64,000 nt of DNA, from positions 434,001-498,000 of the forward strand of contig NZ_CP089293.1 in NCBI RefSeq assembly GCF_021919345.1, read 5' to 3'. Positions 1 through 64,000 of the stretch are shown piece after piece. The position numbers and the translations under genes are program-made. The first letter of the stretch is position 1, and each line of letters opens with the position of its first letter. Source of the stretch: Paenarthrobacter nicotinovorans (GTDB lineage Bacteria > Actinomycetota > Actinomycetes > Actinomycetales > Micrococcaceae). The notes under the pieces are model-generated. The model did not search any database. It had not been told where the DNA came from and worked only from the letters and a program-made list of their open reading frames with translations.

Positions 1-90
1 GACGGCCGGGATGCCCACCGCCTTGGTTTTGGGTTTGGTGACGGTCAGCTTTGACTCATCAATATTTCCGTCGGGGGCTTTGGTAGCCAT
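1..90 (-). CDS. N-terminus of a probable FdhF/YdeP-like molybdopterin oxidoreductase (partial)
   Basis: Only the first 30 codons lie in the window, beginning MATKAPDGNIDESKL and running off the left edge. The ATG at 90 follows folD by 11 bp and has an AGGGAA ribosome-binding site in that gap, so it is the next gene of the same minus-strand operon. The short N-terminus recalls actinobacterial FdhF/YdeP-family formate-dehydrogenase-type proteins (DESKL followed by a basic PK-rich stretch). A formate-oxidising enzyme would fit downstream of PurU, which releases formate. The assignment rests on 30 residues plus context and is tentative. No cofactor motif is visible. Confidence 0.5.
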   Translation of the reverse strand, partial: MATKAPDGNIDESKLTVTKPKTKAVGIPAV

Positions 91-101
91 GAGGTTTCCC
101 T

Positions 102-989
102 TCAGATCCGGGCGGAGGAGGTGGCGGTGGCCAATTGGGCCGGCTCCTGCTGCCGTGCGGCTTCAACCGTGTGCAGGAGCAACAGGGCTGTGGTGACTGA
201 GCCTACGCCGCCGGGCACCGGGGTCAACCCGGCCGCGATACCGGTGACGCTCGCCTCGTCAACGTCCCCCACCAGTGAGCCGTCGGGCAGGACGTTGGTT
301 CCGACGTCGACCACTACCGTCTCCGGTGAGATGTGGCTGCCTTTAAGCAGGCCCGTCCTGCCGGCGGCAACAACCACGACGTCGGCCGGCAGGGTATAGC
401 GCTCCAGCGGCCCCGACCTGGAATGGCAGATGGTGACAGTCGCGTCCCGCTCCAGGAGGAGCAAGGCCAGCGGCTTGCCCACTACTGCGGATCGTCCGAC
501 GACGGCCACGTTGCGTCCCGCGACGGGCACATCAAAGTGGTCCAGCAGTTCCACCACGGCTTGCGCTGTTGCGGGGGCGAAGGCGGGTTGGCCTACAGCC
601 AAGCGGCCGAGGCTGAGGGGATTGGCGCCGTCGATGTCCTTTTCCGGGGCGATGAGGCCCACCAGCGAATCAGCCTTTACGCCCACCGGCAACGGCGTCT
701 GCAGGATGATTCCGTTGACCGAAGGTTCAGTGCTGAGATCCCCGAGGACGCTTGCCAATACCTGCTCGGTGGCCTCGGGTCCCAGGTCCACGATCCTGCA
801 ACCGATGCCCAGCCGTTCGGCTGCACGTTCGATGGAGCGGACGTACCAAAGCGTCGACTCGTCATCGGTGGCAACCACCACGGCCAGGACGGGATGGCGC
901 CCGCTGTTCTCCAGGGCGCGGGCTTCTTCCCCGGCGCGCTGTTGAATGAGGGTTGCCAGCTGCTTGCCGGAAAGCACTTGGGTGTTCAC
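102..989 (-). CDS. folD: FolD-family methylene-THF dehydrogenase, catalytic lysine replaced
   Basis: This 295-aa protein starts at a GTG and overlaps the preceding gene by 4 bp (GTGA). FolD normally oxidises methylene-THF to methenyl-THF (NADP) and then hydrolyses it to 10-formyl-THF. Family hallmarks are present: YVRSIERAAERLGI (residues 49-62), QTPLP, EKDIDG, the dinucleotide-site motif GRSAVVGKP and TPVPGGVG. Aligned without gaps to E. coli FolD (YVASKRKACEEVGF), the tyrosine is kept (Y49), but the catalytic lysine is Ile53 and the next lysine is Arg55. The usual PCTP is PATA and GGVGP is GGVGS. In studied FolD enzymes loss of this lysine abolishes cyclohydrolase activity, so this is inferred to be dehydrogenase-only or altered. 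Dimethylglycine oxidase two genes upstream would supply methylene-THF. Confidence 0.85.
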   Translation of the reverse strand: MNTQVLSGKQLATLIQQRAGEEARALENSGRHPVLAVVVATDDESTLWYVRSIERAAERLGIGCRIVDLGPEATEQVLASVLGDLSTEPSVNGIILQTPLPVGVKADSLVGLIAPEKDIDGANPLSLGRLAVGQPAFAPATAQAVVELLDHFDVPVAGRNVAVVGRSAVVGKPLALLLLERDATVTICHSRSGPLERYTLPADVVVVAAGRTGLLKGSHISPETVVVDVGTNVLPDGSLVGDVDEASVTGIAAGLTPVPGGVGSVTTALLLLHTVEAARQQEPAQLATATSSARI

Positions 990-1612
990 GAGAGGATCCT
1001 TTCGCGGACGCGCTTGACCAGGGAATCGGCTGCGAGGACCACTTTGTCCTCAAGTCCGTCCGTCTGCCCTGCCAGGCGGCTGCGGGCGGCGCTGTCCTTG
1101 ATGGCCACGACATTGATGTCGATGTTCACGCGCGCTGTCGTGGCGGCAGCGCGGGCGGCATCTGCAGCCGCGGCGACATCGCTGATGACGTTGGGGTTTG
1201 CCGCATCCAGGAGATCGGTGGCGAGGCTGACGACCTCACCGGCGACCCGGATGAGTTGCGCGGGAGTTTGGGCTGCCTGGACCAGGGCATCCTGGATGGC
1301 TGCGCTGCGGGCACTCTTGAGTTCGTCCGTGTCCGACGGGAGTTTGTAGGAGTCAATGACAGCCTGGAAGGCGTGCTCATCGGCGTCGGCCAGGCGCAAG
1401 GCTTCCACTACAAGGTGGTCGGCGGCGCTGGTGATCCGGGCTACGAGCGCGGCATGCTGCTCAAACTTCGCGCCTGTGGTGTACCGGGCCACCATGGCAA
1501 CCAATGCGGCTCCTTGTGCCGCGTGCAGCGCAGCGGCAGCACCGCCGCCCGGTGTGGGCTGGCGGGAGGCCAGCCTGGAGAGGTAGTTATTGATGGTTTC
1601 AGAGCTGATCAT
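986..1612 (-). CDS. Cyclodeaminase/cyclohydrolase (FTCD C-terminal) family protein, FchA-like
   Basis: A 208-aa, largely helical protein. I chose the ATG at 1612 because AGGACGG lies just upstream and the family homology begins there (MISSETINNYL); the frame extends 35 codons further without a better site. The glycine-rich motif PTPGGGAAAALHAAQGAA near residue 20 is the signature of the formiminotransferase-cyclodeaminase C-terminal family. Stand-alone members act on one-carbon folates, either as formimino-THF cyclodeaminase or, as in methylotroph FchA, as methenyl-THF cyclohydrolase. There is no formiminotransferase partner or histidine-degradation gene nearby. Its stop overlaps the start of the divergent folD, so a methenyl-THF cyclohydrolase role is the better inference. 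Confidence 0.8.
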   Translation of the reverse strand: MISSETINNYLSRLASRQPTPGGGAAAALHAAQGAALVAMVARYTTGAKFEQHAALVARITSAADHLVVEALRLADADEHAFQAVIDSYKLPSDTDELKSARSAAIQDALVQAAQTPAQLIRVAGEVVSLATDLLDAANPNVISDVAAAADAARAAATTARVNIDINVVAIKDSAARSRLAGQTDGLEDKVVLAADSLVKRVRERILS

Positions 1613-1759
1613 GTGCCGTCCTGGCTGAACTGGGTAAGACGCTGAACTGGATGTGAAGGCCGGAAACAGCGGCCCGGACCCTGGTCTGTCGGGAGAGGGG
1701 AAGGGCCCGGGCCGCATGTCCTGGCTTCCGGGTCGTTGACGGACCCGCAGTGCGCGGGG

Positions 1760-4300
<2,541 letters not shown>

Positions 4301-5218
4301 TTAGCGGAAGACGACCGTGCTGGTCCGGTCCAGGAGGACGCGGTGTTCGCAGTGCCAGCGGACGGCACGGGAAAGTGCCAGTGCTTCTGCGTCCTGGCCC
4401 ACAGTGGAAAGCGCGTTGGGGCCGTAGCTGTGGTCCACGCGGATGACTTCCTGCTCGATGATCGGGCCCTCGTCCAGGTCGGCGGTGACGTAGTGGGCGG
4501 TAGCACCCACCTGCTTCACGCCGCGGTCGTAGGCCTGGTGGTAGGGGCGGGCACCCTTGAAGCCGGGGAGGAAGGAATGGTGGATGTTGATCGCGCGTCC
4601 TTCCAGCTTGCGGCACAGGTCGTTCGAAAGGACCTGCATGTAGCGGGCCAGGACCACGAGGTCGGCCTTGTATTCGTCCACAAGTTCCAGGAGCTTTTGC
4701 TCCGCCTCGGCCTTGGTGTCCGGGGTTACGGGGATGTGGATGAAGGGCAGCCCGGCTGCCTCGGCCATGGCGCGGTGGGTCTCATGGTTGGAGACGACGG
4801 CGACGAGCTCGCCGCCGAGGCTGCCTCCGCGCCAGCGGAAGATGAGGTCGTTGAGGCAGTGGCCAAACTTGGAGACCATCACCAGGACGCGTTGCTTGGT
4901 CTGGTCGTGGAAGCTGAATTTCATATCGAAGCGGTCCGCGATGGAACGGAACTCATCCTCCAGCTGATCCGGGGAGTAGCTCTGGCCGCCGGAGAAGGCA
5001 GTGCGCAGGTGCAATGTCTGGCGCAGGCTGTCATCGAACTGCTGGTGCTCTTCGATGTTGAAGCCGCGCTCGAAGAGGAAAGTGGTGACTGCCTGCACGA
5101 TGCCCGGCTGTTCGACGCACGACAGTGTGAGTACGAACTTCTGCGCCTGCTCGTCCTTGAGCTGGCCGCGTTCTGCCGGAAGGGTGCTGAGGTGTGAGTC
5201 TGAAGCCACGAGGGTCAT
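4301..5218 (-). CDS. purU: Formyltetrahydrofolate deformylase
   Basis: A 305-aa PurU that hydrolyses 10-formyl-THF to formate and THF. An N-terminal ACT domain (about residues 28-105, KFVLTLSCVEQPGIVQAV) precedes the formyltransferase-fold domain. The catalytic signature is NIHHSFLPGFKG with the distal DEGPIIEQ. The ATG at 5218 has AAGGAGG 5-6 nt upstream. It is the first gene of the minus-strand C1 operon, just ahead of dimethylglycine oxidase. In this context it recycles free THF for the oxidase while discarding carbon as formate. Its promoter region, shared with the divergent GntR gene, holds an AT-rich inverted repeat. Confidence 0.95.
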   Translation of the reverse strand: MTLVASDSHLSTLPAERGQLKDEQAQKFVLTLSCVEQPGIVQAVTTFLFERGFNIEEHQQFDDSLRQTLHLRTAFSGGQSYSPDQLEDEFRSIADRFDMKFSFHDQTKQRVLVMVSKFGHCLNDLIFRWRGGSLGGELVAVVSNHETHRAMAEAAGLPFIHIPVTPDTKAEAEQKLLELVDEYKADLVVLARYMQVLSNDLCRKLEGRAINIHHSFLPGFKGARPYHQAYDRGVKQVGATAHYVTADLDEGPIIEQEVIRVDHSYGPNALSTVGQDAEALALSRAVRWHCEHRVLLDRTSTVVFR

Positions 5219-5239
5219 GTGTCCTCCTTAGGTGTTTGC

Positions 5240-5275
5240 CTAGATATATTCCTGAAATACGAACTGATATATTAG
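5240..5275. promoter_or_regulatory. AT-rich inverted repeat between purU and the GntR gene, putative operator
   Basis: The arms CTAgATATAT (from 5240) and ATATATTAG (ending 5275) are inverted around a short spacer. The 11-mer TGATATATTAG (5265-5275) recurs as its exact reverse complement upstream of pdxS (6091-6101). Such AT-rich words stand out in this GC-rich DNA. The site lies between the divergent purU and GntR starts, where an autoregulated GntR repressor would bind. The function is inferred. Confidence 0.5.
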
Positions 5276-5349
5276 GATTGGAAATCAGCGTATACTGGTG
5301 TCCGGGGCAGGTCAATAGATTTCCCGGTTTTGAAGAAGGAGCTCACGCT

Positions 5350-6030
5350 GTGGCTACTGGAACTCTCGCAAGCATTGGCGACGCCACCAGGAAATCACTG
5401 GCCGACGTGGCCTACGAACGGCTGCGCGACCGCTTGTTGATGCTTGAAATCAAGCCAGGGGACATCCTTAATGACGAACAGCTCGCCAAGGAGCTGGAAG
5501 TGGGGCGGACTCCCGTCCGTGAAGCTTTGAAACGGCTGGAGCTGGATCGGCTGGTGATTACCTACCCCCGGCGCGGAACGTTCGCCACCCGCGTGGAGGT
5601 AACCGACCTCGCCTTCATCTCCGAAATCCGCGCCCAGCTTGAACCGCTTGCCGCGGCCCGCGCAGCGCGGGTGGCTTCAGCTGCCACCAGGGAACATCTG
5701 CGGAACGTGATGCGGGCCGTGGAGGACTTCGATGTCAGCGCGGCGTCCGTGGTGGAAACCCTGCGTCTTGACGCGAGCGTGCATCAGGGCATCTATTCGG
5801 CTGCAGCGAATCCGCACCTGGAGGACGTGCTGATCCGCTATGACAATCTGGCCACGCGGATCTGGTGCATGGTACTTGACAGGCTTCCGGACCTCGAGCA
5901 CCACGTCCGCGAGCACCTGGATCTTCTGCGGGCTGTGATTGACGGCAACGAAGAAGCGGCCGCCGAACTCGCCCGTCTCCATGTCAGCGGATTTGAGCAA
6001 GCTGTTCGTCAGGCGCTGTTCGCCGCCTAA
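5350..6030 (+). CDS. GntR-family (FadR-like FCD) transcriptional regulator
   Basis: A 226-aa regulator. The GTG at 5350 is preferred because GAAGAAGGAG lies about 8 nt upstream; the frame is open for 52 more codons but that stretch covers the divergent promoter. The N-terminal winged helix (DVAYERLRDRLLMLEIKPGD, EELEVGRTPVREAL-like region) is followed by an all-helical FCD effector domain with the typical EIRAQLEPLAA start and metal-site histidines near DASVHQGIY and HVREHLDLL. It is divergent from purU-dmg-folD and directly upstream of pdxS. An AT-rich repeat is shared by both promoters, so it may control both. The ligand is unknown; dimethylglycine, sarcosine or a folate-linked metabolite are reasonable guesses. 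Confidence 0.88.
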   Translation: MATGTLASIGDATRKSLADVAYERLRDRLLMLEIKPGDILNDEQLAKELEVGRTPVREALKRLELDRLVITYPRRGTFATRVEVTDLAFISEIRAQLEPLAAARAARVASAATREHLRNVMRAVEDFDVSAASVVETLRLDASVHQGIYSAAANPHLEDVLIRYDNLATRIWCMVLDRLPDLEHHVREHLDLLRAVIDGNEEAAAELARLHVSGFEQAVRQALFAA

Positions 6031-6051
6031 GGGCGTCCGCCGCCAAAGTGG

Positions 6052-6080
6052 TTGACTCGGCGACGGGTCACTTGCATACT
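6052..6080 (+). promoter_or_regulatory. Predicted sigma-70-type promoter of pdxS
   Basis: TTGACT (6052-6057) and CATACT (6075-6080) are separated by exactly 17 nt and point toward pdxS. The putative operator at 6091-6113 would fall a few bases after the start of transcription. Confidence 0.55.
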
Positions 6081-6090
6081 GGACTTCTTA

Positions 6091-6113
6091 CTAATATATC
6101 ACTCGGATATTAG
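6091..6113. promoter_or_regulatory. Inverted repeat upstream of pdxS, putative GntR operator
   Basis: CTAATAT (6091-6097) and ATATTAG (6107-6113) form an inverted repeat just downstream of the predicted promoter. The 11-mer CTAATATATCA is the exact reverse complement of the word in the purU/GntR intergenic region. This suggests one regulator acts at both promoters. Confidence 0.5.
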
Positions 6114-6189
6114 GCGCGGCCTACACCCTGGCCCATCCTGGTCCTGTGCTCGTGATGCAATCACGGCCCCCACGTCCCTGGAGTACCAC

Positions 6190-7104
6190 GTGACTACACG
6201 ACACCCTCTTTTCGAACACATTCCGCTCACGGGCAGCAGCCGCGTCAAGCGGGGCATGGCGGAGATGCTCAAGGGCGGCGTCATCATGGACGTCGTTAAC
6301 GTCGAGCAGGCCCGCATCGCCGAGGACGCCGGTGCCGTGGCTGTCATGGCGCTTGAGCGCGTTCCGGCTGATATCCGCGCCCAGGGCGGCGTGTCCCGCA
6401 TGTCCGATCCGGACATGATCGATCAGATCATCGCTGCCGTGTCCATCCCGGTCATGGCCAAGGCCCGTATCGGCCACTTCGTCGAAGCCCAGGTCCTGCA
6501 GTCCCTCGGTGTTGACTACATCGATGAGTCCGAGGTCCTGACTCCGGCGGACTACATCAACCACATCGATAAATGGAACTTCACCGTCCCGTTCGTCTGT
6601 GGTGCCACCAACCTCGGTGAGGCTTTGCGCCGCATCAACGAGGGCGCGGCCATGATCCGTTCCAAGGGCGAAGCCGGTACCGGCGATGTTTCCAACGCCA
6701 CCGGTCACATGCGCAAGATCCGCTCCGAGATCGCCAAGCTCGCCGCCCTTCCCGAGGACGAGCTGTATGTTGCGGCCAAGGAGCTGCAGGCCCCGTACGA
6801 ACTGGTCAAGGAAATTGCCGCTACGGGCAAGCTTCCGGTGGTGTTGTTCACTGCCGGTGGCATCGCGACCCCGGCTGATGCTGCGATGATGATGCAGCTC
6901 GGCGCCGATGGCGTGTTCGTCGGTTCCGGTATCTTCAAGTCCGGCAACCCGGCAGAGCGTGCCGCCGCCGTCGTGAACGCTACTGCCTACTACGACGATC
7001 CTGACGTTATTGCCAAGGTCTCCCGCGGCCTGGGCGAAGCGATGGTCGGCATCAACGTCGACGACATCCCGCAGCCCCACCGCCTCGCAGAACGCGGCTG
7101 GTAG
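6190..7104 (+). CDS. pdxS: Pyridoxal 5'-phosphate synthase lyase subunit PdxS
   Basis: A 304-aa PdxS, the TIM-barrel subunit that makes PLP from ribose 5-phosphate, glyceraldehyde 3-phosphate and ammonia delivered by PdxT. The GTG at 6190 ([11 protein letters not shown]) fits the normal family length; the longer open frame runs back into the promoter. Active-site signatures are present: D34 in [10 protein letters not shown]91 in [10 protein letters not shown], and [11 protein letters not shown]. No pdxT follows; the next genes are a small ORF and a convergent LysR gene. PLP serves glycine/serine enzymes that use the sarcosine-derived carbon, which may explain its place beside the C1 operon. 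It may be a second pdxS copy in the genome, but that cannot be seen here. Confidence 0.96.
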
Positions 7105-7110
7105 GCCGGG

Positions 7111-7335
7111 GTGCTGGACGTGAGGCCGGTGAGGACGGCGGACGGCCGGGGACTGCGGATGGATTGGGCCAAGCTGACCGGCCACACCGTGGAGGTGTGG
7201 CTTTTCGACGACCACGTCATGACGGGCGTGGTGGAGCAGGCGGCGGATGACGACTCCGTCTTGTGGATCGCCGCCGCGGGAGCCGACACCCGGCGGCTCT
7301 TTGACAAGTCCACCGGCTACCAGGTCTGGGCTTAG
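7111..7335 (+). CDS. Small hypothetical protein
   Basis: A 74-aa frame starting at GTG 7111, or 58 aa from ATG 7159 (MDWAKLTGHTVEVWLFDDHV). It begins only 6 nt after the pdxS stop, so it is probably co-transcribed. The compact beta-rich pattern (HTVEVWLFDDHVMTGVVEQA, then DDSVLWIAA) resembles a small barrel-like fold, but I recognise no family. There are no membrane segments or metal motifs. The start is uncertain. Confidence 0.55.
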   Translation: MLDVRPVRTADGRGLRMDWAKLTGHTVEVWLFDDHVMTGVVEQAADDDSVLWIAAAGADTRRLFDKSTGYQVWA

Positions 7336-7379
7336 TCGGAGCGCTGTTGCCGGCCGGGCCGGTTTTGTTGCCGTGGGGC

Positions 7380-8312
7380 TCAGAGATCGTCTTCGGGCCG
7401 CGCCGCCAGAATCCGTTTGGCGCTGGCCTGCAGGATGCCCAGTGACTCCTGGATCAGGGGCGAGGCGATGCTGCCCCTGCGGACCGCTGCGACAATGCGG
7501 CGCGCAGGTCTCCCCTTGCCCGTAATGCGCAGCCGCACTACGTTCTCCGCGCTGTGCAGTGGCGCCAGCCGGGGCAGCAGGCCTACGCCAAGCCCGGCCC
7601 CTACGAATGCGATCTGGGTCTCCCATTCAACTGCCTCATGCGCGATCCGCGGCGTCACTCCCACTGCCGTAAATGCTGCGGTGAACAAGGAATGGTAGGT
7701 GGACCCCGCTGCCTCCGTGATCCACGGCTCCGACGCCAGTTCCTCAAGCGTCACCGTCTGCCGTGAAGCCAGGGGATGGTCCGCGGGAATGATGACGTCC
7801 AGTGGATCGTCCAGCAGGACCGTCTGCTCGAAGCGGGGATCGTCCTCGCCGTAGGTGTCGGACTGCATCGCCACAATGACGGCGAGGTCGATGCGTTCAG
7901 CCACAAGCAGGTCGAAGCAACGTGATGGATTTGCCTCCAGCACCTGCACCTCCAGCAGGGGCCGCGTGGAGCGCAGCGTTGCGGCCAGTGGCGCGAGAAG
8001 CTGCGCGGCCGCCGTCGAGAATCCGCCCAGGCCGAAATGTGACTGCACCTGGTCGCCGGCCTCCATTGCCGCGGCTCTCAGGCTCTCCCATTCGGCGATA
8101 AGGCTGTCCGAACCCGCCACGAGGAAGCGTCCTGTGGCGGTCAGCCGCACGCCCCGGCCGTCCTTGGTCAGCAGTTGCATGCCGAGGACGCGCTGGAGCT
8201 CGCGCAGCTGCGCCGAGACGGCGGAAGGGGAATATCCCGTGAGCTCGGCCGTCGCCCCCACGGTGCCACATCGGGCAAACACCCGAAGTGTTATCAACCT
8301 CTGATCGATCAT
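7380..8312 (-). CDS. LysR-family transcriptional regulator
   Basis: A 310-aa regulator read from the ATG at 8312 (MIDQRLITLRVFARCG); a GTG five codons upstream is also possible. The N-terminal winged HTH is clear (GATAELTGYSPSAVSAQLRE), followed by a LysR substrate-binding domain with the usual LGVGLLPRLA near the C-terminus. It is divergent from gbcA across about 170 bp. That interval holds two direct ATTGCGC words (8330-8336 and 8354-8360) spaced 24 bp apart. Position suggests it controls the glycine betaine monooxygenase genes. In pseudomonads that role belongs to an AraC-type protein, so this would be a different solution. Confidence 0.9.
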   Translation of the reverse strand: MIDQRLITLRVFARCGTVGATAELTGYSPSAVSAQLRELQRVLGMQLLTKDGRGVRLTATGRFLVAGSDSLIAEWESLRAAAMEAGDQVQSHFGLGGFSTAAAQLLAPLAATLRSTRPLLEVQVLEANPSRCFDLLVAERIDLAVIVAMQSDTYGEDDPRFEQTVLLDDPLDVIIPADHPLASRQTVTLEELASEPWITEAAGSTYHSLFTAAFTAVGVTPRIAHEAVEWETQIAFVGAGLGVGLLPRLAPLHSAENVVRLRITGKGRPARRIVAAVRRGSIASPLIQESLGILQASAKRILAARPEDDL

Positions 8313-8481
8313 GGACCAATCATGCACCCATTGCGCATGGTTATCTCCTAAATATTGCGCTTTTGTTGCAGTGCATTCGTCCCTAATCTCGTACTACGAA
8401 GACTTCGATAACGCCGCTTGCGACGATGCACCCGCGGCCCCCAAGATCCCCCAACTTACCCAGCCTCCCGGGAGGAAACCC

Positions 8482-9786
8482 ATGACTGCTCAAGTGAACG
8501 TGCCCCTGAATTCGCGCGGAAAACTCGCCTCAACATTGCCTGCCGAGCAGCTGGCCGAGATCAGTGCCCTGTTCGAGTTCCGGCGCACCGGCTACTCCTT
8601 GGACGCCCCCTTCTACACCGATCCCACGATCTTCAAGATCGACATGGAAGCCATCTTCGGTGCGCACTGGATCTTTGCCGGAAGCGTCGCCGAACTGCCG
8701 GAACCGGGTGACTACATCACGGTGGACTACGGCCCGTACTCCCTGATCGTCCTGCGCAACGACGACGGCGACGTCAACGTCCTGCACAACGTCTGCCGCC
8801 ACCGCGGTGCCCGGGTGCTGACCGAAGCCGCAGGCTCCACCGGAAACCTGGTGTGCGGCTACCACTCCTGGACCTACTCGCCCGAGGGCAACCTGATCCA
8901 CGCCTCGGCACCGGGGGAGACGAAGTTCGACAAGAACTGCTTCGCCCTCAAGCGCGCCCACAGCCGTGTCGTCGCGGGGCTCATTTTCGTCTGCATCGCG
9001 AGCGAGCCGCCGGCCGACTTCGATGAAACCTCAAAGATCTTCGAGCCCTACCTCGCGCCCCACGATCTGGCGAAGACAAAAATCGCCTACCAGCAGAACA
9101 TCATCGAAGAGGGCAACTGGAAGCTCGTCATGGAGAACAACCGTGAGTGCTACCACTGCGATGGGCACCCGGAACTCGCCTGCTCCCTCTTCCCCACGTG
9201 GGGACTCACCGAGGGCCTGATTCCGGCCCACCTTGAGGAAGTCTGGGACCGCAACAAGGAAGCCCAGTCCTCCCTCGAGGAGCGCTGCCGCCGCTATGGC
9301 CTCCCCTACGAGGTAGTGGAGGAACTCGACACGCGCATCGCCGGCATCCGCATCTCCCGCGAATCCCTGGACGGTGAAGGCGAATCGTTCTCGCCCGACG
9401 GGCGCAGGCTTTCCAAGAAGCTCCTGGGCGATCTGCGCGACTTCCGCCTCGGCCGCTGCTCCATGCACCTGCAGCCCAACAGCTGGTTCCACTTCCAGAG
9501 CGACCACGTCATCACGTTCGGCGTCTTCCCCATCAACGAACACCAGTCGCTGGTCCGCACCACCTGGCTGGTGGCTGACGACGCCGTGGAAGGCGTCGAC
9601 TACGACCTGGAAAAACTCACCTACACCTGGAAGCAGACGAACCTGCAGGACAAGGCGTTCGTTGAGCTGTGCCAGACGGGTGCCGGCAGCCCCGCCTACG
9701 AGCCCGGCCCCTACATGAAGAGCGAATACCAGGTGGAGGCATTCATCAATTGGTACGTCCAGCGCGTGCAGGAGCACTTGGCATGA
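8482..9786 (+). CDS. gbcA: Rieske-type glycine betaine monooxygenase, oxygenase subunit
   Basis: A 434-aa aromatic-ring-hydroxylating-type oxygenase. The ATG at 8482 follows GGGAGGAAA, and the normal N-terminus starts here. The Rieske 2Fe-2S ligands are C105, H107, C125 and H128 (NVCRHRGA ... CGYHSW). The mononuclear iron motif is ENNRECYHCDGHPEL, with H225 and H229. This motif form is typical of the betaine/stachydrine demethylase group. The adjacent reductase and the nearby dimethylglycine oxidase and choline oxidase point to glycine betaine -> dimethylglycine + formaldehyde. Stachydrine or carnitine cannot be excluded from sequence alone. The stop overlaps the gbcB start (ATGA). Confidence 0.9.
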   Translation: MTAQVNVPLNSRGKLASTLPAEQLAEISALFEFRRTGYSLDAPFYTDPTIFKIDMEAIFGAHWIFAGSVAELPEPGDYITVDYGPYSLIVLRNDDGDVNVLHNVCRHRGARVLTEAAGSTGNLVCGYHSWTYSPEGNLIHASAPGETKFDKNCFALKRAHSRVVAGLIFVCIASEPPADFDETSKIFEPYLAPHDLAKTKIAYQQNIIEEGNWKLVMENNRECYHCDGHPELACSLFPTWGLTEGLIPAHLEEVWDRNKEAQSSLEERCRRYGLPYEVVEELDTRIAGIRISRESLDGEGESFSPDGRRLSKKLLGDLRDFRLGRCSMHLQPNSWFHFQSDHVITFGVFPINEHQSLVRTTWLVADDAVEGVDYDLEKLTYTWKQTNLQDKAFVELCQTGAGSPAYEPGPYMKSEYQVEAFINWYVQRVQEHLA

Positions 9787-11198
9787 TTGAACTCCTCACT
9801 GAAACGGCAATCCGGGAGCCGCAGCGCATCCGGGGTCTTGAGATGCCGTGGAACCGGGTGATGGGCAGCAGCGAGGCACCCGCGCGTGCCGCACGTGCCC
9901 TGGGTCCCTGGCATCCGCAGGAGTTCATGGCCGAATGTGTCGAGACTGTTCCCGAGGCCGGCGGAATGATGACCTTCGTCTTCCGCCGTTGCGACGGGGC
10001 GCCCCTGGCGTTCCGTGCCGGCCAGTATGTCAACATCGCTTTTCCGGTAAACGGCGAGGACCAGGACCCGGTGGACCGCAGCTACTCGCTGTCCAGTTCG
10101 CCCACGGAGCCCTGGACCTTCAACATCACTGTCAAGAGCGATCCCACGGGCCTTGTGTCGCCATGGGTTCATGAGAACGTCAAGCCCGGCACTGTGCTGG
10201 ACATGCTCGGACCGGTGGGGGCTTTCCACCTGCCCGACGCCGACCGGCGCGCCAGGTACCTCCTGTTGGCCGCCGGTGCCGGCATCACCCCCATCATGTC
10301 GATGGTGCGGACCATCCACTCCCTGCCCGGCCATGCCGACGTCGTGGTGCTGTACCACGGAGCGGAGGCCGGCGGCTTCGCGTTCCACCGGGAGCTGGCA
10401 TACATCGCCTCCGTGGACTCACGCGTCAAGGTCTTCTACTCCCTGGGCGACCGCAGCAAACCGGAAGGATGGGAAGGGTTCAGCGGACGGCTCACAGCGG
10501 CCATGCTCGAAGAGGTGGCCCCTGACGCCAACGGCAGGCAGGTCTATGCCTGCGGCCCGGAAGGCTACCTGAACACGGCCACTGAGCTGCTGAAAAAGGT
10601 AGGCGTTGACGACACCTCCATCTACATGGAGTTCTTCACCGGTGACCGCCAGACCCTCCTCGAATACCAGGCAGAGCTCGCGCTCGCGGCAGATATTGCG
10701 GAGGAAATCGCCGAGGAAATCGCCGATTCCGCCGAGGACTACTACGAAAGCCAACCGGCAGCGTTCGGGCTCTACGAGCCGGGTTACGACGCCGACGGGA
10801 CTTTGGAAGCCACGGGACTCCCGCTGGAAACCTCCGACCCGGACGCCTCAGGTTCCCAAGCTTCCGACGGCGGTCCAAGCCAGGCGCCCGAGGCTGCAAC
10901 GCCTGATGCCTCGAGCTTCGAGACCGTCGGAACGGGAAGCCTCACTCTGTCCTTCCTGCGCACCGGCGTCAATGTCCGCATTGACCCCGATGAGCACATC
11001 CTGGGCGTGGCCCAGCGGGCCGGTGTCAGGATCGGTGCCAACTGCAAAGAGGGCATGTGCGGTTCCTGCAAGGTGGTCAAGCTTTCCGGCGAGGTGGAAA
11101 TGAACCACCAGGGCGGAATCCGCTCGCGGGAAATCGACGCCGGCAAGTTCCTGCCCTGCTGCTCCACGGCGCGCACCGATATGGTGATCGACGCCTAG
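9783..11198 (+). CDS. gbcB: Glycine betaine monooxygenase reductase subunit with long acidic linker
   Basis: A 471-aa electron-transfer protein feeding the Rieske oxygenase. It has an FAD-binding domain (RSYSLSSSP, residues 99-107), an NAD-binding domain (LLAAGAGITPIMSM, YACGPEGY) and a C-terminal plant-type 2Fe-2S domain with C421, C426, C429 and a cysteine at 459/460 (CKEGMCGSCK). Between the reductase and ferredoxin domains, residues about 290-385, lies an acidic, low-complexity stretch rich in D, E, S, P and A, starting with IAEEIAEEIADSAED. Most relatives are shorter (around 360-400 aa). The ATG overlaps the gbcA stop. The gene ends 4 bp from the convergent regulator gene. Confidence 0.9.
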   Translation: MIELLTETAIREPQRIRGLEMPWNRVMGSSEAPARAARALGPWHPQEFMAECVETVPEAGGMMTFVFRRCDGAPLAFRAGQYVNIAFPVNGEDQDPVDRSYSLSSSPTEPWTFNITVKSDPTGLVSPWVHENVKPGTVLDMLGPVGAFHLPDADRRARYLLLAAGAGITPIMSMVRTIHSLPGHADVVVLYHGAEAGGFAFHRELAYIASVDSRVKVFYSLGDRSKPEGWEGFSGRLTAAMLEEVAPDANGRQVYACGPEGYLNTATELLKKVGVDDTSIYMEFFTGDRQTLLEYQAELALAADIAEEIAEEIADSAEDYYESQPAAFGLYEPGYDADGTLEATGLPLETSDPDASGSQASDGGPSQAPEAATPDASSFETVGTGSLTLSFLRTGVNVRIDPDEHILGVAQRAGVRIGANCKEGMCGSCKVVKLSGEVEMNHQGGIRSREIDAGKFLPCCSTARTDMVIDA

Positions 11199-11201
11199 CT
11201 G

Positions 11202-12467
11202 TTACCGGAGTCCCGCACTGTGGGCCAGCGCAATGGCCTCAGTGCGGGACCGGACGTCCAGCTTCCGGAACAGGTTCCGCAGATGGAATTTGACCGTGTT
11301 TTCACTGATGTTCAGCTCTGCGGCGATGGCCCGGTTGCGTTGCCCGGCGGCCAATGCCTGAAGAACTTCCAATTCCCTGGTGGCCAGGCCCCACGCCGCG
11401 ACATCCCCCACGGGCGCTGCCGGCGGGTCCAAGGGAAGCGCCACTGAGATGTCTGCTCCCCACCCGTGCATGACGTCGACGCTCATTTTGCCGTCAAGGG
11501 CCTGCACCTTCTGGCGAAGCCGTTCCATGTTCGGGGCATCCGGGGACAGTTCCCCGCGTCCGTCATCCCTGACATTGATCAGCAGGTTTTCCCCGTCGCA
11601 GTCCCATTGGGCGCGTACGCGGTGCACATCGGGTTGCTCGGCGATCGCCAGGACCAGGCCCCGGACGACGGCCCTGGCAGCGTGGGCTACCTCTCCGGGC
11701 AGGGCACGTCCGTTGGCGGGTGGCTCGATGAACTGGATGTCGATGTTGCTGAAGTGCATCAACGGACGGAGGTCCTCCCGGAGCCTTTGGAAGGCGGTGC
11801 TCACAGGTTCTTCCACGAGATCGCTGGTGCGGTCGTTCAGGGTCCTGAGGCCGATCAGTGCCTTGACGGCGAGGTCGGTCACGGAGACCCGGGCCGCGTG
11901 ATCGTCCAAGGAGTTGGACCGCAGTGCGGCCAGCAGGGTTTCGAGGGTAGTAGAGTGCTGGTCCACCAGCTCCGCGGTTACGCGGATCCGTTCAGCTGAT
12001 GCTGCCCGGGACTCCAAAAGATACGACGGCGGCGCGTCACTGACCTTCTCCTGGATACGGGCCGCTGTGAGTCCCCAAAGGTAGGAGGCGAGGCGCAGTG
12101 GTTCATCGTCTTCCGGCAACTCCGGGTCGGTGAGGACCAGGAGGGCGTTGCTGGGCGGGTAGGTGAAGGCCAGAATGTCGCGCTCCTGCCCCGCAATCCA
12201 CGCTCGCGTCCGCCACGGCCCTTTCGCCTCCATGGATGCCCGGATCCCATCAAGCTCGGGGATGGAAACGCGGCTGACAATGCCCTCGGCACCCGCCTTT
12301 TTCTGGGGCCGGCCCGTGCAGTCTTCCGTGAAAATCACCAAGGCGCTGGAGGGGACCAACGGCGAGAGGGCCGTCCGCAGGCTCTCCGCGATACGCGCGA
12401 GGGGCGCTTGGGCGATGTCTTCGATGGCTTTGAGGAGCTGCCAGGGCACGGACGGTTGCTGGGGCAT
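11202..12467 (-). CDS. Fusion regulator: GAF-like/histidine-kinase-like ATPase with LuxR HTH
   Basis: A 421-aa protein. The C-terminal 60 residues are a LuxR/NarL HTH ([35 protein letters not shown]). Ahead of it, residues about 235-345 resemble a GHKL ATPase of sensor kinases ([15 protein letters not shown], the D-box-like DDGRG at 301-305). Residues 150-235 form a helical region with H171 in [13 protein letters not shown]. The first 145 residues look GAF-like. There is no receiver domain, so sensor and DNA-binding parts are in one chain. It is divergent from hxlB-hxlA and convergent with gbcB, suggesting control of formaldehyde fixation or betaine demethylation. Kinase activity is not established; the N-box is not obvious. 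Confidence 0.8.
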
Positions 12468-12617
12468 ATCCCAAGCGTAGACGAGCAGTTACGTTCTTGC
12501 CTACCCGAACGGGTGGCCAGGACTGTCCTTTTTCGGCGTTTCAGCCAACCCTGCCAGTCGGAAGAATAGTTACAAGGTCGGAAGGCCGCTATCAACCACC
12601 CACGAACGGAGTGAACC

Positions 12618-13208
12618 GTGAACGTCTTTGCAGACACCGCGACAGCCACAGCTGAAGACGTAGCCGGCAACGCCTCCCTGATCCTCGCAGAGCTTGGGGG
12701 CATTGCTTCCGAACTGGACTACGGCCAGGTTGCCCGCCTTGCAGAGGAAGTTGGCGCAGCGGAGCGCGTCTTCCTGGCCGGAGCCGGCCGGAGCGGGCTG
12801 GTGCTCCGAATGGCCGCGATGCGCTTGATGCATCTGGGCCTGACGGTCTACGTAGCCGGCGACACCACAACACCGGCCATCACTGCCGGCGATTTGTTGC
12901 TGGTGGCATCCGGTTCCGGGACCACCTCCGGCGTGGTCAAAGCAGCCCAGACAGCACTGGCCGCGGGGGCGCGGGTGGCAGCAGTAACCACCAACCCCTC
13001 GTCCGCTGTTGCGGGCTTCGCCGACGCGCTGGTGGTCATTCCCGCCGCGCGGAAGACTGACCACGGCTCCGACCTGTCCCGGCAATACTCGGGCAGCCTC
13101 TTTGAACAATCCCTTTTCCTGGTGACGGAGTCGGTTTTCCAAACTCTGTGGGAAGCCACTGCAGAGCCCGCCGAGAAGCTCTGGCTGCGTCACGCAAACC
13201 TCGAATAG
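12618..13208 (+). CDS. hxlB: 6-phospho-3-hexuloisomerase
   Basis: A 196-aa SIS-domain isomerase that converts D-arabino-3-hexulose 6-phosphate to fructose 6-phosphate in the ribulose monophosphate pathway. It starts at GTG 12618 after a GGAG. SIS hallmarks are VFLAGAGRSGLVLRMAAMRLMHLG (as GAGRSG) and LLLVASGSGTTSGVV. The C-terminus has the phosphohexuloisomerase pattern DLSRQYSGSLFEQ. hxlA follows 51 bp downstream. The pair fixes formaldehyde, which the adjacent Rieske demethylation should release. Confidence 0.93.
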   Translation: MNVFADTATATAEDVAGNASLILAELGGIASELDYGQVARLAEEVGAAERVFLAGAGRSGLVLRMAAMRLMHLGLTVYVAGDTTTPAITAGDLLLVASGSGTTSGVVKAAQTALAAGARVAAVTTNPSSAVAGFADALVVIPAARKTDHGSDLSRQYSGSLFEQSLFLVTESVFQTLWEATAEPAEKLWLRHANLE

Positions 13209-13259
13209 ACCGCAAACCCGTCCTCCAAAGCCACCCCAAACAAAAGAAAGCGATACACC

Positions 13260-13883
13260 ATGAAACTGCAAGTCGCCCTTGACCTCCTCACCATCGAAGA
13301 TGCCCTGGAACTCGCCGGCAAAGTTGCCGAGCACGTGGACATCATCGAGCTCGGTACCCCGCTGATCAAGGCTGAGGGTCTCGCCGCCGTGACGGCCATC
13401 AAGGAAGCCCACCCCAACAAGATCGTGTTTGCCGACATGAAGACCATGGACGCCGGTGAACTCGAAGCGGACATCGCTTTCAAGGCGGGTGCCGATCTTG
13501 TGTCCGTCCTGGGAACTGCGGATGACTCCACCATCGCCGGTGCCGTCAAGGCCGCTCAGTCCCACAACAAGGGCATCGTGGTGGACCTCATTGGCGTGGC
13601 CGACAAGGTCTCCCGCGCCAAGCAAGCCCGTTCCCTCGGGGCCAGGTTCATCGAATTCCACGCGGGCCTCGACGAGCAGGCACAGCCGGGCTATGACCTG
13701 CGCGGACTCCTCAATGCCGGAGAAGAAGCCCGCGTGCCGTTCTCCGTGGCCGGCGGCGTCAACGCATCCACCATTGCGGCCGTGCAGTTGGCAGGTGCCG
13801 ACGTAGCAGTGGCCGGAAGCGCCATCTACAGTGCCGCTGATCCTGAACTGGCTGCGAAGGAACTCAAAGCAGCCATCCAGTAA
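13260..13883 (+). CDS. hxlA: 3-hexulose-6-phosphate synthase
   Basis: A 207-aa member of the orotidine-5-phosphate-decarboxylase-like TIM-barrel superfamily. It condenses formaldehyde with ribulose 5-phosphate. Signatures are MKLQVALDLL, the metal/phosphate motif FADMKTMDAG (residues about 59-68), EFHAGLDEQ and SVAGGVNAST. Full length for the family. Co-directional with hxlB. The pair both detoxifies and assimilates formaldehyde from N-demethylation. Confidence 0.95.
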   Translation: MKLQVALDLLTIEDALELAGKVAEHVDIIELGTPLIKAEGLAAVTAIKEAHPNKIVFADMKTMDAGELEADIAFKAGADLVSVLGTADDSTIAGAVKAAQSHNKGIVVDLIGVADKVSRAKQARSLGARFIEFHAGLDEQAQPGYDLRGLLNAGEEARVPFSVAGGVNASTIAAVQLAGADVAVAGSAIYSAADPELAAKELKAAIQ

Positions 13884-13896
13884 CAGGCTTCCGTGC

Positions 13897-16053
13897 CTAG
13901 GTTTTGTCGGGAGTCCGGTGGTGAGCCCGCTCAACAAGTTCGGACATCCACGGCCGTTGCCCGTGATGGACCGTGAGGCCGTCGGGGATGCCCTGAACCG
14001 TCGCTTCCGTGCCGGAAGCGTCAATGGTGATCCGCCCGCCGCCCATGGGCGCATTGCGGATGTGCAGGTCCCCGAACGACGGCGGCAGCACCGGATCCAG
14101 CCAGATGCCGCCCAAGGAGATGTGCGTGTCGTAGCGCAACAGGCTCATGACCAGGTGGATGGGCGTCGTGGCGGCCCACGCCTGGGGTGAGCAAGCCGTG
14201 GGATAAGGGACGGGTTCCCGGAATTGCGTGCGGTCGAATCCGCAGAAGAGTTCGGGCAAACGGTCGCCAGAGATCTCGGCGGCTTCAAGCATTGCGGTTG
14301 CTATCCGTTGGGCTTCCTCCACGAAGCCATAGCGGAGGAGTCCGGACACGATCAGCGCATTGTCATGGGGCCACACGGAGCCGTTGTGATAGCTGGCGGG
14401 GTTGTAGGCGCCCATGTTCCTGGCCAGCGTCCGGACACCCCATCCACTGAACATTTCGGGGGACATCAACCGCTCCACCACCGCAGGGGCCTTGTCTTCG
14501 TCAATCAGACCAAACCACAGACAATGGCCCATGTTGGAAGCACAAGCGTCCACGGGCCGCTTGTTGCGGTCCAGCGCCACAGCGTAGTAACCCTTGTCCG
14601 GCATCCAGAACTGTTCGTTGAACCGCTTCTTCAGGTCCTCGGCACGTTCCCGCAGGCTTTCCGCCAAAGTGAGGTCGCCGTCGTCGTAGGCCATCCAGGC
14701 GCGCGCCACATAGGCGCCGTGCACATACGCCTGGACCTCACACAGCGCCAGGGGCGGTTCAGCGAGGGTGCCGTCCGCAAAATTGATGCCGTCCCAGGAG
14801 TCTTTCCAGCCCTGGTTGATGAGTCCGTGCTCGTTGGGCCGCCCGTACTCCACGAAACCGTCGCCGTCACGGTCGCCGTAGGTCCGGATCCATTCCAAGG
14901 CGCGGTCCGCGTGGGGGAGCAGGCCCGAGATCGCGTCTTTGCCGAAACCCCAGCGGCTCACCGAGCCAAGGACCACCACAAACAGCGGGGTGGCGTCCAC
15001 GCTTCCGTAATAAGCGGACTTTCCGCCCAACGCCAGGCCGCCGGAGACGCCCAGCCGGACCTCATGCAGGATCTTCCCGGGTTCTTCTTCGGTGGCGGGA
15101 TCCACCACCGTGCCCTGGCGGTCGGCCAGCGTTCGCAGGGTGCCCAGGGCCAGGGAGGGGTCCACGGGAAGGGCCATTTCGGACGCCCACAGGGAATCCC
15201 GGCCGAACAGCGTCATGAACCACGGGGCGCCGGCGGCCACCACCACCCTTTCGGGGTGGTCCGGATCCTGGATGCGGAGCGCGCCAAGGTCCTCGTAGCT
15301 GCGGCGGAGGGTGTCTTCGATTGACCGGTTGCTGAGCTGCACAACGGGGATCCGGGCTACCCAATCCTGCCTGCGCTGATCGCTGGGTGAGAGCCCGACC
15401 GGGTCCTGGTGGGTGAAAGCGGCCCCGGCACTTGGTTGCTTTGGCACCACGCTGGCCCGCGTACTCCAGCTCCCGAACGCGGGAATTTTGGCCGTGAAAC
15501 CCAATGCCCTGGCACCAGCACCGGCGCCGTCGGCCCGTATCAGGACGCTTTTCCGAATGTCCTCCCATTTTCCGCGGATTTCCAGGGAATCACCATCCGG
15601 CAGGTGGGTTTCGGTCCATTGCCGCGTGATCCGTGCTTCCTTCACTTCGAAAAGATCAGCGAAATCCGATTCGGCAGAAAGCAGGATGCGGCATTGTGTT
15701 GCCTGGTTTGAATAATTCCTAACGGTGATTTCTTCGCGGATTCCGTTTCCTACCTCCCGAAGCCGCTCCACCAACAAGGGGCTGTCGGCGTACCCATCCG
15801 GGCGGGGAACCCTGCCGACGAACGACGCCCGGTACGGTTCCCTGGTTTCTGCTGCCAAGGGTTCGATGACTTGTCCGTTGACAGTGAGCTCCCATTTGGA
15901 GAGGATCCGGGTGTCCAGATGGAAGACGCCCTGGGGCAATTCGGGGTGGATGTCTCCGTTGGCGGAGGAGATGCAGAAGGATGAGCCTTCCACCAGGGTC
16001 ACTGTCCCGGCACCAAGGGGTCCGGCTGCTGTATCAGCGTTCCATCCAGCCAC
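13897..16053 (-). CDS. Glycogen-debranching-like amylo-alpha-1,6-glucosidase family protein
   Basis: A 718-aa protein starting at GTG 16053 with AAGGAGCG upstream. The N-terminal half is a GDE_N-type beta-sandwich (GVFHLDTRILSKWELTVNG, residues about 42-60). The C-terminal half is an (alpha/alpha)6 glycosidase barrel (APWFMTLFGRDSLWASEM, NQGWKDSWDGI, NGSVWPHDNALI). Actinobacterial members are annotated as amylo-alpha-1,6-glucosidases, but their substrate is often untested. It is convergent with hxlA and has no sugar-uptake neighbour. Role in glycogen, trehalose or another alpha-glucan is undetermined. Confidence 0.85.
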   Translation of the reverse strand: MAGWNADTAAGPLGAGTVTLVEGSSFCISSANGDIHPELPQGVFHLDTRILSKWELTVNGQVIEPLAAETREPYRASFVGRVPRPDGYADSPLLVERLREVGNGIREEITVRNYSNQATQCRILLSAESDFADLFEVKEARITRQWTETHLPDGDSLEIRGKWEDIRKSVLIRADGAGAGARALGFTAKIPAFGSWSTRASVVPKQPSAGAAFTHQDPVGLSPSDQRRQDWVARIPVVQLSNRSIEDTLRRSYEDLGALRIQDPDHPERVVVAAGAPWFMTLFGRDSLWASEMALPVDPSLALGTLRTLADRQGTVVDPATEEEPGKILHEVRLGVSGGLALGGKSAYYGSVDATPLFVVVLGSVSRWGFGKDAISGLLPHADRALEWIRTYGDRDGDGFVEYGRPNEHGLINQGWKDSWDGINFADGTLAEPPLALCEVQAYVHGAYVARAWMAYDDGDLTLAESLRERAEDLKKRFNEQFWMPDKGYYAVALDRNKRPVDACASNMGHCLWFGLIDEDKAPAVVERLMSPEMFSGWGVRTLARNMGAYNPASYHNGSVWPHDNALIVSGLLRYGFVEEAQRIATAMLEAAEISGDRLPELFCGFDRTQFREPVPYPTACSPQAWAATTPIHLVMSLLRYDTHISLGGIWLDPVLPPSFGDLHIRNAPMGGGRITIDASGTEATVQGIPDGLTVHHGQRPWMSELVERAHHRTPDKT

Positions 16054-16336
16054 GAGACGCTCCTTATCGATCCGCTTGAGCTGCAGCCGATGCCGCCTGT
16101 CCGGCCGCTTGTGGAGATGAAGTCGACGCTACGCCGACGGGAGGATCGGCGCCAGATCCCGGCCGCTCTCCACACCCTCTATATGCCTTCCCGGCGCAAG
16201 GAAGTGCCGGCCCGTCATCCAGAGTTAATCTCATTTCCTCGTCCGGGAAACCAGAAGGGGTCTATAGTGAGAGAACAGGACATTCGCTGATGCAGCCCGG
16301 CGGCCCGCTTTTTCTTCCGACGCCGGAGGCCCCGTA
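16054..16336. other. Intergenic region without recognised gene
   Basis: About 280 bp between the divergent debranching-like gene and the small hypothetical gene. I see no RNA gene or clear repeat. The only marked signal is GGAGG shortly before the ATG at 16337. Promoters for both genes must lie here. Confidence 0.4.
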
Positions 16337-16678
16337 ATGACCGACACCCAAATTAGTAGCTTTATCCGCGACTGTGTGGTGTTTGAGGACGACACTGAGA
16401 ACGGCTTGGAATTTGACACTTTCTACGGCCTGTACATCAGCTGGTGCGTTCTCGGACGAAAAATCCCCATCCCCGACTCCGCCTTCAAGACCGCCCTTGA
16501 GCGGGAGGGCCTCAAAACCATCAAGCTGAATGGCCAGCGGATCTACCCTGGCATGAGCATGGTCGGCCCGGCCGCAAGGGACTACGTAGTCAACAGCGTT
16601 CCCATGTGGAACGACTCCGCAGCCAGCGCCTATGCACTTTCCGAGGCTGTGGAGGATGCGGTTCCGTCCATCGCCTGA
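16337..16678 (+). CDS. Hypothetical protein, winged-helix-like segment resembling primase C-terminal domains
   Basis: A 113-aa protein with GGAGG about 8 nt before the ATG. The central part (FYGLYISWCVLGRKIPIPDS, then FKTALEREGLKTIKLNG, residues about 30-72) resembles the small winged-helix module at the C-terminus of phage and plasmid D5/P4-type primase-helicases. There it follows the pattern of an F/Y-rich helix, S-x-x-F-x-x-x-L and a basic G-rich turn. No primase or helicase domain is attached and the neighbours are housekeeping genes. A regulatory or orphaned DNA-binding role is possible. The family assignment is low confidence; the reading frame itself looks real. Confidence 0.65.
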   Translation: MTDTQISSFIRDCVVFEDDTENGLEFDTFYGLYISWCVLGRKIPIPDSAFKTALEREGLKTIKLNGQRIYPGMSMVGPAARDYVVNSVPMWNDSAASAYALSEAVEDAVPSIA

Positions 16679-16767
16679 TATCACGTCGCTTCTACAGCCC
16701 ATGCACCTAGGATTTGATAGGGGCATGGGCTGTTTCCATGTCCGGGCTGTCTTCTGAAGGGAAATAC

Positions 16768-18159
16768 GTGAAGCCTTCCATCGTGTGGTTCCGGGATGAC
16801 CTCAGGGTTGCCGACAACCCGGCCTTGCGGGCCGCCGTCGACGACGGTGCTGCGGTGGCCCTGTACGTCCTTGACGAGGAATCGGAAGGCCTCAGACCTC
16901 ACGGTGGCGCTTCCCGCTGGTGGCTGCACCATTCGCTGGTGTCCCTTCGCGAGGACCTCGCGGCACTTGGCATCCCCCTGCTTCTGCGGCGCGGCGACGC
17001 TGCCTCCGTTGTCCAAAAAACCACGACGGCGCTCGGTGCCTGCGGTTTGTACTGGAACCGGCGCTATGGTGCGGCCGAGCGCACCGTCGACGCCGGGATC
17101 AAGGCCTGGGCGGGTGAGGCCGGCCTGCATGTTGCCAGCTTCCAGGCCTCCCTCCTTCATGAACCCTGGGAGGTCACCACCAAGACCGGTGGCCAGTACA
17201 AGGTCTTCACGCCTTTCTGGCGGACGGTGTCCGCGCAGGACTTCCGGGAGCCGTTGGCCGTACCGGAAAAGGGCCACGGATTCACCGGCAAGCTTCCGGC
17301 TTATGACGAGCTGGATTCCTGGAACCTCCTGCCCGGCAAGCCTGACTGGTCGGGCGGGCTGGCGGAGATGTGGACTCCTGGTGCTGCCGCGGGGCACAAG
17401 CGGTTGGCCGCTTTCGTGGCTGACGGTCTCTCCAACTACAGCGAGGGCCGAAACCGTCCGGACACCGATGGCAGCAGCTGCCTCTCGCCCTACCTGCGCT
17501 GGGGTGAGCTCAGCCCGTTCGAGGTGTGGCACGCGCTGGGGTCCAAGCGCTCCGAAAGTGCCGGCATTTTCGCCTCGGAGCTGGGGTGGCGGGAGTTTTG
17601 CTGGCACCAGTACTTCCACAATCCGCACCTGGCCACAGCCAACCTTCGTTCCGAGTTTGACCGTTTTCCCTGGGCGTGGCCGGGCAGCAATAACGGCAAC
17701 GGCAAACATCCCGGCCATGAGTCGGCACCCGAGGAGTTCCGCGCCTGGCAGCAGGGCCGCACCGGCTTCCCCATGGTGGACGCGGGCCAGCGCCAGCTGT
17801 GGCACTCAGGCTGGATGCACAACCGTGTCCGCATGGTCGCTGCCAGTTTCCTGGTGAAGAACCTTGGTATCCATTGGCAGCTCGGTGAGCAGTGGTTCTG
17901 GGACACCCTGGTGGACGCCGATCCGGCGTCGAACCCCGCCAACTGGCAGTGGGTGGCAGGGTCCGGGGCTGACGCCTCGCCGTTCTTCAGGATTTTCAAC
18001 CCGGAGGCCCAACGCGTGAAGTTCGATCCCCAGGGGAAGTACATTGCCCATTGGATTCCCGAGTTCGGCACTCCCGAATATCCGGAGGAGATCGTTGATC
18101 TGAAGACCACCCGGGCCGAAGCGCTGGAGGCTTACAAGGAGATGAGGGAAGTCCACTAA
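16768..18159 (+). CDS. phrB: Deoxyribodipyrimidine photolyase (class I)
   Basis: A 463-aa photolyase starting at GTG 16768 (VKPSIVWFRDDLRVADNP), with GAAGGGAA just upstream. The N-terminal Rossmann antenna-cofactor domain is followed by the FAD/DNA-binding helical domain: ELGWREFCWHQYFHNP, TGFPMVDAGQRQLWHSGWMHN, NPANWQWVAGSGADASPFF. These are the class I CPD photolyase motifs, including the conserved tryptophan pair region. It repairs cyclobutane pyrimidine dimers using blue light. A (6-4) or cryptochrome role is less likely given the bacterial class I pattern. Confidence 0.94.
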   Translation: MKPSIVWFRDDLRVADNPALRAAVDDGAAVALYVLDEESEGLRPHGGASRWWLHHSLVSLREDLAALGIPLLLRRGDAASVVQKTTTALGACGLYWNRRYGAAERTVDAGIKAWAGEAGLHVASFQASLLHEPWEVTTKTGGQYKVFTPFWRTVSAQDFREPLAVPEKGHGFTGKLPAYDELDSWNLLPGKPDWSGGLAEMWTPGAAAGHKRLAAFVADGLSNYSEGRNRPDTDGSSCLSPYLRWGELSPFEVWHALGSKRSESAGIFASELGWREFCWHQYFHNPHLATANLRSEFDRFPWAWPGSNNGNGKHPGHESAPEEFRAWQQGRTGFPMVDAGQRQLWHSGWMHNRVRMVAASFLVKNLGIHWQLGEQWFWDTLVDADPASNPANWQWVAGSGADASPFFRIFNPEAQRVKFDPQGKYIAHWIPEFGTPEYPEEIVDLKTTRAEALEAYKEMREVH

Positions 18160-18202
18160 GGGGGTCCCGCAGGTCCCGCAGGCCCGGCTATAGGCTGGGT
18201 CC

Positions 18203-18781
18203 ATGTCGACGGAGTCCATCCTGAAGGTCCTCATCATGGCGTTCGCGGCCATGTTCATCGCTGCGGTTGCCTGGTGGGCCCGTAAGCATCCCAACCGGTC
18301 CAAGGAGTACCCGGAGCGGGTTCGCATGCCAAAGGTTGTGCCGGGAGTTGGTTGGCTTTTCCTTGTTGTGGGCCTCCTGATGGGACTCGTCGCCTTCACT
18401 TCCGACCATGCACGGGACCCTCTGGCCTTCCGTATCGCTTCGGTGGCGATCGTGGTGGGTGGAGTGGTATTCGTACTCATGTACCGCAACTTCTATGTGG
18501 CACCCCGCGAGTTTGAGGTGGCTTTCCGCAGTGTTCTCGGCAAAGAGCACATTCTTCACTACAGCGACATTGCGCACTACAGCTTCCAGACCTTGAAGGG
18601 GCAGCCGTACCTGACGGTCAAGTCGGTAAACGGCGTCAAGCTCAGCCTGAATATCAGGGCCTACGACATGACACCGCTCTTGCGCGCCATCGACTTTCAT
18701 CAGGTCACCGGGCACTGGCCCGCCCGGACGGAGGCGGTGGGCGGCGCTGCCGGATCCGAAAAACAGCCCTCTGGAAATTAG
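18203..18781 (+). CDS. Membrane protein with C-terminal PH-like domain
   Basis: A 192-aa protein. Three hydrophobic segments (residues about 5-25, 47-65 and 78-95) are followed by a soluble beta-rich domain (VAPREFEVAFRSVLGKEHIL, then YLTVKSVNGVKLSLNIRAY). This resembles bacterial PH-like domains that sit on the cytoplasmic face. It lies alone between phrB and mmsA on the same strand. No function can be assigned. Confidence 0.75.
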   Translation: MSTESILKVLIMAFAAMFIAAVAWWARKHPNRSKEYPERVRMPKVVPGVGWLFLVVGLLMGLVAFTSDHARDPLAFRIASVAIVVGGVVFVLMYRNFYVAPREFEVAFRSVLGKEHILHYSDIAHYSFQTLKGQPYLTVKSVNGVKLSLNIRAYDMTPLLRAIDFHQVTGHWPARTEAVGGAAGSEKQPSGN

Positions 18782-18903
18782 TAGGAAGTCCGAGTATATT
18801 CGGATTCAGAGATGACCTGGATCACAGTTGGTCACGTGTTCCCGCCGTGTTCCCAGCACTGAGCGGCACGGTAGTCATTCACGATGCAAAGGAGCATTCC
18901 ACT

Positions 18904-20403
18904 ATGGTGCGCGAGCTTTCACACTACGTAGACGGCCAGAGGGTTGACGGCACATCGGGCCGGTTCAGCGACGTCTACGATCCCTGCACGGGCGAAGTCC
19001 AGGCCAGGCTGCCGCTGGCCAGCGCCGACGAGGTTCGCAACGCCGTCGCAAATGCCGAAAAGGGCCAGCTCGAATGGGCAGCCATGAACCCGCAGCGCCG
19101 GGGACGCATCCTGCTCAAGTTCGTGGACCTCGTCAACGAGAACATGGACGAGCTCGCCAGGCTCCTGTCCTCCGAACACGGCAAAACCTTTGCCGATGCC
19201 AAAGGAGACATCCAGCGCGGCATCGAAGTCGTTGAATTCTCCGCGGGTGCCCCGCATCTGCTCAAGGGCGAGTTCTCGGACAACGCCGGACAGGGGATCG
19301 ACGTCCACTCGCTGCGCCAGCCGTTGGGCGTCGTCGCAGGCATCACGCCGTTCAACTTCCCGGCCATGATCCCGTTGTGGAAGTCGGGCCCTGCGCTCGC
19401 AGCAGGCAACGCCTTCATCCTGAAGCCTTCGGAGCGGGACCCGTCTGTTCCGCTGCGACTGGCCGAGCTGTACAGCGAAGCAGGGGTTCCGAACGGCGTC
19501 TTCAACGTGATCAACGGTGACAAGGAAGCCGTGGACGCACTGATTGAAGATCCGCGTGTCAAGGCCATCGGCTTCGTGGGCTCCACGCCGATCGCCCAGT
19601 ACATCTACGCCACCGCAGCGGCGCATGGCAAGCGCGCACAGTGCTTTGGTGGGGCGAAGAACCACATGGTGATCATGCCCGACGCCGATCTGGACATGGC
19701 AGCCGACGCCCTGATTGGTGCCGGATACGGTTCCGCGGGCGAGCGCTGCATGGCGATTTCCGTTGCCGTGCCGGTGGGTCAGGAAACCGCCGATGCTTTG
19801 GTGGCCAAACTGACCGAGCGCGTCAAGGACCTGAAGGTGGGTCACAGCCTGGACAAGGACTCCGACTTCGGGCCTGTGGTGGCAGCCTCCGCGAAGGAAC
19901 GGATCGAGGGCTACATCCAGTCCGGCGTGGATGAAGGCGCAACGTTGGTCACTGATGGTCGCGGCCTCACCGTGGAAGGCTACGACGGCGGGTTCTGGGT
20001 TGGCCCCACACTCTTCGACAACGTCACCAAGGACATGAAGATCTACAAGGAAGAGATCTTCGGCCCCGTCCTCAGCGTGCTGCGGGCAGCTGACTACGAC
20101 GAAGCGCTGAGGCTCTGCAGCGAGCACGAGTTTGGCAACGGCGTCGCAATCTTCACCCGCGACGGCGACTCCGCACGCGACTTCGCCAGCCGCGTCGAGG
20201 TGGGCATGGTGGGGATCAATGTGCCGATTCCCGTCCCGATTGCCTACTACACCTTCGGTGGCTGGAAGGCCTCCGGGTTTGGCGACCTGAACCAGCACGG
20301 CGCCGACGCTTTCCGCTTCTACACCAAGACCAAGACCGTCACCTCGCGGTGGCCCTCCGGCATCCGCCAGGGCGCCAGCTTCGTGATGCCGGCAGGCAGC
20401 TGA
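18904..20403 (+). CDS. mmsA: Methylmalonate-semialdehyde dehydrogenase (CoA-acylating)
   Basis: A 499-aa aldehyde dehydrogenase-superfamily enzyme. The ATG at 18904 follows AAAGGAG. It converts methylmalonate semialdehyde to propionyl-CoA in valine breakdown. GAKNHMVIMPDADLD and the catalytic-cysteine motif GERCMAIS match MmsA rather than ordinary ALDHs, as does the PFNFPAMIPLW cofactor region. It heads a four-gene operon with 3-hydroxyisobutyryl-CoA hydrolase, mmsB and an enoyl-CoA hydratase. The next gene starts within the stop codon (TGATG). Confidence 0.95.
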   Translation: MVRELSHYVDGQRVDGTSGRFSDVYDPCTGEVQARLPLASADEVRNAVANAEKGQLEWAAMNPQRRGRILLKFVDLVNENMDELARLLSSEHGKTFADAKGDIQRGIEVVEFSAGAPHLLKGEFSDNAGQGIDVHSLRQPLGVVAGITPFNFPAMIPLWKSGPALAAGNAFILKPSERDPSVPLRLAELYSEAGVPNGVFNVINGDKEAVDALIEDPRVKAIGFVGSTPIAQYIYATAAAHGKRAQCFGGAKNHMVIMPDADLDMAADALIGAGYGSAGERCMAISVAVPVGQETADALVAKLTERVKDLKVGHSLDKDSDFGPVVAASAKERIEGYIQSGVDEGATLVTDGRGLTVEGYDGGFWVGPTLFDNVTKDMKIYKEEIFGPVLSVLRAADYDEALRLCSEHEFGNGVAIFTRDGDSARDFASRVEVGMVGINVPIPVPIAYYTFGGWKASGFGDLNQHGADAFRFYTKTKTVTSRWPSGIRQGASFVMPAGS

Positions 20404-21467
20404 TGGGAGATCCGCAGGAGGAAGACGAAGTCCTGTTTGACCGTCGCGGGCACTTGGGGGTTGTCACGCTCAACCGTCCCAAAGCGGTCAACGCCCTGAA
20501 TCACGGCATGGTCAAAGCCATGCTTCAACAACTGGTTGCCTGGGCTGATGACGATTCGGTGCAAACTGTCTTGGTGCGCGGTGCCGGAGACCGTGGGCTG
20601 TGCGCCGGCGGCGACATCGTGGCCATCTACAAGGACATGCTGCACGGCGGCACGGAAACGGCTGCGTTCTGGGCTGACGAGTACCGGCTGAACCTGCTCA
20701 TTTCGCAATACCCCAAGCCCTATGTGGCTTTCATGGATGGGCTGGTTTTGGGCGGGGGCGTTGGCGTTTCGGCCCATGGCTCGGTCCGTGTGGTCACCGA
20801 ACGGACCCGCACCGGGATGCCGGAAACCACCATCGGTTTCGTGCCCGACGTCGGTGGCACGCTCCTGCTGTCCCGCGCACCTGGTGAAGCGGGCACCCAC
20901 GCTGCACTCACCGGCGCCCACCTATCCGGTGGGGATGCCCTGTTCCTTGGGCTCGCCGATCACTTTGTGCCGTCCGACAGCCTCCCCGCGCTGGCAGCAG
21001 CGCTGGAAAGCTCGACGGCGGAGGCCGCCGTCGAGCGCTTTGCGCAAGCCGCGCCGGACTCGGCGCTTGCGGCACAGCGGGGGTGGATCGATCCCGCCTA
21101 CGCGTATGACGACGCGGAGGAAATCGTGCGGAGCCTGCGCGAAGCTGGGGGAGAGGCAGCGTCCGCGGCGGACACGATCGAGGCAAAATCGCCCACGTCC
21201 GTGAAGGTGGCCTTGGAGTCCTTGCGCCGCGTCCGGGGAGTGACGCTGGAGGAAGCGCTGGACCAGGAATACCGTGTGGGGCTGCGTTGCCTGGCCGGGC
21301 CCGATTTCCGGGAGGGCATCCGGGCCCAGGTGGTGGACAAGGACCGCAATCCGCAATGGAAGCCGGCAACCCTCGCGGACGTCCAGGCATCCGACGTCGA
21401 GGGCTACTTTGCGCCGCTCGGCGAACGGGAGTTGGGCCTCGCCGCTTTGGGCGCGAAAACCACATGA
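20403..21467 (+). CDS. 3-hydroxyisobutyryl-CoA hydrolase (crotonase fold)
   Basis: A 354-aa crotonase-superfamily protein; the extra C-terminal length over a 260-aa enoyl-CoA hydratase is typical of 3-hydroxyisobutyryl-CoA hydrolases. Diagnostic motifs are GLCAGGDIVAIY (residues about 62-73), GGGVGVSAHGS, and MPETTIGFVPDVGG. The reaction releases 3-hydroxyisobutyrate from its CoA ester, the substrate of the following mmsB. The ATG overlaps the mmsA stop codon. Confidence 0.9.
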   Translation: MGDPQEEDEVLFDRRGHLGVVTLNRPKAVNALNHGMVKAMLQQLVAWADDDSVQTVLVRGAGDRGLCAGGDIVAIYKDMLHGGTETAAFWADEYRLNLLISQYPKPYVAFMDGLVLGGGVGVSAHGSVRVVTERTRTGMPETTIGFVPDVGGTLLLSRAPGEAGTHAALTGAHLSGGDALFLGLADHFVPSDSLPALAAALESSTAEAAVERFAQAAPDSALAAQRGWIDPAYAYDDAEEIVRSLREAGGEAASAADTIEAKSPTSVKVALESLRRVRGVTLEEALDQEYRVGLRCLAGPDFREGIRAQVVDKDRNPQWKPATLADVQASDVEGYFAPLGERELGLAALGAKTT

Positions 21468-21510
21468 CCTGCAGTCAGCAGCTATTCAGCAGCCAGTCGA
21501 AGGAGACGAC

Positions 21511-22434
21511 ATGACAGAGAACGCAGCATCCGCAACGGGACTCATCGCTTTCCTCGGCCTGGGTCATATGGGCGGACCCATGGCCGCCAACCTGATCAAG
21601 GCCGGCCACCAGGTGATTGGCTATGACCCCGTCCCCGCGGCCGTTGAGGCTGCGGAAGCGCACGGGATTCCCATGGCCGCCTCGGCACACGAGGCTGCAG
21701 CTGAAGCCGCGGTGGTGTTGACCATGCTGCCCAGCAGCAAGCACGTGCTGGATGCGTACCGCGGTGTGGACGGGCCGGGACTGCTTTCCGTCGCCAAGCC
21801 GGACACCTTGTTCCTGGATTGTTCCACCATCAACGTTGACGAGGCCCGGCAGGCCGCCGTCATTGCCTTGGAGGCAGGCCACCGGTCCGTGGACGCGCCG
21901 GTTTCCGGCGGTGTGGTGGGCGCCGAGGCAGGCACGCTGACCTTCATGGTGGGTGCTTTGCCGGAGGACTTCGAAACCGTGAAACCGATCCTTGAACTGA
22001 TGGGGAAGAGGATTGTCCATTGCGGTGACCACGGTGCCGGGCAGGCCGCAAAGGTGTGCAACAACATGATCCTGGGGGTGTCCATGATCGCAGTTGCGGA
22101 AGCCTTCGTACTCGGCGAGAAGCTGGGCCTCACGCACCAGGCGCTGTTCGACGTCGCCTCCAATGCCTCCGGCCAGTGCTGGGCACTGACCACCAACTGC
22201 CCGGTCCCCGGGCCGGTTCCCACCAGCCCCGCCAACCGTGACTACCAGCCCGGGTTCGCCGGCGCTTTGATGGCCAAGGACCTGCGGCTGGCCGTGAACG
22301 CCTTGGAAAGCACAGGCGTTGCCGCCGAGATGGGTCCGCTGGCCTCCCGGATCTACGATGCTTTCGCGGCAGGCGAGGGCGCGGGGAGGGACTTCTCCGG
22401 AATCATCACCGAGATCCGGGACAAATCCGTGTGA
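21511..22434 (+). CDS. mmsB: 3-hydroxyisobutyrate dehydrogenase
   Basis: A 307-aa beta-hydroxyacid dehydrogenase. The ATG at 21511 follows AAGGAGA. The NAD-binding motif is [20 protein letters not shown] (residues about 14-33), the substrate motif [16 protein letters not shown], and the catalytic-lysine motif [12 protein letters not shown]. It oxidises 3-hydroxyisobutyrate to methylmalonate semialdehyde, the mmsA substrate. Gene order mmsA-hydrolase-mmsB-hydratase gives a complete distal valine pathway. Confidence 0.94.
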
Positions 22435-22477
22435 GAGTTTGAGCTGTGTCCATGAGGGTTTTGATGAGAGGGAGAGC

Positions 22478-23257
22478 ATGACGGAGCAGTACCAGAACAT
22501 TGTGGTGGAACGGCGGGGCAGGGTTGGCTTGGTGACGTTGGACCGGCCGTCGGCGCTGAACGCGCTGAACACTGCTCTCATGAACGAACTCGTGGAAGCC
22601 GTGTCCGCCATGGACACCGATCCCGATGTTGGGGCGGTAGTGATCACGGGATCCGCCAAGGCCTTCGCGGCCGGCGCCGACATCAAGGAAATGTCTTCCA
22701 ACAGCTATATGGAAATGTACGCGGCGGACTGGTTCCGGCACTGGGAGGACCTCACCCGATTGAGGATCCCCGTCATCGCGGCCGTTTCCGGTTTTGCCCT
22801 GGGTGGAGGGTGCGAGCTCGCCATGATGGCTGACTTCATCATCGCCGGTGACAACGCACGGTTCGGCCAGCCCGAAATCAACCTGGGCGTCATTCCGGGC
22901 ATGGGCGGTTCGCAGCGGCTGACACGCGCCGTCGGCAAGGCCAAAGCGATGGACATGGTGCTGACCGGACGGTACATGGATGCTGAAGAGGCTGAGCGTT
23001 CCGGGCTGGTGTCCCGGGTGGTGCCGGCCGCGGAGGTCATTGAGGAAGCCGTCAAAGCAGCCGAAGTCATCGCGTCCAAGTCCAAGCCCGTGGCGATGAT
23101 GGCAAAGGAAGCCGTCAACGCGGCCTTCGAAACCGGGCTGGCGCAAGGGGTACTTTTCGAGCGCAGGATCTTCCACTCGCTCTTCGCCACCGAAGACCAG
23201 AAGGAAGGCATGGCCGCGTTCAGCGGAAAACGGGAGCCGGAGTTCAAGCACCGGTAG
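22478..23257 (+). CDS. Enoyl-CoA hydratase
   Basis: A 259-aa crotonase. The ATG at 22478 follows GAGGGAGAG. Oxyanion-hole motifs are [11 protein letters not shown] (residues about 62-72) and [11 protein letters not shown]. The two catalytic-glutamate regions are present ([10 protein letters not shown] and [17 protein letters not shown]). Last gene of the mms operon, where it would hydrate methacrylyl-CoA to 3-hydroxyisobutyryl-CoA. Broad short-chain activity is equally possible. Confidence 0.92.
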
Positions 23258-23306
23258 GAGATCGCTCAAACCGGGCCGGCCGACACGCAGCGGCTGTTCT
23301 CCGCGT

Positions 23307-24008
23307 TTACTTCCGCAATGCAGCGGGGCCCGGCTCACGTTCCATCCCCCGGACCTCCGCCGGGACCAGCGCTGCGTCGAAGAACGCCCGCTCCAGCCGC
23401 ACGGCCTCCCCGAAAGTGGCGGCGACCCGCGCCCGTGCCGCGGCGTCTGAAGGCTCGACGGCGTCGAACTCGTCGCGTAGCCAGGTCACCCATGCGTTGT
23501 ACTCCGGGTTGTTGTGGAGACGGATCCACTCGGCGTGCTTTGCCGAGGTGGGCCACTGAGCGGGGTCGCCGGCGCGGGCTGCCCAATCGCCGTACAGCCA
23601 CTCTGCCACCAGAAGGACCGCCAGGACCTCGGGGTAGGAGCGAGTGCCGAGGGCGCTGCGCATGAGGGCATCGAAGTCGCGGGTCACCCTGTGGAGTGCG
23701 GGCGCCGCGCGATCTGCCTCGGGAACGTCGAGCTCGGCAAAGCAATCCTGGAAGTAGGTGTTCTCATCGGAGGCAAAGCCTCCCAGTACACCGGCGAAGA
23801 CCAACCGGGAGGGCAACGACGGCGCTGAGGCCACCGCTTGGCCCAGCAGGGCTGTGAAGGCATCACAGAACTGATAGTCCTGCACGAGGTAGTGGCGCAG
23901 GTTTTCATCGGGGAGGGAACCGTCCAACAACTGGTCCACGAACGGATGGTTGACGGCGGCGTCCCAGTCCTCGGCGTGCTGGTTCCTGAGTTCATTGGCA
24001 AAGCTCAC
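23307..24008 (-). CDS. TenA/thiaminase II-family protein, TenA_E type
   Basis: A 233-aa helical protein with the TenA signature YLVQDYQFCDAF (residues 40-51) and LAVLLVAEWLYGDW. Bacillus TenA has the nucleophile Cys135 in LLPCYWLYY. Here residue 135 is Ala and the next residue is Glu136. This matches the TenA_E subgroup, in which a glutamate replaces the cysteine site. TenA proteins salvage thiamine breakdown products; TenA_E members can hydrolyse amino- or formylamino-pyrimidines. No thiamine genes or obvious TPP riboswitch are adjacent. Confidence 0.87.
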   Translation of the reverse strand: MSFANELRNQHAEDWDAAVNHPFVDQLLDGSLPDENLRHYLVQDYQFCDAFTALLGQAVASAPSLPSRLVFAGVLGGFASDENTYFQDCFAELDVPEADRAAPALHRVTRDFDALMRSALGTRSYPEVLAVLLVAEWLYGDWAARAGDPAQWPTSAKHAEWIRLHNNPEYNAWVTWLRDEFDAVEPSDAAARARVAATFGEAVRLERAFFDAALVPAEVRGMEREPGPAALRK

Positions 24009-24135
24009 GCTGTTTCCTCCTGAGTTGTCGGCCCTCGGAGCTTAGCAGCGGGGCTCTGCCCCCTCCTCTATGGAGGTCCAAGGCCCCTGCGACTTCCTTC
24101 GTTATATTGTCGGTGCCTGCTGCCAGAGTTGGGAC

Positions 24136-25515
24136 ATGGGGCTGATTGGGGAGAGTGGACCGGGCGCAGCAGTGGCGCTTGGGCGTGGTCGCTCCGCGCC
24201 GGATGCTGGTCAACCGGGCTTCCTTCCGCCCGGTGTCGGCGTACTTCCGGCCAGCACCGTCAGCGCGGACTTGATCGAGCAGTTGCGTGTCCTGGAGGAG
24301 ATGAAGTCAGCCATCTGCGGATTGCAGGCGCGGGTTGCCGTCGCCTTTGACCTTGCCCAGCGCGCCGAACAAGCCGAGGCCAACGTCCCCGCATCGAAGC
24401 GTGGCCAAGGAGTAGGTGCCCAGGTTGCGTTGGCCCGGCGGGAGTCACCGAACCGTGGTTCCCGGCTGCTTGGTTTGGCGAAAGCCCTTGTTATGGAGAT
24501 GCCGCGGACTTTGGCAGCGCTGCAGTCCGGGCAGCTGAATGAGTGGCGGGCCACACTGCTGGTGAAGGAGACTGCGTGTCTGTCTGTTGAGGATCGGTGC
24601 GCAGTGGATGAGGAACTCGCGCCCGATACCGGGACCTTTGCGGGCAAGGGCGACCGGGCGATCATTGCAGCTGCGAAGGCGGCGGCGTATCGACGGGATC
24701 CGAGGTCGGTGGTCGGGCGTGCCAGCCGTGCCGCGGCCGAACGAACCGTGAGCCTGCGTCCTGCGCCGGACACCATGACGTACCTGACCGCGCTGCTTCC
24801 CGTCGCCCAAGGAGTGGCGGTCTACGCAGCCCTGAACAGGGCTGCTGATTCGGCCCGCTGCCACAGTGAACTGGCTGGTGGGGATGCCGTATCTGCCGGG
24901 GTCGTCCCGACACGCGGCCAGCTCATGGCCGATACTCTGGTTGAGCGCGTCACTGGTACCCCGGGCGGAATCTCCGGGATCAATCTGGACCTCGTCATGA
25001 CCGACCGGACCCTTTTTCAGGGCGATAGCGAACCAGCACGCCTCAACGGCTACGGAATCGTCCCTGCCGAGTGGGCCAGATCAATGGTCGCCGAGGGCCA
25101 AGTTGAGCAGGATCAACCTGATCAGAACCATGCCAACGAGCTCACTGTCTGGCTTCGCCGGCTATACACCGCGCCGTCCACGGGAGAGCTGCTTGCCACC
25201 GATTCCAAAGCGCGGCTCTTTACTGGTCGACTTCGGCGATTCATCGGAACCCGCGACGATACCTGCCGGACACCGTATTGCGATGCACCCATCCGGCATA
25301 TCGACCACATTGTGCCTTGGCGTTCCGGAGGCGAGACCAACCTCGCCAACGGCGCAGGACTGTGCGAAGCCTGCAATCACACCAAGGAAAACCCCGGCTG
25401 GTCCGCCAGAGCCATCCACGGTGACGTGCATACGCTCGAAATCAGAACCCCCACAGGACACAGCTACCGGTCAAAGGCCCCGCCACTACCTGGATACCGA
25501 CCATCCAGAACGTAG
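24136..25515 (+). CDS. DUF222/HNH endonuclease-domain protein (13E12 type)
   Basis: About 459 aa from ATG 24136; the frame opens 22 codons earlier. The long N-terminal region is the actinobacterial DUF222 domain. The C-terminal HNH motif reads [19 protein letters not shown], then [18 protein letters not shown], with all expected Cys and His residues. Such genes are multi-copy in actinobacteria and related to the mycobacterial 13E12 repeat family. Cellular function is unknown. Convergent with the MarR gene 33 bp away. Confidence 0.88.
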
Positions 25516-25547
25516 GGCCCTCATTGCCCTCGGCGTTGACGTGGGCG

Positions 25548-26057
25548 TTATTCTTCCGTGAAGTCTCCGGCATCCCTTCGGAAGGCGCCGAGTACGCGGA
25601 TGAGGTGGTCGACGTCGTCGTCCCCGAAACCCGACTTGCCAAACACCTCCGAGTTGAGAGCCGCCGTCGCCTTTTTCGCGAGGGTGCGGCCCTCAGCAGT
25701 CAGCTCAATGAGCGTGGTGCGGCCGTCAGTGGGGTGCGGTGAACGCGCCACCAGGGCGGCCTTTTCCAAGCGGTCGACGGCGTTGGTCACCGAGGTGGGG
25801 TGCACTTGCAGGAGCGCACTGGCTTTGTTCATGGGCAGCGCGCCGCTGCGGGCGAAACTCAGCAGCGCCAGGAGCTCGTACCTTGCGAACGTCAGCCCGA
25901 ACGGTTTGAGAACGGTTTCGATCCGCGCGAGCAGGATCTGTTGCGTGCGCATGATCGCGGTGATGGCTGCCATGGGCGCGGCGACGTCGCCCCAACCATG
26001 CCGTTCCCAGTTGCGCTGGGCATCGGCGATGGGATCGCGGGGGAGTGGGGTGCCCAT
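25548..26057 (-). CDS. MarR-family transcriptional regulator
   Basis: A 169-aa winged-helix protein with AAGGAGG just before the ATG. The core LTFARYELLALLSFARSG, MNKASALLQVHPTSVTNAVD and the wing SPHPTDGRTTLIELT are classic MarR. It sits 24 bp after the end of the acyl-CoA synthetase frame on the same strand, so they may be co-transcribed. A role in sensing an acyl-CoA or aromatic/fatty acid is inferred from this pairing. Confidence 0.9.
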   Translation of the reverse strand: MGTPLPRDPIADAQRNWERHGWGDVAAPMAAITAIMRTQQILLARIETVLKPFGLTFARYELLALLSFARSGALPMNKASALLQVHPTSVTNAVDRLEKAALVARSPHPTDGRTTLIELTAEGRTLAKKATAALNSEVFGKSGFGDDDVDHLIRVLGAFRRDAGDFTEE

Positions 26058-26081
26058 GGGCCTCCTTGGTTGCTCGGGTGC

Positions 26082-27800
26082 TTAGTCTTTCAGATTCGGG
26101 AACTCTTCTTCGGTGTATTCCACCCCTAAACCTGTGGGAAGCGGACCGTCTCCATGCCGGGCAACTTCCGTTCCCCGGAGCTCCACCCGCCGGATCTTGC
26201 CTGAAATCGTTTTGGGCAATTCGCCGAACTCCAGGCGCCTGATCCGCTTGAAGGGTGCAAGTTGTTCCCTGCAGTATCTAAGGATGTCCTCCGCCACGGC
26301 AGGGCCGGGCTCGTAGCCCGCGGCCAGCACCACAAAAGCTTTCGGCACCGACAATTTCACGGCATCAGGCGAAGGCACGACGGCGGCCTCCGCCACTGCG
26401 GGATGCTCGATCAGGACGCTTTCGAGCTCGAAGGGAGACAACCGGTAGTCGGAGGACTTGAAGACGTCATCATCCCGGCCGACGTAGGTGATCACCCCGT
26501 CGGCGTCCCGGCTGGCCATATCGCCGGTGTGGTAATAGCCGTTGCGGAAGGCATCGGCCGTCTTGGCTGCATCGCCGAAGTAGCCTTTCATCAGCCCCAC
26601 GGGTCTGGGGTCCAAGCGCAGGCAAAGTTCGCCGTCGTCGGCTTCCTCTCCGGTGACCGGGTCCACCAGGACGACGTCGTACCCGGGCAGCGGCCGGCCC
26701 ATGGAACCGATCTTGACCGGCTGGGCGGGGGTGTTGGCGATCTGGACTGTCGATTCGGTTTGGCCGAAGCCGTCGCGGATGGTGACGCCCCAGGCTTGCT
26801 CCACCTGGCCGATGACCTCCGCGTTGAGCGGTTCGCCTGCCGAGACTACCTTCCGTGGCGGGGTGGCCAGCTGGGTGAGGTCGGCCTGGATGAGCATCCG
26901 CCAAACGGTGGGAGGTGCGCAGAAGCTGGTGACGCCCTCCCGGCCCATCTGTTCCATGAGGGCTGCTGCGTCGAAGCGTTCGTAGTTGTAGATGAAGACC
27001 GTAGCCTCGGCGATCCATGGTGTGAAGACGTTGGACCAGGCGTGCTTTGCCCAGCCCGGGGACGCGACGTTCAGGTGCACGTCGCCCGGTTCCAGGCCGA
27101 TCCAGTACATGGTGGAAAGGTGGCCCACTGGGTAGGAAGTGTGGGTGTGCTCCACCAGCTTGGCGCGGGATGTGGTGCCGGACGTGAAGTAGAGCAGAAG
27201 GGTCTCGTCCGCCTTGGTGGGTGCGTCGGGAGTGAAGTCCGTGCCGGCGTCGTAGGAATCCGTGTACTGTTTGGCGTCCGCGTTGGTGCGTTCCGCGCCG
27301 ACCTCAATGAGTTGGTAGTTGCCCTCGACGTCGGCGAACTTGCCGATGTTGGCACTGCCGACCGCCACCCAGGCTGCGCCGCCCCGCTCGACACGGTCCT
27401 GGAGGTCCCTGGCTCCCATGAGCGTGGTGGTGGGGATCATGACGATGCCCAGCTTGATGCCCGCCAGCATGAGTTCCCAGAGCTCCACCTGGTTGCCGAG
27501 CATGATGATCATGTGGTCGCCGCGCCGTACCCCCTGGCCACGGAGCCAAGTGGCGAGCTGTGACGACCTGTCCGACAGTTCCTTGAACGTGCGCCGCGTG
27601 GAGCTGCCGTCCTGCTCCACGATGATGAGCGCGGGCTTGTTGCCCCGTTCCCCGTCCGCTGCGAGTTGGTCGAACCAATCCAAGGCGAAATTGAACTCAT
27701 CGAAGCGGGGCCACTGGAATTCTGCGTGTGCGGTCGCGTAGTCCTCGCGCAATGCCAGCAGCCGGTCGCGGGCCGCACGGAAGTCTTCTGTGACTGTCAT
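26082..27800 (-). CDS. AMP-dependent acyl-CoA synthetase/ligase
   Basis: A 572-aa adenylate-forming enzyme. The ATG at 27800 (MTVTEDFRAARD) follows AAAGGCGGA; an upstream start would add 11 residues without a site. The P-loop-like A3 motif is LYFTSGTTSRAKLVEHTH. Later motifs are GFGQTESTVQ, GYYHTGDMASRD and the catalytic-lysine motif KTISGKIRRVELR. It activates a carboxylic acid to its CoA thioester. The divergent acyl-CoA dehydrogenase and the MarR gene suggest a short beta-oxidation entry module. Substrate unknown; medium-chain or branched acids are likely. Confidence 0.92.
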   Translation of the reverse strand: MTVTEDFRAARDRLLALREDYATAHAEFQWPRFDEFNFALDWFDQLAADGERGNKPALIIVEQDGSSTRRTFKELSDRSSQLATWLRGQGVRRGDHMIIMLGNQVELWELMLAGIKLGIVMIPTTTLMGARDLQDRVERGGAAWVAVGSANIGKFADVEGNYQLIEVGAERTNADAKQYTDSYDAGTDFTPDAPTKADETLLLYFTSGTTSRAKLVEHTHTSYPVGHLSTMYWIGLEPGDVHLNVASPGWAKHAWSNVFTPWIAEATVFIYNYERFDAAALMEQMGREGVTSFCAPPTVWRMLIQADLTQLATPPRKVVSAGEPLNAEVIGQVEQAWGVTIRDGFGQTESTVQIANTPAQPVKIGSMGRPLPGYDVVLVDPVTGEEADDGELCLRLDPRPVGLMKGYFGDAAKTADAFRNGYYHTGDMASRDADGVITYVGRDDDVFKSSDYRLSPFELESVLIEHPAVAEAAVVPSPDAVKLSVPKAFVVLAAGYEPGPAVAEDILRYCREQLAPFKRIRRLEFGELPKTISGKIRRVELRGTEVARHGDGPLPTGLGVEYTEEEFPNLKD

Positions 27801-27932
27801 AGTCCGCCTTTCGCTGTGGGATTGCCAGGGCACCCTTGCCTGGCATCCCGCCTAGTGATCCACATCACCTTGCAATATACTAGGACATCCAAGGGTTTGG
27901 AAGAGCCTTCCGGGACATGACGAAGGGGTCTA

Positions 27933-29150
27933 ATGCTCGAGCAAAAAGCTGCCGGCACCGTTACCAGCGGTCCAGCTTCAGAACGCGTCCTCCCTCCTTA
28001 CCCGGAGGCGGACCTCATGCATGTGGTCGACCTGCTCCCCGACGGGGAACGGGAGCGGTACGTGCAGATCAGGGAGTTCCTGCAGTCACACATCCGTGCA
28101 GCCAGTATCGACTACTGGAACCGGGAAGAATTTCCCTTCGGACTGCTCGCGGAGATGGCGGGGTTCGGGCTGGGCGGGCTGCAAACGGACGGCTCCTCGC
28201 AGCTGTACAAGGGGCTCATGTACACCGAAGTTGCACGCGCCGACGTGTCCCTTTCCGCGTTGGTGGGCATCCACAATGAACTCATCGTCGGCATGATCAA
28301 CGAGCTCGGCTCACCGGAGCAGAAGCGCAAGTGGCTGCCCGGCCTGCAGGCTTTCACCCAGCTGGGCGCCTTCGCGTTGACGGAACCGGACCACGGTTCG
28401 GATATCGCCGGCGGACTCTCGACGACGGCGCGGCGCGACGGCGGCGAATGGGTCATCAGCGGTGCCAAGCGCTGGATCGGGGCCGGCACCATCGCCGACT
28501 TCGCTTTGGTCTGGGCGCGTGATGTTTCCGACGGCCACGTCAAGGGCTTCATTGTTGAAACGGACCGGCCGGGCTATTCCGCGACGAAAATCTCCAACAA
28601 AATCGGCCTGCGCATCATGCAGAACGCCGATATTGTCCTGGAGGAGGTCCGGATCCCGGCGTCGAACCTCCTGCCGGGCGCAACAGAGTTCTCCCGGGCG
28701 AACGATCTCCTGCGGGATTCCCGTGCGTGGGTGGGCTGGCAGGCTGCGGGCATCCAGTTGGCCGCTTTTGATATTGCGCGGTCCTACGCCTTGGAGCGGA
28801 AGCAGTTCGGCAAGGAACTCGCCCGCTTCCAGCTGGTGCAACAGCAGCTCGCCGACATCCTGGGCAACGCCAATGCTTCCCTGTCCATGATGGTTGAACT
28901 GGCGCGGATCCAGCAGGCGGGAAAGCTCCAGATGGTGCAGGCCGCCATGTGCAAGGCCACCACCACACGCCTGGCGCGTTCATCGGTGGCCATGGGCCGG
29001 TCCCTCCTGGGCGGGAACGGAATCACCACCGATTACGAGATGGGAAAGCTGTTCGGTGACGCCGAAATCCTCTACACCTACGAGGGCAGCTACGAGATCA
29101 ACTCGATGATCGTGGCCCGCGCGGTGACGGGGAAGTCGGCGTTCGTCTAA
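27933..29150 (+). CDS. Acyl-CoA dehydrogenase
   Basis: A 405-aa flavoprotein with AAGGGG before ATG 27933. Motifs are FALTEPDHGSDIAGG (FAD/substrate region), RKQFGKELARFQLVQQQLAD and the C-terminal YEGSYEINSMIVAR, containing the glutamate found at the catalytic-base position of glutaryl-CoA/isovaleryl-CoA-type enzymes. Overall closest in style to the glutaryl-CoA dehydrogenase group. Divergent from the acyl-CoA synthetase. A long hairpin follows the stop. Confidence 0.92.
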   Translation: MLEQKAAGTVTSGPASERVLPPYPEADLMHVVDLLPDGERERYVQIREFLQSHIRAASIDYWNREEFPFGLLAEMAGFGLGGLQTDGSSQLYKGLMYTEVARADVSLSALVGIHNELIVGMINELGSPEQKRKWLPGLQAFTQLGAFALTEPDHGSDIAGGLSTTARRDGGEWVISGAKRWIGAGTIADFALVWARDVSDGHVKGFIVETDRPGYSATKISNKIGLRIMQNADIVLEEVRIPASNLLPGATEFSRANDLLRDSRAWVGWQAAGIQLAAFDIARSYALERKQFGKELARFQLVQQQLADILGNANASLSMMVELARIQQAGKLQMVQAAMCKATTTRLARSSVAMGRSLLGGNGITTDYEMGKLFGDAEILYTYEGSYEINSMIVARAVTGKSAFV

Positions 29151-29157
29151 AAGTGGA

Positions 29158-29203
29158 AAGGGCATCCCTTTCGCTGGTGCGGAACCAGCGAAGGGATGCC
29201 CTT
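29158..29203. terminator. Long bidirectional hairpin terminator
   Basis: AAGGGCATCCC...CGCTGGT pairs with ACCAGCG...GGGATGCCCTT, with about 20 bp of stem, one bulged T and a small GCGGA-type loop. It lies between the convergent acyl-CoA dehydrogenase and permease genes and could end both transcripts. The downstream T-run is weak. Confidence 0.7.
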
Positions 29204-29244
29204 ATCGTGCTTGCTATGGGGTGTGATTGCCAGGGGTGTGCTTG

Positions 29245-30852
29245 CTAGGAATTGCGGGCCGCGGCGAGGGAGGGGTCGGCCTTTGCCGGGTCTGCCTGGT
29301 CTTCCGGCGCGGCAGCCGGCACGGCAGCGTGTTCGGCCAGGACCCCTGTCTTGTGCCTGATGCGGAGGCGGTAGAGGAGGGCTCCGCCCACCACCACTGC
29401 GGCAACGAACATCACACCGCCCCATTGCAGGTACCACTCGAAGGGCGGGACTGAGTTGTAGATCTCCGGTCGCGGCCACACCAGGTTCAGCGTCATCGCG
29501 CCGCCCCACAGGACTGCCAGGATGTTCACGGGCAGCCCCCACTTGCCGAGGCTGAACCCGGGTTCTGATCCGTCGTCCTTCAATGGCCACTTCTTGAGGA
29601 ACCGGCGCCGCAGCATCGGCACGGTGACCAGCAGGTAGGAGAGGTAGATCAGGACGATGCTGATGCTGGAGAGAATGGTGAAGATTGCAGGCTGCGAGAT
29701 GTTGACGATCAGCGGGATCACTGCCACGACGCCGATGACGATGGCGGCCACCGTGGGGGTTTTCCGGGTGGGATGCACTTTGCTGAGCTGGCGGCTGAAG
29801 GGAAGGTTGTTGTCCCTCGCCATGGCGAACATCATCCGGATGGCGGCTGCGTGGACGGCCAGGGTGCAGACGACGACGGCCACGACGATGCAGACAAGGA
29901 AGGCCTTGCCGAAGGGGCCGCCCAGCACCGAAAGCACGATGTACTGCAAACCGCCATCGGCCGCTCCGATTTTGGGATCGGAAAGGTCCGGGGCTGCCAG
30001 GATTCCGCCCAGGAGGAGCAGCCCGCCCAGCAGGAAGGATGCTGTGACGGCACGCAGGATCGCTTTGGGGGCCGTGCGCTTGGGGTCCTTGGTTTCTTCA
30101 CCGAGTGAACTGGCGGTATCGAATCCGTACATGACGTAGCCGGAAGCCATTGCGGCGATGAGGAACACGCCGAAGAAGCCCAAGGGGTGTTCCTCGCCGA
30201 ACCCGGCGGTGTCCAGGAGAACTTCCGGTCCGCGCACGGAGTGCCAGATGAGGGCCACGATGAGCAGGACGGCCGCCACCAGTTCCACGAACACGCCCAC
30301 GCTGTTGATCATGGTCATGAGCTTTACGCCGAACGCATTGATGAGCGTGGAGATGCCGATCATGATGCTGGCAAGGATGACCCCGTTGACGGCGAAGTCG
30401 TACGGGCCGGTACCGTCGCCGACCAGTTGGAAACCGCTCCAGATCTGCGGCAGGGTGATTTGAAGGGCCAGGGCAACAGATCCCAGCGCCATGATGGACG
30501 AGAGCAGCAGCAGCCATCCGGCCAGCCACGCCCAGGTTCCTGTTGAGAGCCGCTTGGCCCAGTTGTAGACCGAGCCGGCCACGGGGTAGCGTCCGGCCAA
30601 TTCCGCAAAGCACAGGGCAACCATGAGTTGGCCGACGAACACAATGGGCCATGACCACGCGTACGCGGGACCGGCCGTGGAGAAGCCGAAGTAGAACAGT
30701 TGGAAAACGCCGGTGAGGATGGAGATGTAACTGACGCCGGCTGCGAAGCTGGCAAACTTTCCGATGCTGCGGTCCAGGGTTTGGGCATAGCCAAACTCGT
30801 CCATACCGCTTGCATCGCTCTTGCAGGGTCCTAATTTGCTGGGTTCTGACAT
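29245..30852 (-). CDS. APC-superfamily permease, probable choline or related amine uptake
   Basis: A 535-aa polytopic permease. The ATG at 30852 (MSEPSKLGP) is chosen because TAGGAG lies 7 nt upstream; two earlier in-frame ATGs lack a site. It has about 12 hydrophobic segments and the APC features FAELAGRYPVAGSVYNWAK and MYGFDTASSLGEETKDPKR. It lies downstream of codA on the same strand behind its own promoter, whose operators match those of betB. This makes choline or betaine-type import likely. Family members also carry amino acids and GABA, so the substrate is inferred from regulation. Confidence 0.87.
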   Translation of the reverse strand: MSEPSKLGPCKSDASGMDEFGYAQTLDRSIGKFASFAAGVSYISILTGVFQLFYFGFSTAGPAYAWSWPIVFVGQLMVALCFAELAGRYPVAGSVYNWAKRLSTGTWAWLAGWLLLLSSIMALGSVALALQITLPQIWSGFQLVGDGTGPYDFAVNGVILASIMIGISTLINAFGVKLMTMINSVGVFVELVAAVLLIVALIWHSVRGPEVLLDTAGFGEEHPLGFFGVFLIAAMASGYVMYGFDTASSLGEETKDPKRTAPKAILRAVTASFLLGGLLLLGGILAAPDLSDPKIGAADGGLQYIVLSVLGGPFGKAFLVCIVVAVVVCTLAVHAAAIRMMFAMARDNNLPFSRQLSKVHPTRKTPTVAAIVIGVVAVIPLIVNISQPAIFTILSSISIVLIYLSYLLVTVPMLRRRFLKKWPLKDDGSEPGFSLGKWGLPVNILAVLWGGAMTLNLVWPRPEIYNSVPPFEWYLQWGGVMFVAAVVVGGALLYRLRIRHKTGVLAEHAAVPAAAPEDQADPAKADPSLAAARNS

Positions 30853-30945
30853 TCGAACTCCTAACTCAGACATGCACGAATGGTGATGACCTGCGGCCGC
30901 CATTGGTCGCAGTCGAAATCAAAAGGCCGGGCACATCTGCGTGCC

Positions 30946-31053
30946 TCAGGCTGTTTCCCCCGTTGATGTTGCGTGGCTGGCCGGGACGTTCGAGGTGGTC
31001 GATGTCCGGGCCGGTCCGCCAAGCCACTTCCGTTTAAGTGTGGCGTGGGTCAT
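30946..31053 (-). CDS. Putative leaderless 35-codon upstream ORF
   Basis: Reads MTHATLKRKWLGG... to a TGA at 30946. Its ATG lies 7 nt after a predicted -10 (TAACCT), the same geometry as betB, so a leaderless transcript would begin at this codon. The first codons mirror betB (MTHAT against MTQAT) because a 52-bp promoter-to-start block is shared. The stop is 93 nt before the permease ATG. It could be a leader peptide or a relic of promoter duplication. No coding evidence beyond the start region. Confidence 0.4.
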   Translation of the reverse strand: MTHATLKRKWLGGPARTSTTSNVPASHATSTGETA

Positions 31054-31060
31054 AAGAAGC

Positions 31061-31089
31061 AGGTTAGTTCAGTTTGAACATGCGTTCAA
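31061..31089 (-). promoter_or_regulatory. Predicted promoter of the permease transcript
   Basis: On the minus strand, TTGAAC (31089-31084) and TAACCT (31066-31061) are separated by 17 nt. The -35 lies inside the operator palindrome, as expected for repression by occlusion. The same elements and spacing recur before betB. Confidence 0.6.
31074..31089. promoter_or_regulatory. TetR-type operator O1, permease promoter
   Basis: TTGAACATGCGTTCAA is a palindrome with 6-bp arms (TTGAAC/GTTCAA) and a 4-bp spacer. Its counterpart before betB differs only in the spacer. Confidence 0.65.
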
Positions 31090-31099
31090 GACTTGTGAA

Positions 31100-31113
31100 T
31101 GAACAAATGTTCA
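31100..31113. promoter_or_regulatory. TetR-type operator O2, permease promoter
   Basis: TGAACAAATGTTCA has 5-bp arms TGAAC/GTTCA. Its centre is 25 bp from O1. A second palindrome with a similar spacing occurs before betB. Confidence 0.6.
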
Positions 31114-31143
31114 AGAATAATGCGCGCGCCTTTCCGTTCACCG

Positions 31144-31165
31144 CCGCGCCCCTGGGGGTGCGCGG
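31144..31165 (-). terminator. Possible hairpin terminator after codA
   Basis: CCGCGCCCC and GGGGTGCGCGG form a stem with one bulged base and a tiny loop about 60 nt past the codA stop. There is no T-run, so termination is uncertain. Confidence 0.35.
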
Positions 31166-31224
31166 AAGCGCCGGTGAAGGCGCGCCCGCTTCACCGCTGG
31201 TTTCGGATGATGTCCCGTGCCCGC

Positions 31225-32865
31225 TCAGGCAAGGGACAAGCTGAAGTCCGCCTCCGCCGTCGTCGTTTCGCCCAACCGGCCGGCGCGGATGAGGTCTGCG
31301 CACCGCTCGCCAATCATCATCACGGTGATGTTGGGGTTTACCGTGACGTGTTCGGGCATAACGGAGGCGTCGGCCACGCGAAGGCCCGTTACGCCCTTGA
31401 CGCGCAGCTCGGGATCCAGGGGCGACATGTCGTCGCTCACCGGGCCCATGCGGACTGTCCCGACGGGATGGTAGACAGTGTTGTGCGTCTTGCGGATGTA
31501 ATCCTGCAGTTCCTCGTCGGTCTGCGCTTCGATGCCGGGGGAGAGCTCCCGGCCGGCCCATTCGGCCATGGCCGGCTGGGCCGCGATTTCCCGGGCTTTG
31601 CGGATCCCGGCCACCATGACGCGCATGTCATGGCCTTCCGGATCGGTGAAGTACCGGGGATCCACCATGGGCTTGTCCCGGAAGTCCCGGCTGCGGAGCC
31701 GCACAGTCCCGCGGGAACGGGCATGGGTGACGTTCGGGGTGAGGCTGAAGCCGTTCTCCGTGGTGGGGTAGCCGTAGCGCAGGGTGTTCATGTCGAAGGG
31801 GACCGAGCCGTAGTGCATCATCAGGTCCGGACGGTCCAATCCCTCCTCGGTGGGGGTGAAGATCCCGATTTCCCACCATTGGGTGGAGGTTTGCACCATC
31901 GGCTGCTTGGCTTCGAACTGTACGACGCCTTCCGGGTGGTCCTGCAGGTGCTCGCCCACGCCGGGCGAATCCACCAGCACCTCGATGCCATGGGCCGCCA
32001 GGTGGTCGGCGGGGCCGATGCCGGAGAGCATGAGGAGCTTCGGGGAATCAATGGCGCCGGTGGAGAGGATTACCTCGCGATGTGCCGAGAGGCGGTGGGT
32101 GCGGCCGAAGGCTGAATCAACCACGTCGACGCCGGTGCAGCGCTTGTCCGCGTCGAACACCAGTTGGCGGGCCCGGAGGCCCGTGAGGAGCGTGAAGTTG
32201 GGGCGGTCAATGATCGGGTGGATGTAGGACACCGAGCTGGACGAGCGGGTTCCGTCCGAGCGGCGGTTGATCTGGAAGAAATTGGCTCCGTTCACAACAG
32301 TGGTGCCCGTATTGAACTTGGCCCGGGGGATCCCTGTCTGCTCGCAGGCATCAAGCAAGGCCACTCCGGCAGGGTCCGCCGGGGGGACATTCATCAAGTG
32401 GACCGGGCCGGAATCGCCGTGGTGGGGAGCGTCCGGGCCGGCGTCCTCGTTCGTTTCGAGCCTTTTGTACAGCGGCCAGGCGGCGTCGGCGTTCCATCCC
32501 GTGGCCCCGTACTTGGATTCCCATTCGTCCAGGTCCTCGCGGGGAGCCCAGAAAGCTATGCAGGAGTTGTGGCTGGAGCAGCCGCCCATGACCTTGGCGC
32601 GGGCGTGACGCATGAAGGAGTTGCCGTTCTCCTGTGGTTCCACCGGGTAGTCCCAGTCGTACCCTGACTCCAGCAGTTCCATCCAGCGGTCCAGCTGCAG
32701 GATTTCGGGCAGGTTGCGGTCATCCGGACCCGCTTCAACGAGGGCCACCGTCACGTCCGGATCCTCGCTCAACCGGGCGGCCACCGCGGCCCCTGCGGAC
32801 CCGCCGCCGATGACGACGTAGTCGAACGCGCGCTCGCCGAGGGTTTCGATGTTGTCGCTGTGCAT
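31225..32865 (-). CDS. codA: Choline oxidase
   Basis: A 546-aa GMC-type flavoprotein that oxidises choline to betaine aldehyde and on to glycine betaine using O2, making H2O2. FAD motif: DYVVIGGGSAGAAVAARLSE (15-34). All key residues of A. globiformis choline oxidase are at identical positions: H99 (covalent FAD, GGCSSHN), S101, E312 (HPEGVV), V464 and H466 (VYHPVG), N510 (TVNPN). Length is the same, 546 aa, and the match runs end to end. This makes choline oxidase rather than BetA-type choline dehydrogenase. Its ATG immediately follows the betB stop (TAGATG), so the two are translationally coupled. Confidence 0.97.
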   Translation of the reverse strand: MHSDNIETLGERAFDYVVIGGGSAGAAVAARLSEDPDVTVALVEAGPDDRNLPEILQLDRWMELLESGYDWDYPVEPQENGNSFMRHARAKVMGGCSSHNSCIAFWAPREDLDEWESKYGATGWNADAAWPLYKRLETNEDAGPDAPHHGDSGPVHLMNVPPADPAGVALLDACEQTGIPRAKFNTGTTVVNGANFFQINRRSDGTRSSSSVSYIHPIIDRPNFTLLTGLRARQLVFDADKRCTGVDVVDSAFGRTHRLSAHREVILSTGAIDSPKLLMLSGIGPADHLAAHGIEVLVDSPGVGEHLQDHPEGVVQFEAKQPMVQTSTQWWEIGIFTPTEEGLDRPDLMMHYGSVPFDMNTLRYGYPTTENGFSLTPNVTHARSRGTVRLRSRDFRDKPMVDPRYFTDPEGHDMRVMVAGIRKAREIAAQPAMAEWAGRELSPGIEAQTDEELQDYIRKTHNTVYHPVGTVRMGPVSDDMSPLDPELRVKGVTGLRVADASVMPEHVTVNPNITVMMIGERCADLIRAGRLGETTTAEADFSLSLA

Positions 32866-34377
32866 CTAGTTCTCCTTGCCGTGGTCAGCGAACCAGCCGG
32901 TCACCTGGGGGCTGGTGTTCTGGTAGATGTGCTTGGCTTCCTGGTACTCAGCCAGGCCGGTGGGGCCGAGCTCGCGGCCTACTCCCGATTGGCCAAAGCC
33001 GCCCCACTCCGCCTGGGGGAGGTAGGGGTGGTAGTCGTTGATCCAGATGGTGCCGTGACGCAACCGGCCGGCCACGCGCTGTGCCTTGCCGGCGTCCTGC
33101 GTCCAGACGGCTCCAGCCAGTCCGTAGATGGTGTCGTTGGCGATGGCCACGGCTTCGTCCTCGGTCCGGAAGGTCTCCACGGTTACTACCGGGCCGAACG
33201 CCTCGTCGACCACCACAGACATTCCCCGGGTAACGCGGTCCAGGATGGTCGGCTGGTAGTAGAACCCGGCGTCGTACTTCTGTCCTTCAGGCGCCGAGCC
33301 GCCGGTCCGCAGCCGGGCGCCTTCCGCGATGCCGCGCTGGACGTACTCGTGGACTTTGTCGCGGTGTTCGGCGGAGATCAGCGGGCCGGTTTCGGCGTCC
33401 TCATCGAACGGCCCGCCCAGGCGGATGGTTTCGGCGCGGCGGACAAGCTCGTCGACAAAACGCTCTGCGATGGACTCCTCCACCACCAGGCGGGCACCTG
33501 CGGAGCAAACCTGCCCGGAGTGGACGAAGGCTCCGTTGAGGGCGTTGTCGACGGCGGCATCGAAGTCGGCGTCGGCGAAGACGACGTTGGGGTTCTTGCC
33601 ACCGAGTTCCAGCGCCACCTTCTTGACGGTGGCGGCTGCGGCCGCGGCGATGCTCTTGCCGGTTTCCAGGCCGCCGGTGAAGGAAACGAGGTCGACGTCG
33701 GGATGTTCCGTCAGCGGTGCGCCCACCTTGCGGCCGGGGCCGGTGAGAAGGTTCGCGACGCCGTCGGGCAGGCCAAGATCCTTCAGCAGCTGCATGGTGA
33801 GAATGGCGGTGGACGGCGTCAGCTCGGCGGGCTTGAGGACGAAAGAGCAGCCGGCGGCCAGTGCCGGGGCGATCTTCCAGGCTGCTTGCAGCAGGGGGTA
33901 GTTCCACGGTGTGATCAGGCCGCAGACGCCCACGGGTTCGTAGACGATCCGGCTGACGACGTCGGGATTTCCGGCGTCCACAACGCGGCCCGGCTGCTGG
34001 CCCGCGAGCCTGCCGAAGTATTCGAAGCAGGCCGCGATGTCGTCCATGTCGATCCGGCTCTCGATAATGCGCTTGCCGGTGTCCAGGGATTCTGCGCGGG
34101 CGAACTTCTCGCGGCGTTCGCGCAGTTCCGCGGCGACTTTGAGCAGGAAGGCGCCCCGCTCGGGGGCCGGGACGGAGGACCAGACTCCGGAGTCGAAGGC
34201 CGCGCGGGCTGCGGCAATAGCGCGCTCGGCGTCTTCGCGGCCGCCCTCGGATACCGTGGCGACCAACTCGCCGTCGGCTGGGTTGTGAATGTCGCGGACC
34301 GCGCCGGACGCAGCCGGCTCCCACGATCCGTTGATGAAAAGAGTGGATGCGGAATCAGAAAATGTGGCTTGGGTCAT
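32866..34377 (-). CDS. betB: Betaine-aldehyde dehydrogenase
   Basis: A 503-aa NAD(P)-dependent aldehyde dehydrogenase. Catalytic motifs are LELGGKNPN (general-base Glu) and HSGQVCSAGARL (nucleophilic Cys); the cofactor region includes TPWNYPLLQA and FTGGLETGKS. It oxidises betaine aldehyde, an intermediate that can leave choline oxidase, to glycine betaine. Upstream of codA with zero spacing. There is no Shine-Dalgarno. The predicted -10 lies 7 nt before the ATG, so translation is probably leaderless. Two palindromic operators overlie the promoter. Confidence 0.94.
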   Translation of the reverse strand: MTQATFSDSASTLFINGSWEPAASGAVRDIHNPADGELVATVSEGGREDAERAIAAARAAFDSGVWSSVPAPERGAFLLKVAAELRERREKFARAESLDTGKRIIESRIDMDDIAACFEYFGRLAGQQPGRVVDAGNPDVVSRIVYEPVGVCGLITPWNYPLLQAAWKIAPALAAGCSFVLKPAELTPSTAILTMQLLKDLGLPDGVANLLTGPGRKVGAPLTEHPDVDLVSFTGGLETGKSIAAAAAATVKKVALELGGKNPNVVFADADFDAAVDNALNGAFVHSGQVCSAGARLVVEESIAERFVDELVRRAETIRLGGPFDEDAETGPLISAEHRDKVHEYVQRGIAEGARLRTGGSAPEGQKYDAGFYYQPTILDRVTRGMSVVVDEAFGPVVTVETFRTEDEAVAIANDTIYGLAGAVWTQDAGKAQRVAGRLRHGTIWINDYHPYLPQAEWGGFGQSGVGRELGPTGLAEYQEAKHIYQNTSPQVTGWFADHGKEN

Positions 34378-34384
34378 ACGAAGC

Positions 34385-34413
34385 AGGTTAGTTCACTTTG
34401 AACATCTGTTCAA
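34385..34413 (-). promoter_or_regulatory. Predicted leaderless promoter of betB-codA
   Basis: On the minus strand, TTGAAC (34413-34408), 17 nt, then TAACCT (34390-34385). Seven bases later comes the ATG of betB, so transcription should start at or next to the A of the start codon. Confidence 0.6.
34398..34413. promoter_or_regulatory. TetR-type operator O1, betB promoter
   Basis: TTGAACATCTGTTCAA, perfect 6-bp arms with a 4-bp spacer, overlapping the -35 element. Likely bound by the TetR-family product encoded at 36983-37588. Confidence 0.65.
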
Positions 34414-34422
34414 GGAAAATCA

Positions 34423-34436
34423 TGAACGGATGTTCA
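34423..34436. promoter_or_regulatory. TetR-type operator O2, betB promoter
   Basis: TGAACGGATGTTCA, perfect 5-bp arms. Its centre is 24 bp from O1. Upstream of the -35, possibly giving cooperative binding. Confidence 0.6.
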
Positions 34437-34515
34437 AAGTGGTAGCTGTCTCGTCCTTCCGGTGACGCGGCATTCGTCAACCCATCCAAGACCCGGGCCG
34501 CTACGAATCAGTTGC

Positions 34516-36117
34516 ATGAAAAAGCTTGGATCCCGGACCAGAGGTACCGACAGCATGGCGGCGCTGGCAGGCGTGGTGTCGGCCGGCGTCGTGCTCGCCG
34601 TAGCGGAACTGATCGGCGCATTCTTCACTGCCAGGGCAACCCCGGTGTTTGCACTGGGATCCACCTTCATCGACTTCACGCCGCCCTGGATGAAGGACTT
34701 TGCGATCGCCACGTTCGGCACCAACGACAAGGCCGCCCTGTTCGTGGGCATGGGCGTAACCATCGCCGTGCTTGCCTGCGTGCTGGGTGTGGTGGCCTAC
34801 CGTAAGTGGGCCCTCGGCGTCCTGGGCGTGCTGTTCATGGGCGCAGTGATCGTGGCCTGCGTCCTGACCCGTGCAGGGGTGGGTTTCGCCGACGCCATCC
34901 CCTCGATCCTGGGAACCATCGCCGGGCTTCTGGTCCTGCGGCGCCTCATGGTGCCGTTGTGGGGGATGAAGGCGTGGCCGGAAGCTCCCGCGGACATGGC
35001 TGCCGACGCCGAAGTCCGCAACGGCAGTGCCGGCGTTGGCACCGCCGGGACCAGCCGCCGTCGTTTCTTTGCCGCTGCCGGAATCACCGCGGTGGCTGCC
35101 GGCATCGCCGCAACCGGTGGGCGGTTGCTCGGAGCCGCGCGCAACAACATAGCCGAGGCCCGGAACGCGCTGAAGCTCCCCGCGCCGGTCAAGGCCGCGC
35201 CTCCCGTGCCGGCCGGCGTCCAATCCCCGGTTGAGGGAGTCTTTCCATGGCTGACACCCAACAGCGAGTTCTACCGTATTGATACCGCCCTGAGTGTCCC
35301 GGAAATCAACGTTGATGACTGGCAGTTGCGGGTGCACGGAATGGTCGAGGAAGAGGTCACCCTCAGCTTCCAGGACCTGCTCGATGCCGAACTGATCGAA
35401 TCGCATGTAACGCTGACCTGCGTGTCCAACCCTGTGGGCGGAAAGCTGGCGGGCAACGCCAAGTGGCTGGGCCTTCCCATCCGTGAGGTCCTGGCCAGGG
35501 CCAAACCCAAGGAAGGCGCGGACATGGTGCTTTCGAAATCCATCGACGGCTTCAGTGCTTCCACCCCGCTCGAGGTCCTTCAGGATGACCGCGATGCCAT
35601 GCTGGCGATCGGCATGAACGGGGAGCCGCTTCCGGTGGAGCACGGATACCCTGTGCGGATGGTGGTTCCGGGGCTGTACGGGTTCGTTTCAGCCACTAAA
35701 TGGGTGGTGGACCTGGAAGTCACCCGCTTCGCAGACAGTAAGGCGTACTGGACTGAGCGTGGCTGGTCGGAGCGCGGCCCCATCAAGACCATGGCACGTG
35801 TGGACGTACCCAAGTCCTTTGCGAAGTTCCCGGCAGGCAAGGTCGCCGTGGGTGGCAGTGCATGGGCGCAGACGCGGGGAATCACCAAGGTTGAAGTGCA
35901 GATCGACGACGGCGAGTGGGTCGAAGCAACCCTCTCCGACGAGGCATCCACCATTACCTGGCGCCAGTGGTCTTATGAGTGGGACGCCACACCGGGCATC
36001 CACTATGTGAAGGCCCGCGCCACCGACGGTACCGGAGAAGTCCAAACGGAAAAGCGCGCAGATCCTGTACCTGACGGCGCCTCGGGCTGGCCGTCGGTGA
36101 TGGTGACGGTGGAGTAG
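34516..36117 (+). CDS. Membrane-anchored sulfite-oxidase/YedY-like molybdopterin oxidoreductase
   Basis: A 533-aa protein. Residues about 12-145 form four to five hydrophobic segments. A Tat-like motif SRRRFFAAAG follows at residues 180-189, leading into an extracytoplasmic molybdopterin domain. The Mo-ligand cysteine lies in TLTCVSNPVGG. The C-terminal segment is a Mo-co dimerisation-like beta domain (GVAVGGSAWAQTRGITKVEV region). Electron donor and substrate are unknown. The start at ATG 34516 lacks a clear ribosome-binding site; a later ATG at 34555 is possible. A strong terminator follows. Confidence 0.87.
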   Translation: MKKLGSRTRGTDSMAALAGVVSAGVVLAVAELIGAFFTARATPVFALGSTFIDFTPPWMKDFAIATFGTNDKAALFVGMGVTIAVLACVLGVVAYRKWALGVLGVLFMGAVIVACVLTRAGVGFADAIPSILGTIAGLLVLRRLMVPLWGMKAWPEAPADMAADAEVRNGSAGVGTAGTSRRRFFAAAGITAVAAGIAATGGRLLGAARNNIAEARNALKLPAPVKAAPPVPAGVQSPVEGVFPWLTPNSEFYRIDTALSVPEINVDDWQLRVHGMVEEEVTLSFQDLLDAELIESHVTLTCVSNPVGGKLAGNAKWLGLPIREVLARAKPKEGADMVLSKSIDGFSASTPLEVLQDDRDAMLAIGMNGEPLPVEHGYPVRMVVPGLYGFVSATKWVVDLEVTRFADSKAYWTERGWSERGPIKTMARVDVPKSFAKFPAGKVAVGGSAWAQTRGITKVEVQIDDGEWVEATLSDEASTITWRQWSYEWDATPGIHYVKARATDGTGEVQTEKRADPVPDGASGWPSVMVTVE

Positions 36118-36202
36118 GTGCGGGTACTCGTCAACGAGCTATTCGGAGTGTCTGCTCATCCGTGACGATGCGGCCGGGAACCAAGAGATGGTTTCGGAAA
36201 GA

Positions 36203-36232
36203 GAAAGAGCCCGCTGGACAGCGGGCTCTTTC
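36203..36232 (+). terminator. Rho-independent terminator
   Basis: A perfect 13-bp stem GAAAGAGCCCGCT/AGCGGGCTCTTTC with loop GGAC lies 85 bp past the stop of the YedY-like gene. Confidence 0.8.
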
Positions 36233-36307
36233 GTAATCTTTTGTCCGCGAGGGGAGGCCTAAGCCCACGAAACACGCGACTCGTGCTAATCACTTTAGGA
36301 TAAATAT

Positions 36308-36967
36308 GTGCCATATGCCAATTCAGCTGCACAGGCCGCGATTCACGCGTCCCTGTCCGGACCCCGCATGTCCACCTACCTTCAGGCCACCTCTGGAGAC
36401 TCGAAAAGAGCGTTGGACCTCTACGGATGGAATGCTCGGGCGTCGGCAGCCCTGATGCTGCCAGCGCATTTCGCCGAAGTTATCGTTCGGAACGCTGTGT
36501 CTGATGCCTTGACCGGACTTTACGGTCCGGACTGGCCATGGAACCCAACGTTCGAGGGCAGCCTCCCAGGGGGGCCTCGTGGACGTTACAGTCCTCGGTG
36601 GGATTTGGTCTCGACCCGTACTAGCCAACCTACAACGGGCAAAGTCATCGCTGAATTGAAGTTCGTCTTCTGGCAGAAGATGTTCACCGCGCGTCATGAC
36701 GAACGCCTTTGGGATCAAGCCATTTTATCCCTGTTCCCTCATGCATCAGCCAAGACCGCAGAGGCCTTGCGTGGACAGATCTATGCAGACTTGGATGCAA
36801 TTCGTCTGCTCCGGAACCGTATCGCCCACCATGAACCAATCTTCAAACGACACCTCGCCGACGATCTGAAGAGAGTGGTCGAACTAGTGGACATGCGCTG
36901 CGCTGCCACCGCCGGCTGGGTCAGGGCCATCGAGACGGCAAGCACGGTCCTCCGCGAACGTCCCTGA
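36308..36967 (+). CDS. Abi-like protein with HEPN-type RNxxxHH motif
   Basis: A 219-aa helical protein starting at GTG 36308. The pattern KVIAELKFVFWQKMF followed by LRNRIAHHEPIF (residues about 118-132 and 172-183) is the hallmark of an Abi-like family whose R-N-x-x-x-H motif matches the HEPN ribonuclease active site. Such proteins occur in abortive-infection or toxin settings, but many are uncharacterised. No antitoxin or nucleotidyltransferase partner is adjacent; a TetR gene is convergent. Base composition is less GC-rich than the neighbours at the start, which may mean it was acquired. Confidence 0.75.
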   Translation: MPYANSAAQAAIHASLSGPRMSTYLQATSGDSKRALDLYGWNARASAALMLPAHFAEVIVRNAVSDALTGLYGPDWPWNPTFEGSLPGGPRGRYSPRWDLVSTRTSQPTTGKVIAELKFVFWQKMFTARHDERLWDQAILSLFPHASAKTAEALRGQIYADLDAIRLLRNRIAHHEPIFKRHLADDLKRVVELVDMRCAATAGWVRAIETASTVLRERP

Positions 36968-36982
36968 CTGCCTTCCGGCTAC

Positions 36983-37588
36983 CTAGCGGTGCTCGCCCTG
37001 AAGGGCAGAGCCAAACGCAATCTCTTCCGTGCGCGCAATTCCCCTTTCGATGGCCGCCTTGTCGATGCCCAGAAGCGTGGTGAGCCACATGCCGTTTTGC
37101 ACGACGACGACGTCGTCCGCCCGGGCCTTGCATTCATCGGCGGAGAGCCCGGGAACTGCGTTTCCGATCAGTGCAGCCAGCCCCTGCAGGTACCGGTCAA
37201 AGGCTGCGGCGTTGATTTGTGCGAACTCCTCATCGGCCTGGGCGAGGGCCCACAAGTGAAGGCGAAGGGACAGATACCTCGTTGTCAGGAGTCCGGGGTC
37301 GGCAACGCGCCGAAGAGCCTCCCGCAGCTGCTCCTCGGGATTTGAAGCCGGTTCAGGCTCCACCAACAGAAGGTCGTGTTCCTCAATCTGGTGCAGCACC
37401 GCACGGATCAGGCTCGACTTGTCCTCGTAGTAGTAGTTCACAAGCCCCAGGGCGACGCCGGCTTCGCGCGCCACCGCACGCATGTTGATGCCCGAAATGC
37501 CGTGGCGGGACAGCAACTCCAGGGCTGCTTCGAGGATGCGTGTCTGCCTGTCAGCCTGTTCGCCGGTTTTTACGGTGCTTGTACCCAT
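36983..37588 (-). CDS. TetR-family regulator, probable BetI-like repressor
   Basis: A 201-aa protein with a TetR HTH (TRILEAALELLSRHGISGIN, MRAVAREAGVALGLVNYYY, residues about 16-56). The ligand-binding region is helical and includes SLRLHLWALAQADEEF. BetI of choline clusters belongs to this family and has a similar N-terminus. The palindromic TTGAAC-N4-GTTCAA sites at the betB and permease promoters are of a size suited to a TetR dimer, and no nearer regulator is present. Its own promoter lacks such a site. The link is inferred. Confidence 0.85.
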   Translation of the reverse strand: MGTSTVKTGEQADRQTRILEAALELLSRHGISGINMRAVAREAGVALGLVNYYYEDKSSLIRAVLHQIEEHDLLLVEPEPASNPEEQLREALRRVADPGLLTTRYLSLRLHLWALAQADEEFAQINAAAFDRYLQGLAALIGNAVPGLSADECKARADDVVVVQNGMWLTTLLGIDKAAIERGIARTEEIAFGSALQGEHR

Positions 37589-37632
37589 TCGGCCAGACTA
37601 TTGCCAAACCCGGATCAGCGCATCCCGACCGC

Positions 37633-38391
37633 CTAGAGGTTTCTTTCGGCGTAGATACGCAGGGCATCCCGCACAAAAGCGGCCCCTGATTCCCCGCCGT
37701 AATTGGCGGCAAAACGCGGATCTGCCACATACATTTCGCCCAGGCCCGTGACGTAACCTTTGACGTCTCCGCCAGGTGCCGCCGTCGGGGTTCCCGGGAT
37801 GCCGCGCAACCACTCGACGTGCCGTTTCGCGAGGTCCTGCGCTTCAGCGCTGTCCGGTTCGACGCCGGATTCGGCGGCCGCAATCCAGTCCGAGCCGAGC
37901 TTCCGGACACGGTCCTTCCATTGCTGCTTTTCTTCGGCGCTCATGCCGCGCCACCAGGAATCGCCGGCGGCGTAGGCATCCTTGCCCCAGCGTTCCTCGA
38001 CTTCGTCCTTGTACTGTGTGTGGTCGAAACCATCAAACATGTCCTGTGCCATGTACTTTCCATCCCCTTGCATCGTGTCGATTGTTTGCCGGACTGAGGC
38101 GATTTGCCGGGCAAGCCGGTCCCGCTCCTGGCCGAGCCATTCCAGATGGCTGCTCAGTGCTTTGACCGTGTCCGTCTCGCGATGGAGCACTTCGGCGATG
38201 GCCGGCAGGCCGAGCCCCAGTTCCCGGAGCAGGAGGATGCGCTGGAGCTGGACCAAGGCCGGACCGTCATAGTAGCGGTAGCCGTTATGGCCGGTCCGGC
38301 TTGGCTTGAGCAGCCCGATGTCGTCGTAGTGACGCAGTGTGCGGCTGGTAGTCCCTGCGATCCTTGCGATTTCCTGGATTGACCAGTCCAT
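37633..38391 (-). CDS. MerR-family regulator with TipAS-like domain
   Basis: A 252-aa protein with GGAGGAC before the ATG. The N-terminal MerR winged helix (IQEIARIAGTTSRTLRHYDD) and dimerisation coiled coil are followed by a TipAS-type domain (about residues 115-245, AEEKQQWKDRV region). TipAS domains trap thiopeptide antibiotics or other small hydrophobic molecules. The target gene is not evident; the neighbours are regulators. Confidence 0.9.
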   Translation of the reverse strand: MDWSIQEIARIAGTTSRTLRHYDDIGLLKPSRTGHNGYRYYDGPALVQLQRILLLRELGLGLPAIAEVLHRETDTVKALSSHLEWLGQERDRLARQIASVRQTIDTMQGDGKYMAQDMFDGFDHTQYKDEVEERWGKDAYAAGDSWWRGMSAEEKQQWKDRVRKLGSDWIAAAESGVEPDSAEAQDLAKRHVEWLRGIPGTPTAAPGGDVKGYVTGLGEMYVADPRFAANYGGESGAAFVRDALRIYAERNL

Positions 38392-38467
38392 CTGTCCTCC
38401 GTCTCCTCCTTGTGCTTCGACATTAGAGGTTGACGTTACGTCAAGGTCAAGGGGATTGTGCCTGGCA

Positions 38468-39121
38468 CTAGTCGGCCAGGATCAGGTAGAGCGCCCGGCG
38501 GGTTTCGTCCAGCTTCTCGATTGCGGCCCGGCGCTGTTCCTCCGTGGCCGCGCCGCGGAACTGATGGATGACCCCCATCAGCTTGCCGATGCTCTGGTGG
38601 AATTCCTGCATGTTTCCGTCGGCCTCGGTATTCCAAGCGTTGGCGAGTTCTTCCTCATGCTCGGCAACGTAGGCGCGGCCGTCATCGGTGAGGGTGAATT
38701 CCGTCCGGCGACCCTCGCCCACTGCCGTGATGAGCTCTTCATCAACCAGCTGCTGGAGGGTGGGGTAGACGGAGCCGGGGCTCGGGCGCCACGCTCCGGA
38801 CGTCTTCTCGGCAATGGTCTTGATCAGGCCGTAGCCGTTGGACGGAGCCTCAGCGAGCAGGGAGAGGATTGCCGCGCGGACATCGCCGCGGTTACGGCGG
38901 GGGCCGCCCGGGCCGAACCCTCTCGGCCCGAATCCGCCGGGACCGAATCCGCCGGGGCCGAATCCCGGGCCAAAGCCTGGTCCGCGCCCTGGCCCGAAGC
39001 CGCCTCCGCCGTGCCCGCCCGGACCGCGACGGCCCTTACTGCGGTTGAAGCGGCTGCGGCCGTGGGGACCTTCGCCGTGTTCCGGGAAAGAGTTTTCTTC
39101 GTGATTGTGGATGCCTTTCAT
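38468..39121 (-). CDS. PadR-family regulator with Gly/Pro/Phe-rich N-terminus
   Basis: A 217-aa protein. Residues about 30-75 are a low-complexity GFGPG-type repeat with interspersed His and Arg. The PadR winged helix follows (VRAAILSLLAEAPSNGYGLI, SGAWRPSPGSVYPTLQQL) with a C-terminal helical dimerisation arm. Its promoter contains a 30-bp near-palindrome of TATCG words, suggesting autoregulation. AAGGAC precedes the ATG. The N-terminal repeat is common in actinobacterial PadR proteins but its role is unclear. Confidence 0.9.
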   Translation of the reverse strand: MKGIHNHEENSFPEHGEGPHGRSRFNRSKGRRGPGGHGGGGFGPGRGPGFGPGFGPGGFGPGGFGPRGFGPGGPRRNRGDVRAAILSLLAEAPSNGYGLIKTIAEKTSGAWRPSPGSVYPTLQQLVDEELITAVGEGRRTEFTLTDDGRAYVAEHEEELANAWNTEADGNMQEFHQSIGKLMGVIHQFRGAATEEQRRAAIEKLDETRRALYLILAD

Positions 39122-39164
39122 AACAGCATCGTCCTTTCGATAGTTGTCACCGAAGGAGTATCGG

Positions 39165-39194
39165 CGATAGTTAACGATATATCGATATCTATCG
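39165..39194. promoter_or_regulatory. 30-bp near-palindrome upstream of padR-like gene, putative operator
   Basis: CGATAG and CTATCG bound a segment in which 26 of 30 positions are symmetric, with CGATATATCG at the centre. It is about 45 bp upstream of the PadR start, a good autorepressor site. Confidence 0.6.
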
Positions 39195-39204
39195 CAGTGT
39201 CAAT

Positions 39205-39253
39205 GGAGGTGAGGGAGGGTTTGGTTGAAGGGCGCGGGAGGTGAGGGAGGGTT
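39205..39253. repeat. Two copies of a 17-bp G-rich direct repeat
   Basis: GGAGGTGAGGGAGGGTT occurs at 39205-39221 and again at 39237-39253, 32 bp apart, between the PadR gene and the nadE terminator. Possibly a local duplication. Confidence 0.85.
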
Positions 39254-39257
39254 AAAG

Positions 39258-39305
39258 CACGACGGCGGGTGCGGACTTATCGCTAAGTCCGCACCCGCCG
39301 TCGTG
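39258..39305 (-). terminator. Perfect 22-bp stem hairpin after nadE
   Basis: The arms 39258-39279 and 39284-39305 are perfectly complementary with loop TCGC; arm sequence includes GGCGGGTGCGGACTTA. It lies 34 bp past the nadE stop, and on the minus strand is followed by a short T-run (CTTTAA). Intrinsic terminator or interspersed repeat. Confidence 0.75.
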
Positions 39306-39338
39306 GATGTCTTTAGTGGCGTCCCTGGAAGGCTGCGC

Positions 39339-40160
39339 CTACTTCCACCAGGTATCGAAGATCGTGACCGGCACCGTCCGCTTGTGGCGGGTCCGGAGAT
39401 ATTTCTGCTCGATCAGTTCCGCTGACGCCTGGTCGATGTCGCGGCCTTCAAGGTAGTCGTCGATCTGGTCGTAGGTAATGCCGAGCTCGTCCTCATCGGT
39501 GCGGCCGGGCTTGTTATCCAGGAGGTCGGCCGTGGGGACCTTCTCCCAGACGCGCGATGGAGCTCCGAGCTCGGCAAGGAGTGCGCGGTTCTGGCGTTTG
39601 TTGAGGCCGAACAGCGGCAGGATGTCCGCGCCGCCGTCGCCGAATTTAGTGAAGAAGCCCGTCACGGACTCGGCGCCGTGGTCGGTTCCGATCACCAGGT
39701 AATTGTGTTCGCCGGCCAGTGCGTACTGGGCGATCATCCGTGCGCGCGCCTTGGTGTTGCCCTTGTGGAAGTCGGAGATCGGAGCGCCGGTGGTCTTCTC
39801 GAACTCATCCTCGAAACCGTCAACGGCCCGGGAAATGTTGTAGGTCCACTCGGTCTTGGCCTTAATGAAGTCCAGTGCTGCCTGGGCGTCGTCCTCGTCG
39901 TGCTGCACGCCGTACGGAAGGCGGACCGCTACGAAGTTCGCCTCGACACCTTCGGCCTCCAGTTCCTCCACCGCGAGCTGGGCGAGGCGGCCGGCCAACG
40001 ACGAATCGATGCCGCCCGAAATGCCCAGGACAAAGCCTTTGGTTCCTGTTGCCTTCAAGTAATCCTTCAGGAAGGTGACCCGCTTGCGGATCTCCTCCGC
40101 AGGATCGATCCGGGGCTGGACGCCCATTTCCTCAATGATCTTGGCCTGGAGTTCGCGCAT
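39339..40160 (-). CDS. nadE: Ammonia-dependent NAD+ synthetase
   Basis: About 273 aa from ATG 40160 ([13 protein letters not shown]), which matches the E. coli enzyme length and N-terminus; the frame starts 7 codons earlier. The ATP-pyrophosphatase P-loop is [16 protein letters not shown]. Other motifs are [21 protein letters not shown] and [15 protein letters not shown]. It amidates nicotinic acid adenine dinucleotide with ammonia; there is no glutaminase domain. A single-gene unit ended by a strong hairpin. Confidence 0.95.
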
Positions 40161-40228
40161 GTGTTCCACACTAGTCAGCATGGCTGCGGACGCTCAACCA
40201 TATTGCACACATCCAGCCCACGTGTCAG

Positions 40229-41245
40229 CTAGTTGGGGGACACCGGCCCCGTTGACCCCCGCACGGTGAGATGGGTGGGCATGACCGCAAGGCGCCGGCT
40301 TGAGCCTGCGTGCAGGGGGTCGAGTTGCGCCAGGAGCATCGAAACAGCCACCCGCCCTGCCTGTTCAATCGGTGAAGCCATGGTGGTGAGCGGCGGATTG
40401 CAGAAGTCGGCGCCAAAGATATCGTCGCAACCCACAATGCTCATGTCTTCCGGCACGCGGATCCCGCGTTCCCTGAGGCGCTGCAACATGCCGATGGCCA
40501 GCAGGTCGTTGAACACGATGCACGCCGTTGCCCCGGTGCGCGCCGCAGCGTCGGCTGCTGCTGCCCCGGAGGTCGTCTTAGGCGTGAACGGCCCGACGCG
40601 GGACGTCGTCAGTCCCCTGTCGCGGCTTTCGTCTTCGAAGGTCTTCCAACGCTTGGCGTTCGACCATGACGACGCCGGGCCACCGACGTAACAGATCCTG
40701 GTGTGGCCCAGAGATGTCAGGTGCTCAAGCGCCTGGACGACGGCGCCCGGGGTATCGATGACGACCGTGGGGGCATTGGCTGATGACCGGTTGATGGTGA
40801 CGATTGCCTGCGACGTTGCCGCTTCGAGTATCTGGGCGTCGGTGAGGCGGGAGGCGGCCAGGATGAACCCGTCAGCTGTCCGCTGCATCTTCTGGAGCGT
40901 ATCGGCCTCCATTTCCGCAGACTCTTCGGTGTCAACCAGCAGCTGCGTGTAACCCGCTGCCTTGAGCTGGTTCTGGGTGCCCCGGATGATGTCGAAGTAG
41001 AACGGGTTGGTGACGTCGGGAACAAGGAGCGCGATGGCGTTGGTGCGCCCCGAGCTGAGTCCACGGGCTTGTGAACTGGGGACGTAGTTGAGCTCGGCAG
41101 CCACCTTTTCGATGCGTTCGCGGGTGGCCCTGTTGACGCGGTCGGGGTTGGACAGGGCCCGGGAGACAGTGGACGTGGCCACTCCCGCCAATGCGGCGAC
41201 GTCCCGGATGGTGGGTGCGGATCCCCGCGCGTTTGTCTCAGCCAT
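40229..41245 (-). CDS. LacI-family repressor of the uronate-like operon
   Basis: A 338-aa regulator starting at ATG 41245 (MAETNARGSAPT); the open frame extends upstream across the promoter but homology begins here. The HTH is TIRDVAALAGVATSTVSRAL (residues about 11-30). The periplasmic-binding-like effector domain has IALLVPDVTNPFYFDI. It is divergent from the binding-protein gene at 41373, with a LacI-type palindrome in the interval. Confidence 0.93.
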   Translation of the reverse strand: MAETNARGSAPTIRDVAALAGVATSTVSRALSNPDRVNRATRERIEKVAAELNYVPSSQARGLSSGRTNAIALLVPDVTNPFYFDIIRGTQNQLKAAGYTQLLVDTEESAEMEADTLQKMQRTADGFILAASRLTDAQILEAATSQAIVTINRSSANAPTVVIDTPGAVVQALEHLTSLGHTRICYVGGPASSWSNAKRWKTFEDESRDRGLTTSRVGPFTPKTTSGAAAADAAARTGATACIVFNDLLAIGMLQRLRERGIRVPEDMSIVGCDDIFGADFCNPPLTTMASPIEQAGRVAVSMLLAQLDPLHAGSSRRLAVMPTHLTVRGSTGPVSPN

Positions 41246-41275
41246 AGGAAGATTGCACCATTCATGGCAACTTTT

Positions 41276-41289
41276 GGCAACCGCTTGCC
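41276..41289. promoter_or_regulatory. LacI-type operator in the divergent intergenic region
   Basis: GGCAACCGCTTGCC has arms GGCAA/TTGCC around a central CpG, the usual LacI-family half-site form. It lies 31 bp from the regulator start and 84 bp before the transporter operon. Confidence 0.6.
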
Positions 41290-41372
41290 GCACCATTGCC
41301 GGACTCATAGACTCGATGCCGAAGCCCCTGTGACGTAGACCACTAACGGGCTGTGTATCCAAGGAGGAAACA

Positions 41373-42737
41373 ATGAGGTTTGCACCATCAGCCAAACTTG
41401 CCGCCGTCGCTCTGACGGCGGCCCTGGCACTGACAGCGTGTGGGGGGAGCGACAACAGCAGCACGTCCAACAGCTCCGGGGGCGCCGTTGACGGAACGGG
41501 CAAGAAACTGAACATCCTGACCGGCGTCAACAACCAGTACCCCGAGCAGCAGAAGGAATGGTTCAAGGACATCGCCGCAAAGTTCAAGGCGAAGACCGGA
41601 GCCGACGTCGAGTTCGAGACCTTTGCTTCAGCCAACGATGAGCTGACCCGCATCCAGACTTCCGTTGTTTCCGGCCAGGGCCCGGACGTCTACAGCCTGG
41701 GCACCACCTTCACGCCCACCGCCTACGCCACCAAGGCCTTCGTGACGTTGTCGGAGGATGACTGGAAGAAGGTCGGCGGTAAGGACCGCTTCAACCCGGC
41801 CGCACTGGGCATTTCAGGTCCTGACTCCGAGCACCAGGCCGGCATCCCCTTCGTCAGCCGCCCGTTTGTCATGGCGTACAACAAGGACCTCCTCGCCGCC
41901 GCAGGAATCGAAAAGCCCGCAACCACTTGGGATGAGCTTGCCGAACAGGCCAAGAAGATGACCAACGCAGGCACCGGAACCTATGGCCTGGCAACCGGGT
42001 ACAAGGACAACTTCGACCCGTGGAAGTTCATCTGGGCCATGTCCGTGCAGGCAGGAAACCCCCTGGTGGACGGCGACAAGCTGAAGATGGATGACCCCAC
42101 CGTCAAGAAAGCGTACGAGACCTACTTCGGCTGGCTCACCAAGGACAAGGTAGTGGATCCGGCAGCCATCGGTTGGAGCAACAGCAACGCCGTAGCGGCC
42201 TTCGCGTCCGGCAAGGCCGGATACCTGATGATGACCACATCCAGTTCGATCCCCACCCTGGACAAGTCAGCCATCGCCGGTAAGTACGCCTACTCCATCA
42301 TGCCCACTACGGCTCCCGGGGAATCTTCCCCCAAGGGCGACGGCGACAAGGCCGCGAGCATCCTCTCCGGCGACAACGTAGTGGTTGCCGACTACTCCCA
42401 GCAGAAGGACCTTGCGTTCGCCTACATCGAGCTGATCACCTCCAAGGAAGAGCAGCTGAACTACCAGAAGATCTTCGGTGAGCTCCCTGCGAATGCCGAG
42501 GCACTCGCGTCACTGACTGATCCCAAACTGCAGCCCATCGCCGATGCCGCGAGCAAGTCGAAGGCAACCCCCTTCACAGGCGCCTGGGGCGATATCCAGC
42601 TGGGACTCCTGAACGTCACCGTCCAGTCCATTCCGGACCTGGCCAAGGGCTCTGTAGATAACGGCGCACTGGAGACACGGCTGAAGGATGCACAGTCCAA
42701 GGGCCAGGCCTCCCTCGACCGGGCCGCGAAGTCCTAG
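41373..42737 (+). CDS. Sugar ABC transporter substrate-binding lipoprotein
   Basis: A 454-aa family-1 extracellular binding protein with AAGGAGG before the ATG. The signal peptide ends in lipobox LTAC with Cys23. The mature protein has the typical YNKDLLAAAGIEKPATTWDE region. First gene of a ten-gene operon; it binds the imported oligosaccharide or glycoside. Together with the two permeases it lacks a dedicated ATPase, so it probably shares an MsiK-type ATPase encoded elsewhere. Confidence 0.93.
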   Translation: MRFAPSAKLAAVALTAALALTACGGSDNSSTSNSSGGAVDGTGKKLNILTGVNNQYPEQQKEWFKDIAAKFKAKTGADVEFETFASANDELTRIQTSVVSGQGPDVYSLGTTFTPTAYATKAFVTLSEDDWKKVGGKDRFNPAALGISGPDSEHQAGIPFVSRPFVMAYNKDLLAAAGIEKPATTWDELAEQAKKMTNAGTGTYGLATGYKDNFDPWKFIWAMSVQAGNPLVDGDKLKMDDPTVKKAYETYFGWLTKDKVVDPAAIGWSNSNAVAAFASGKAGYLMMTTSSSIPTLDKSAIAGKYAYSIMPTTAPGESSPKGDGDKAASILSGDNVVVADYSQQKDLAFAYIELITSKEEQLNYQKIFGELPANAEALASLTDPKLQPIADAASKSKATPFTGAWGDIQLGLLNVTVQSIPDLAKGSVDNGALETRLKDAQSKGQASLDRAAKS

Positions 42738-42749
42738 GCAGGGTTTCCC

Positions 42750-43811
42750 ATGTCCACTGATTCCTTCAGGGAAATGAAAACCGTGGCTGGTCCGGCTGCC
42801 CGCGGGCAGCTGGCCCGGTCCGGGCCGACAGAACCAGCGCTCGACGCCGGTGCCTCACCAAACGCAGGCACAGGAGCCACCCAGCCGGCCGGCAATGGCC
42901 GGAAACCCGCCCGTCGCAAGGGCTTGAGTGAGCGCAACCGTCCACTGTGGATGCTGATCCCCGGCGGCGTCCTGATGTTCGTCATCATCGTGGTCCCGCT
43001 GTTCCTGGGCATCTACATGTCGGCGCTCAACCTCGACCAATACTCACTGCGCAAATGGGTCAGCGCACCGTTCATTGGTGTCGACAACTTTGTGGAGGCC
43101 CTGACTGATTCACCGCTGCTCCACTCGGTGTGGTTGAGCGTCAGCTACTCCCTGATCGCCATGGTGGTCACGTTGCCGTTGGGGATCGCCGCGGCTGTAG
43201 CCACGCAGAATGCCTTCAAGGGCCGCGCGCTGGTCCGTTCGATCTTCCTGATCCCGTACGTGTTGCCCTCCTTCGTGGTGGCAACGGTGTGGCGGACCAT
43301 GTTCCAGCCGGACGGAGTGGTCAACTCGGCGCTGGGTGTCTTTGGCATGGACGGTGGATTGTGGCTCAACGGACCGCAAACGTATTGGACGCTGATCCTG
43401 GTCCAGATCTGGGCTTCCTGGCCGTTCATCTACCTGCTGGCCCTTTCCGGCCTGCAATCCGTGGACCACGAGGTACACGAGGCCTCCGCCTTGGACGGAG
43501 CGCTGTGGTGGAAGAAGCTGCGGTACGTCATCTTCCCCTATCTCAAGGGGCCGTTGGCACTCGCTTTCCTGATCGGCATGCTCCATCACATCAACAACTT
43601 CACGCTCCCGTTCGTGCTGTTCGGGGTCCCGGCGCCGTCCGACGTCGAAGTGCTTCCGATCCTCACCTACGTCACCAGCTTCCAGAGCTTCCGCTTCGGC
43701 CTCAGCGCCGCCATGGCGTTCGTGTCCTTGGTGCTGATCGCCATTCCGCTGTTCATCTACCTGCGCGCCGTCAAACTGGACGACGCAGAGACGCCGGGAG
43801 GCAAGAAGTGA
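42750..43811 (+). CDS. Sugar ABC transporter permease (MalF type)
   Basis: A 353-aa inner-membrane permease. About 60 polar, disordered residues precede the first membrane segment (LWMLIPGGVLMFVIIVVPLF). Six transmembrane helices follow with the EAA loop EVHEASALDGALWWKKLRYV, which contacts the ATPase. Twelve bp after the binding-protein stop; its own stop overlaps the next start (GTGA). Confidence 0.93.
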   Translation: MSTDSFREMKTVAGPAARGQLARSGPTEPALDAGASPNAGTGATQPAGNGRKPARRKGLSERNRPLWMLIPGGVLMFVIIVVPLFLGIYMSALNLDQYSLRKWVSAPFIGVDNFVEALTDSPLLHSVWLSVSYSLIAMVVTLPLGIAAAVATQNAFKGRALVRSIFLIPYVLPSFVVATVWRTMFQPDGVVNSALGVFGMDGGLWLNGPQTYWTLILVQIWASWPFIYLLALSGLQSVDHEVHEASALDGALWWKKLRYVIFPYLKGPLALAFLIGMLHHINNFTLPFVLFGVPAPSDVEVLPILTYVTSFQSFRFGLSAAMAFVSLVLIAIPLFIYLRAVKLDDAETPGGKK

Positions 43812-44743
43812 GCGCATCAACCACCTCGGTCCGCGGCACGTCGCGCGGAGTCCCGGCCGGAACCACGTTCCGCCCCGGTTCCAGGCGGCAGCACGAAGTA
43901 ACCCGTCTCCTGCCCGGCCCCATGCTGGCGATCATCCTGACAGTCCTGAGTGCCATCGTCCTGATCCCCGTGGCCTATATCTTCCTGGCCTCGGTCAACT
44001 CTGACATCGGCGTGGCAAATGGTGAGTTCTGGCCTTCCACGTTCTCCCTGGAGAACTACACCAAGATCTGGTCCAGTGTGGGCCTGGCGAAGGGCCTCGG
44101 CAACAGTGTCCTGGTCGCGGGAGCCACTGCGGTGGTTTCGGCTGCGATGTCCGTCTCCATTGCCTATGTCCTGGTCCGCTACCAGTTCCGTGGCCGGCTC
44201 TCCATCCTCCGCGGACTTCTTGCCCTGCAGTCGGTCCCGGGAACCCTGATGGTCCTTCCGGTCTTCGTGCTCTTTTCCTCGGCCGCCAGCTACCTTGGCG
44301 TACAGGTGATCGGTACGCAGTGGGGACTGTTCATCACCTACCTGACGTTCGCGATGCCTTTCTCCACCTGGGTGATGGTCACCTATCTGCGTGGGCTGCC
44401 ACGCGAACTTGAAGAGGCTGCAAGGATCGACGGCGCCAGCAACCTGGGCGTCCTGGTCCGGATCATCCTTCCACTCAGCTGGCCCGGAATTGTGGTCTCG
44501 GGGATCTTTGCCTTCCTGCTCGGCTGGAACGATGTCCTTTTCGCCTCGGTGATGACCCGGCCCGACAGCCAGACGGCAGCAGTGGCCCTCCAGGTCTTCG
44601 GAGCCTCGCAGGAGGGTGGAGCGATTCCCCTGTACGGGCAAATGATGGCGGCCTCGCTCGTTTGTGCGGCGCCTGTCGTGATTCTCTACCTGATTTTCCA
44701 ACGTTACCTAGTGGGCGGTCTCACCGCCGGAGGAGTTAAGTAG
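43808..44743 (+). CDS. Sugar ABC transporter permease (MalG type)
   Basis: A 311-aa permease starting at GTG 43808. It has six transmembrane helices and the EAA motif ELEEAARIDGASNLGVLVRI near residue 205. The short cytoplasmic N-terminus is polar. Partner of the MalF-type permease. Confidence 0.93.
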   Translation: MSASTTSVRGTSRGVPAGTTFRPGSRRQHEVTRLLPGPMLAIILTVLSAIVLIPVAYIFLASVNSDIGVANGEFWPSTFSLENYTKIWSSVGLAKGLGNSVLVAGATAVVSAAMSVSIAYVLVRYQFRGRLSILRGLLALQSVPGTLMVLPVFVLFSSAASYLGVQVIGTQWGLFITYLTFAMPFSTWVMVTYLRGLPRELEEAARIDGASNLGVLVRIILPLSWPGIVVSGIFAFLLGWNDVLFASVMTRPDSQTAAVALQVFGASQEGGAIPLYGQMMAASLVCAAPVVILYLIFQRYLVGGLTAGGVK

Positions 44744-44745
44744 CA

Positions 44746-45594
44746 ATGACCGGTCCAGCAACAGTCCAGTGGACGCTTTCGGGCTTCGGAGACGAGATCG
44801 ACGACGACCCGGTCCTGCAGATCGCGGTGCTCCAGGCTTTGGGTGCGAACCACATCGAAGTCCGCAGTGCTTGGGGGACCAACATCGTGGACCTTGATCC
44901 CGAACAGTTGGCGGAACTAAAGAGGCTCCTGGATGCGGCAGGCATGGGAGTTTCGGCGATTGCTTCCCCCATCGGCAAGGTGGACGTGACGCTGCCGGTG
45001 GAACACGAGGTTGAACGCCTTCGCCGTGCAGCCAACGCAGCGCAAGTTCTCGGCTCCCGCTACATCCGCATCTTCTCCTTCTACTACGGAGAAGGCGTGG
45101 ACGTGGACAGCATCCGGGACGATGTCATCGAGCGGATGCGTGCTCTGGCGGACGTCGCTGAACACTCCGGAGTGGTACTCCTGCACGAGAACGAGAAGGA
45201 CATTTTCGGAGACACCCCCGAACGTGTGCTCGACATCATCGAGTCCGTGAACTCGCCGGCATTGAAAGTCGCGTGGGATCCGGCCAACTTCGTCCAGGTG
45301 GGCGTCAAGCCCTTCGACGAGGGCTATGCCAAACTCCGCCCCCACCTCGAGTACCTGCAGGTCAAGGACGCACGGTTCGCGGACGGCGTCGTGGTTCCTG
45401 CCGGTGAGGGCGACGGCGATCTGCTCCGCACCGTGGAGGCGTTGAAAGCGGACGGCTTCGAGGGATTCGCGAGCCTTGAACCACATCTGGCCGGAGCCCA
45501 TGGCCTGGGCGGTTTTTCGGGACCGACCGCTTTCGGGATGGCCGCCCGGGCCTTTGCCAAAGTCGTTAACGAAGCAGGAGTGGAAACCAAGTGA
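44746..45594 (+). CDS. Sugar phosphate isomerase/epimerase-like TIM barrel 1
   Basis: A 282-aa AP-endonuclease-2-fold protein (xylose isomerase-like TIM barrel). Metal-binding signatures are LLHENEKDIFGDTPE, KVAWDPANF and YLQVKDARF. Such enzymes use a divalent metal for aldose-ketose isomerisation, epimerisation or cleavage of keto-glycosides. Two bp after the permease; overlaps the MocA-type gene by 4 bp. The exact reaction cannot be named. Confidence 0.88.
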   Translation: MTGPATVQWTLSGFGDEIDDDPVLQIAVLQALGANHIEVRSAWGTNIVDLDPEQLAELKRLLDAAGMGVSAIASPIGKVDVTLPVEHEVERLRRAANAAQVLGSRYIRIFSFYYGEGVDVDSIRDDVIERMRALADVAEHSGVVLLHENEKDIFGDTPERVLDIIESVNSPALKVAWDPANFVQVGVKPFDEGYAKLRPHLEYLQVKDARFADGVVVPAGEGDGDLLRTVEALKADGFEGFASLEPHLAGAHGLGGFSGPTAFGMAARAFAKVVNEAGVETK

Positions 45595-46787
45595 GCACCG
45601 AAACGTCCAACCCCATCCTCAACGTCGCCATTGCCGGCTGCGGCACTATCGGGCGCACCCATGCGGCATCCGTCGCCGAAATCGGTGATCTGCAGGTCAC
45701 GGCCCTGGTGGATGAGATCGCGGAAGCTGCAGACGCGCTGGCCCAGCACATAGAAGACCAGGGGGCGGCACGGCCGGCCACGTTCCGGAGTCTGGACGAA
45801 GCTTTCGCAGGTGCCGACGTCGATCTCGTCATCATTGCTACCCCCAGCGGACTGCACATCGAGCAGGCTCTGGAGGTACTCAACGCCGGCAAGCACGTGG
45901 TGATCGAAAAGCCCCTGGACGTGAACCTCAACCGCGCCGACGAAATCCTCGCTGCAGCGAAAGCAGCGGAAGAGAAGGGACTTGTAGCCAGCGTCATCAG
46001 CCAGCACCGCTTTGATCCCGCGAGCATCGTGGTGGACGAAGCCAATCGTGCGGGGCGCTTCGGCCGGCTGACATCGGCCATCGCCTCCGTGAGCTGGTAC
46101 CGCAGCCAGGGCTACTACGACTCCGGCGCCTGGCGTGGCACCTGGGCCATGGACGGGGGAGGGGCAGTGATGAACCAGGGCGTCCACACCGTCGATCTCC
46201 TGCTGTGGTTCCTGGGCACCCCGGTCGAAATCAGTGCCAAAACGGCCCTCCTGGCACACACCGGCGTTGAAGTCGAGGACACCGCGGTGGCCACCGTGAC
46301 CTTTGAATCGGGTGCCCTCGCAGTACTTCACGCCACCACCGCCGCCTACCCGGGGCTGAGCGTCAGGCTGCAGGTCATGGGCAGCATGGGATCAGCCGTC
46401 ATCGACAGCGACAACCTCCAGTTCTTCCACACTGCGGCCTCAGAAGAAGAGACACAGAGCGGACCGATGGGGATGCCCGGCGCCAGCAACCAGGCTGAGG
46501 CGGAACTGGCCAGGTTCGCGGACCCGGCACCGCAGGCAAAGCTGGACCCTACCCTCTATCCCGCCGGCCACATCCGCCAATACCGGGACGTGGTGGACGC
46601 CATCAGGAACGGCCGGCCGGCAGGCGTCACCATCCAGGATGCCGTCACGGCATTGGCCACGGTACGCGCGCTGTACGTTTCGGCCACACTTGGCCGCCCC
46701 GTGCTCATCGCCGACGTGGTTGCAGGCAAGTACAACGACGTTGAGGTTCGGACCGGCAACGGCCACTTTGAGGAGGTCACGGCATGA
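45591..46787 (+). CDS. Gfo/Idh/MocA-family oxidoreductase
   Basis: A 398-aa NAD(P)-dependent sugar dehydrogenase-like protein. Rossmann motif VAIAGCGTIGRTHAA (residues about 11-25), the family EKP motif in HVVIEKPLDV, and the catalytic-histidine region GGGAVMNQGVHTVDLLLW. It starts at GTG within the stop of the preceding gene and overlaps the next. Flanked by two TIM barrels, an arrangement seen in clusters that oxidise a sugar and then isomerise or cleave it. Confidence 0.9.
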   Translation: MSTETSNPILNVAIAGCGTIGRTHAASVAEIGDLQVTALVDEIAEAADALAQHIEDQGAARPATFRSLDEAFAGADVDLVIIATPSGLHIEQALEVLNAGKHVVIEKPLDVNLNRADEILAAAKAAEEKGLVASVISQHRFDPASIVVDEANRAGRFGRLTSAIASVSWYRSQGYYDSGAWRGTWAMDGGGAVMNQGVHTVDLLLWFLGTPVEISAKTALLAHTGVEVEDTAVATVTFESGALAVLHATTAAYPGLSVRLQVMGSMGSAVIDSDNLQFFHTAASEEETQSGPMGMPGASNQAEAELARFADPAPQAKLDPTLYPAGHIRQYRDVVDAIRNGRPAGVTIQDAVTALATVRALYVSATLGRPVLIADVVAGKYNDVEVRTGNGHFEEVTA

Positions 46788-47716
46788 AATTCTCGGTCTT
46801 CACGGCCTCCACACCGGAATGGTCACCGCAGGAAGCTGCGACGGAGCTGGCGGCCCAGGGCTGGCACGGCATCGAATGGCGGGTCACCGACCAGGCTGAT
46901 TCGCCCGAACCCGGCTTCTGGGCAGGGAACATGGCCACCTGGCCCATGACCGGCCTTGAGGATTCGCTGCCGGAGATTGCCCGGGTCACCACGGATGCCG
47001 GATTGGAGTACTCCGGCCTGGGCGGTTACGCCCGCTGCGACAATCACGACGGCGTGGAGCGCGTTCTTGCCGCCACCGCCGCTTTGGGCGCACGCCAGGT
47101 CCGGGGCAACGTCCTGCCGCTCGGGAACTCCACCATGGGGGGCGGCGAGCCCAGCGGCCTGTCCTACCCTGAGCTGTTTGCGGCCACCCGGGAACACTAC
47201 GAGTGGGTGGCCGAACGCGCCGCGCACCATGGCGTCAAGGCACTCGTGGAACTGCACCACGGCACGGTGACGGCCTCGGCATCATCGGCCCGCAGGCTCC
47301 TGGAAGGCCTGGACCCGCAGCACGTTGGAGTCATTCATGACCTGGGCAACCTGTTGATCGAAGGCTGGGAATCACCTTTGCCCGCCCTGCAGTTGCTCGG
47401 CCCGTATCTTGCCCACATCCACGTCAAGAATGCCCGGTGGATCCGTACGGAGGAACGTGACGAAGCCGGAGCTGCTGTTTGGGTGAATGAGTGGGCGCCG
47501 CTGGCCGAGGGGCAGGGGAGCGTCCTTGGCTACTTCAAAGCCTTGGCCGAGGTGGGCTACGACGAATGGGTAACAGTAGAGGACTTCTCCACGGACGTCC
47601 CGCTCACTGCACGCACCGCCGGAAACCTGCAGTACCTGCGCCGGGTAGCAGAGCTGGCCGGACTGTCAGTTCCTGCCAGCGCCGATCTCTCCGCCGGTTC
47701 CATCCCGAAAGGCTGA
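46784..47716 (+). CDS. Sugar phosphate isomerase/epimerase-like TIM barrel 2
   Basis: A 310-aa second AP-endonuclease-2-fold protein, not closely similar to the first. Motifs: WHGIEWRVTDQADS, KALVELHHGTVTASA, VGVIHDLGNLLIEG and AHIHVKNARW, which mark the metal site. ATGA overlap with the MocA gene. Likely acts on the product of the dehydrogenase or its isomer. Confidence 0.88.
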   Translation: MKFSVFTASTPEWSPQEAATELAAQGWHGIEWRVTDQADSPEPGFWAGNMATWPMTGLEDSLPEIARVTTDAGLEYSGLGGYARCDNHDGVERVLAATAALGARQVRGNVLPLGNSTMGGGEPSGLSYPELFAATREHYEWVAERAAHHGVKALVELHHGTVTASASSARRLLEGLDPQHVGVIHDLGNLLIEGWESPLPALQLLGPYLAHIHVKNARWIRTEERDEAGAAVWVNEWAPLAEGQGSVLGYFKALAEVGYDEWVTVEDFSTDVPLTARTAGNLQYLRRVAELAGLSVPASADLSAGSIPKG

Positions 47717-47718
47717 CC

Positions 47719-49113
47719 ATGTCCCATTCCCTTGCCACCCATCCCGACCGCCTCCTTCCAGCGGATCCGGGGACGCGCAGCATCGCGCGTTCCTTGCTGG
47801 GGCGTGTCCAGGACCTGCCCATCATTTCCCCGCATGGCCACGTGGACGCGGCAGTGATCGAACAGAACACGCCGTTCCCGGATCCCGCGGCATTGCTGGT
47901 CACCCCGGACCACTACGTGACGCGACTGATTCATGCTTCCGGTGTTCCGCTGGAAAAGCTGCAGCCGCAGGCGGGGGCGCGCAGTATCTGGCGGTCCTTC
48001 TGTGAGGCGTGGCCCTTGTTCGATGGCACCGCCTCCGGGTACTGGCTGCGGACGCAGTTCGAGTCGGTTTTTGGGTGGCGGGGGGAGTTGTCCGCGGAGA
48101 CCGCGGACGCGAGCTTCGATGCCATTTCCGCCAAGCTGGTGGAGCCTGGGTTCCGTCCCCGGGAATTGTTCAAGGACTTCAATATTGAGGTCCTCGCCAC
48201 CACCGATGATCCCCTTGACTCGTTGGACAGCCATGCCGCCTTGGCCGCTGATCCGTCCTTCCACGGCCGCGTGCTGCCGACTTTCCGCCCGGACGCGTAT
48301 ATCAACATCGCGCACCCGGCGTGGGCGGCCAACGTCGATCGGCTCGTTGCCGAAGCGTCCGACGGCGGCACAGGTTACCGGGGATACGTCACCGCCTTGG
48401 AGAATCGCCGTCGTTATTTCGTGGATCACGGGGCAGTGTCCGCAGATCATGGCGTGAGGACACCGGCAACCCTGAAACTGGACGAGGCCGAAGCGGAGGC
48501 CCTGTTCGACAAGGCCCGTGCCGGCCTCGCCACGGCCTTGGATCGTGATGCCTTCGAAGCCCACATGATGTACCAGATGGCAAGGATGTCGGTGGAGGAC
48601 GGGCTGGTGATGACCATCCATCCAGGCTCCTTCCGGAACCACCACCAGCCCACGTTCGAAGCCTTCGGCGCCGACACGGGCCACGACATCCCGTTCGCCG
48701 TCAATTACACCGAAGCGGTCCGGCCGTTGCTGCAGGACTTCGGCACTGCCAAGGACTTCCATTTGGTGTTGTTCACGCTCGATGAGACCGTCTTCTCCCG
48801 CGAACTCGCACCACTGGCAGGCTTTTACCCCTCGGTCTACATCGGGGCGCCCTGGTGGTTCCTTGACGCCCCGGATGCCATGCTCCGGTTCCGCTCAGCC
48901 GTCACGGAAACAGCAGGTTTCTCCAGGTCATCCGGGTTCATCGATGACACCCGCGCCTTCTGCTCCATCCCCGCCCGGCACGACGCCTCACGACGGATCG
49001 AGGCCTCGTTCCTGGCACGGCTCGTTGCCGAGCACCGCATCAGTGAGGACCGCGCACACGAGTTGATTGTCGACGTCGTCGATTCTTCCCCGCGAAGGGT
49101 CTTCAAACTGTGA
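47719..49113 (+). CDS. uxaC: Glucuronate (uronate) isomerase
   Basis: A 464-aa amidohydrolase-superfamily enzyme. Metal motif IISPHGHVDAA (residues about 34-44), and characteristic EVLATTDDPLDSL, HPGSFRNHH. It converts D-glucuronate to D-fructuronate (or galacturonate to tagaturonate). Length fits E. coli UxaC (470 aa). The ATG follows the stop of the TIM barrel by 2 bp; the fructuronate reductase gene overlaps by 4 bp. Confidence 0.94.
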   Translation: MSHSLATHPDRLLPADPGTRSIARSLLGRVQDLPIISPHGHVDAAVIEQNTPFPDPAALLVTPDHYVTRLIHASGVPLEKLQPQAGARSIWRSFCEAWPLFDGTASGYWLRTQFESVFGWRGELSAETADASFDAISAKLVEPGFRPRELFKDFNIEVLATTDDPLDSLDSHAALAADPSFHGRVLPTFRPDAYINIAHPAWAANVDRLVAEASDGGTGYRGYVTALENRRRYFVDHGAVSADHGVRTPATLKLDEAEAEALFDKARAGLATALDRDAFEAHMMYQMARMSVEDGLVMTIHPGSFRNHHQPTFEAFGADTGHDIPFAVNYTEAVRPLLQDFGTAKDFHLVLFTLDETVFSRELAPLAGFYPSVYIGAPWWFLDAPDAMLRFRSAVTETAGFSRSSGFIDDTRAFCSIPARHDASRRIEASFLARLVAEHRISEDRAHELIVDVVDSSPRRVFKL

Positions 49114-50435
49114 GTGCCCAGACGACCCCGCGGCTCAGCCGCGCCAGCGCGTTTCCGGGGCAAGCCACACCGCCGGTCCGGATAGTGCACCTTGGCCTGG
49201 GGGCGTTTCACCGCTCCCACCAGGCCTGGTACACCCATCACGCCGGCGATGCCGCTGACTGGGGCATCGCGGCCTTCACCGGACGCAGGCCCGACGCGGC
49301 TGACCTGCTGGCCGGGCAGGACGGTGTATTCACTGTGGTGGAGCGCTCGGGCGCGGGCGACACCTTCGAGGTCATCGGCAGCATTGTGGAAGCCGTGGAT
49401 GGTTCCGACATCGGGCGGCTGGCCGGGCTTCTGGCCGCACCCGCCACGGTTGTGGTCACGCTGACCATCACGGAAGCGGCGTATGCGGCGGTTGGCGCGG
49501 AAACGCCGCTGGCCCGTCTGGTCACGGCGCTCGCTGCCCGCAAGGACGCCGACGCCGGTCCGATCGCCGTGGTCAGCTGCGACAACCTTGCGGAAAACGG
49601 CCTGGTTGCCGGGAAGGCGGTGCGGGCCCTTGCAGAGGCGACTGACCCGGCCCTGGGCGAATGGATCAATGCCAACGTGAGCTTTGTCGGTACCTCCGTG
49701 GACCGGATCACGCCGCGCACCACTCCGGAGGACCTTGCGGAAGTGGCCGAACAGTGCGGCTACCGGGATGAGGCCGCCGTGGTGGCTGAACCCTTCCACA
49801 ACTGGATCCTCAGCGGTGACTTTCCGGGCGGCCGTCCTCGGTGGGAGGATGCCGGCGCGGTTTTCGTGGACGACATTGAGCCCTACGAAAACCGTAAGCT
49901 CTGGCTCCTCAACGGAGCGCACTCAATCCTTGCCTATGCTGGCTTGGTCCGGGGCCACACAACCGTGGCAGAAGCGCTGTCCGACGGGACCTGCAGGGCC
50001 GCCGTGGAGGCATTTTGGGATGAAGCATCCCGCCATCTGCCCGGCGAAGGCCTGGATATTCCCGGATACCGCAGGGCCCTCCTGGACCGCTTTGGCAACT
50101 CGCGGATTGCCCATCATCTGGCGCAGATTGCCATGGACGGAACCACCAAATTGCGTATGCGCGCCCTGCCTGTCCTGGCCGCTGAACGTGCCCTTGGCCG
50201 TTCAGGAGACGGCGCTGCCCGCATGATCGCGGCCTGGGCCGCGTACTTGTCCGCGGCTGAAGACTTCCAGGACCCCCTGGCAGACGACATCAAAACCGCA
50301 AAGACGCTCGACGGCGAACAACGCACCGCTGCGCTGCTGGCACTCCTCAGCCCAGGGCTGGCCGGGGACAGTGCCTTGGTTTCCCATGTTCACCGGCAGC
50401 AAGACGCCATCGCCGCTGCCCGCACCCACGCATAG
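49110..50435 (+). CDS. uxuB: Fructuronate reductase / mannitol dehydrogenase family
   Basis: A 441-aa polyol-specific dehydrogenase. N-terminal NAD motif [20 protein letters not shown]. Later motifs are [13 protein letters not shown] (catalytic-lysine region context) and [12 protein letters not shown]. Reduces fructuronate to mannonate. GTG start overlaps the uxaC stop. Order uxaC-uxuB-mannonate dehydratase defines the pathway direction and favours glucuronate over galacturonate. Confidence 0.92.
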
Positions 50436-50457
50436 CCATTGGAAGGAATGCCACACC

Positions 50458-51687
50458 ATGAAAATCGTTGCCGCTGAAGTCTTCGTGACCAGCCCGTCCC
50501 GCAACTTCGTCACCCTGCGCATCACCACCGAGGACGGTGTGACGGGCATCGGGGACGCGACGCTCAACGGCCGTGAACTCGCCGTTGCCGCGTACCTGAA
50601 GGAACACGTCGCGCAGCTTCTGATCGGTAAGGACCCGCACCGGATCGAGGACACCTGGCAGTTCCTGTACCGCAGCTCCTACTGGCGCCGTGGCCCCGTC
50701 ACCATGGCGGCGATTGCCGCCGTCGACATGGCTCTGTGGGACATCAAGGGCAAGGTCGCCGGGATGCCGGTCTACCAACTGCTGGGCGGGGCTTCCCGTA
50801 ATGGGCTGCGCGCTTACGGCCATGCTTCGGGGGCGGACATTCCGTCGCTGTTCGACTCGGTCCGGGAGCACTTGGAGTTGGGCTACAAGTCCATCCGTAT
50901 CCAGACCGCGATCCCCGGTATCAAGGCCGTCTACGGTGTGGCCGCGCAGGCGCAAGCCTCTGGCGAGCGTTACGACTACGAGCCCGCCGGACGCGGTGCC
51001 TTCCCGCAGGAAGAGGACTGGGACACCCGCGCGTACCTCCGCCACCTGCCCACCGTTTTTGAAGCGGTGCGCAACGAGTTCGGTCCGGAAATCCCGCTGC
51101 TGCACGACGGCCACCACCGCATGACCCCCATCCAGGCCGCCAAACTCGGCAAGGCCCTGGAGCCTTACGACCTTTTCTGGCTGGAGGACTGCACTCCTGC
51201 CGAGAACCAGGAAGGCCTGCGCCTGGTCCGGCAGCACACCACCACCCCGCTGGCCATTGGCGAAATCTTCAATACCGTGTGGGACTACCAGACCCTCATC
51301 AAGGAACAGCTGATCGACTACGTGCGGGCGGCCTCCACCCACTTCGGTGGCATCTCACCGCTGAAGAAGGTCATGGACTTCGCTGCGCAGTACCAGATCA
51401 AGTCCGGCTTCCACGGCCCCACGGACATTTCCCCGGTGGGCTTCGCCGCGCAGCTGCATGTGGGCCTGGCCATCCACAACTACGGCATCCAGGAATACAT
51501 GCAGCACTCGGACAAGACCAACGAGGTCTTCCAGCAGTCCATGACCTTCAAGGACGGCTACCTGCACCCGGGCGACAACCCCGGCATCGGCGTCGAATTC
51601 AACGAGGAAGCCGCTGCCGCGTTCCCGTACCAGCAGGCCTACCTGCCCTACAACCGCCTCGTGGACGGCACCGTTCATGACTGGTAA
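50458..51687 (+). CDS. manD: D-mannonate dehydratase (ManD, enolase superfamily)
   Basis: A 409-aa enolase-superfamily protein, not the metal-independent UxuA type. ATG 50458 follows GGAAGGA. Motifs: [20 protein letters not shown] with the catalytic Arg/Tyr region, [37 protein letters not shown] and [10 protein letters not shown]. Converts mannonate to 2-keto-3-deoxygluconate (KDG). It shares 11 bp with the next gene. Confidence 0.93.
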
Positions 51688-52225
51688 ACCTCTGACCCGT
51701 GCGAGCGCCCATCACCACATCGTGGTGATGGGCGTCGCAGGCTGCGGAAAGAGCACCGTGGGTGCGGCCCTCGCCGAACGCCTCGGCGCTGGATTCCTCG
51801 ACGGCGATTCGCTGCACCCGCAGGCGAACATCGACAAGATGGCAGCGGGTACCCCGCTGAACGACGACGACCGCGCACCATGGCTGGCCGAGATCGGCAG
51901 GCGATTCCCGGCGTCGGAATCTTCTCTTGTCATCGCGTGCAGCGCGCTAAAGCGCTCCTATCGGGACATCATCCGCAGCGCCGACCCGTCCGTGGTCTTC
52001 GTGCACCTGCAAGGGACGCGCGAACTGCTGGACGCACGCATGAAGGCGCGGCCCGGGCACTTCATTCCGCCTTCGTTGCTGGACTCCCAACTTGCCACAC
52101 TGGAAATCTTGCAGAATGACGAAGCCGGGGTAGTGGTGGACATCGCACAGCCCGTCGAGGACATCGTGAATGAGGTGGACTCAGCGCTGGCTGGCCTGGA
52201 TACCCCAACAACGGAGCGCGTCTGA
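51677..52225 (+). CDS. gntK: Gluconokinase (GntK/IdnK type)
   Basis: A 182-aa P-loop kinase: [22 protein letters not shown] (as GVAGCGKST) and [31 protein letters not shown]. It phosphorylates gluconate to 6-phosphogluconate. Starts within the end of manD. KDG produced by manD would normally need a KDG kinase; none is here, so this enzyme may serve gluconate from another branch, or the KDG kinase is elsewhere. Confidence 0.92.
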
Positions 52226-52265
52226 AGCGCCATTGTCCTTCCCTGCCATCGCGGAGCAACACCTC

Positions 52266-52301
52266 AAACCCGGCATCGCCCACCAGGCGGTGCCGGGTTT
52301 T
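52266..52301 (+). terminator. Rho-independent terminator after the uronate operon
   Basis: AAACCCGGCA pairs with TGCCGGGTTT, with an inner CGCC/GGCG stem, followed by TTTTGTTGTT. About 40 bp past the gntK stop. Confidence 0.85.
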
Positions 52302-52327
52302 GTTGTTCCGGAGAGTGACGCGGGTCA

Positions 52328-52343
52328 TTGTGAACGCTAACAA
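52328..52343. promoter_or_regulatory. LacI-type operator, distal copy
   Basis: TTGTGAACGCTAACAA, with central CG. Its exact reverse complement occurs 91 bp downstream (centre to centre), allowing DNA looping. Confidence 0.75.
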
Positions 52344-52405
52344 CGTTGTAAATCAAGACTTTGACGAAGGGGCGCCGCCTGCAACCAATTCGTGATCTAC
52401 AGCAC

Positions 52406-52435
52406 TTGACCCCGGGTATTGTTAGCGTTCACAAT
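52406..52435 (+). promoter_or_regulatory. Predicted promoter of the ChvE-type operon
   Basis: TTGACC (52406-52411) and CACAAT (52430-52435) are 18 nt apart. The -10 overlaps the proximal operator. Confidence 0.5.
52419..52434. promoter_or_regulatory. LacI-type operator, proximal copy
   Basis: TTGTTAGCGTTCACAA, the reverse complement of the distal copy, overlaps the -10 region. Presumed target of the LacI protein encoded at 56643. Confidence 0.75.
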
Positions 52436-52569
52436 GGCATTCGCAATACCTTTTCAATGGCTTGTGCAGCCCCCAGCACGCAGGCCACATCCAGCTTCAC
52501 CGTGCCGGACGCGCAGATGCTCCGGCTGCATCAGAGTTCGCGGCACTGCTGCCGCGGAAGGAGAGCATC

Positions 52570-53694
52570 GTGAGATTGAAAAAACTCCTGGGCGCCGTAG
52601 CGGTCGTCCTAACCTTGACCGTCGGAGCCACAGGCTGCGGCAGCCGTGGAGGCGCGGCGGAGTCTTCCAGCACCGCAAAGCCCAGCGATTCGCTGGTAGG
52701 CATCTCGATGCCGACGCAGACATCGGAGCGTTGGATCGCAGACGGTGCCAATGTTGAGAAATCCCTGAAGGACCTCGGCTACAAGACGGACCTGCAGTTC
52801 GCCAACGATGACATCCCCACGCAGGTTTCCCAGATCGAGAACATGCTGACCAAGGGTGCGAAGGCACTCATCATCGCAGCCATCGATGGCACCACGCTGA
52901 CGGACGTCCTGGCTAAGGCCAAGGAACAGAACGTCAAGGTCATCGCTTACGACCGCCTCATCAACGGAACGCCGAACGTGGACTACTACACCACGTTCGA
53001 CAACTACACCGTGGGCGTCCAGCAGGCCACGTCGTTGCTGACGGGTCTGGGACTCGTTGATGCCAGCGGCAAGAAGGTAGAGGGCAAGGGCCCGTTCAAC
53101 GTCGAATTGTTCGCGGGCAGCCCGGATGACAACAACGCCAACTTCTTCTGGACCGGCGCAATGGATACCCTCAAGCCGTACCTGGATGCAGGCACCTTGA
53201 AGGTCCCCAGCGGCCAGACCAAGTTCGAGCAGGCAGCCATCCTCCGCTGGCAGGCACCCGTTGCCCAGAAGCGCATGGAAGACATCCTCACCTCCGCCTA
53301 CAGCTCCGGCACCAAGCTCGACGGCGTGCTGTCCCCGTATGACGGCCTGTCCATCGGCATCATTTCCGCTCTTACCAGCACCGGCGGTTACTCCACCGGC
53401 AAGCTCCCGGTCGTGACCGGTCAGGACGCTGAAAAGGGTTCCGTGAAGTCCATCATTGCCGGCGAGCAGTACTCCACCATCTTCAAGGACACCCGTCAGC
53501 TCGGCGCCCAAGCCGTGAAAATGGTAGACGCCGTACTCAAGGGCAGTGAGCCCGAAACCAACGACACCAAGACCTACAACAACAAGGTCAAGGTTGTTCC
53601 GGCATACCTTCTGAAGTCAGTCATCATCACCAAGGACAACTACAAGAAGGAACTCATCGACTCGGGCTACTACACCGAAGCCGACGTCAAGTAA
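52570..53694 (+). CDS. chvE: Monosaccharide ABC transporter substrate-binding lipoprotein (ChvE type)
   Basis: A 374-aa periplasmic-binding-family-4-type lipoprotein. GTG 52570 follows GGAAGGAG; signal peptide ends in GATGC with lipobox Cys23. Binding-domain features are [37 protein letters not shown] and [17 protein letters not shown]. ChvE-type proteins bind several monosaccharides (glucose, galactose, arabinose, xylose). Preceded by twin LacI operators and followed by a hairpin, then the ATPase gene. Confidence 0.93.
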
Positions 53695-53707
53695 CCACCT
53701 CCCCAAT

Positions 53708-53755
53708 CTGTGGCCCCACCGCCCTGTGTTGCAGCGCGCAGCGGTGGGGCCACAG
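53708..53755 (+). terminator. Intra-operon hairpin between binding-protein and ATPase genes
   Basis: CTGTGGCCCCACCGC (53708-53722) pairs perfectly with 53741-53755, an 18-nt loop. No T-run follows, so it may stabilise upstream mRNA or partly attenuate, making more binding protein than transporter. Confidence 0.7.
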
Positions 53756-53817
53756 CATCCCAGTGCCTGTCGAGTCCTCGACCCGGCCCAGTTTCAACCA
53801 GTCAGCGGGAATTGACG

Positions 53818-55347
53818 ATGAACGTACCCATTCTTCAAATGCGAGGAATCACCAAGACCTTCCCCGGTGTAAAAGCCCTTCAGGACGTCACCCTGGACGT
53901 CAACCGAGGTGAGGTTCACGCCATTTGTGGTGAGAACGGAGCCGGGAAATCCACCCTCATGAAAGTGTTGTCCGGCGTCTACGCGCACAACACCTTCGAC
54001 GGCGACATCCTGTTCGAGAACGAACCCTGCGAATTTTCCAGCATCACGGACAGCGAGAAGCGCGGCATCGTGATCATCCACCAGGAATTGGCACTGAGCC
54101 CGTATCTGTCGATCGCCGAGAACATCTACCTGGGCAATGAGCTTGCCAAGAACGGCTGGGTGGACTGGCGGAAGACCAACCTGGAGGCCGCCAAACTGCT
54201 GGCCCGGGTGGGTCTCAGCGAGAATCCCGTAACGCCCATCCAGCACATCAGCGTGGGTAAGCAGCAGTTGGTGGAGATCGCGAAGGCGCTCTCCAAGGAG
54301 GTGAAGCTGCTCATCCTCGATGAGCCCACGGCGGCGCTGAACGACGAAGACTCGGACCACCTGCTGGACCTCATCCTGCACCTCAAAGGCCAGGGCGTCA
54401 CCAGCATCATCATCAGCCACAAACTCAACGAGATCCGCAAAGTGGCCGACGCCGTCACCATCATCCGCGATGGCAAATCCATCGAGACACTGCGCCTGGA
54501 CCAGGGACAGATCACCCAGGAACGCATCATCCGGGGCATGGTGGGACGCGATCTCGAAAGCCTGTATCCGGACCGGACCCCAAACATCGGTGAAGAAGTC
54601 CTCCGCATCGAGGATTGGACGGTCCAGCATCCACAGGACCATTCACGGATGGTGGTCAGCAACGCCAACCTGACGGTCCGTAAGGGTGAGGTTGTTGGGT
54701 TGGCCGGCCTCATGGGTGCGGGCAGGACCGAGCTCGCGATGAGCGTTTTCGGCCGTACCTACGGCCGTGCGGTCTCCGGCAAGGTTTACAAGTACGGCCA
54801 GGAGATCAACACGTCCACGGTTTCGGATGCAATCGAGCACGGAATTGCGTACGCCACCGAGGACCGGAAGCACTACGGCCTGAACCTGATTGAAGACATC
54901 AAGCGGAACATCTCCATGGCTGCCCTGAACAAGCTGGCCAAACGCGGTTGGGTGGACGGCAACCAGGAAACCACGGTGGCCAACCATTACCGCAAGAGCA
55001 TGAACATCAAAGCGCCTTCGGTCGCTGCGATCACGGGCAAGCTCTCCGGCGGGAACCAGCAAAAAGTGGTGCTCAGCAAGTGGATGTTCTCCGACCCCGA
55101 CGTCCTCATCCTGGACGAACCCACGCGTGGGATCGATGTGGGCGCCAAGTTTGAGATCTACACGATCATCGCCGAGCTGGCGGCCTCGGGGAAAGCGGTC
55201 ATTGTGATCTCCTCCGAACTGCCGGAACTCCTGGGCATCTGCGACAGGATCTACACGCTCTCAGCGGGCCGCATCACCGGCGAGGTCCCCATCGCCGAAG
55301 CCACCCAGGAAACCCTCATGCACTACATGACTCAAGAGAAGGAATAG
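53818..55347 (+). CDS. gguA: Monosaccharide ABC transporter ATPase (GguA type)
   Basis: A 509-aa tandem ATPase. First half: Walker [18 protein letters not shown]-loop, signature [15 protein letters not shown], Walker [12 protein letters not shown]. Second half: degenerate A site [11 protein letters not shown], signature [15 protein letters not shown], Walker [13 protein letters not shown]. Powers import with the permease that follows 5 bp later. Confidence 0.95.
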
Positions 55348-55352
55348 CCACC

Positions 55353-56636
55353 ATGTCCGCCCTACGAGAATCCCTTGGCTTCCTCACAAGCCGCCTCCGC
55401 CAGGTTGGCATCTTCGTCGCCCTGATCCTGATTGTCATCCTCTTCCAGGTCCTCACCGACGGCATCCTCCTTCAGCCCCAGAACGTCACCAACCTGGTGG
55501 TCCAGAACAGCTATATCCTGATCCTTGCCATCGGCATGGTGATGGTCATTATTGCCGGTCATATCGACCTCTCCGTGGGCTCGATTGCCGGCTTCATCGG
55601 CGCCGTGGCCGGTGTGATGATCGTGCACTGGGGCTGGGCCTGGTGGCTCGCCATCCCGGCGTGCCTCCTGGTGGGTGCCCTCGTGGGTGCCTGGCAGGGT
55701 TACTGGATTGCCTACGTTGGTATCCCCGCATTCATCGTCACCCTTGCCGGCATGCTGATCTTCCGTGGCCTGACCCTGATTACCCTCAAGAACCAGCAGA
55801 TCACCCCGTTCCCGAACGAATTGCGCGCCCTGGGCGGCGGCTTCCTGCCGGACATCTCCGGTGGCACGTCCGTTCTTGAGTGGCTGACCGTGATCCTGGG
55901 TGTCGGCGGTACGGCAGCCATCCTTTTCCAAGCTTTGAAGGAACGCCGGGTGCGCCGCAAGTTCAACCTGGAGAACGAACCGATGGCGTGGTTCGCCGTC
56001 AAGAACGGTTTCATCGCACTCCTGATGCTCATCATCACCTTCCTGCTGGCCAGCTACCGTGGAACCCCGATTGTCCTGGTTGTCTTGGCAGTCCTTGTGA
56101 TCCTGTACTCGGCGCTGATGAGCAACAGCATCTTTGGCCGCCACACCTATGCCATTGGCGGCAACCTCCACGCCGCCGAGCTGTCCGGCATCAAGACCAA
56201 GAAGGTCACCTTCCGGCTCTTCGTCAACATGGGCGTCCTGGCCGCGCTGGCGGGCCTGGTCTTCACGGCCCGCCTGAACTCGGCACAGCCTGCTGGCGGT
56301 ACCGGGTTCGAGCTGGACTCCATCGCTGCAGCGTTCATCGGCGGCGCAGCTGTCCAGGGCGGCATCGGCACCGTGGCAGGAGCCATGATCGGTGGCCTGA
56401 TCATGGGCGTCCTGAACAACGGCATGTCCATTCTCGGCCTGGGCACTGATTACCAGCAGCTCATCAAGGGCCTGGTGCTCCTGCTGGCTGTCGGCTTCGA
56501 CATCTTCAACAAGAACCGGACCGGTGCCGGCGGAGGTTCCTCCATGGGCCGCCGGTTCAAGTGGAAGACCACGCCTCCAGCTGCCGAAGCGGCACCCGCT
56601 TCCACGGCGGAGCCTGTGGGCGTCGACGCGAAGTAG
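55353..56636 (+). CDS. gguB: Monosaccharide ABC transporter permease (GguB type)
   Basis: A 427-aa branched-type/XylH-like permease with about 10-11 hydrophobic segments. Motifs include GHIDLSVGSIAGF near residue 70, IPAFIVTLAGMLIFRGLT and HAAELSGIKTKKVTF. The polar C-terminal tail is alanine-rich. Forms the membrane channel of the ChvE/GguA system. Confidence 0.94.
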   Translation: MSALRESLGFLTSRLRQVGIFVALILIVILFQVLTDGILLQPQNVTNLVVQNSYILILAIGMVMVIIAGHIDLSVGSIAGFIGAVAGVMIVHWGWAWWLAIPACLLVGALVGAWQGYWIAYVGIPAFIVTLAGMLIFRGLTLITLKNQQITPFPNELRALGGGFLPDISGGTSVLEWLTVILGVGGTAAILFQALKERRVRRKFNLENEPMAWFAVKNGFIALLMLIITFLLASYRGTPIVLVVLAVLVILYSALMSNSIFGRHTYAIGGNLHAAELSGIKTKKVTFRLFVNMGVLAALAGLVFTARLNSAQPAGGTGFELDSIAAAFIGGAAVQGGIGTVAGAMIGGLIMGVLNNGMSILGLGTDYQQLIKGLVLLLAVGFDIFNKNRTGAGGGSSMGRRFKWKTTPPAAEAAPASTAEPVGVDAK

Positions 56637-56642
56637 CATCTG

Positions 56643-57710
56643 ATGCCACGCGGTGAGCAACCGCCAACACTGCGGCCCCGGGTATTGCCCGGGGCCGCCC
56701 CCGACTCACCGAGCCGGCCCCCGGTGATGGGGGATGTGGCGAAAATGGCCGGGGTTTCCCACCAAACGGTTTCCCGTGTCCTGAACAACCACCCGAACGT
56801 CAGCCACAACACCAGGCAACGGGTGGAAGCGGCGATAGCCCGCCTCGGCTATCGCCGGAACACCGCAGCACGGAGCCTGGTGACGCGGAGGTCGCGGACC
56901 ATTGGTGTCCTTGCCTGCGAAACGGGGCAGTTCGGGCCCGCGAACACGTTGCTTGGAGTCGAGCAGGCGGGCAGGGAAGCCGGGTACTTCGTCAGCATCG
57001 CGAATCTTCGCGAAGTGACCAGTGACAGTATCAACGACGCCATGGGCCACTTCCGCAGCCAATCCGTGGACGGCATCGTCATCCTGGTTCCGCATCCCGA
57101 TGTCCTTGCGGCCTTGCATGACGTTTCAGTCCCTGTGCCGATCGTGGCCGTAGGCGCCGGTGCGGGAAACCAGCTCACCGGAGCGTCCCTCAACCAGCGG
57201 TTGGGAGCCAGGCTGGCCGTGGAACACCTGATCGGGCTGGGGCATCGCAGCATCGCCCACATTTCCGGGCCCACGCACTGGATTGACGCGGCGGAGCGCA
57301 TTGAGGGCTGGCGGGAGGCGATGGACACGGCCGGACTCGAGGCGAGCGTCCTGCTCCAGGGTGCCTGGGATGCCGCATCCGGATACCAGGCCGGACGGGA
57401 ACTCATCGACCACGACTCCGTAACCGCTGTATTCGTAGCGAATGACCAGATGGCCGTCGGCGTCCTCCGCGCCCTCCAGGAAGCCGGCCGCCACGTACCA
57501 GGCGATATCAGCGTGGTGGGATACGACGACCAGCCGGAGGCCGGGTTCTTCATGCCTCCCTTGACCACCATCAAGCAGGACTTCGAAGAACTCGGGCGAA
57601 AAACCATGGAAGAGATGCTGCACCAGCTGGAGGGGAAAGCGGGAACCCGGGACCAGATCGTGGATCCGCGCCTGGTCATCAGGGCAACCACGGCTGCACC
57701 GGCACACTAA
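56643..57710 (+). CDS. LacI-family regulator of the ChvE/GguAB operon
   Basis: A 355-aa protein with a 28-residue tail before the HTH (DVAKMAGVSHQTVSRVLNNH). It may start at ATG 56643 or at ATG 56727. Effector domain: IGVLACETGQFGPANTLLGV and VFVANDQMAVGVLRAL. Six bp after gguB, so it is probably co-transcribed. Its likely targets are the twin 16-bp operators before chvE. Confidence 0.92.
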   Translation: MPRGEQPPTLRPRVLPGAAPDSPSRPPVMGDVAKMAGVSHQTVSRVLNNHPNVSHNTRQRVEAAIARLGYRRNTAARSLVTRRSRTIGVLACETGQFGPANTLLGVEQAGREAGYFVSIANLREVTSDSINDAMGHFRSQSVDGIVILVPHPDVLAALHDVSVPVPIVAVGAGAGNQLTGASLNQRLGARLAVEHLIGLGHRSIAHISGPTHWIDAAERIEGWREAMDTAGLEASVLLQGAWDAASGYQAGRELIDHDSVTAVFVANDQMAVGVLRALQEAGRHVPGDISVVGYDDQPEAGFFMPPLTTIKQDFEELGRKTMEEMLHQLEGKAGTRDQIVDPRLVIRATTAAPAH

Positions 57711-57720
57711 ACTAGGAGCC

Positions 57721-58305
57721 ATGACTTCCACCAGTTTCCCTGCAGTCGACACTGCTGCTGCCCGTGCCCGCCTTCTTGAACTCATCAAAGAGCTGGCGGT
57801 GGTCCGCGGCAAGGTTATCCTCTCCAGCGGCAAGGAAGCGGACTACTACATCGACCTGCGCCGCATCACCTTGCACCACGAGGCCTCCAAGCTGGTAGGC
57901 CAGGTCATGCTGGCAATGATCGACGACGCCGGCGTTGCGGTTGAGTGCGCAGGCGGACTCACCATGGGTGCCGACCCCGTCGGTACCGCTGTCATGCACG
58001 CTGCTGCCGATGCCGGCCGTGCCGTGGACGCCTTCGTCGTCCGCAAAGCCCAGAAGTCCTACGGCATGGGCCGCCAGGTGGAAGGTCCCTCAGTCGAAGG
58101 CCGCAACGTGGTGGTCCTCGAGGACACGTCCACCACCGGCGGATCCGCGCTGACCGCCGTCGAAGGTGTCCGCAAGGCGGGCGGCAACGTGGTGGCCGTG
58201 GCTGTGATCGTGGACCGCAACACCGGTGCCAAAGAGAAGATCGAAGCCGAAACCGGCGTTCCGTACCTCTTCGCTTTCGGCAAGGACGAACTGGGCCTGG
58301 ACTAA
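57721..58305 (+). CDS. pyrE: Orotate phosphoribosyltransferase
   Basis: A 194-aa PRTase with TAGGAG before the ATG. Motifs: KVILSSGKEADYYIDLRR and the PRPP loop VVVLEDTSTTGGSALTAVEG (as LEDTSTTGGS). Makes orotidine 5-monophosphate in pyrimidine synthesis. It starts 10 bp after the LacI gene although functionally unrelated. Confidence 0.95.
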   Translation: MTSTSFPAVDTAAARARLLELIKELAVVRGKVILSSGKEADYYIDLRRITLHHEASKLVGQVMLAMIDDAGVAVECAGGLTMGADPVGTAVMHAAADAGRAVDAFVVRKAQKSYGMGRQVEGPSVEGRNVVVLEDTSTTGGSALTAVEGVRKAGGNVVAVAVIVDRNTGAKEKIEAETGVPYLFAFGKDELGLD

Positions 58306-58410
58306 ACAGATTCCGTCCGGTTACTGATTGCAAGAGCACATCCTAAGGGCACCGGCTGTGCGCAAACTGCGGGGATGTAAGGCAGTGCCGCCGAAGCCTA
58401 TGCTTGCTGC

Positions 58411-59535
58411 GTGGACGTTCAAGTAGGGAAGCTGCCGGCGCCGCCGGAGGTGACTGAAAACCCTCCCGCGCCGGTAACTCCGGAACCTGAAACGGCGGGG
58501 GATCCGGGCTCCTGGGCCCGGATCCTGCCTTACGCTGCCCGGCTCAAGAAGACGTCCCGCCGTAATTTCCTGACCTACGCCGGCATTTCCGCAGCCCTGG
58601 CCGGGGACATGCTATTCACCAGGCGCGTCCAGGCGGAGCGCCGGGCCACCAAGATCCTTCGGGTTCCGGATCCGTACTCGGACCTGTACTTTCCCAAAGC
58701 CAGTTGGATCCTCTTTCCCGGGTACAAAACCAGTTGGGAAGAAGCACAGTGGATCCTCAACTCGCTGCGTCCTGCACTGCACCAGCGCGGCCGCCTGGCC
58801 GCCGTCGGATATTCCAATCTGGGCCTGGACGTCGATGAAGTAGTCCGCGCAATCATCCTGCATGTCCGCGAGCTGGAACTGGAGAAGCTGTACTTCTACG
58901 GTCACAGCTTTGGCGGAATGCTCGCGACCCAGGTTGCTGCACGCCTGCTGGAACTCCATGGCGTGGAAACGCAGGTGATCGTCCTGGATTCGAGTCCGTT
59001 CAGCCGCGCAGACGTCCTTGACCAGAGCTGGTTCGACGGCGTTGTGTTCCTTTATGAGAACGGCTTCCGCATTCCTTCGGTGCTGCGCGGGGGCTATGAG
59101 CTGGGGGAGCGCGTGGTTCACAAGGACGAGCGCACGTGGCGGCAGATCCTCGATCAGACGATGGAACAGCTTTCGCCTATCGCGCCTTCCAGCGTGCTGA
59201 TCCAGACAGAGTCGGCCTACATCTACCACTTTGACGGGCTGCGGTTCGCGGGCAAGATCGGCGGCGCCAAGATGGCGTTCATGGGCAACTCCAAGGACGG
59301 CACCGTGGACTACGAATCGGCGCGTGCGGGATGGAGCAAGGTTTTCGGCGCCAACATGGCCCTGCCCACCCTGAGTACCGAGGGCGCACGGCCGGCGCAC
59401 GCGAGTCCGCAGTGGAACGCCGGCGTATACCGGCCATTGCTGGAAAAGGTACAGGATGAGCTCCTGCCCCTGCCGCCCGAACCGGAGGAACCGTCGTACC
59501 AGGAGCCCAATGGGAAGATCATCAGGCCTGCGTAA
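58411..59535 (+). CDS. Alpha/beta hydrolase-fold protein with Tat-like anchor
   Basis: A 374-aa protein starting at GTG 58411. A proline-rich N-terminus of 49 residues precedes SRRNFLTYAGIS (RR at 50-51), a twin-arginine-like segment and hydrophobic stretch. The hydrolase domain has the nucleophile elbow FYGHSFGGML (about residue 165). The acid and His are less obvious. Might be an exported lipase/esterase or lysophospholipase-like protein. Substrate unknown. Confidence 0.8.
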   Translation: MDVQVGKLPAPPEVTENPPAPVTPEPETAGDPGSWARILPYAARLKKTSRRNFLTYAGISAALAGDMLFTRRVQAERRATKILRVPDPYSDLYFPKASWILFPGYKTSWEEAQWILNSLRPALHQRGRLAAVGYSNLGLDVDEVVRAIILHVRELELEKLYFYGHSFGGMLATQVAARLLELHGVETQVIVLDSSPFSRADVLDQSWFDGVVFLYENGFRIPSVLRGGYELGERVVHKDERTWRQILDQTMEQLSPIAPSSVLIQTESAYIYHFDGLRFAGKIGGAKMAFMGNSKDGTVDYESARAGWSKVFGANMALPTLSTEGARPAHASPQWNAGVYRPLLEKVQDELLPLPPEPEEPSYQEPNGKIIRPA

Positions 59536-59549
59536 GGTGGCTGGAGCGT

Positions 59550-60251
59550 TCAGCGCAACGCTTCAACCTCGACGGCGGTGAGGCCCGCTTCACGCAGGAA
59601 GCCGCCGACATCGCCGAATTCCTTGGAGAATCCGGCCAGGAAGTGCCGCATGGCAGCTTCCGGGCTCTGCAGGATCATGAGGTCGGGGCTGAAATACTCT
59701 GCCGGAGTTGATGGGACGCTGAGCCGCCATGTTTCGGCCATGACCTCCAGGACGTCCGGCAGGTTGGCGGTGGTCGCCACATAGTCGGCTACTACGTCGT
59801 CCTCGGTCCCGCCTGCTGCCAGGAGCCCGACCGCGGAAACCACGCCGGTCCGGTCCTTGCCCAGTGAGCAATGCACCAGCGTGCGTTTGCCACGCGCCAC
59901 GGGTCGCAGGGCGTCGGCCACCCATTCGGGCCGCAGCCGGATCCAGCCGAGGTACAGCTCGCCCAGGTCCTCGGCCGTCTCCACGGCTTGGAGCGACCCC
60001 GCGATGGCGTTGGGGTCCAGTGGGTTATGGATGAGTTCGACGGCGGGTGGGGCTGCAGCGGCCGGCCCGCCGCCGCCGTCGTGAACCAACCACGGAACCA
60101 GCGAGCGCTCCAGCTCGCTGCGCAGGTCAACGATGGCTTGGATGCCGTGTTCCACCAGGAACCCTGACGTTGCCGCGGCATCCAAGCCGAACGGCTGGCT
60201 CCCCCTGAGAATCCGTCCCCCGGCCAGGGGACGCAGATTGAGCACAGCCAT
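59550..60251 (-). CDS. Tyrosine-protein phosphatase (dual-specificity-like)
   Basis: A 233-aa protein with AAGGAA before the ATG. The P-loop is LVHCSLGKDRTGV with catalytic Cys128. N-terminal NLRPLAGGRILRGSQP is typical of the bacterial PTP/DSP group (MptpB-like). Same strand as the NagD-like gene, 12 bp away. Confidence 0.9.
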   Translation of the reverse strand: MAVLNLRPLAGGRILRGSQPFGLDAAATSGFLVEHGIQAIVDLRSELERSLVPWLVHDGGGGPAAAAPPAVELIHNPLDPNAIAGSLQAVETAEDLGELYLGWIRLRPEWVADALRPVARGKRTLVHCSLGKDRTGVVSAVGLLAAGGTEDDVVADYVATTANLPDVLEVMAETWRLSVPSTPAEYFSPDLMILQSPEAAMRHFLAGFSKEFGDVGGFLREAGLTAVEVEALR

Positions 60252-60263
60252 GGTGGTTCCTTC

Positions 60264-61094
60264 TTAGATCTGGCTCTTCAGGTCGGCCACTGAATTCAGG
60301 ATCTGGTTGGGCCGGAAGGGGAAGGACACGATTTCCTCGCGCTGCGTGATTCCGCTGAGCACCAGGACCGTGTGCAGGCCCGCTTCCATGCCGGCCACGA
60401 TGTCCGTGTCCATGCGGTCGCCGATCATGGCCGTGGTCTCCGAGTGGGCATCGATCTGGTTCATGGCGGAGCGGAACATCATGGGGTTCGGCTTGCCCAC
60501 GATGTACGGTTCGCGGCCCGTGGCCTTGGTGATCATGGCCGCGATGGCACCTGTAGCGGGCATGGGACCGTCCTTGGAAGGGCCGGTGGCGTCCGGGTTG
60601 GTGGCGATGAAGCGGGCGCCGGCCAGGATGTGGCGGACGGCCATGGTGATCGCTTCGAAGGAATAGGTGCGGGTTTCGCCGAGGACCACGAAATCGGGGT
60701 CGGTGTCCGTGAGGATGAATCCGGCTTCGTGCAGGGCGGTGGTGAGGCCGGCCTCGCCGATGGTGTACGCGCGGTTGCCCGAATCGGAGGACTGCACCTG
60801 GTCCTTGAGGAACTGGGCTGTGGCGAGTGCGGAGGTCCAGATGTTCTCTTCGGGGACTTCCAAGCCGGACGCACGAAGGCGGGCTGCGAGGTCGCGCGGG
60901 GTGAAGATGGAGTTATTGGTCAGCACCAGGAAGCGCTTGGACGTATCCACCCAGCGCTGGATGAGCTCGGCTGCGCCGGGGATGGCCTGGTTTTCGTGGA
61001 CGAGGACGCCGTCCATGTCCGTGAGCCAGCATTCGATCTCGTGGCCATTACGGTAAACCGACGTGGACGGGTGGGGCGTGGTTTCTTCTGCCAT
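60264..61094 (-). CDS. NagD-like HAD-IIA phosphatase
   Basis: About 276 aa from ATG 61094 with GGAGGC upstream. HAD motif I is CWLTDMDGVLVHEN (D26, D28); motif II VLTNNSIFTPRDLA; motifs III/IV include KPNPMMFRSAMNQ and MIGDRMDTDIVAG. NagD-type sugar/nucleotide phosphatase; probable operon with the tyrosine phosphatase. Specific substrate unknown. Confidence 0.92.
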   Translation of the reverse strand: MAEETTPHPSTSVYRNGHEIECWLTDMDGVLVHENQAIPGAAELIQRWVDTSKRFLVLTNNSIFTPRDLAARLRASGLEVPEENIWTSALATAQFLKDQVQSSDSGNRAYTIGEAGLTTALHEAGFILTDTDPDFVVLGETRTYSFEAITMAVRHILAGARFIATNPDATGPSKDGPMPATGAIAAMITKATGREPYIVGKPNPMMFRSAMNQIDAHSETTAMIGDRMDTDIVAGMEAGLHTVLVLSGITQREEIVSFPFRPNQILNSVADLKSQI

Positions 61095-61391
61095 ATTTGC
61101 CTCCGGCTGGGGTTGTTCATGCACTGCTTCCCAGTCTTTCATCATTCGGGCTGCCGGACATCACGTAGTTCTGCTTATTTGGGTAGTTCTGCCCATGCGG
61201 ATATCGGCTTTGACTTGTGCCGTCCTCGACGTCCTGCACTACGCTGGTGGCTGCGCGCCGGCACCGTGGGTCGGGGGATCGACACGGTGAGCACCACGCC
61301 GTCCGCTTCAGCAGGTCCCTCGTTCCGGATAGACCACCGGTTGTGTCCGCAAGGATGTTCCGGTGCCCACAGCATGTGAAAGGGCCTTGCC
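61095..61391. other. Intergenic region between divergent genes
   Basis: About 297 bp separating the NagD-like and PQ-rich membrane protein genes. No RNA gene, strong palindrome or obvious promoter pair recognised. Confidence 0.4.
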
Positions 61392-62663
61392 ATGAGCAAC
61401 AACAACGGGGTACCCCAGCCTCCCTACAATCCGGACGGCGTACCGCAGCCACGCTACGACACGGGCAAAGAGCAGTACCGCCAGTACCAGCCCGGGCAAG
61501 CGCAGCCCATGTACCAGCCGGAAGCCCAGCAGCAAGGCCAGCCGCAGCCAGCCCAGCCGCAGCCAGCACAGCCGCAGCCAGCCCAGCCGCAGGACGCGCC
61601 GACGCAGGCTTTTCCGACGCAGGCTTTTCCTGCACAGCACGATCCCACCCAGGCCTTCCCCTTGCAGCAGGCCCAGCACGGCAACCCCAACCAGCCGGGT
61701 TACCCGGGCCACCCTGGCAACCCCAACCAGCCGGGTTTCCCACCGCCCGGCGGCCCCTACCCGGGCCAGCCAACTGGACCCGGCCAGAACCCGGGTGACC
61801 ACAACAGGAAGTCCCTGTTCCTGATCCTCGGCGGTGTCGCCGTCGTCGTGATCATTGCCCTGGTAGTTGCGTTCACCTGGTTGATTCCGTCCCTGACCAA
61901 GCCGACTGCCGTTGACTCGCCTTCGCCTTCGGTGACGTCCTCGGACGAGGCGTCGGATGCGGCCGCTGAGCCGTCTGCGGATCCGTCCGCTGAGGCTGAG
62001 CCTTCCGGTGACGCGTCGGCGTCCACCGACATCCCGGCCGGGGCCATCCCGCTGCCGTCAGCATGGGAGAACTTCGCGGGCCCCAGCAACGTTCCAGCGG
62101 ACGGCGACCCGTTGTTCAGCAAATGGGTCACGGGCGAATCGTCCTTCCAGTACTTGGCCGAGTGGACCCACGACGAATCATTCGGCATCACCAAGGACCC
62201 CACCACGGGCGAAGAGATCCAGAAGAAGGCCCAAGGCACGGTGGAGACCGACGGCGACGGGATCGCGCTCGCCTATGCCTTCTTCGCTGAATCCGAGGAA
62301 GGCAAGTTCGGCAAGGATCCGGCGGAAATCAAGAAGGCCCTGGAAGATATCGAGGCCCGGTACAAGGGCATGACAGCCACTGAACTGCCGCAGAACCTGG
62401 TAGGCCACAAGTGCGCCTCGGACTTCAAGACCTCCAGGCCGGAGATCCGTGAGTTCCGTCGTGGTGCGGCTGTGGTTGTCGGATTCACCTGCACCAACGC
62501 CCGCGGCGAGGCCATCCAGGCAGTGAACCTGTTCTCCGTGACGCCATGGGGCACTCCGCAGATGCTCGGTGTCAGCGGACACAAGACCTACTGGGACGCG
62601 CACCCGGGTCTCTTCGAGCAGCTGGGTAACTCTTACCGCATCAACAAGTGGAAGATGGGCTAG
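61392..62663 (+). CDS. Single-pass membrane protein with Pro/Gln-rich N-terminus
   Basis: A 423-aa protein. Residues 1-140 are Q/P/G-rich and contain repeated QPQPAQP units. One transmembrane helix follows at 141-167 (LFLILGGVAVVVIIALVVAF). An acidic Ser/Ala/Asp linker (about 170-215) leads to a conserved extracellular domain (GESSFQYLAEWTHDESFG ... KGMTATELPQNLVGHKCASD), probably about 190 aa. I recognise no family. Confidence 0.8.
   Translation: MSNNNGVPQPPYNPDGVPQPRYDTGKEQYRQYQPGQAQPMYQPEAQQQGQPQPAQPQPAQPQPAQPQDAPTQAFPTQAFPAQHDPTQAFPLQQAQHGNPNQPGYPGHPGNPNQPGFPPPGGPYPGQPTGPGQNPGDHNRKSLFLILGGVAVVVIIALVVAFTWLIPSLTKPTAVDSPSPSVTSSDEASDAAAEPSADPSAEAEPSGDASASTDIPAGAIPLPSAWENFAGPSNVPADGDPLFSKWVTGESSFQYLAEWTHDESFGITKDPTTGEEIQKKAQGTVETDGDGIALAYAFFAESEEGKFGKDPAEIKKALEDIEARYKGMTATELPQNLVGHKCASDFKTSRPEIREFRRGAAVVVGFTCTNARGEAIQAVNLFSVTPWGTPQMLGVSGHKTYWDAHPGLFEQLGNSYRINKWKMG
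61539..61592. repeat. 15-bp tandem repeat, 3.6 copies, encoding QPQPA
   Basis: CAGCCGCAGCCAGCC-type units at 61539, 61554, 61569 and a partial unit at 61584. Encodes the Gln/Pro repeat and may vary in copy number. Confidence 0.9.
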
Positions 62664-62741
62664 GAACCCGCACTTCAGCGGGCCAGGGGCTCAATCGGGG
62701 CACGGGCCCAAGCGGGGAAACGGCAGGGCTAAAGTTGAGGG

Positions 62742-63440
62742 GTGACTGACCTTCCCCCCAACACAGCCCTGCCCGCCCCTGCCGCATCCCCGGAGGGGAC
62801 CACCGCAGAAGGCGAGGCCGAAGCGAAGGCGGAGGTCGGCGTCGGGCCCTGGGAAGGCGAGTGGCCCGTTGGCGAGCACTGGGATCCGGACCTCCTGCGT
62901 GACGGCGACCGGCGCAACGTGGTTGACCAGTACCGCTACTGGAAGCACGAAGCTATTGTCGCCGACCTCGATTCGAAGCGGCACGATTTCCACATCGCCA
63001 TTGAGAACTGGCAGCATGACCTCAACATCGGCACCGTGGTGCGGACCGCCAACGCCTTCCTCGCCAAGGAGGTCCACATCATTGGCCGACGGCGGTGGAA
63101 CCGTCGCGGGGCCATGGTCACCGATCGCTACCAGCACGTCCGCCACCACCCCACGGTTGAGGACTTCGTCCAGTGGGCCGAGGGGGAGGGGCTTGCCGTG
63201 ATCGGCATCGACATCTTCCCGGATTCCGTACCGCTTGAAACGTACGATCTCCCGAAGAACTGCGTCCTGGTGTTCGGGCAGGAAGGCCCCGGCCTCACGC
63301 CTGAGGTGCACGATGCCGCCGTCGCAACCCTGTCCATTGAGCAGTTCGGCTCCACCCGGTCCATGAATGCGGCCTCCGCGGCGGCCATCGCCATGCACGC
63401 GTGGGTGCGCCGCCACGTGTTCCAACAGCCGGTTTCGTAG
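62742..63440 (+). CDS. SpoU/TrmH-family RNA 2'-O-methyltransferase
   Basis: A 232-aa SPOUT-class enzyme starting at GTG 62742. The N-terminal 40 residues are acidic/Ala-rich. Motif 1 is HDLNIGTVVRTANAF, motif 2 VLVFGQEGPGLTPEV, motif 3 EQFGSTRSMNAASAAAIAMH. SAM-dependent methylation of tRNA or rRNA ribose; exact target unresolved. Confidence 0.93.
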   Translation: MTDLPPNTALPAPAASPEGTTAEGEAEAKAEVGVGPWEGEWPVGEHWDPDLLRDGDRRNVVDQYRYWKHEAIVADLDSKRHDFHIAIENWQHDLNIGTVVRTANAFLAKEVHIIGRRRWNRRGAMVTDRYQHVRHHPTVEDFVQWAEGEGLAVIGIDIFPDSVPLETYDLPKNCVLVFGQEGPGLTPEVHDAAVATLSIEQFGSTRSMNAASAAAIAMHAWVRRHVFQQPVS

Positions 63441-63499
63441 CTTCCCCGAGTTGGCACTTAGTGACAGTCCCGGTGCGGCGTCTTCAGGTGGCTAGTGCA

Positions 63500-63523
63500 A
63501 CACCCCTGTAGTTGGAGGGGTGT
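63500..63523 (+). promoter_or_regulatory. Hairpin that could mask the transposase ribosome-binding site
   Basis: ACACCCC (63500-63506) pairs with GGGGTGT (63517-63523). The right arm overlaps the GGAGGGG Shine-Dalgarno just before the ATG. Confidence 0.5.
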
Positions 63524-63524
63524 C

Positions 63525-64000
63525 ATGGTCAAGAAGTTGCCGTGGTCGGTTCGTGCGTGTGCGTATGAGCACTTGCTGGCGGGTGAGGACACGGGACGAA
63601 GTGCTGCCGCGGCTGGGGTGTCCCGGCAAGCGGTGTCGCAATGGGCGAAACTAGCGGGCATGGAACTTATCTCCGGCCCTGGTGGTGGCGTGCGTCTTCC
63701 GATGGCTTCGGAGGTGCTTTCGCGGGATAAGGAGCGAAGGTACCGGCGGCTGACTTTGGAGGACCGGGCTTATATCAAGGCCTGTCTGGGCTTGCCGGAG
63801 CCGCGTTCCATGCGACAGATCGCCAAGGAGTTGGGCGTGCATCCATCAACGGTGTCCCGGGAGATCCGCCGACACAGTATCGAGCATTGGGCCCGGCGCT
63901 ATTACGACGCCGGGGTTGCCCAACACCGGGCACTGGTCCGCCGTAGACGGAACCGGCCCGTGAAGCTCTCTGCGGGAACGGCGGTGTGGAAGGAGGTCGT
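63525..64000 (+). mobile_element. IS30-family transposase, N-terminal part (runs off window)
   Basis: At least 158 codons are open from ATG 63525 (MVKKLPWSVRACAYEHL) to the window end. Two helix-turn-helix segments are visible: SAAAAGVSRQAVSQWAKLAG and the IS30 signature LTLEDRAYIKACLGL ... MRQIAKELGVHPSTVSREIRRH. The DDE catalytic domain lies beyond the window. The left terminal inverted repeat could not be fixed; it should be between about 63445 and 63500. Confidence 0.88.

What the first reader, a model, noticed from the sequence alone, without database searches (positions are those of the whole stretch)
102..1612. FolD without its cyclohydrolase lysine, coupled to an FchA-like cyclohydrolase
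FolD residue 53 is Ile where all bifunctional FolD enzymes have the catalytic lysine (Y49-V-R-S-I53 against Y-V-A-S-K). The adjacent gene, overlapping by 4 bp, encodes an FTCD_C-family protein that in methylotrophs (FchA) is a methenyl-THF cyclohydrolase. The two may split the usual bifunctional reaction. With dmg, purU and a probable formate dehydrogenase start in one strand-coherent cluster, it would make a dedicated dimethylglycine methyl-to-formate route. Seen: substitutions and gene order. Known: lysine need in characterised FolD. Inferred: partner role.
Basis: partly seen in the sequence, partly recalled or inferred. Interest (0 to 1): 0.75.

Follow-up and report, generated by a model that had tools for sequence, protein, structure and literature searches.

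The report
Split folate enzyme in betaine-eating soil bacterium
In a gene cluster for eating glycine betaine, a folate enzyme that normally does two steps lacks the residue needed for the second step, and a neighbouring gene very probably supplies it; the same pairing recurs in distant bacteria, so some "bifunctional" labels are probably wrong.

Summary
Observation confirmed. FolD (989..102, -) has Ile53 where bifunctional FolDs have the cyclohydrolase lysine; an FTCD_C gene (1612..986, -) overlaps it by 4 bp in a betaine-catabolic cluster. Not a lone mutation: 65 of 65 related loci have Ile with FTCD_C directly upstream, through three Ile codons. Of 207 pooled FolDs, 103 kept Lys53 and Gln97, none with FTCD_C seen beside it; 89 lay beside FTCD_C, each with Lys or Gln lost. 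FolD and partner distances correlate (r 0.88), two unlinked pairs included; those two genomes show one FolD, no Fhs, no formiminotransferase. The window's genome has two Lys-type FolDs, one in a second dmg-like cluster without FTCD_C. Best reading: FolD is a monofunctional methylene-THF dehydrogenase; its neighbour is an FchA cyclohydrolase feeding PurU. Limits: no assay; the tree needs only one deep split; 15 FolDs that lost Lys/Gln have no FTCD_C beside them, three of these in genomes where none was found. Split FolD/FchA is known in clostridia; this is a new variant.

The parts
102..989 (-). folD-like gene, Ile53 in place of the cyclohydrolase lysine; predicted methylene-THF dehydrogenase without cyclohydrolase
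   Evidence: NADP preference is guessed from GRS/CHS residues, recalled from human MTHFD1
831..848 (-). codons of W48-Y49-V50-R51-S52-I53; Ile53 codon (ATC) is 833..831
   Evidence: sequence, translation; residue calls
986..1612 (-). FTCD_C-family gene, predicted FchA-type methenyl-THF cyclohydrolase, 4-bp overlap with folD
   Evidence: Pfam 173.7 bits; only NCBIfam model matched is FchA NF045657, 148.7 bits, below its 275 cut-off; best solved relative 7vg4 methenyl-THF cyclohydrolase, 108.9 bits
1760..4252 (-). dmg-like: FAD-dependent oxidase with folate-binding GCV_T domain, probable dimethylglycine oxidase
   Evidence: DAO, FAO_M, GCV_T, GCV_T_C domains; the name follows relatives described in PMC3534580 (passages) and recall
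4301..5218 (-). purU, formyltetrahydrofolate deformylase
   Evidence: TIGR00655 324.6 bits, cut-off 285.95
5350..6030 (+). divergent GntR/FCD regulator, possible regulator of the cluster; start codon not settled
   Evidence: Pfam GntR and FCD; regulatory role is inference
8482..9786 (+). GbcA-like Rieske oxygenase, probable glycine betaine monooxygenase
   Evidence: best NCBIfam model NF058607, 381.5 bits, below its 670 cut-off; Rieske domain
9783..11198 (+). GbcB-like reductase partner
   Evidence: best NCBIfam model NF058606, 237.1 bits, below its 500 cut-off; NAD-, FAD- and 2Fe-2S-binding domains
1..90 (-). start of an FdhF/YdeP-family molybdopterin oxidoreductase (772 aa in all, C1:431772-434090), probable formate dehydrogenase
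   Evidence: TIGR01701 950.1 bits, cut-off 582.15

Best explanation
The usual bifunctional FolD reaction is split over two overlapping genes. FolD oxidises methylene-THF (made by dimethylglycine oxidase from an N-methyl group) to methenyl-THF; it lacks the general acid/base lysine for the next step. The FTCD_C protein, an FchA-type cyclohydrolase, hydrolyses methenyl-THF to 10-formyl-THF. PurU releases formate and THF, and the adjacent molybdenum enzyme with FdhD oxidises formate to CO2. Shown: genes, residues, gene order, conservation, correlated evolution, no match for a formiminotransferase. Inferred: the activities, and that flux runs in the oxidative direction.
For: Ile53 in 65 of 65 related loci, FTCD_C directly upstream in all 65 (64; L074's). 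Selection: always Ile through three codons; median dN/dS to the window 0.14 over 63 comparisons. No catalytic-domain lysine special to the Ile/Leu type. Window's phylum: 110 of 119 listed FTCD_C places read, 54 with a FolD beside them, 54 of 54 without Lys. Phylum of L074's genome: 70 listed places read, 26 with a readable FolD beside them, 15 without Lys and 11 with Lys but Glu for Gln97. Pooled unique set: 103 Lys+Gln intact, none with FTCD_C beside it; 89 beside FTCD_C, all with Lys or Gln lost. FolD and FTCD_C distances correlate over 87 pairs, r 0.88, 0 of 2000 permutations as high. G050 and G235 show one FolD match (Leu53) and, on another contig, an FTCD_C nearest to the partners of Ile-type FolDs, with no Fhs and no FTCD_N match. 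No FTCD_N in the own genome. The own plasmid-sized contig has a dmg-like cluster with a Lys-type FolD, and the genome's two FTCD_C genes lie elsewhere. Role of Lys and Gln: PMC3338484 (passages).
Against: No assay. On a 90-sequence tree one change suffices for Lys-and-Gln intact against lost, two for Lys alone; independent pairs are 1 and 2, so the association may be one ancient event kept by descent. Fifteen pooled FolDs that lost Lys or Gln have no FTCD_C beside them; three of these (G149, G135, G049) are in genomes where no FTCD_C was found. FTCD_C often stands without a FolD beside it: 56 of 110 places in the window's phylum, 44 of 70 in the other, one of these with an unreadable FolD piece. 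Gln97 and Asp120 are kept. The FTCD_C protein scores below NCBI's FchA cut-off. The own genome also has two Lys-type FolDs and Fhs, so it need not depend on this FchA.
Confidence: 0.86

Rival explanations
1. FolD keeps useful cyclohydrolase activity by another route (water or another residue), and FTCD_C only speeds up a step already present.
For: Tyr49, Gln97 and Asp120 are kept; methenyl-THF also hydrolyses slowly without enzyme (recalled).
Against: No new catalytic-domain lysine in the type; the two single-FolD genomes with Leu53 both carry the partner FTCD_C; the passages read give the lysine the general acid/base role.
Confidence: 0.07
2. FTCD_C is a formimino-THF cyclodeaminase of histidine or purine breakdown, neighbour to FolD by chance.
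For: The Pfam family includes cyclodeaminases.
Against: No FTCD_N match in the window's genome or in seven others with the same or allied pair; closest solved relative is methenyl-THF cyclohydrolase 7vg4, 108.9 bits against 68.8 for FTCD 1tt9; the neighbours handle methyl and formyl groups.
Confidence: 0.04
3. The Ile-type FolD is catalytically idle or regulatory, and the Lys-type FolDs of the genome carry the flux.
For: Two Lys-type FolDs exist in the genome.
Against: Median dN/dS 0.14 and conserved active-site residues; three genomes have an Ile/Leu-type FolD as their only PF00763 match (G050, G235, G279).
Confidence: 0.03

Closest known systems
Clostridial and acetogen FolD + FchA (e.g. Clostridium perfringens, C. 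autoethanogenum)
   Same: Separate methylene-THF dehydrogenase and methenyl-THF cyclohydrolase genes, neighbouring locus tags in C. autoethanogenum (PMC9040625, PMC4022347, passages). The C. perfringens paper (Aluri 2016) is not held; I saw its title in reference lists.
   Different: Those genes sit with Fhs in the reductive Wood-Ljungdahl pathway; here the pair sits in an aerobic oxidative betaine cluster with PurU. Of 26 pairs read in the phylum of L074's genome, 11 keep Lys and have Glu for Gln97.
Methylobacterium/Methylorubrum extorquens MtdA + FchA
   Same: FchA of the FTCD_C family; 7vg4, named methenyl-THF cyclohydrolase, is the closest solved relative of the window protein (its organism is recalled).
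   Different: The dehydrogenase there is MtdA, not a FolD (recalled).
Bifunctional FolD/MTHFD1
   Same: Same two domains; Tyr, Gln and Asp of the active site kept.
   Different: Catalytic Lys replaced by Ile; separate cyclohydrolase gene.
Yeast MTD1 monofunctional dehydrogenase
   Same: A FolD relative that does only the dehydrogenase step (titles in the reference list of PMC11064299).
   Different: Very distant from the window FolD (1edz, 28.4 bits); no FchA partner known to me.
Arthrobacter dmg and sarcosine clusters (Meskys 2001)
   Same: dmg with folate genes (recalled; paper not held; cited in PMC3534580).
   Different: I recall no statement there on the missing lysine or a split reaction.

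Membership tests
Bifunctional FolD | Both FolD Pfam domains | tested here: met
   PF00763 and PF02882
Bifunctional FolD | Catalytic Lys of Y-x-x-x-K | tested here: not met
   Ile53
Bifunctional FolD | Equivalents of Gln98 and Asp121 | tested here: met
   Gln97, Asp120
Bifunctional FolD | Cyclohydrolase activity | not testable with these tools
   needs an assay
FchA (FTCD_C family) | Pfam FTCD_C above cut-off | tested here: met
   173.7 against 24.5
FchA (FTCD_C family) | NCBIfam FchA equivalog cut-off | tested here: not met
   148.7 against 275, though the only NCBIfam model matched
FchA (FTCD_C family) | Methenyl-THF cyclohydrolase activity | not testable with these tools
   needs an assay
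Formiminotransferase-cyclodeaminase system | FTCD_N formiminotransferase in the genome | tested here: not met
   no match in the own genome; 0 of 8 genomes, own included
Split FolD + FchA | Adjacent genes and loss of Lys (or Gln) in FolD | tested here: met
Split FolD + FchA | Correlated evolution of the two proteins | tested here: met
   r 0.88 over 87 pairs; matching clades
Split FolD + FchA | FolD without cyclohydrolase activity | not testable with these tools
   needs an assay
Glycine betaine catabolic cluster | GbcA, GbcB | tested here: inconclusive
   best models but below cut-offs
Glycine betaine catabolic cluster | PurU, FdhD, formaldehyde dehydrogenase FdhA | tested here: met
   all above cut-offs

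The most novel reading that the evidence does not exclude
The Ile/Leu-type FolD and its FchA form an obligate split enzyme of deep age shared by actinobacteria and Saccharimonadales. In some actinobacteria, with one FolD, no Fhs and no formiminotransferase, this FTCD_C protein is the unrecognised essential source of 10-formyl-THF. Loss of Lys53 or Gln97 would then predict dependence on FchA across bacteria.
Probability: 0.5. Interest if true: 0.66.

Novelty: new variant of a known kind. Interest (0 to 1): 0.55.

Why it matters
It suggests a simple two-residue rule (Lys53, Gln97) that parts FolDs expected to be bifunctional from those that probably need FchA; many of the named rows among the 120 relatives listed carry names for both activities. 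It gives a likely route by which the methyl carbon of dimethylglycine reaches formate in Arthrobacter relatives, and it points to genomes in which an FTCD_C protein is probably the sole cyclohydrolase, which matters for metabolic models.

Tried and rejected
Cyclodeaminase role: disfavoured, no FTCD_N. Replacement lysine: in the Ile/Leu-type rows (22, some repeated) the only Lys-rich positions are 9, 117 and 172; 9 and 117 are Lys-rich in Lys-type rows too, and 172, in the C-terminal domain, is Lys in 46 of 105 of them. Recent mutation or assembly error: rejected. Many independent Lys losses: I looked for this and did not find it; the tree needs one change for Lys-and-Gln, two for Lys alone, so the Fisher values are not independent evidence. 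'Non-Lys FolD only in genomes with FTCD_C': not strictly true, three exceptions. Structure prediction and fold search were not run.

Full report
Observation. FolD runs 989..102 on the minus strand (295 aa, GTG start) and the FTCD_C gene 1612..986 (208 aa); the FolD start overlaps the FTCD_C stop by 4 bp. Both FolD Pfam domains and FTCD_C score well above cut-off. Against solved FolDs, Ile53 lies on the lysine of Y-x-x-x-K. PMC3338484 (passages) gives this lysine the role of general acid/base in the cyclohydrolase step, says that Gln98 helps to position it and that Asp121 positions the pterin; the last two are kept here as Gln97 and Asp120.

Setting. Upstream on the same strand are purU (324.6 bits, cut-off 285.95) and a dmg-like gene. 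Downstream, mostly outside the window, are an FdhF/YdeP-family oxidoreductase (950.1, cut-off 582.15), a glutathione-independent formaldehyde dehydrogenase (750.7, cut-off 636.95), a moeA-like gene, fdhD (328.5, cut-off 269) and a BCCT-family transporter (492.1, cut-off 407.55). On the plus strand are GbcA- and GbcB-like genes, best models but below cut-offs. This reads as a glycine betaine to formate and CO2 cluster; the direction of flux is inference.

Conservation. A genome-collection scan with FolD returned 65 loci (none of the six search patterns covers residue 53). All 65 have Ile at 53. FTCD_C was found upstream in 64; in the last, L074, it lies 86 bases upstream. By record title 61 of the 65 are Micrococcaceae (family placement is my knowledge); 59 of these have dmg and purU, the two without being L026 (contig end) and L039, and 42 have a hit, in a few cases partial, to the fdh-like protein within the fetched flank. 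The other four are Planotetraspora, Streptomyces, a Saccharimonadales MAG and a Eubacteriales MAG (L074), whose FolD belongs to another clade and has Phe at 97. In the 64 sequences read (window and 63 loci) codon 53 is ATC 34, ATT 26, ATA 4, always Ile, and median dN/dS to the window is 0.14. So Ile is held by selection. No catalytic-domain lysine special to this type was seen.

Wider test. In 296 genomes of the window's phylum FTCD_C matched in 105 and FolD in 281. I read 110 of the 119 listed FTCD_C places; 54 had a FolD beside them and none of the 54 had Lys (Val, Ala, Ile or Leu instead), while 56 showed no FolD beside them. Thirty low-scoring FolDs that I picked from genomes without FTCD_C were all Lys, as were the 30 best-scoring ones, which were not chosen by FTCD_C content. 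In 30 picked genomes with FTCD_C but no FolD beside it, the best-scoring FolD was Lys in 28; in G050 and G235 it was Leu and the only match. Second FolDs in ten of these genomes were all non-Lys. Against: of the 12 genomes without an FTCD_C match but with two or more FolDs, three carry a non-Lys FolD. In the phylum of L074's genome FTCD_C matched in 146 of 249 genomes. Of 70 listed places read, 26 had a readable FolD beside them, 15 non-Lys and 11 with Lys kept but Glu for Gln97.

Pooled. Of 207 unique FolDs, 103 had Lys and Gln intact and none showed FTCD_C beside it; 89 lay beside FTCD_C and each had lost Lys or Gln; 15 had lost one and had no FTCD_C beside them. Flanks were often only 1.5 kb and some ended at contig ends, so 'not beside' is within what was fetched. 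The pool was gathered partly through FTCD_C and holds related rows, so the Fisher value there is not a fair probability. On a tree of 90 representatives built without the two columns, intact and lost states need one change (the branch around the 50 standard rows has support 64), giving one independent pair; Lys alone needs two. The association is strong but may be one ancient event.

Pairing. The window FolD falls in a starred clade with the Planotetraspora, G050 (Leu) and Saccharimonadales FolDs, joined by L186 of G279 with support 86, away from the two Lys-type FolDs of its own genome. The window FTCD_C falls in a starred clade with the Streptomyces, Saccharimonadales and G279 partners and the unlinked FTCD_C of G050. 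Distances correlate at r 0.88 over 87 pairs (85 adjacent, 2 unlinked), 0 of 2000 permutations as high; shared descent adds to such a figure. G050, G235 and G279 each show a single FolD match without Lys and no Fhs and no FTCD_N match. In these drafts FTCD_C is the only evident way from methenyl-THF to 10-formyl-THF. The own genome, in contrast, has Fhs and two Lys-type FolDs.

Natural control. On the second contig of the same genome a purU-like gene (read by eye) and a dmg-like gene are followed by a Lys-type FolD, and both FTCD_C genes of the genome are on the first contig. The same chemistry thus appears in two forms in one cell.

Comparison with what is known. Separate FolD and FchA are known from acetogens and other bacteria (passages of PMC9040625, PMC4022347, PMC3584212, PMC8515935, PMC7219735, PMC10213532), and mtdA with fchA from a methanotroph that also has folD (PMC7298851 passage). 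In ten searches of the held library I saw no listing or passage linking loss of the FolD lysine to FchA, nor a split in dmg clusters. The papers by Aluri 2016, Sah and Varshney 2015 and Meskys 2001 were not held, so this does not show novelty.

Verdict. It is a new variant of a known kind: a split folate step in an aerobic betaine pathway, with a deep, jointly evolving FolD/FchA pair and a two-residue rule that is easy to test.

Noticed in passing
L007 8696-9694, 9719-12193, 12249-13112 (C2 of the window's genome): Second cluster of Lys-type folD, dmg-like and purU-like genes on the 165-kb contig, with no FTCD_C on that contig.
   Followed up: partly
L009 5835-6719 (C1:920095): A lone, divergent second FTCD_C protein in a genome without a formiminotransferase match; role unknown.
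   Followed up: partly
L308, L309, L310: FolD-like proteins with Val or Leu at 53, Leu at 97 and Glu at 120 in genomes where no FTCD_C was found; perhaps a different function.
   Followed up: partly
L340, L341, L348, L350, L356, L360, L363, L370, L372, L379, L385: FolDs next to FTCD_C that keep Lys but have Glu for Gln97: a possible second route to losing cyclohydrolase.
   Followed up: partly
L024, L025, L037, L041, L042, L045, L048, L052, L053, L062, L070: A second dmg-like gene (66-69% identical) lies a few kilobases downstream of folD.
   Followed up: no
L072: A Saccharimonadales genome bin of about 0.8 Mb carries the FTCD_C-FolD(Ile) pair and gave no Fhs match.
   Followed up: partly
window 6193-7104 (+): Looks like PdxS (vitamin B6 synthesis), recognised from memory, not searched.
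   Followed up: no
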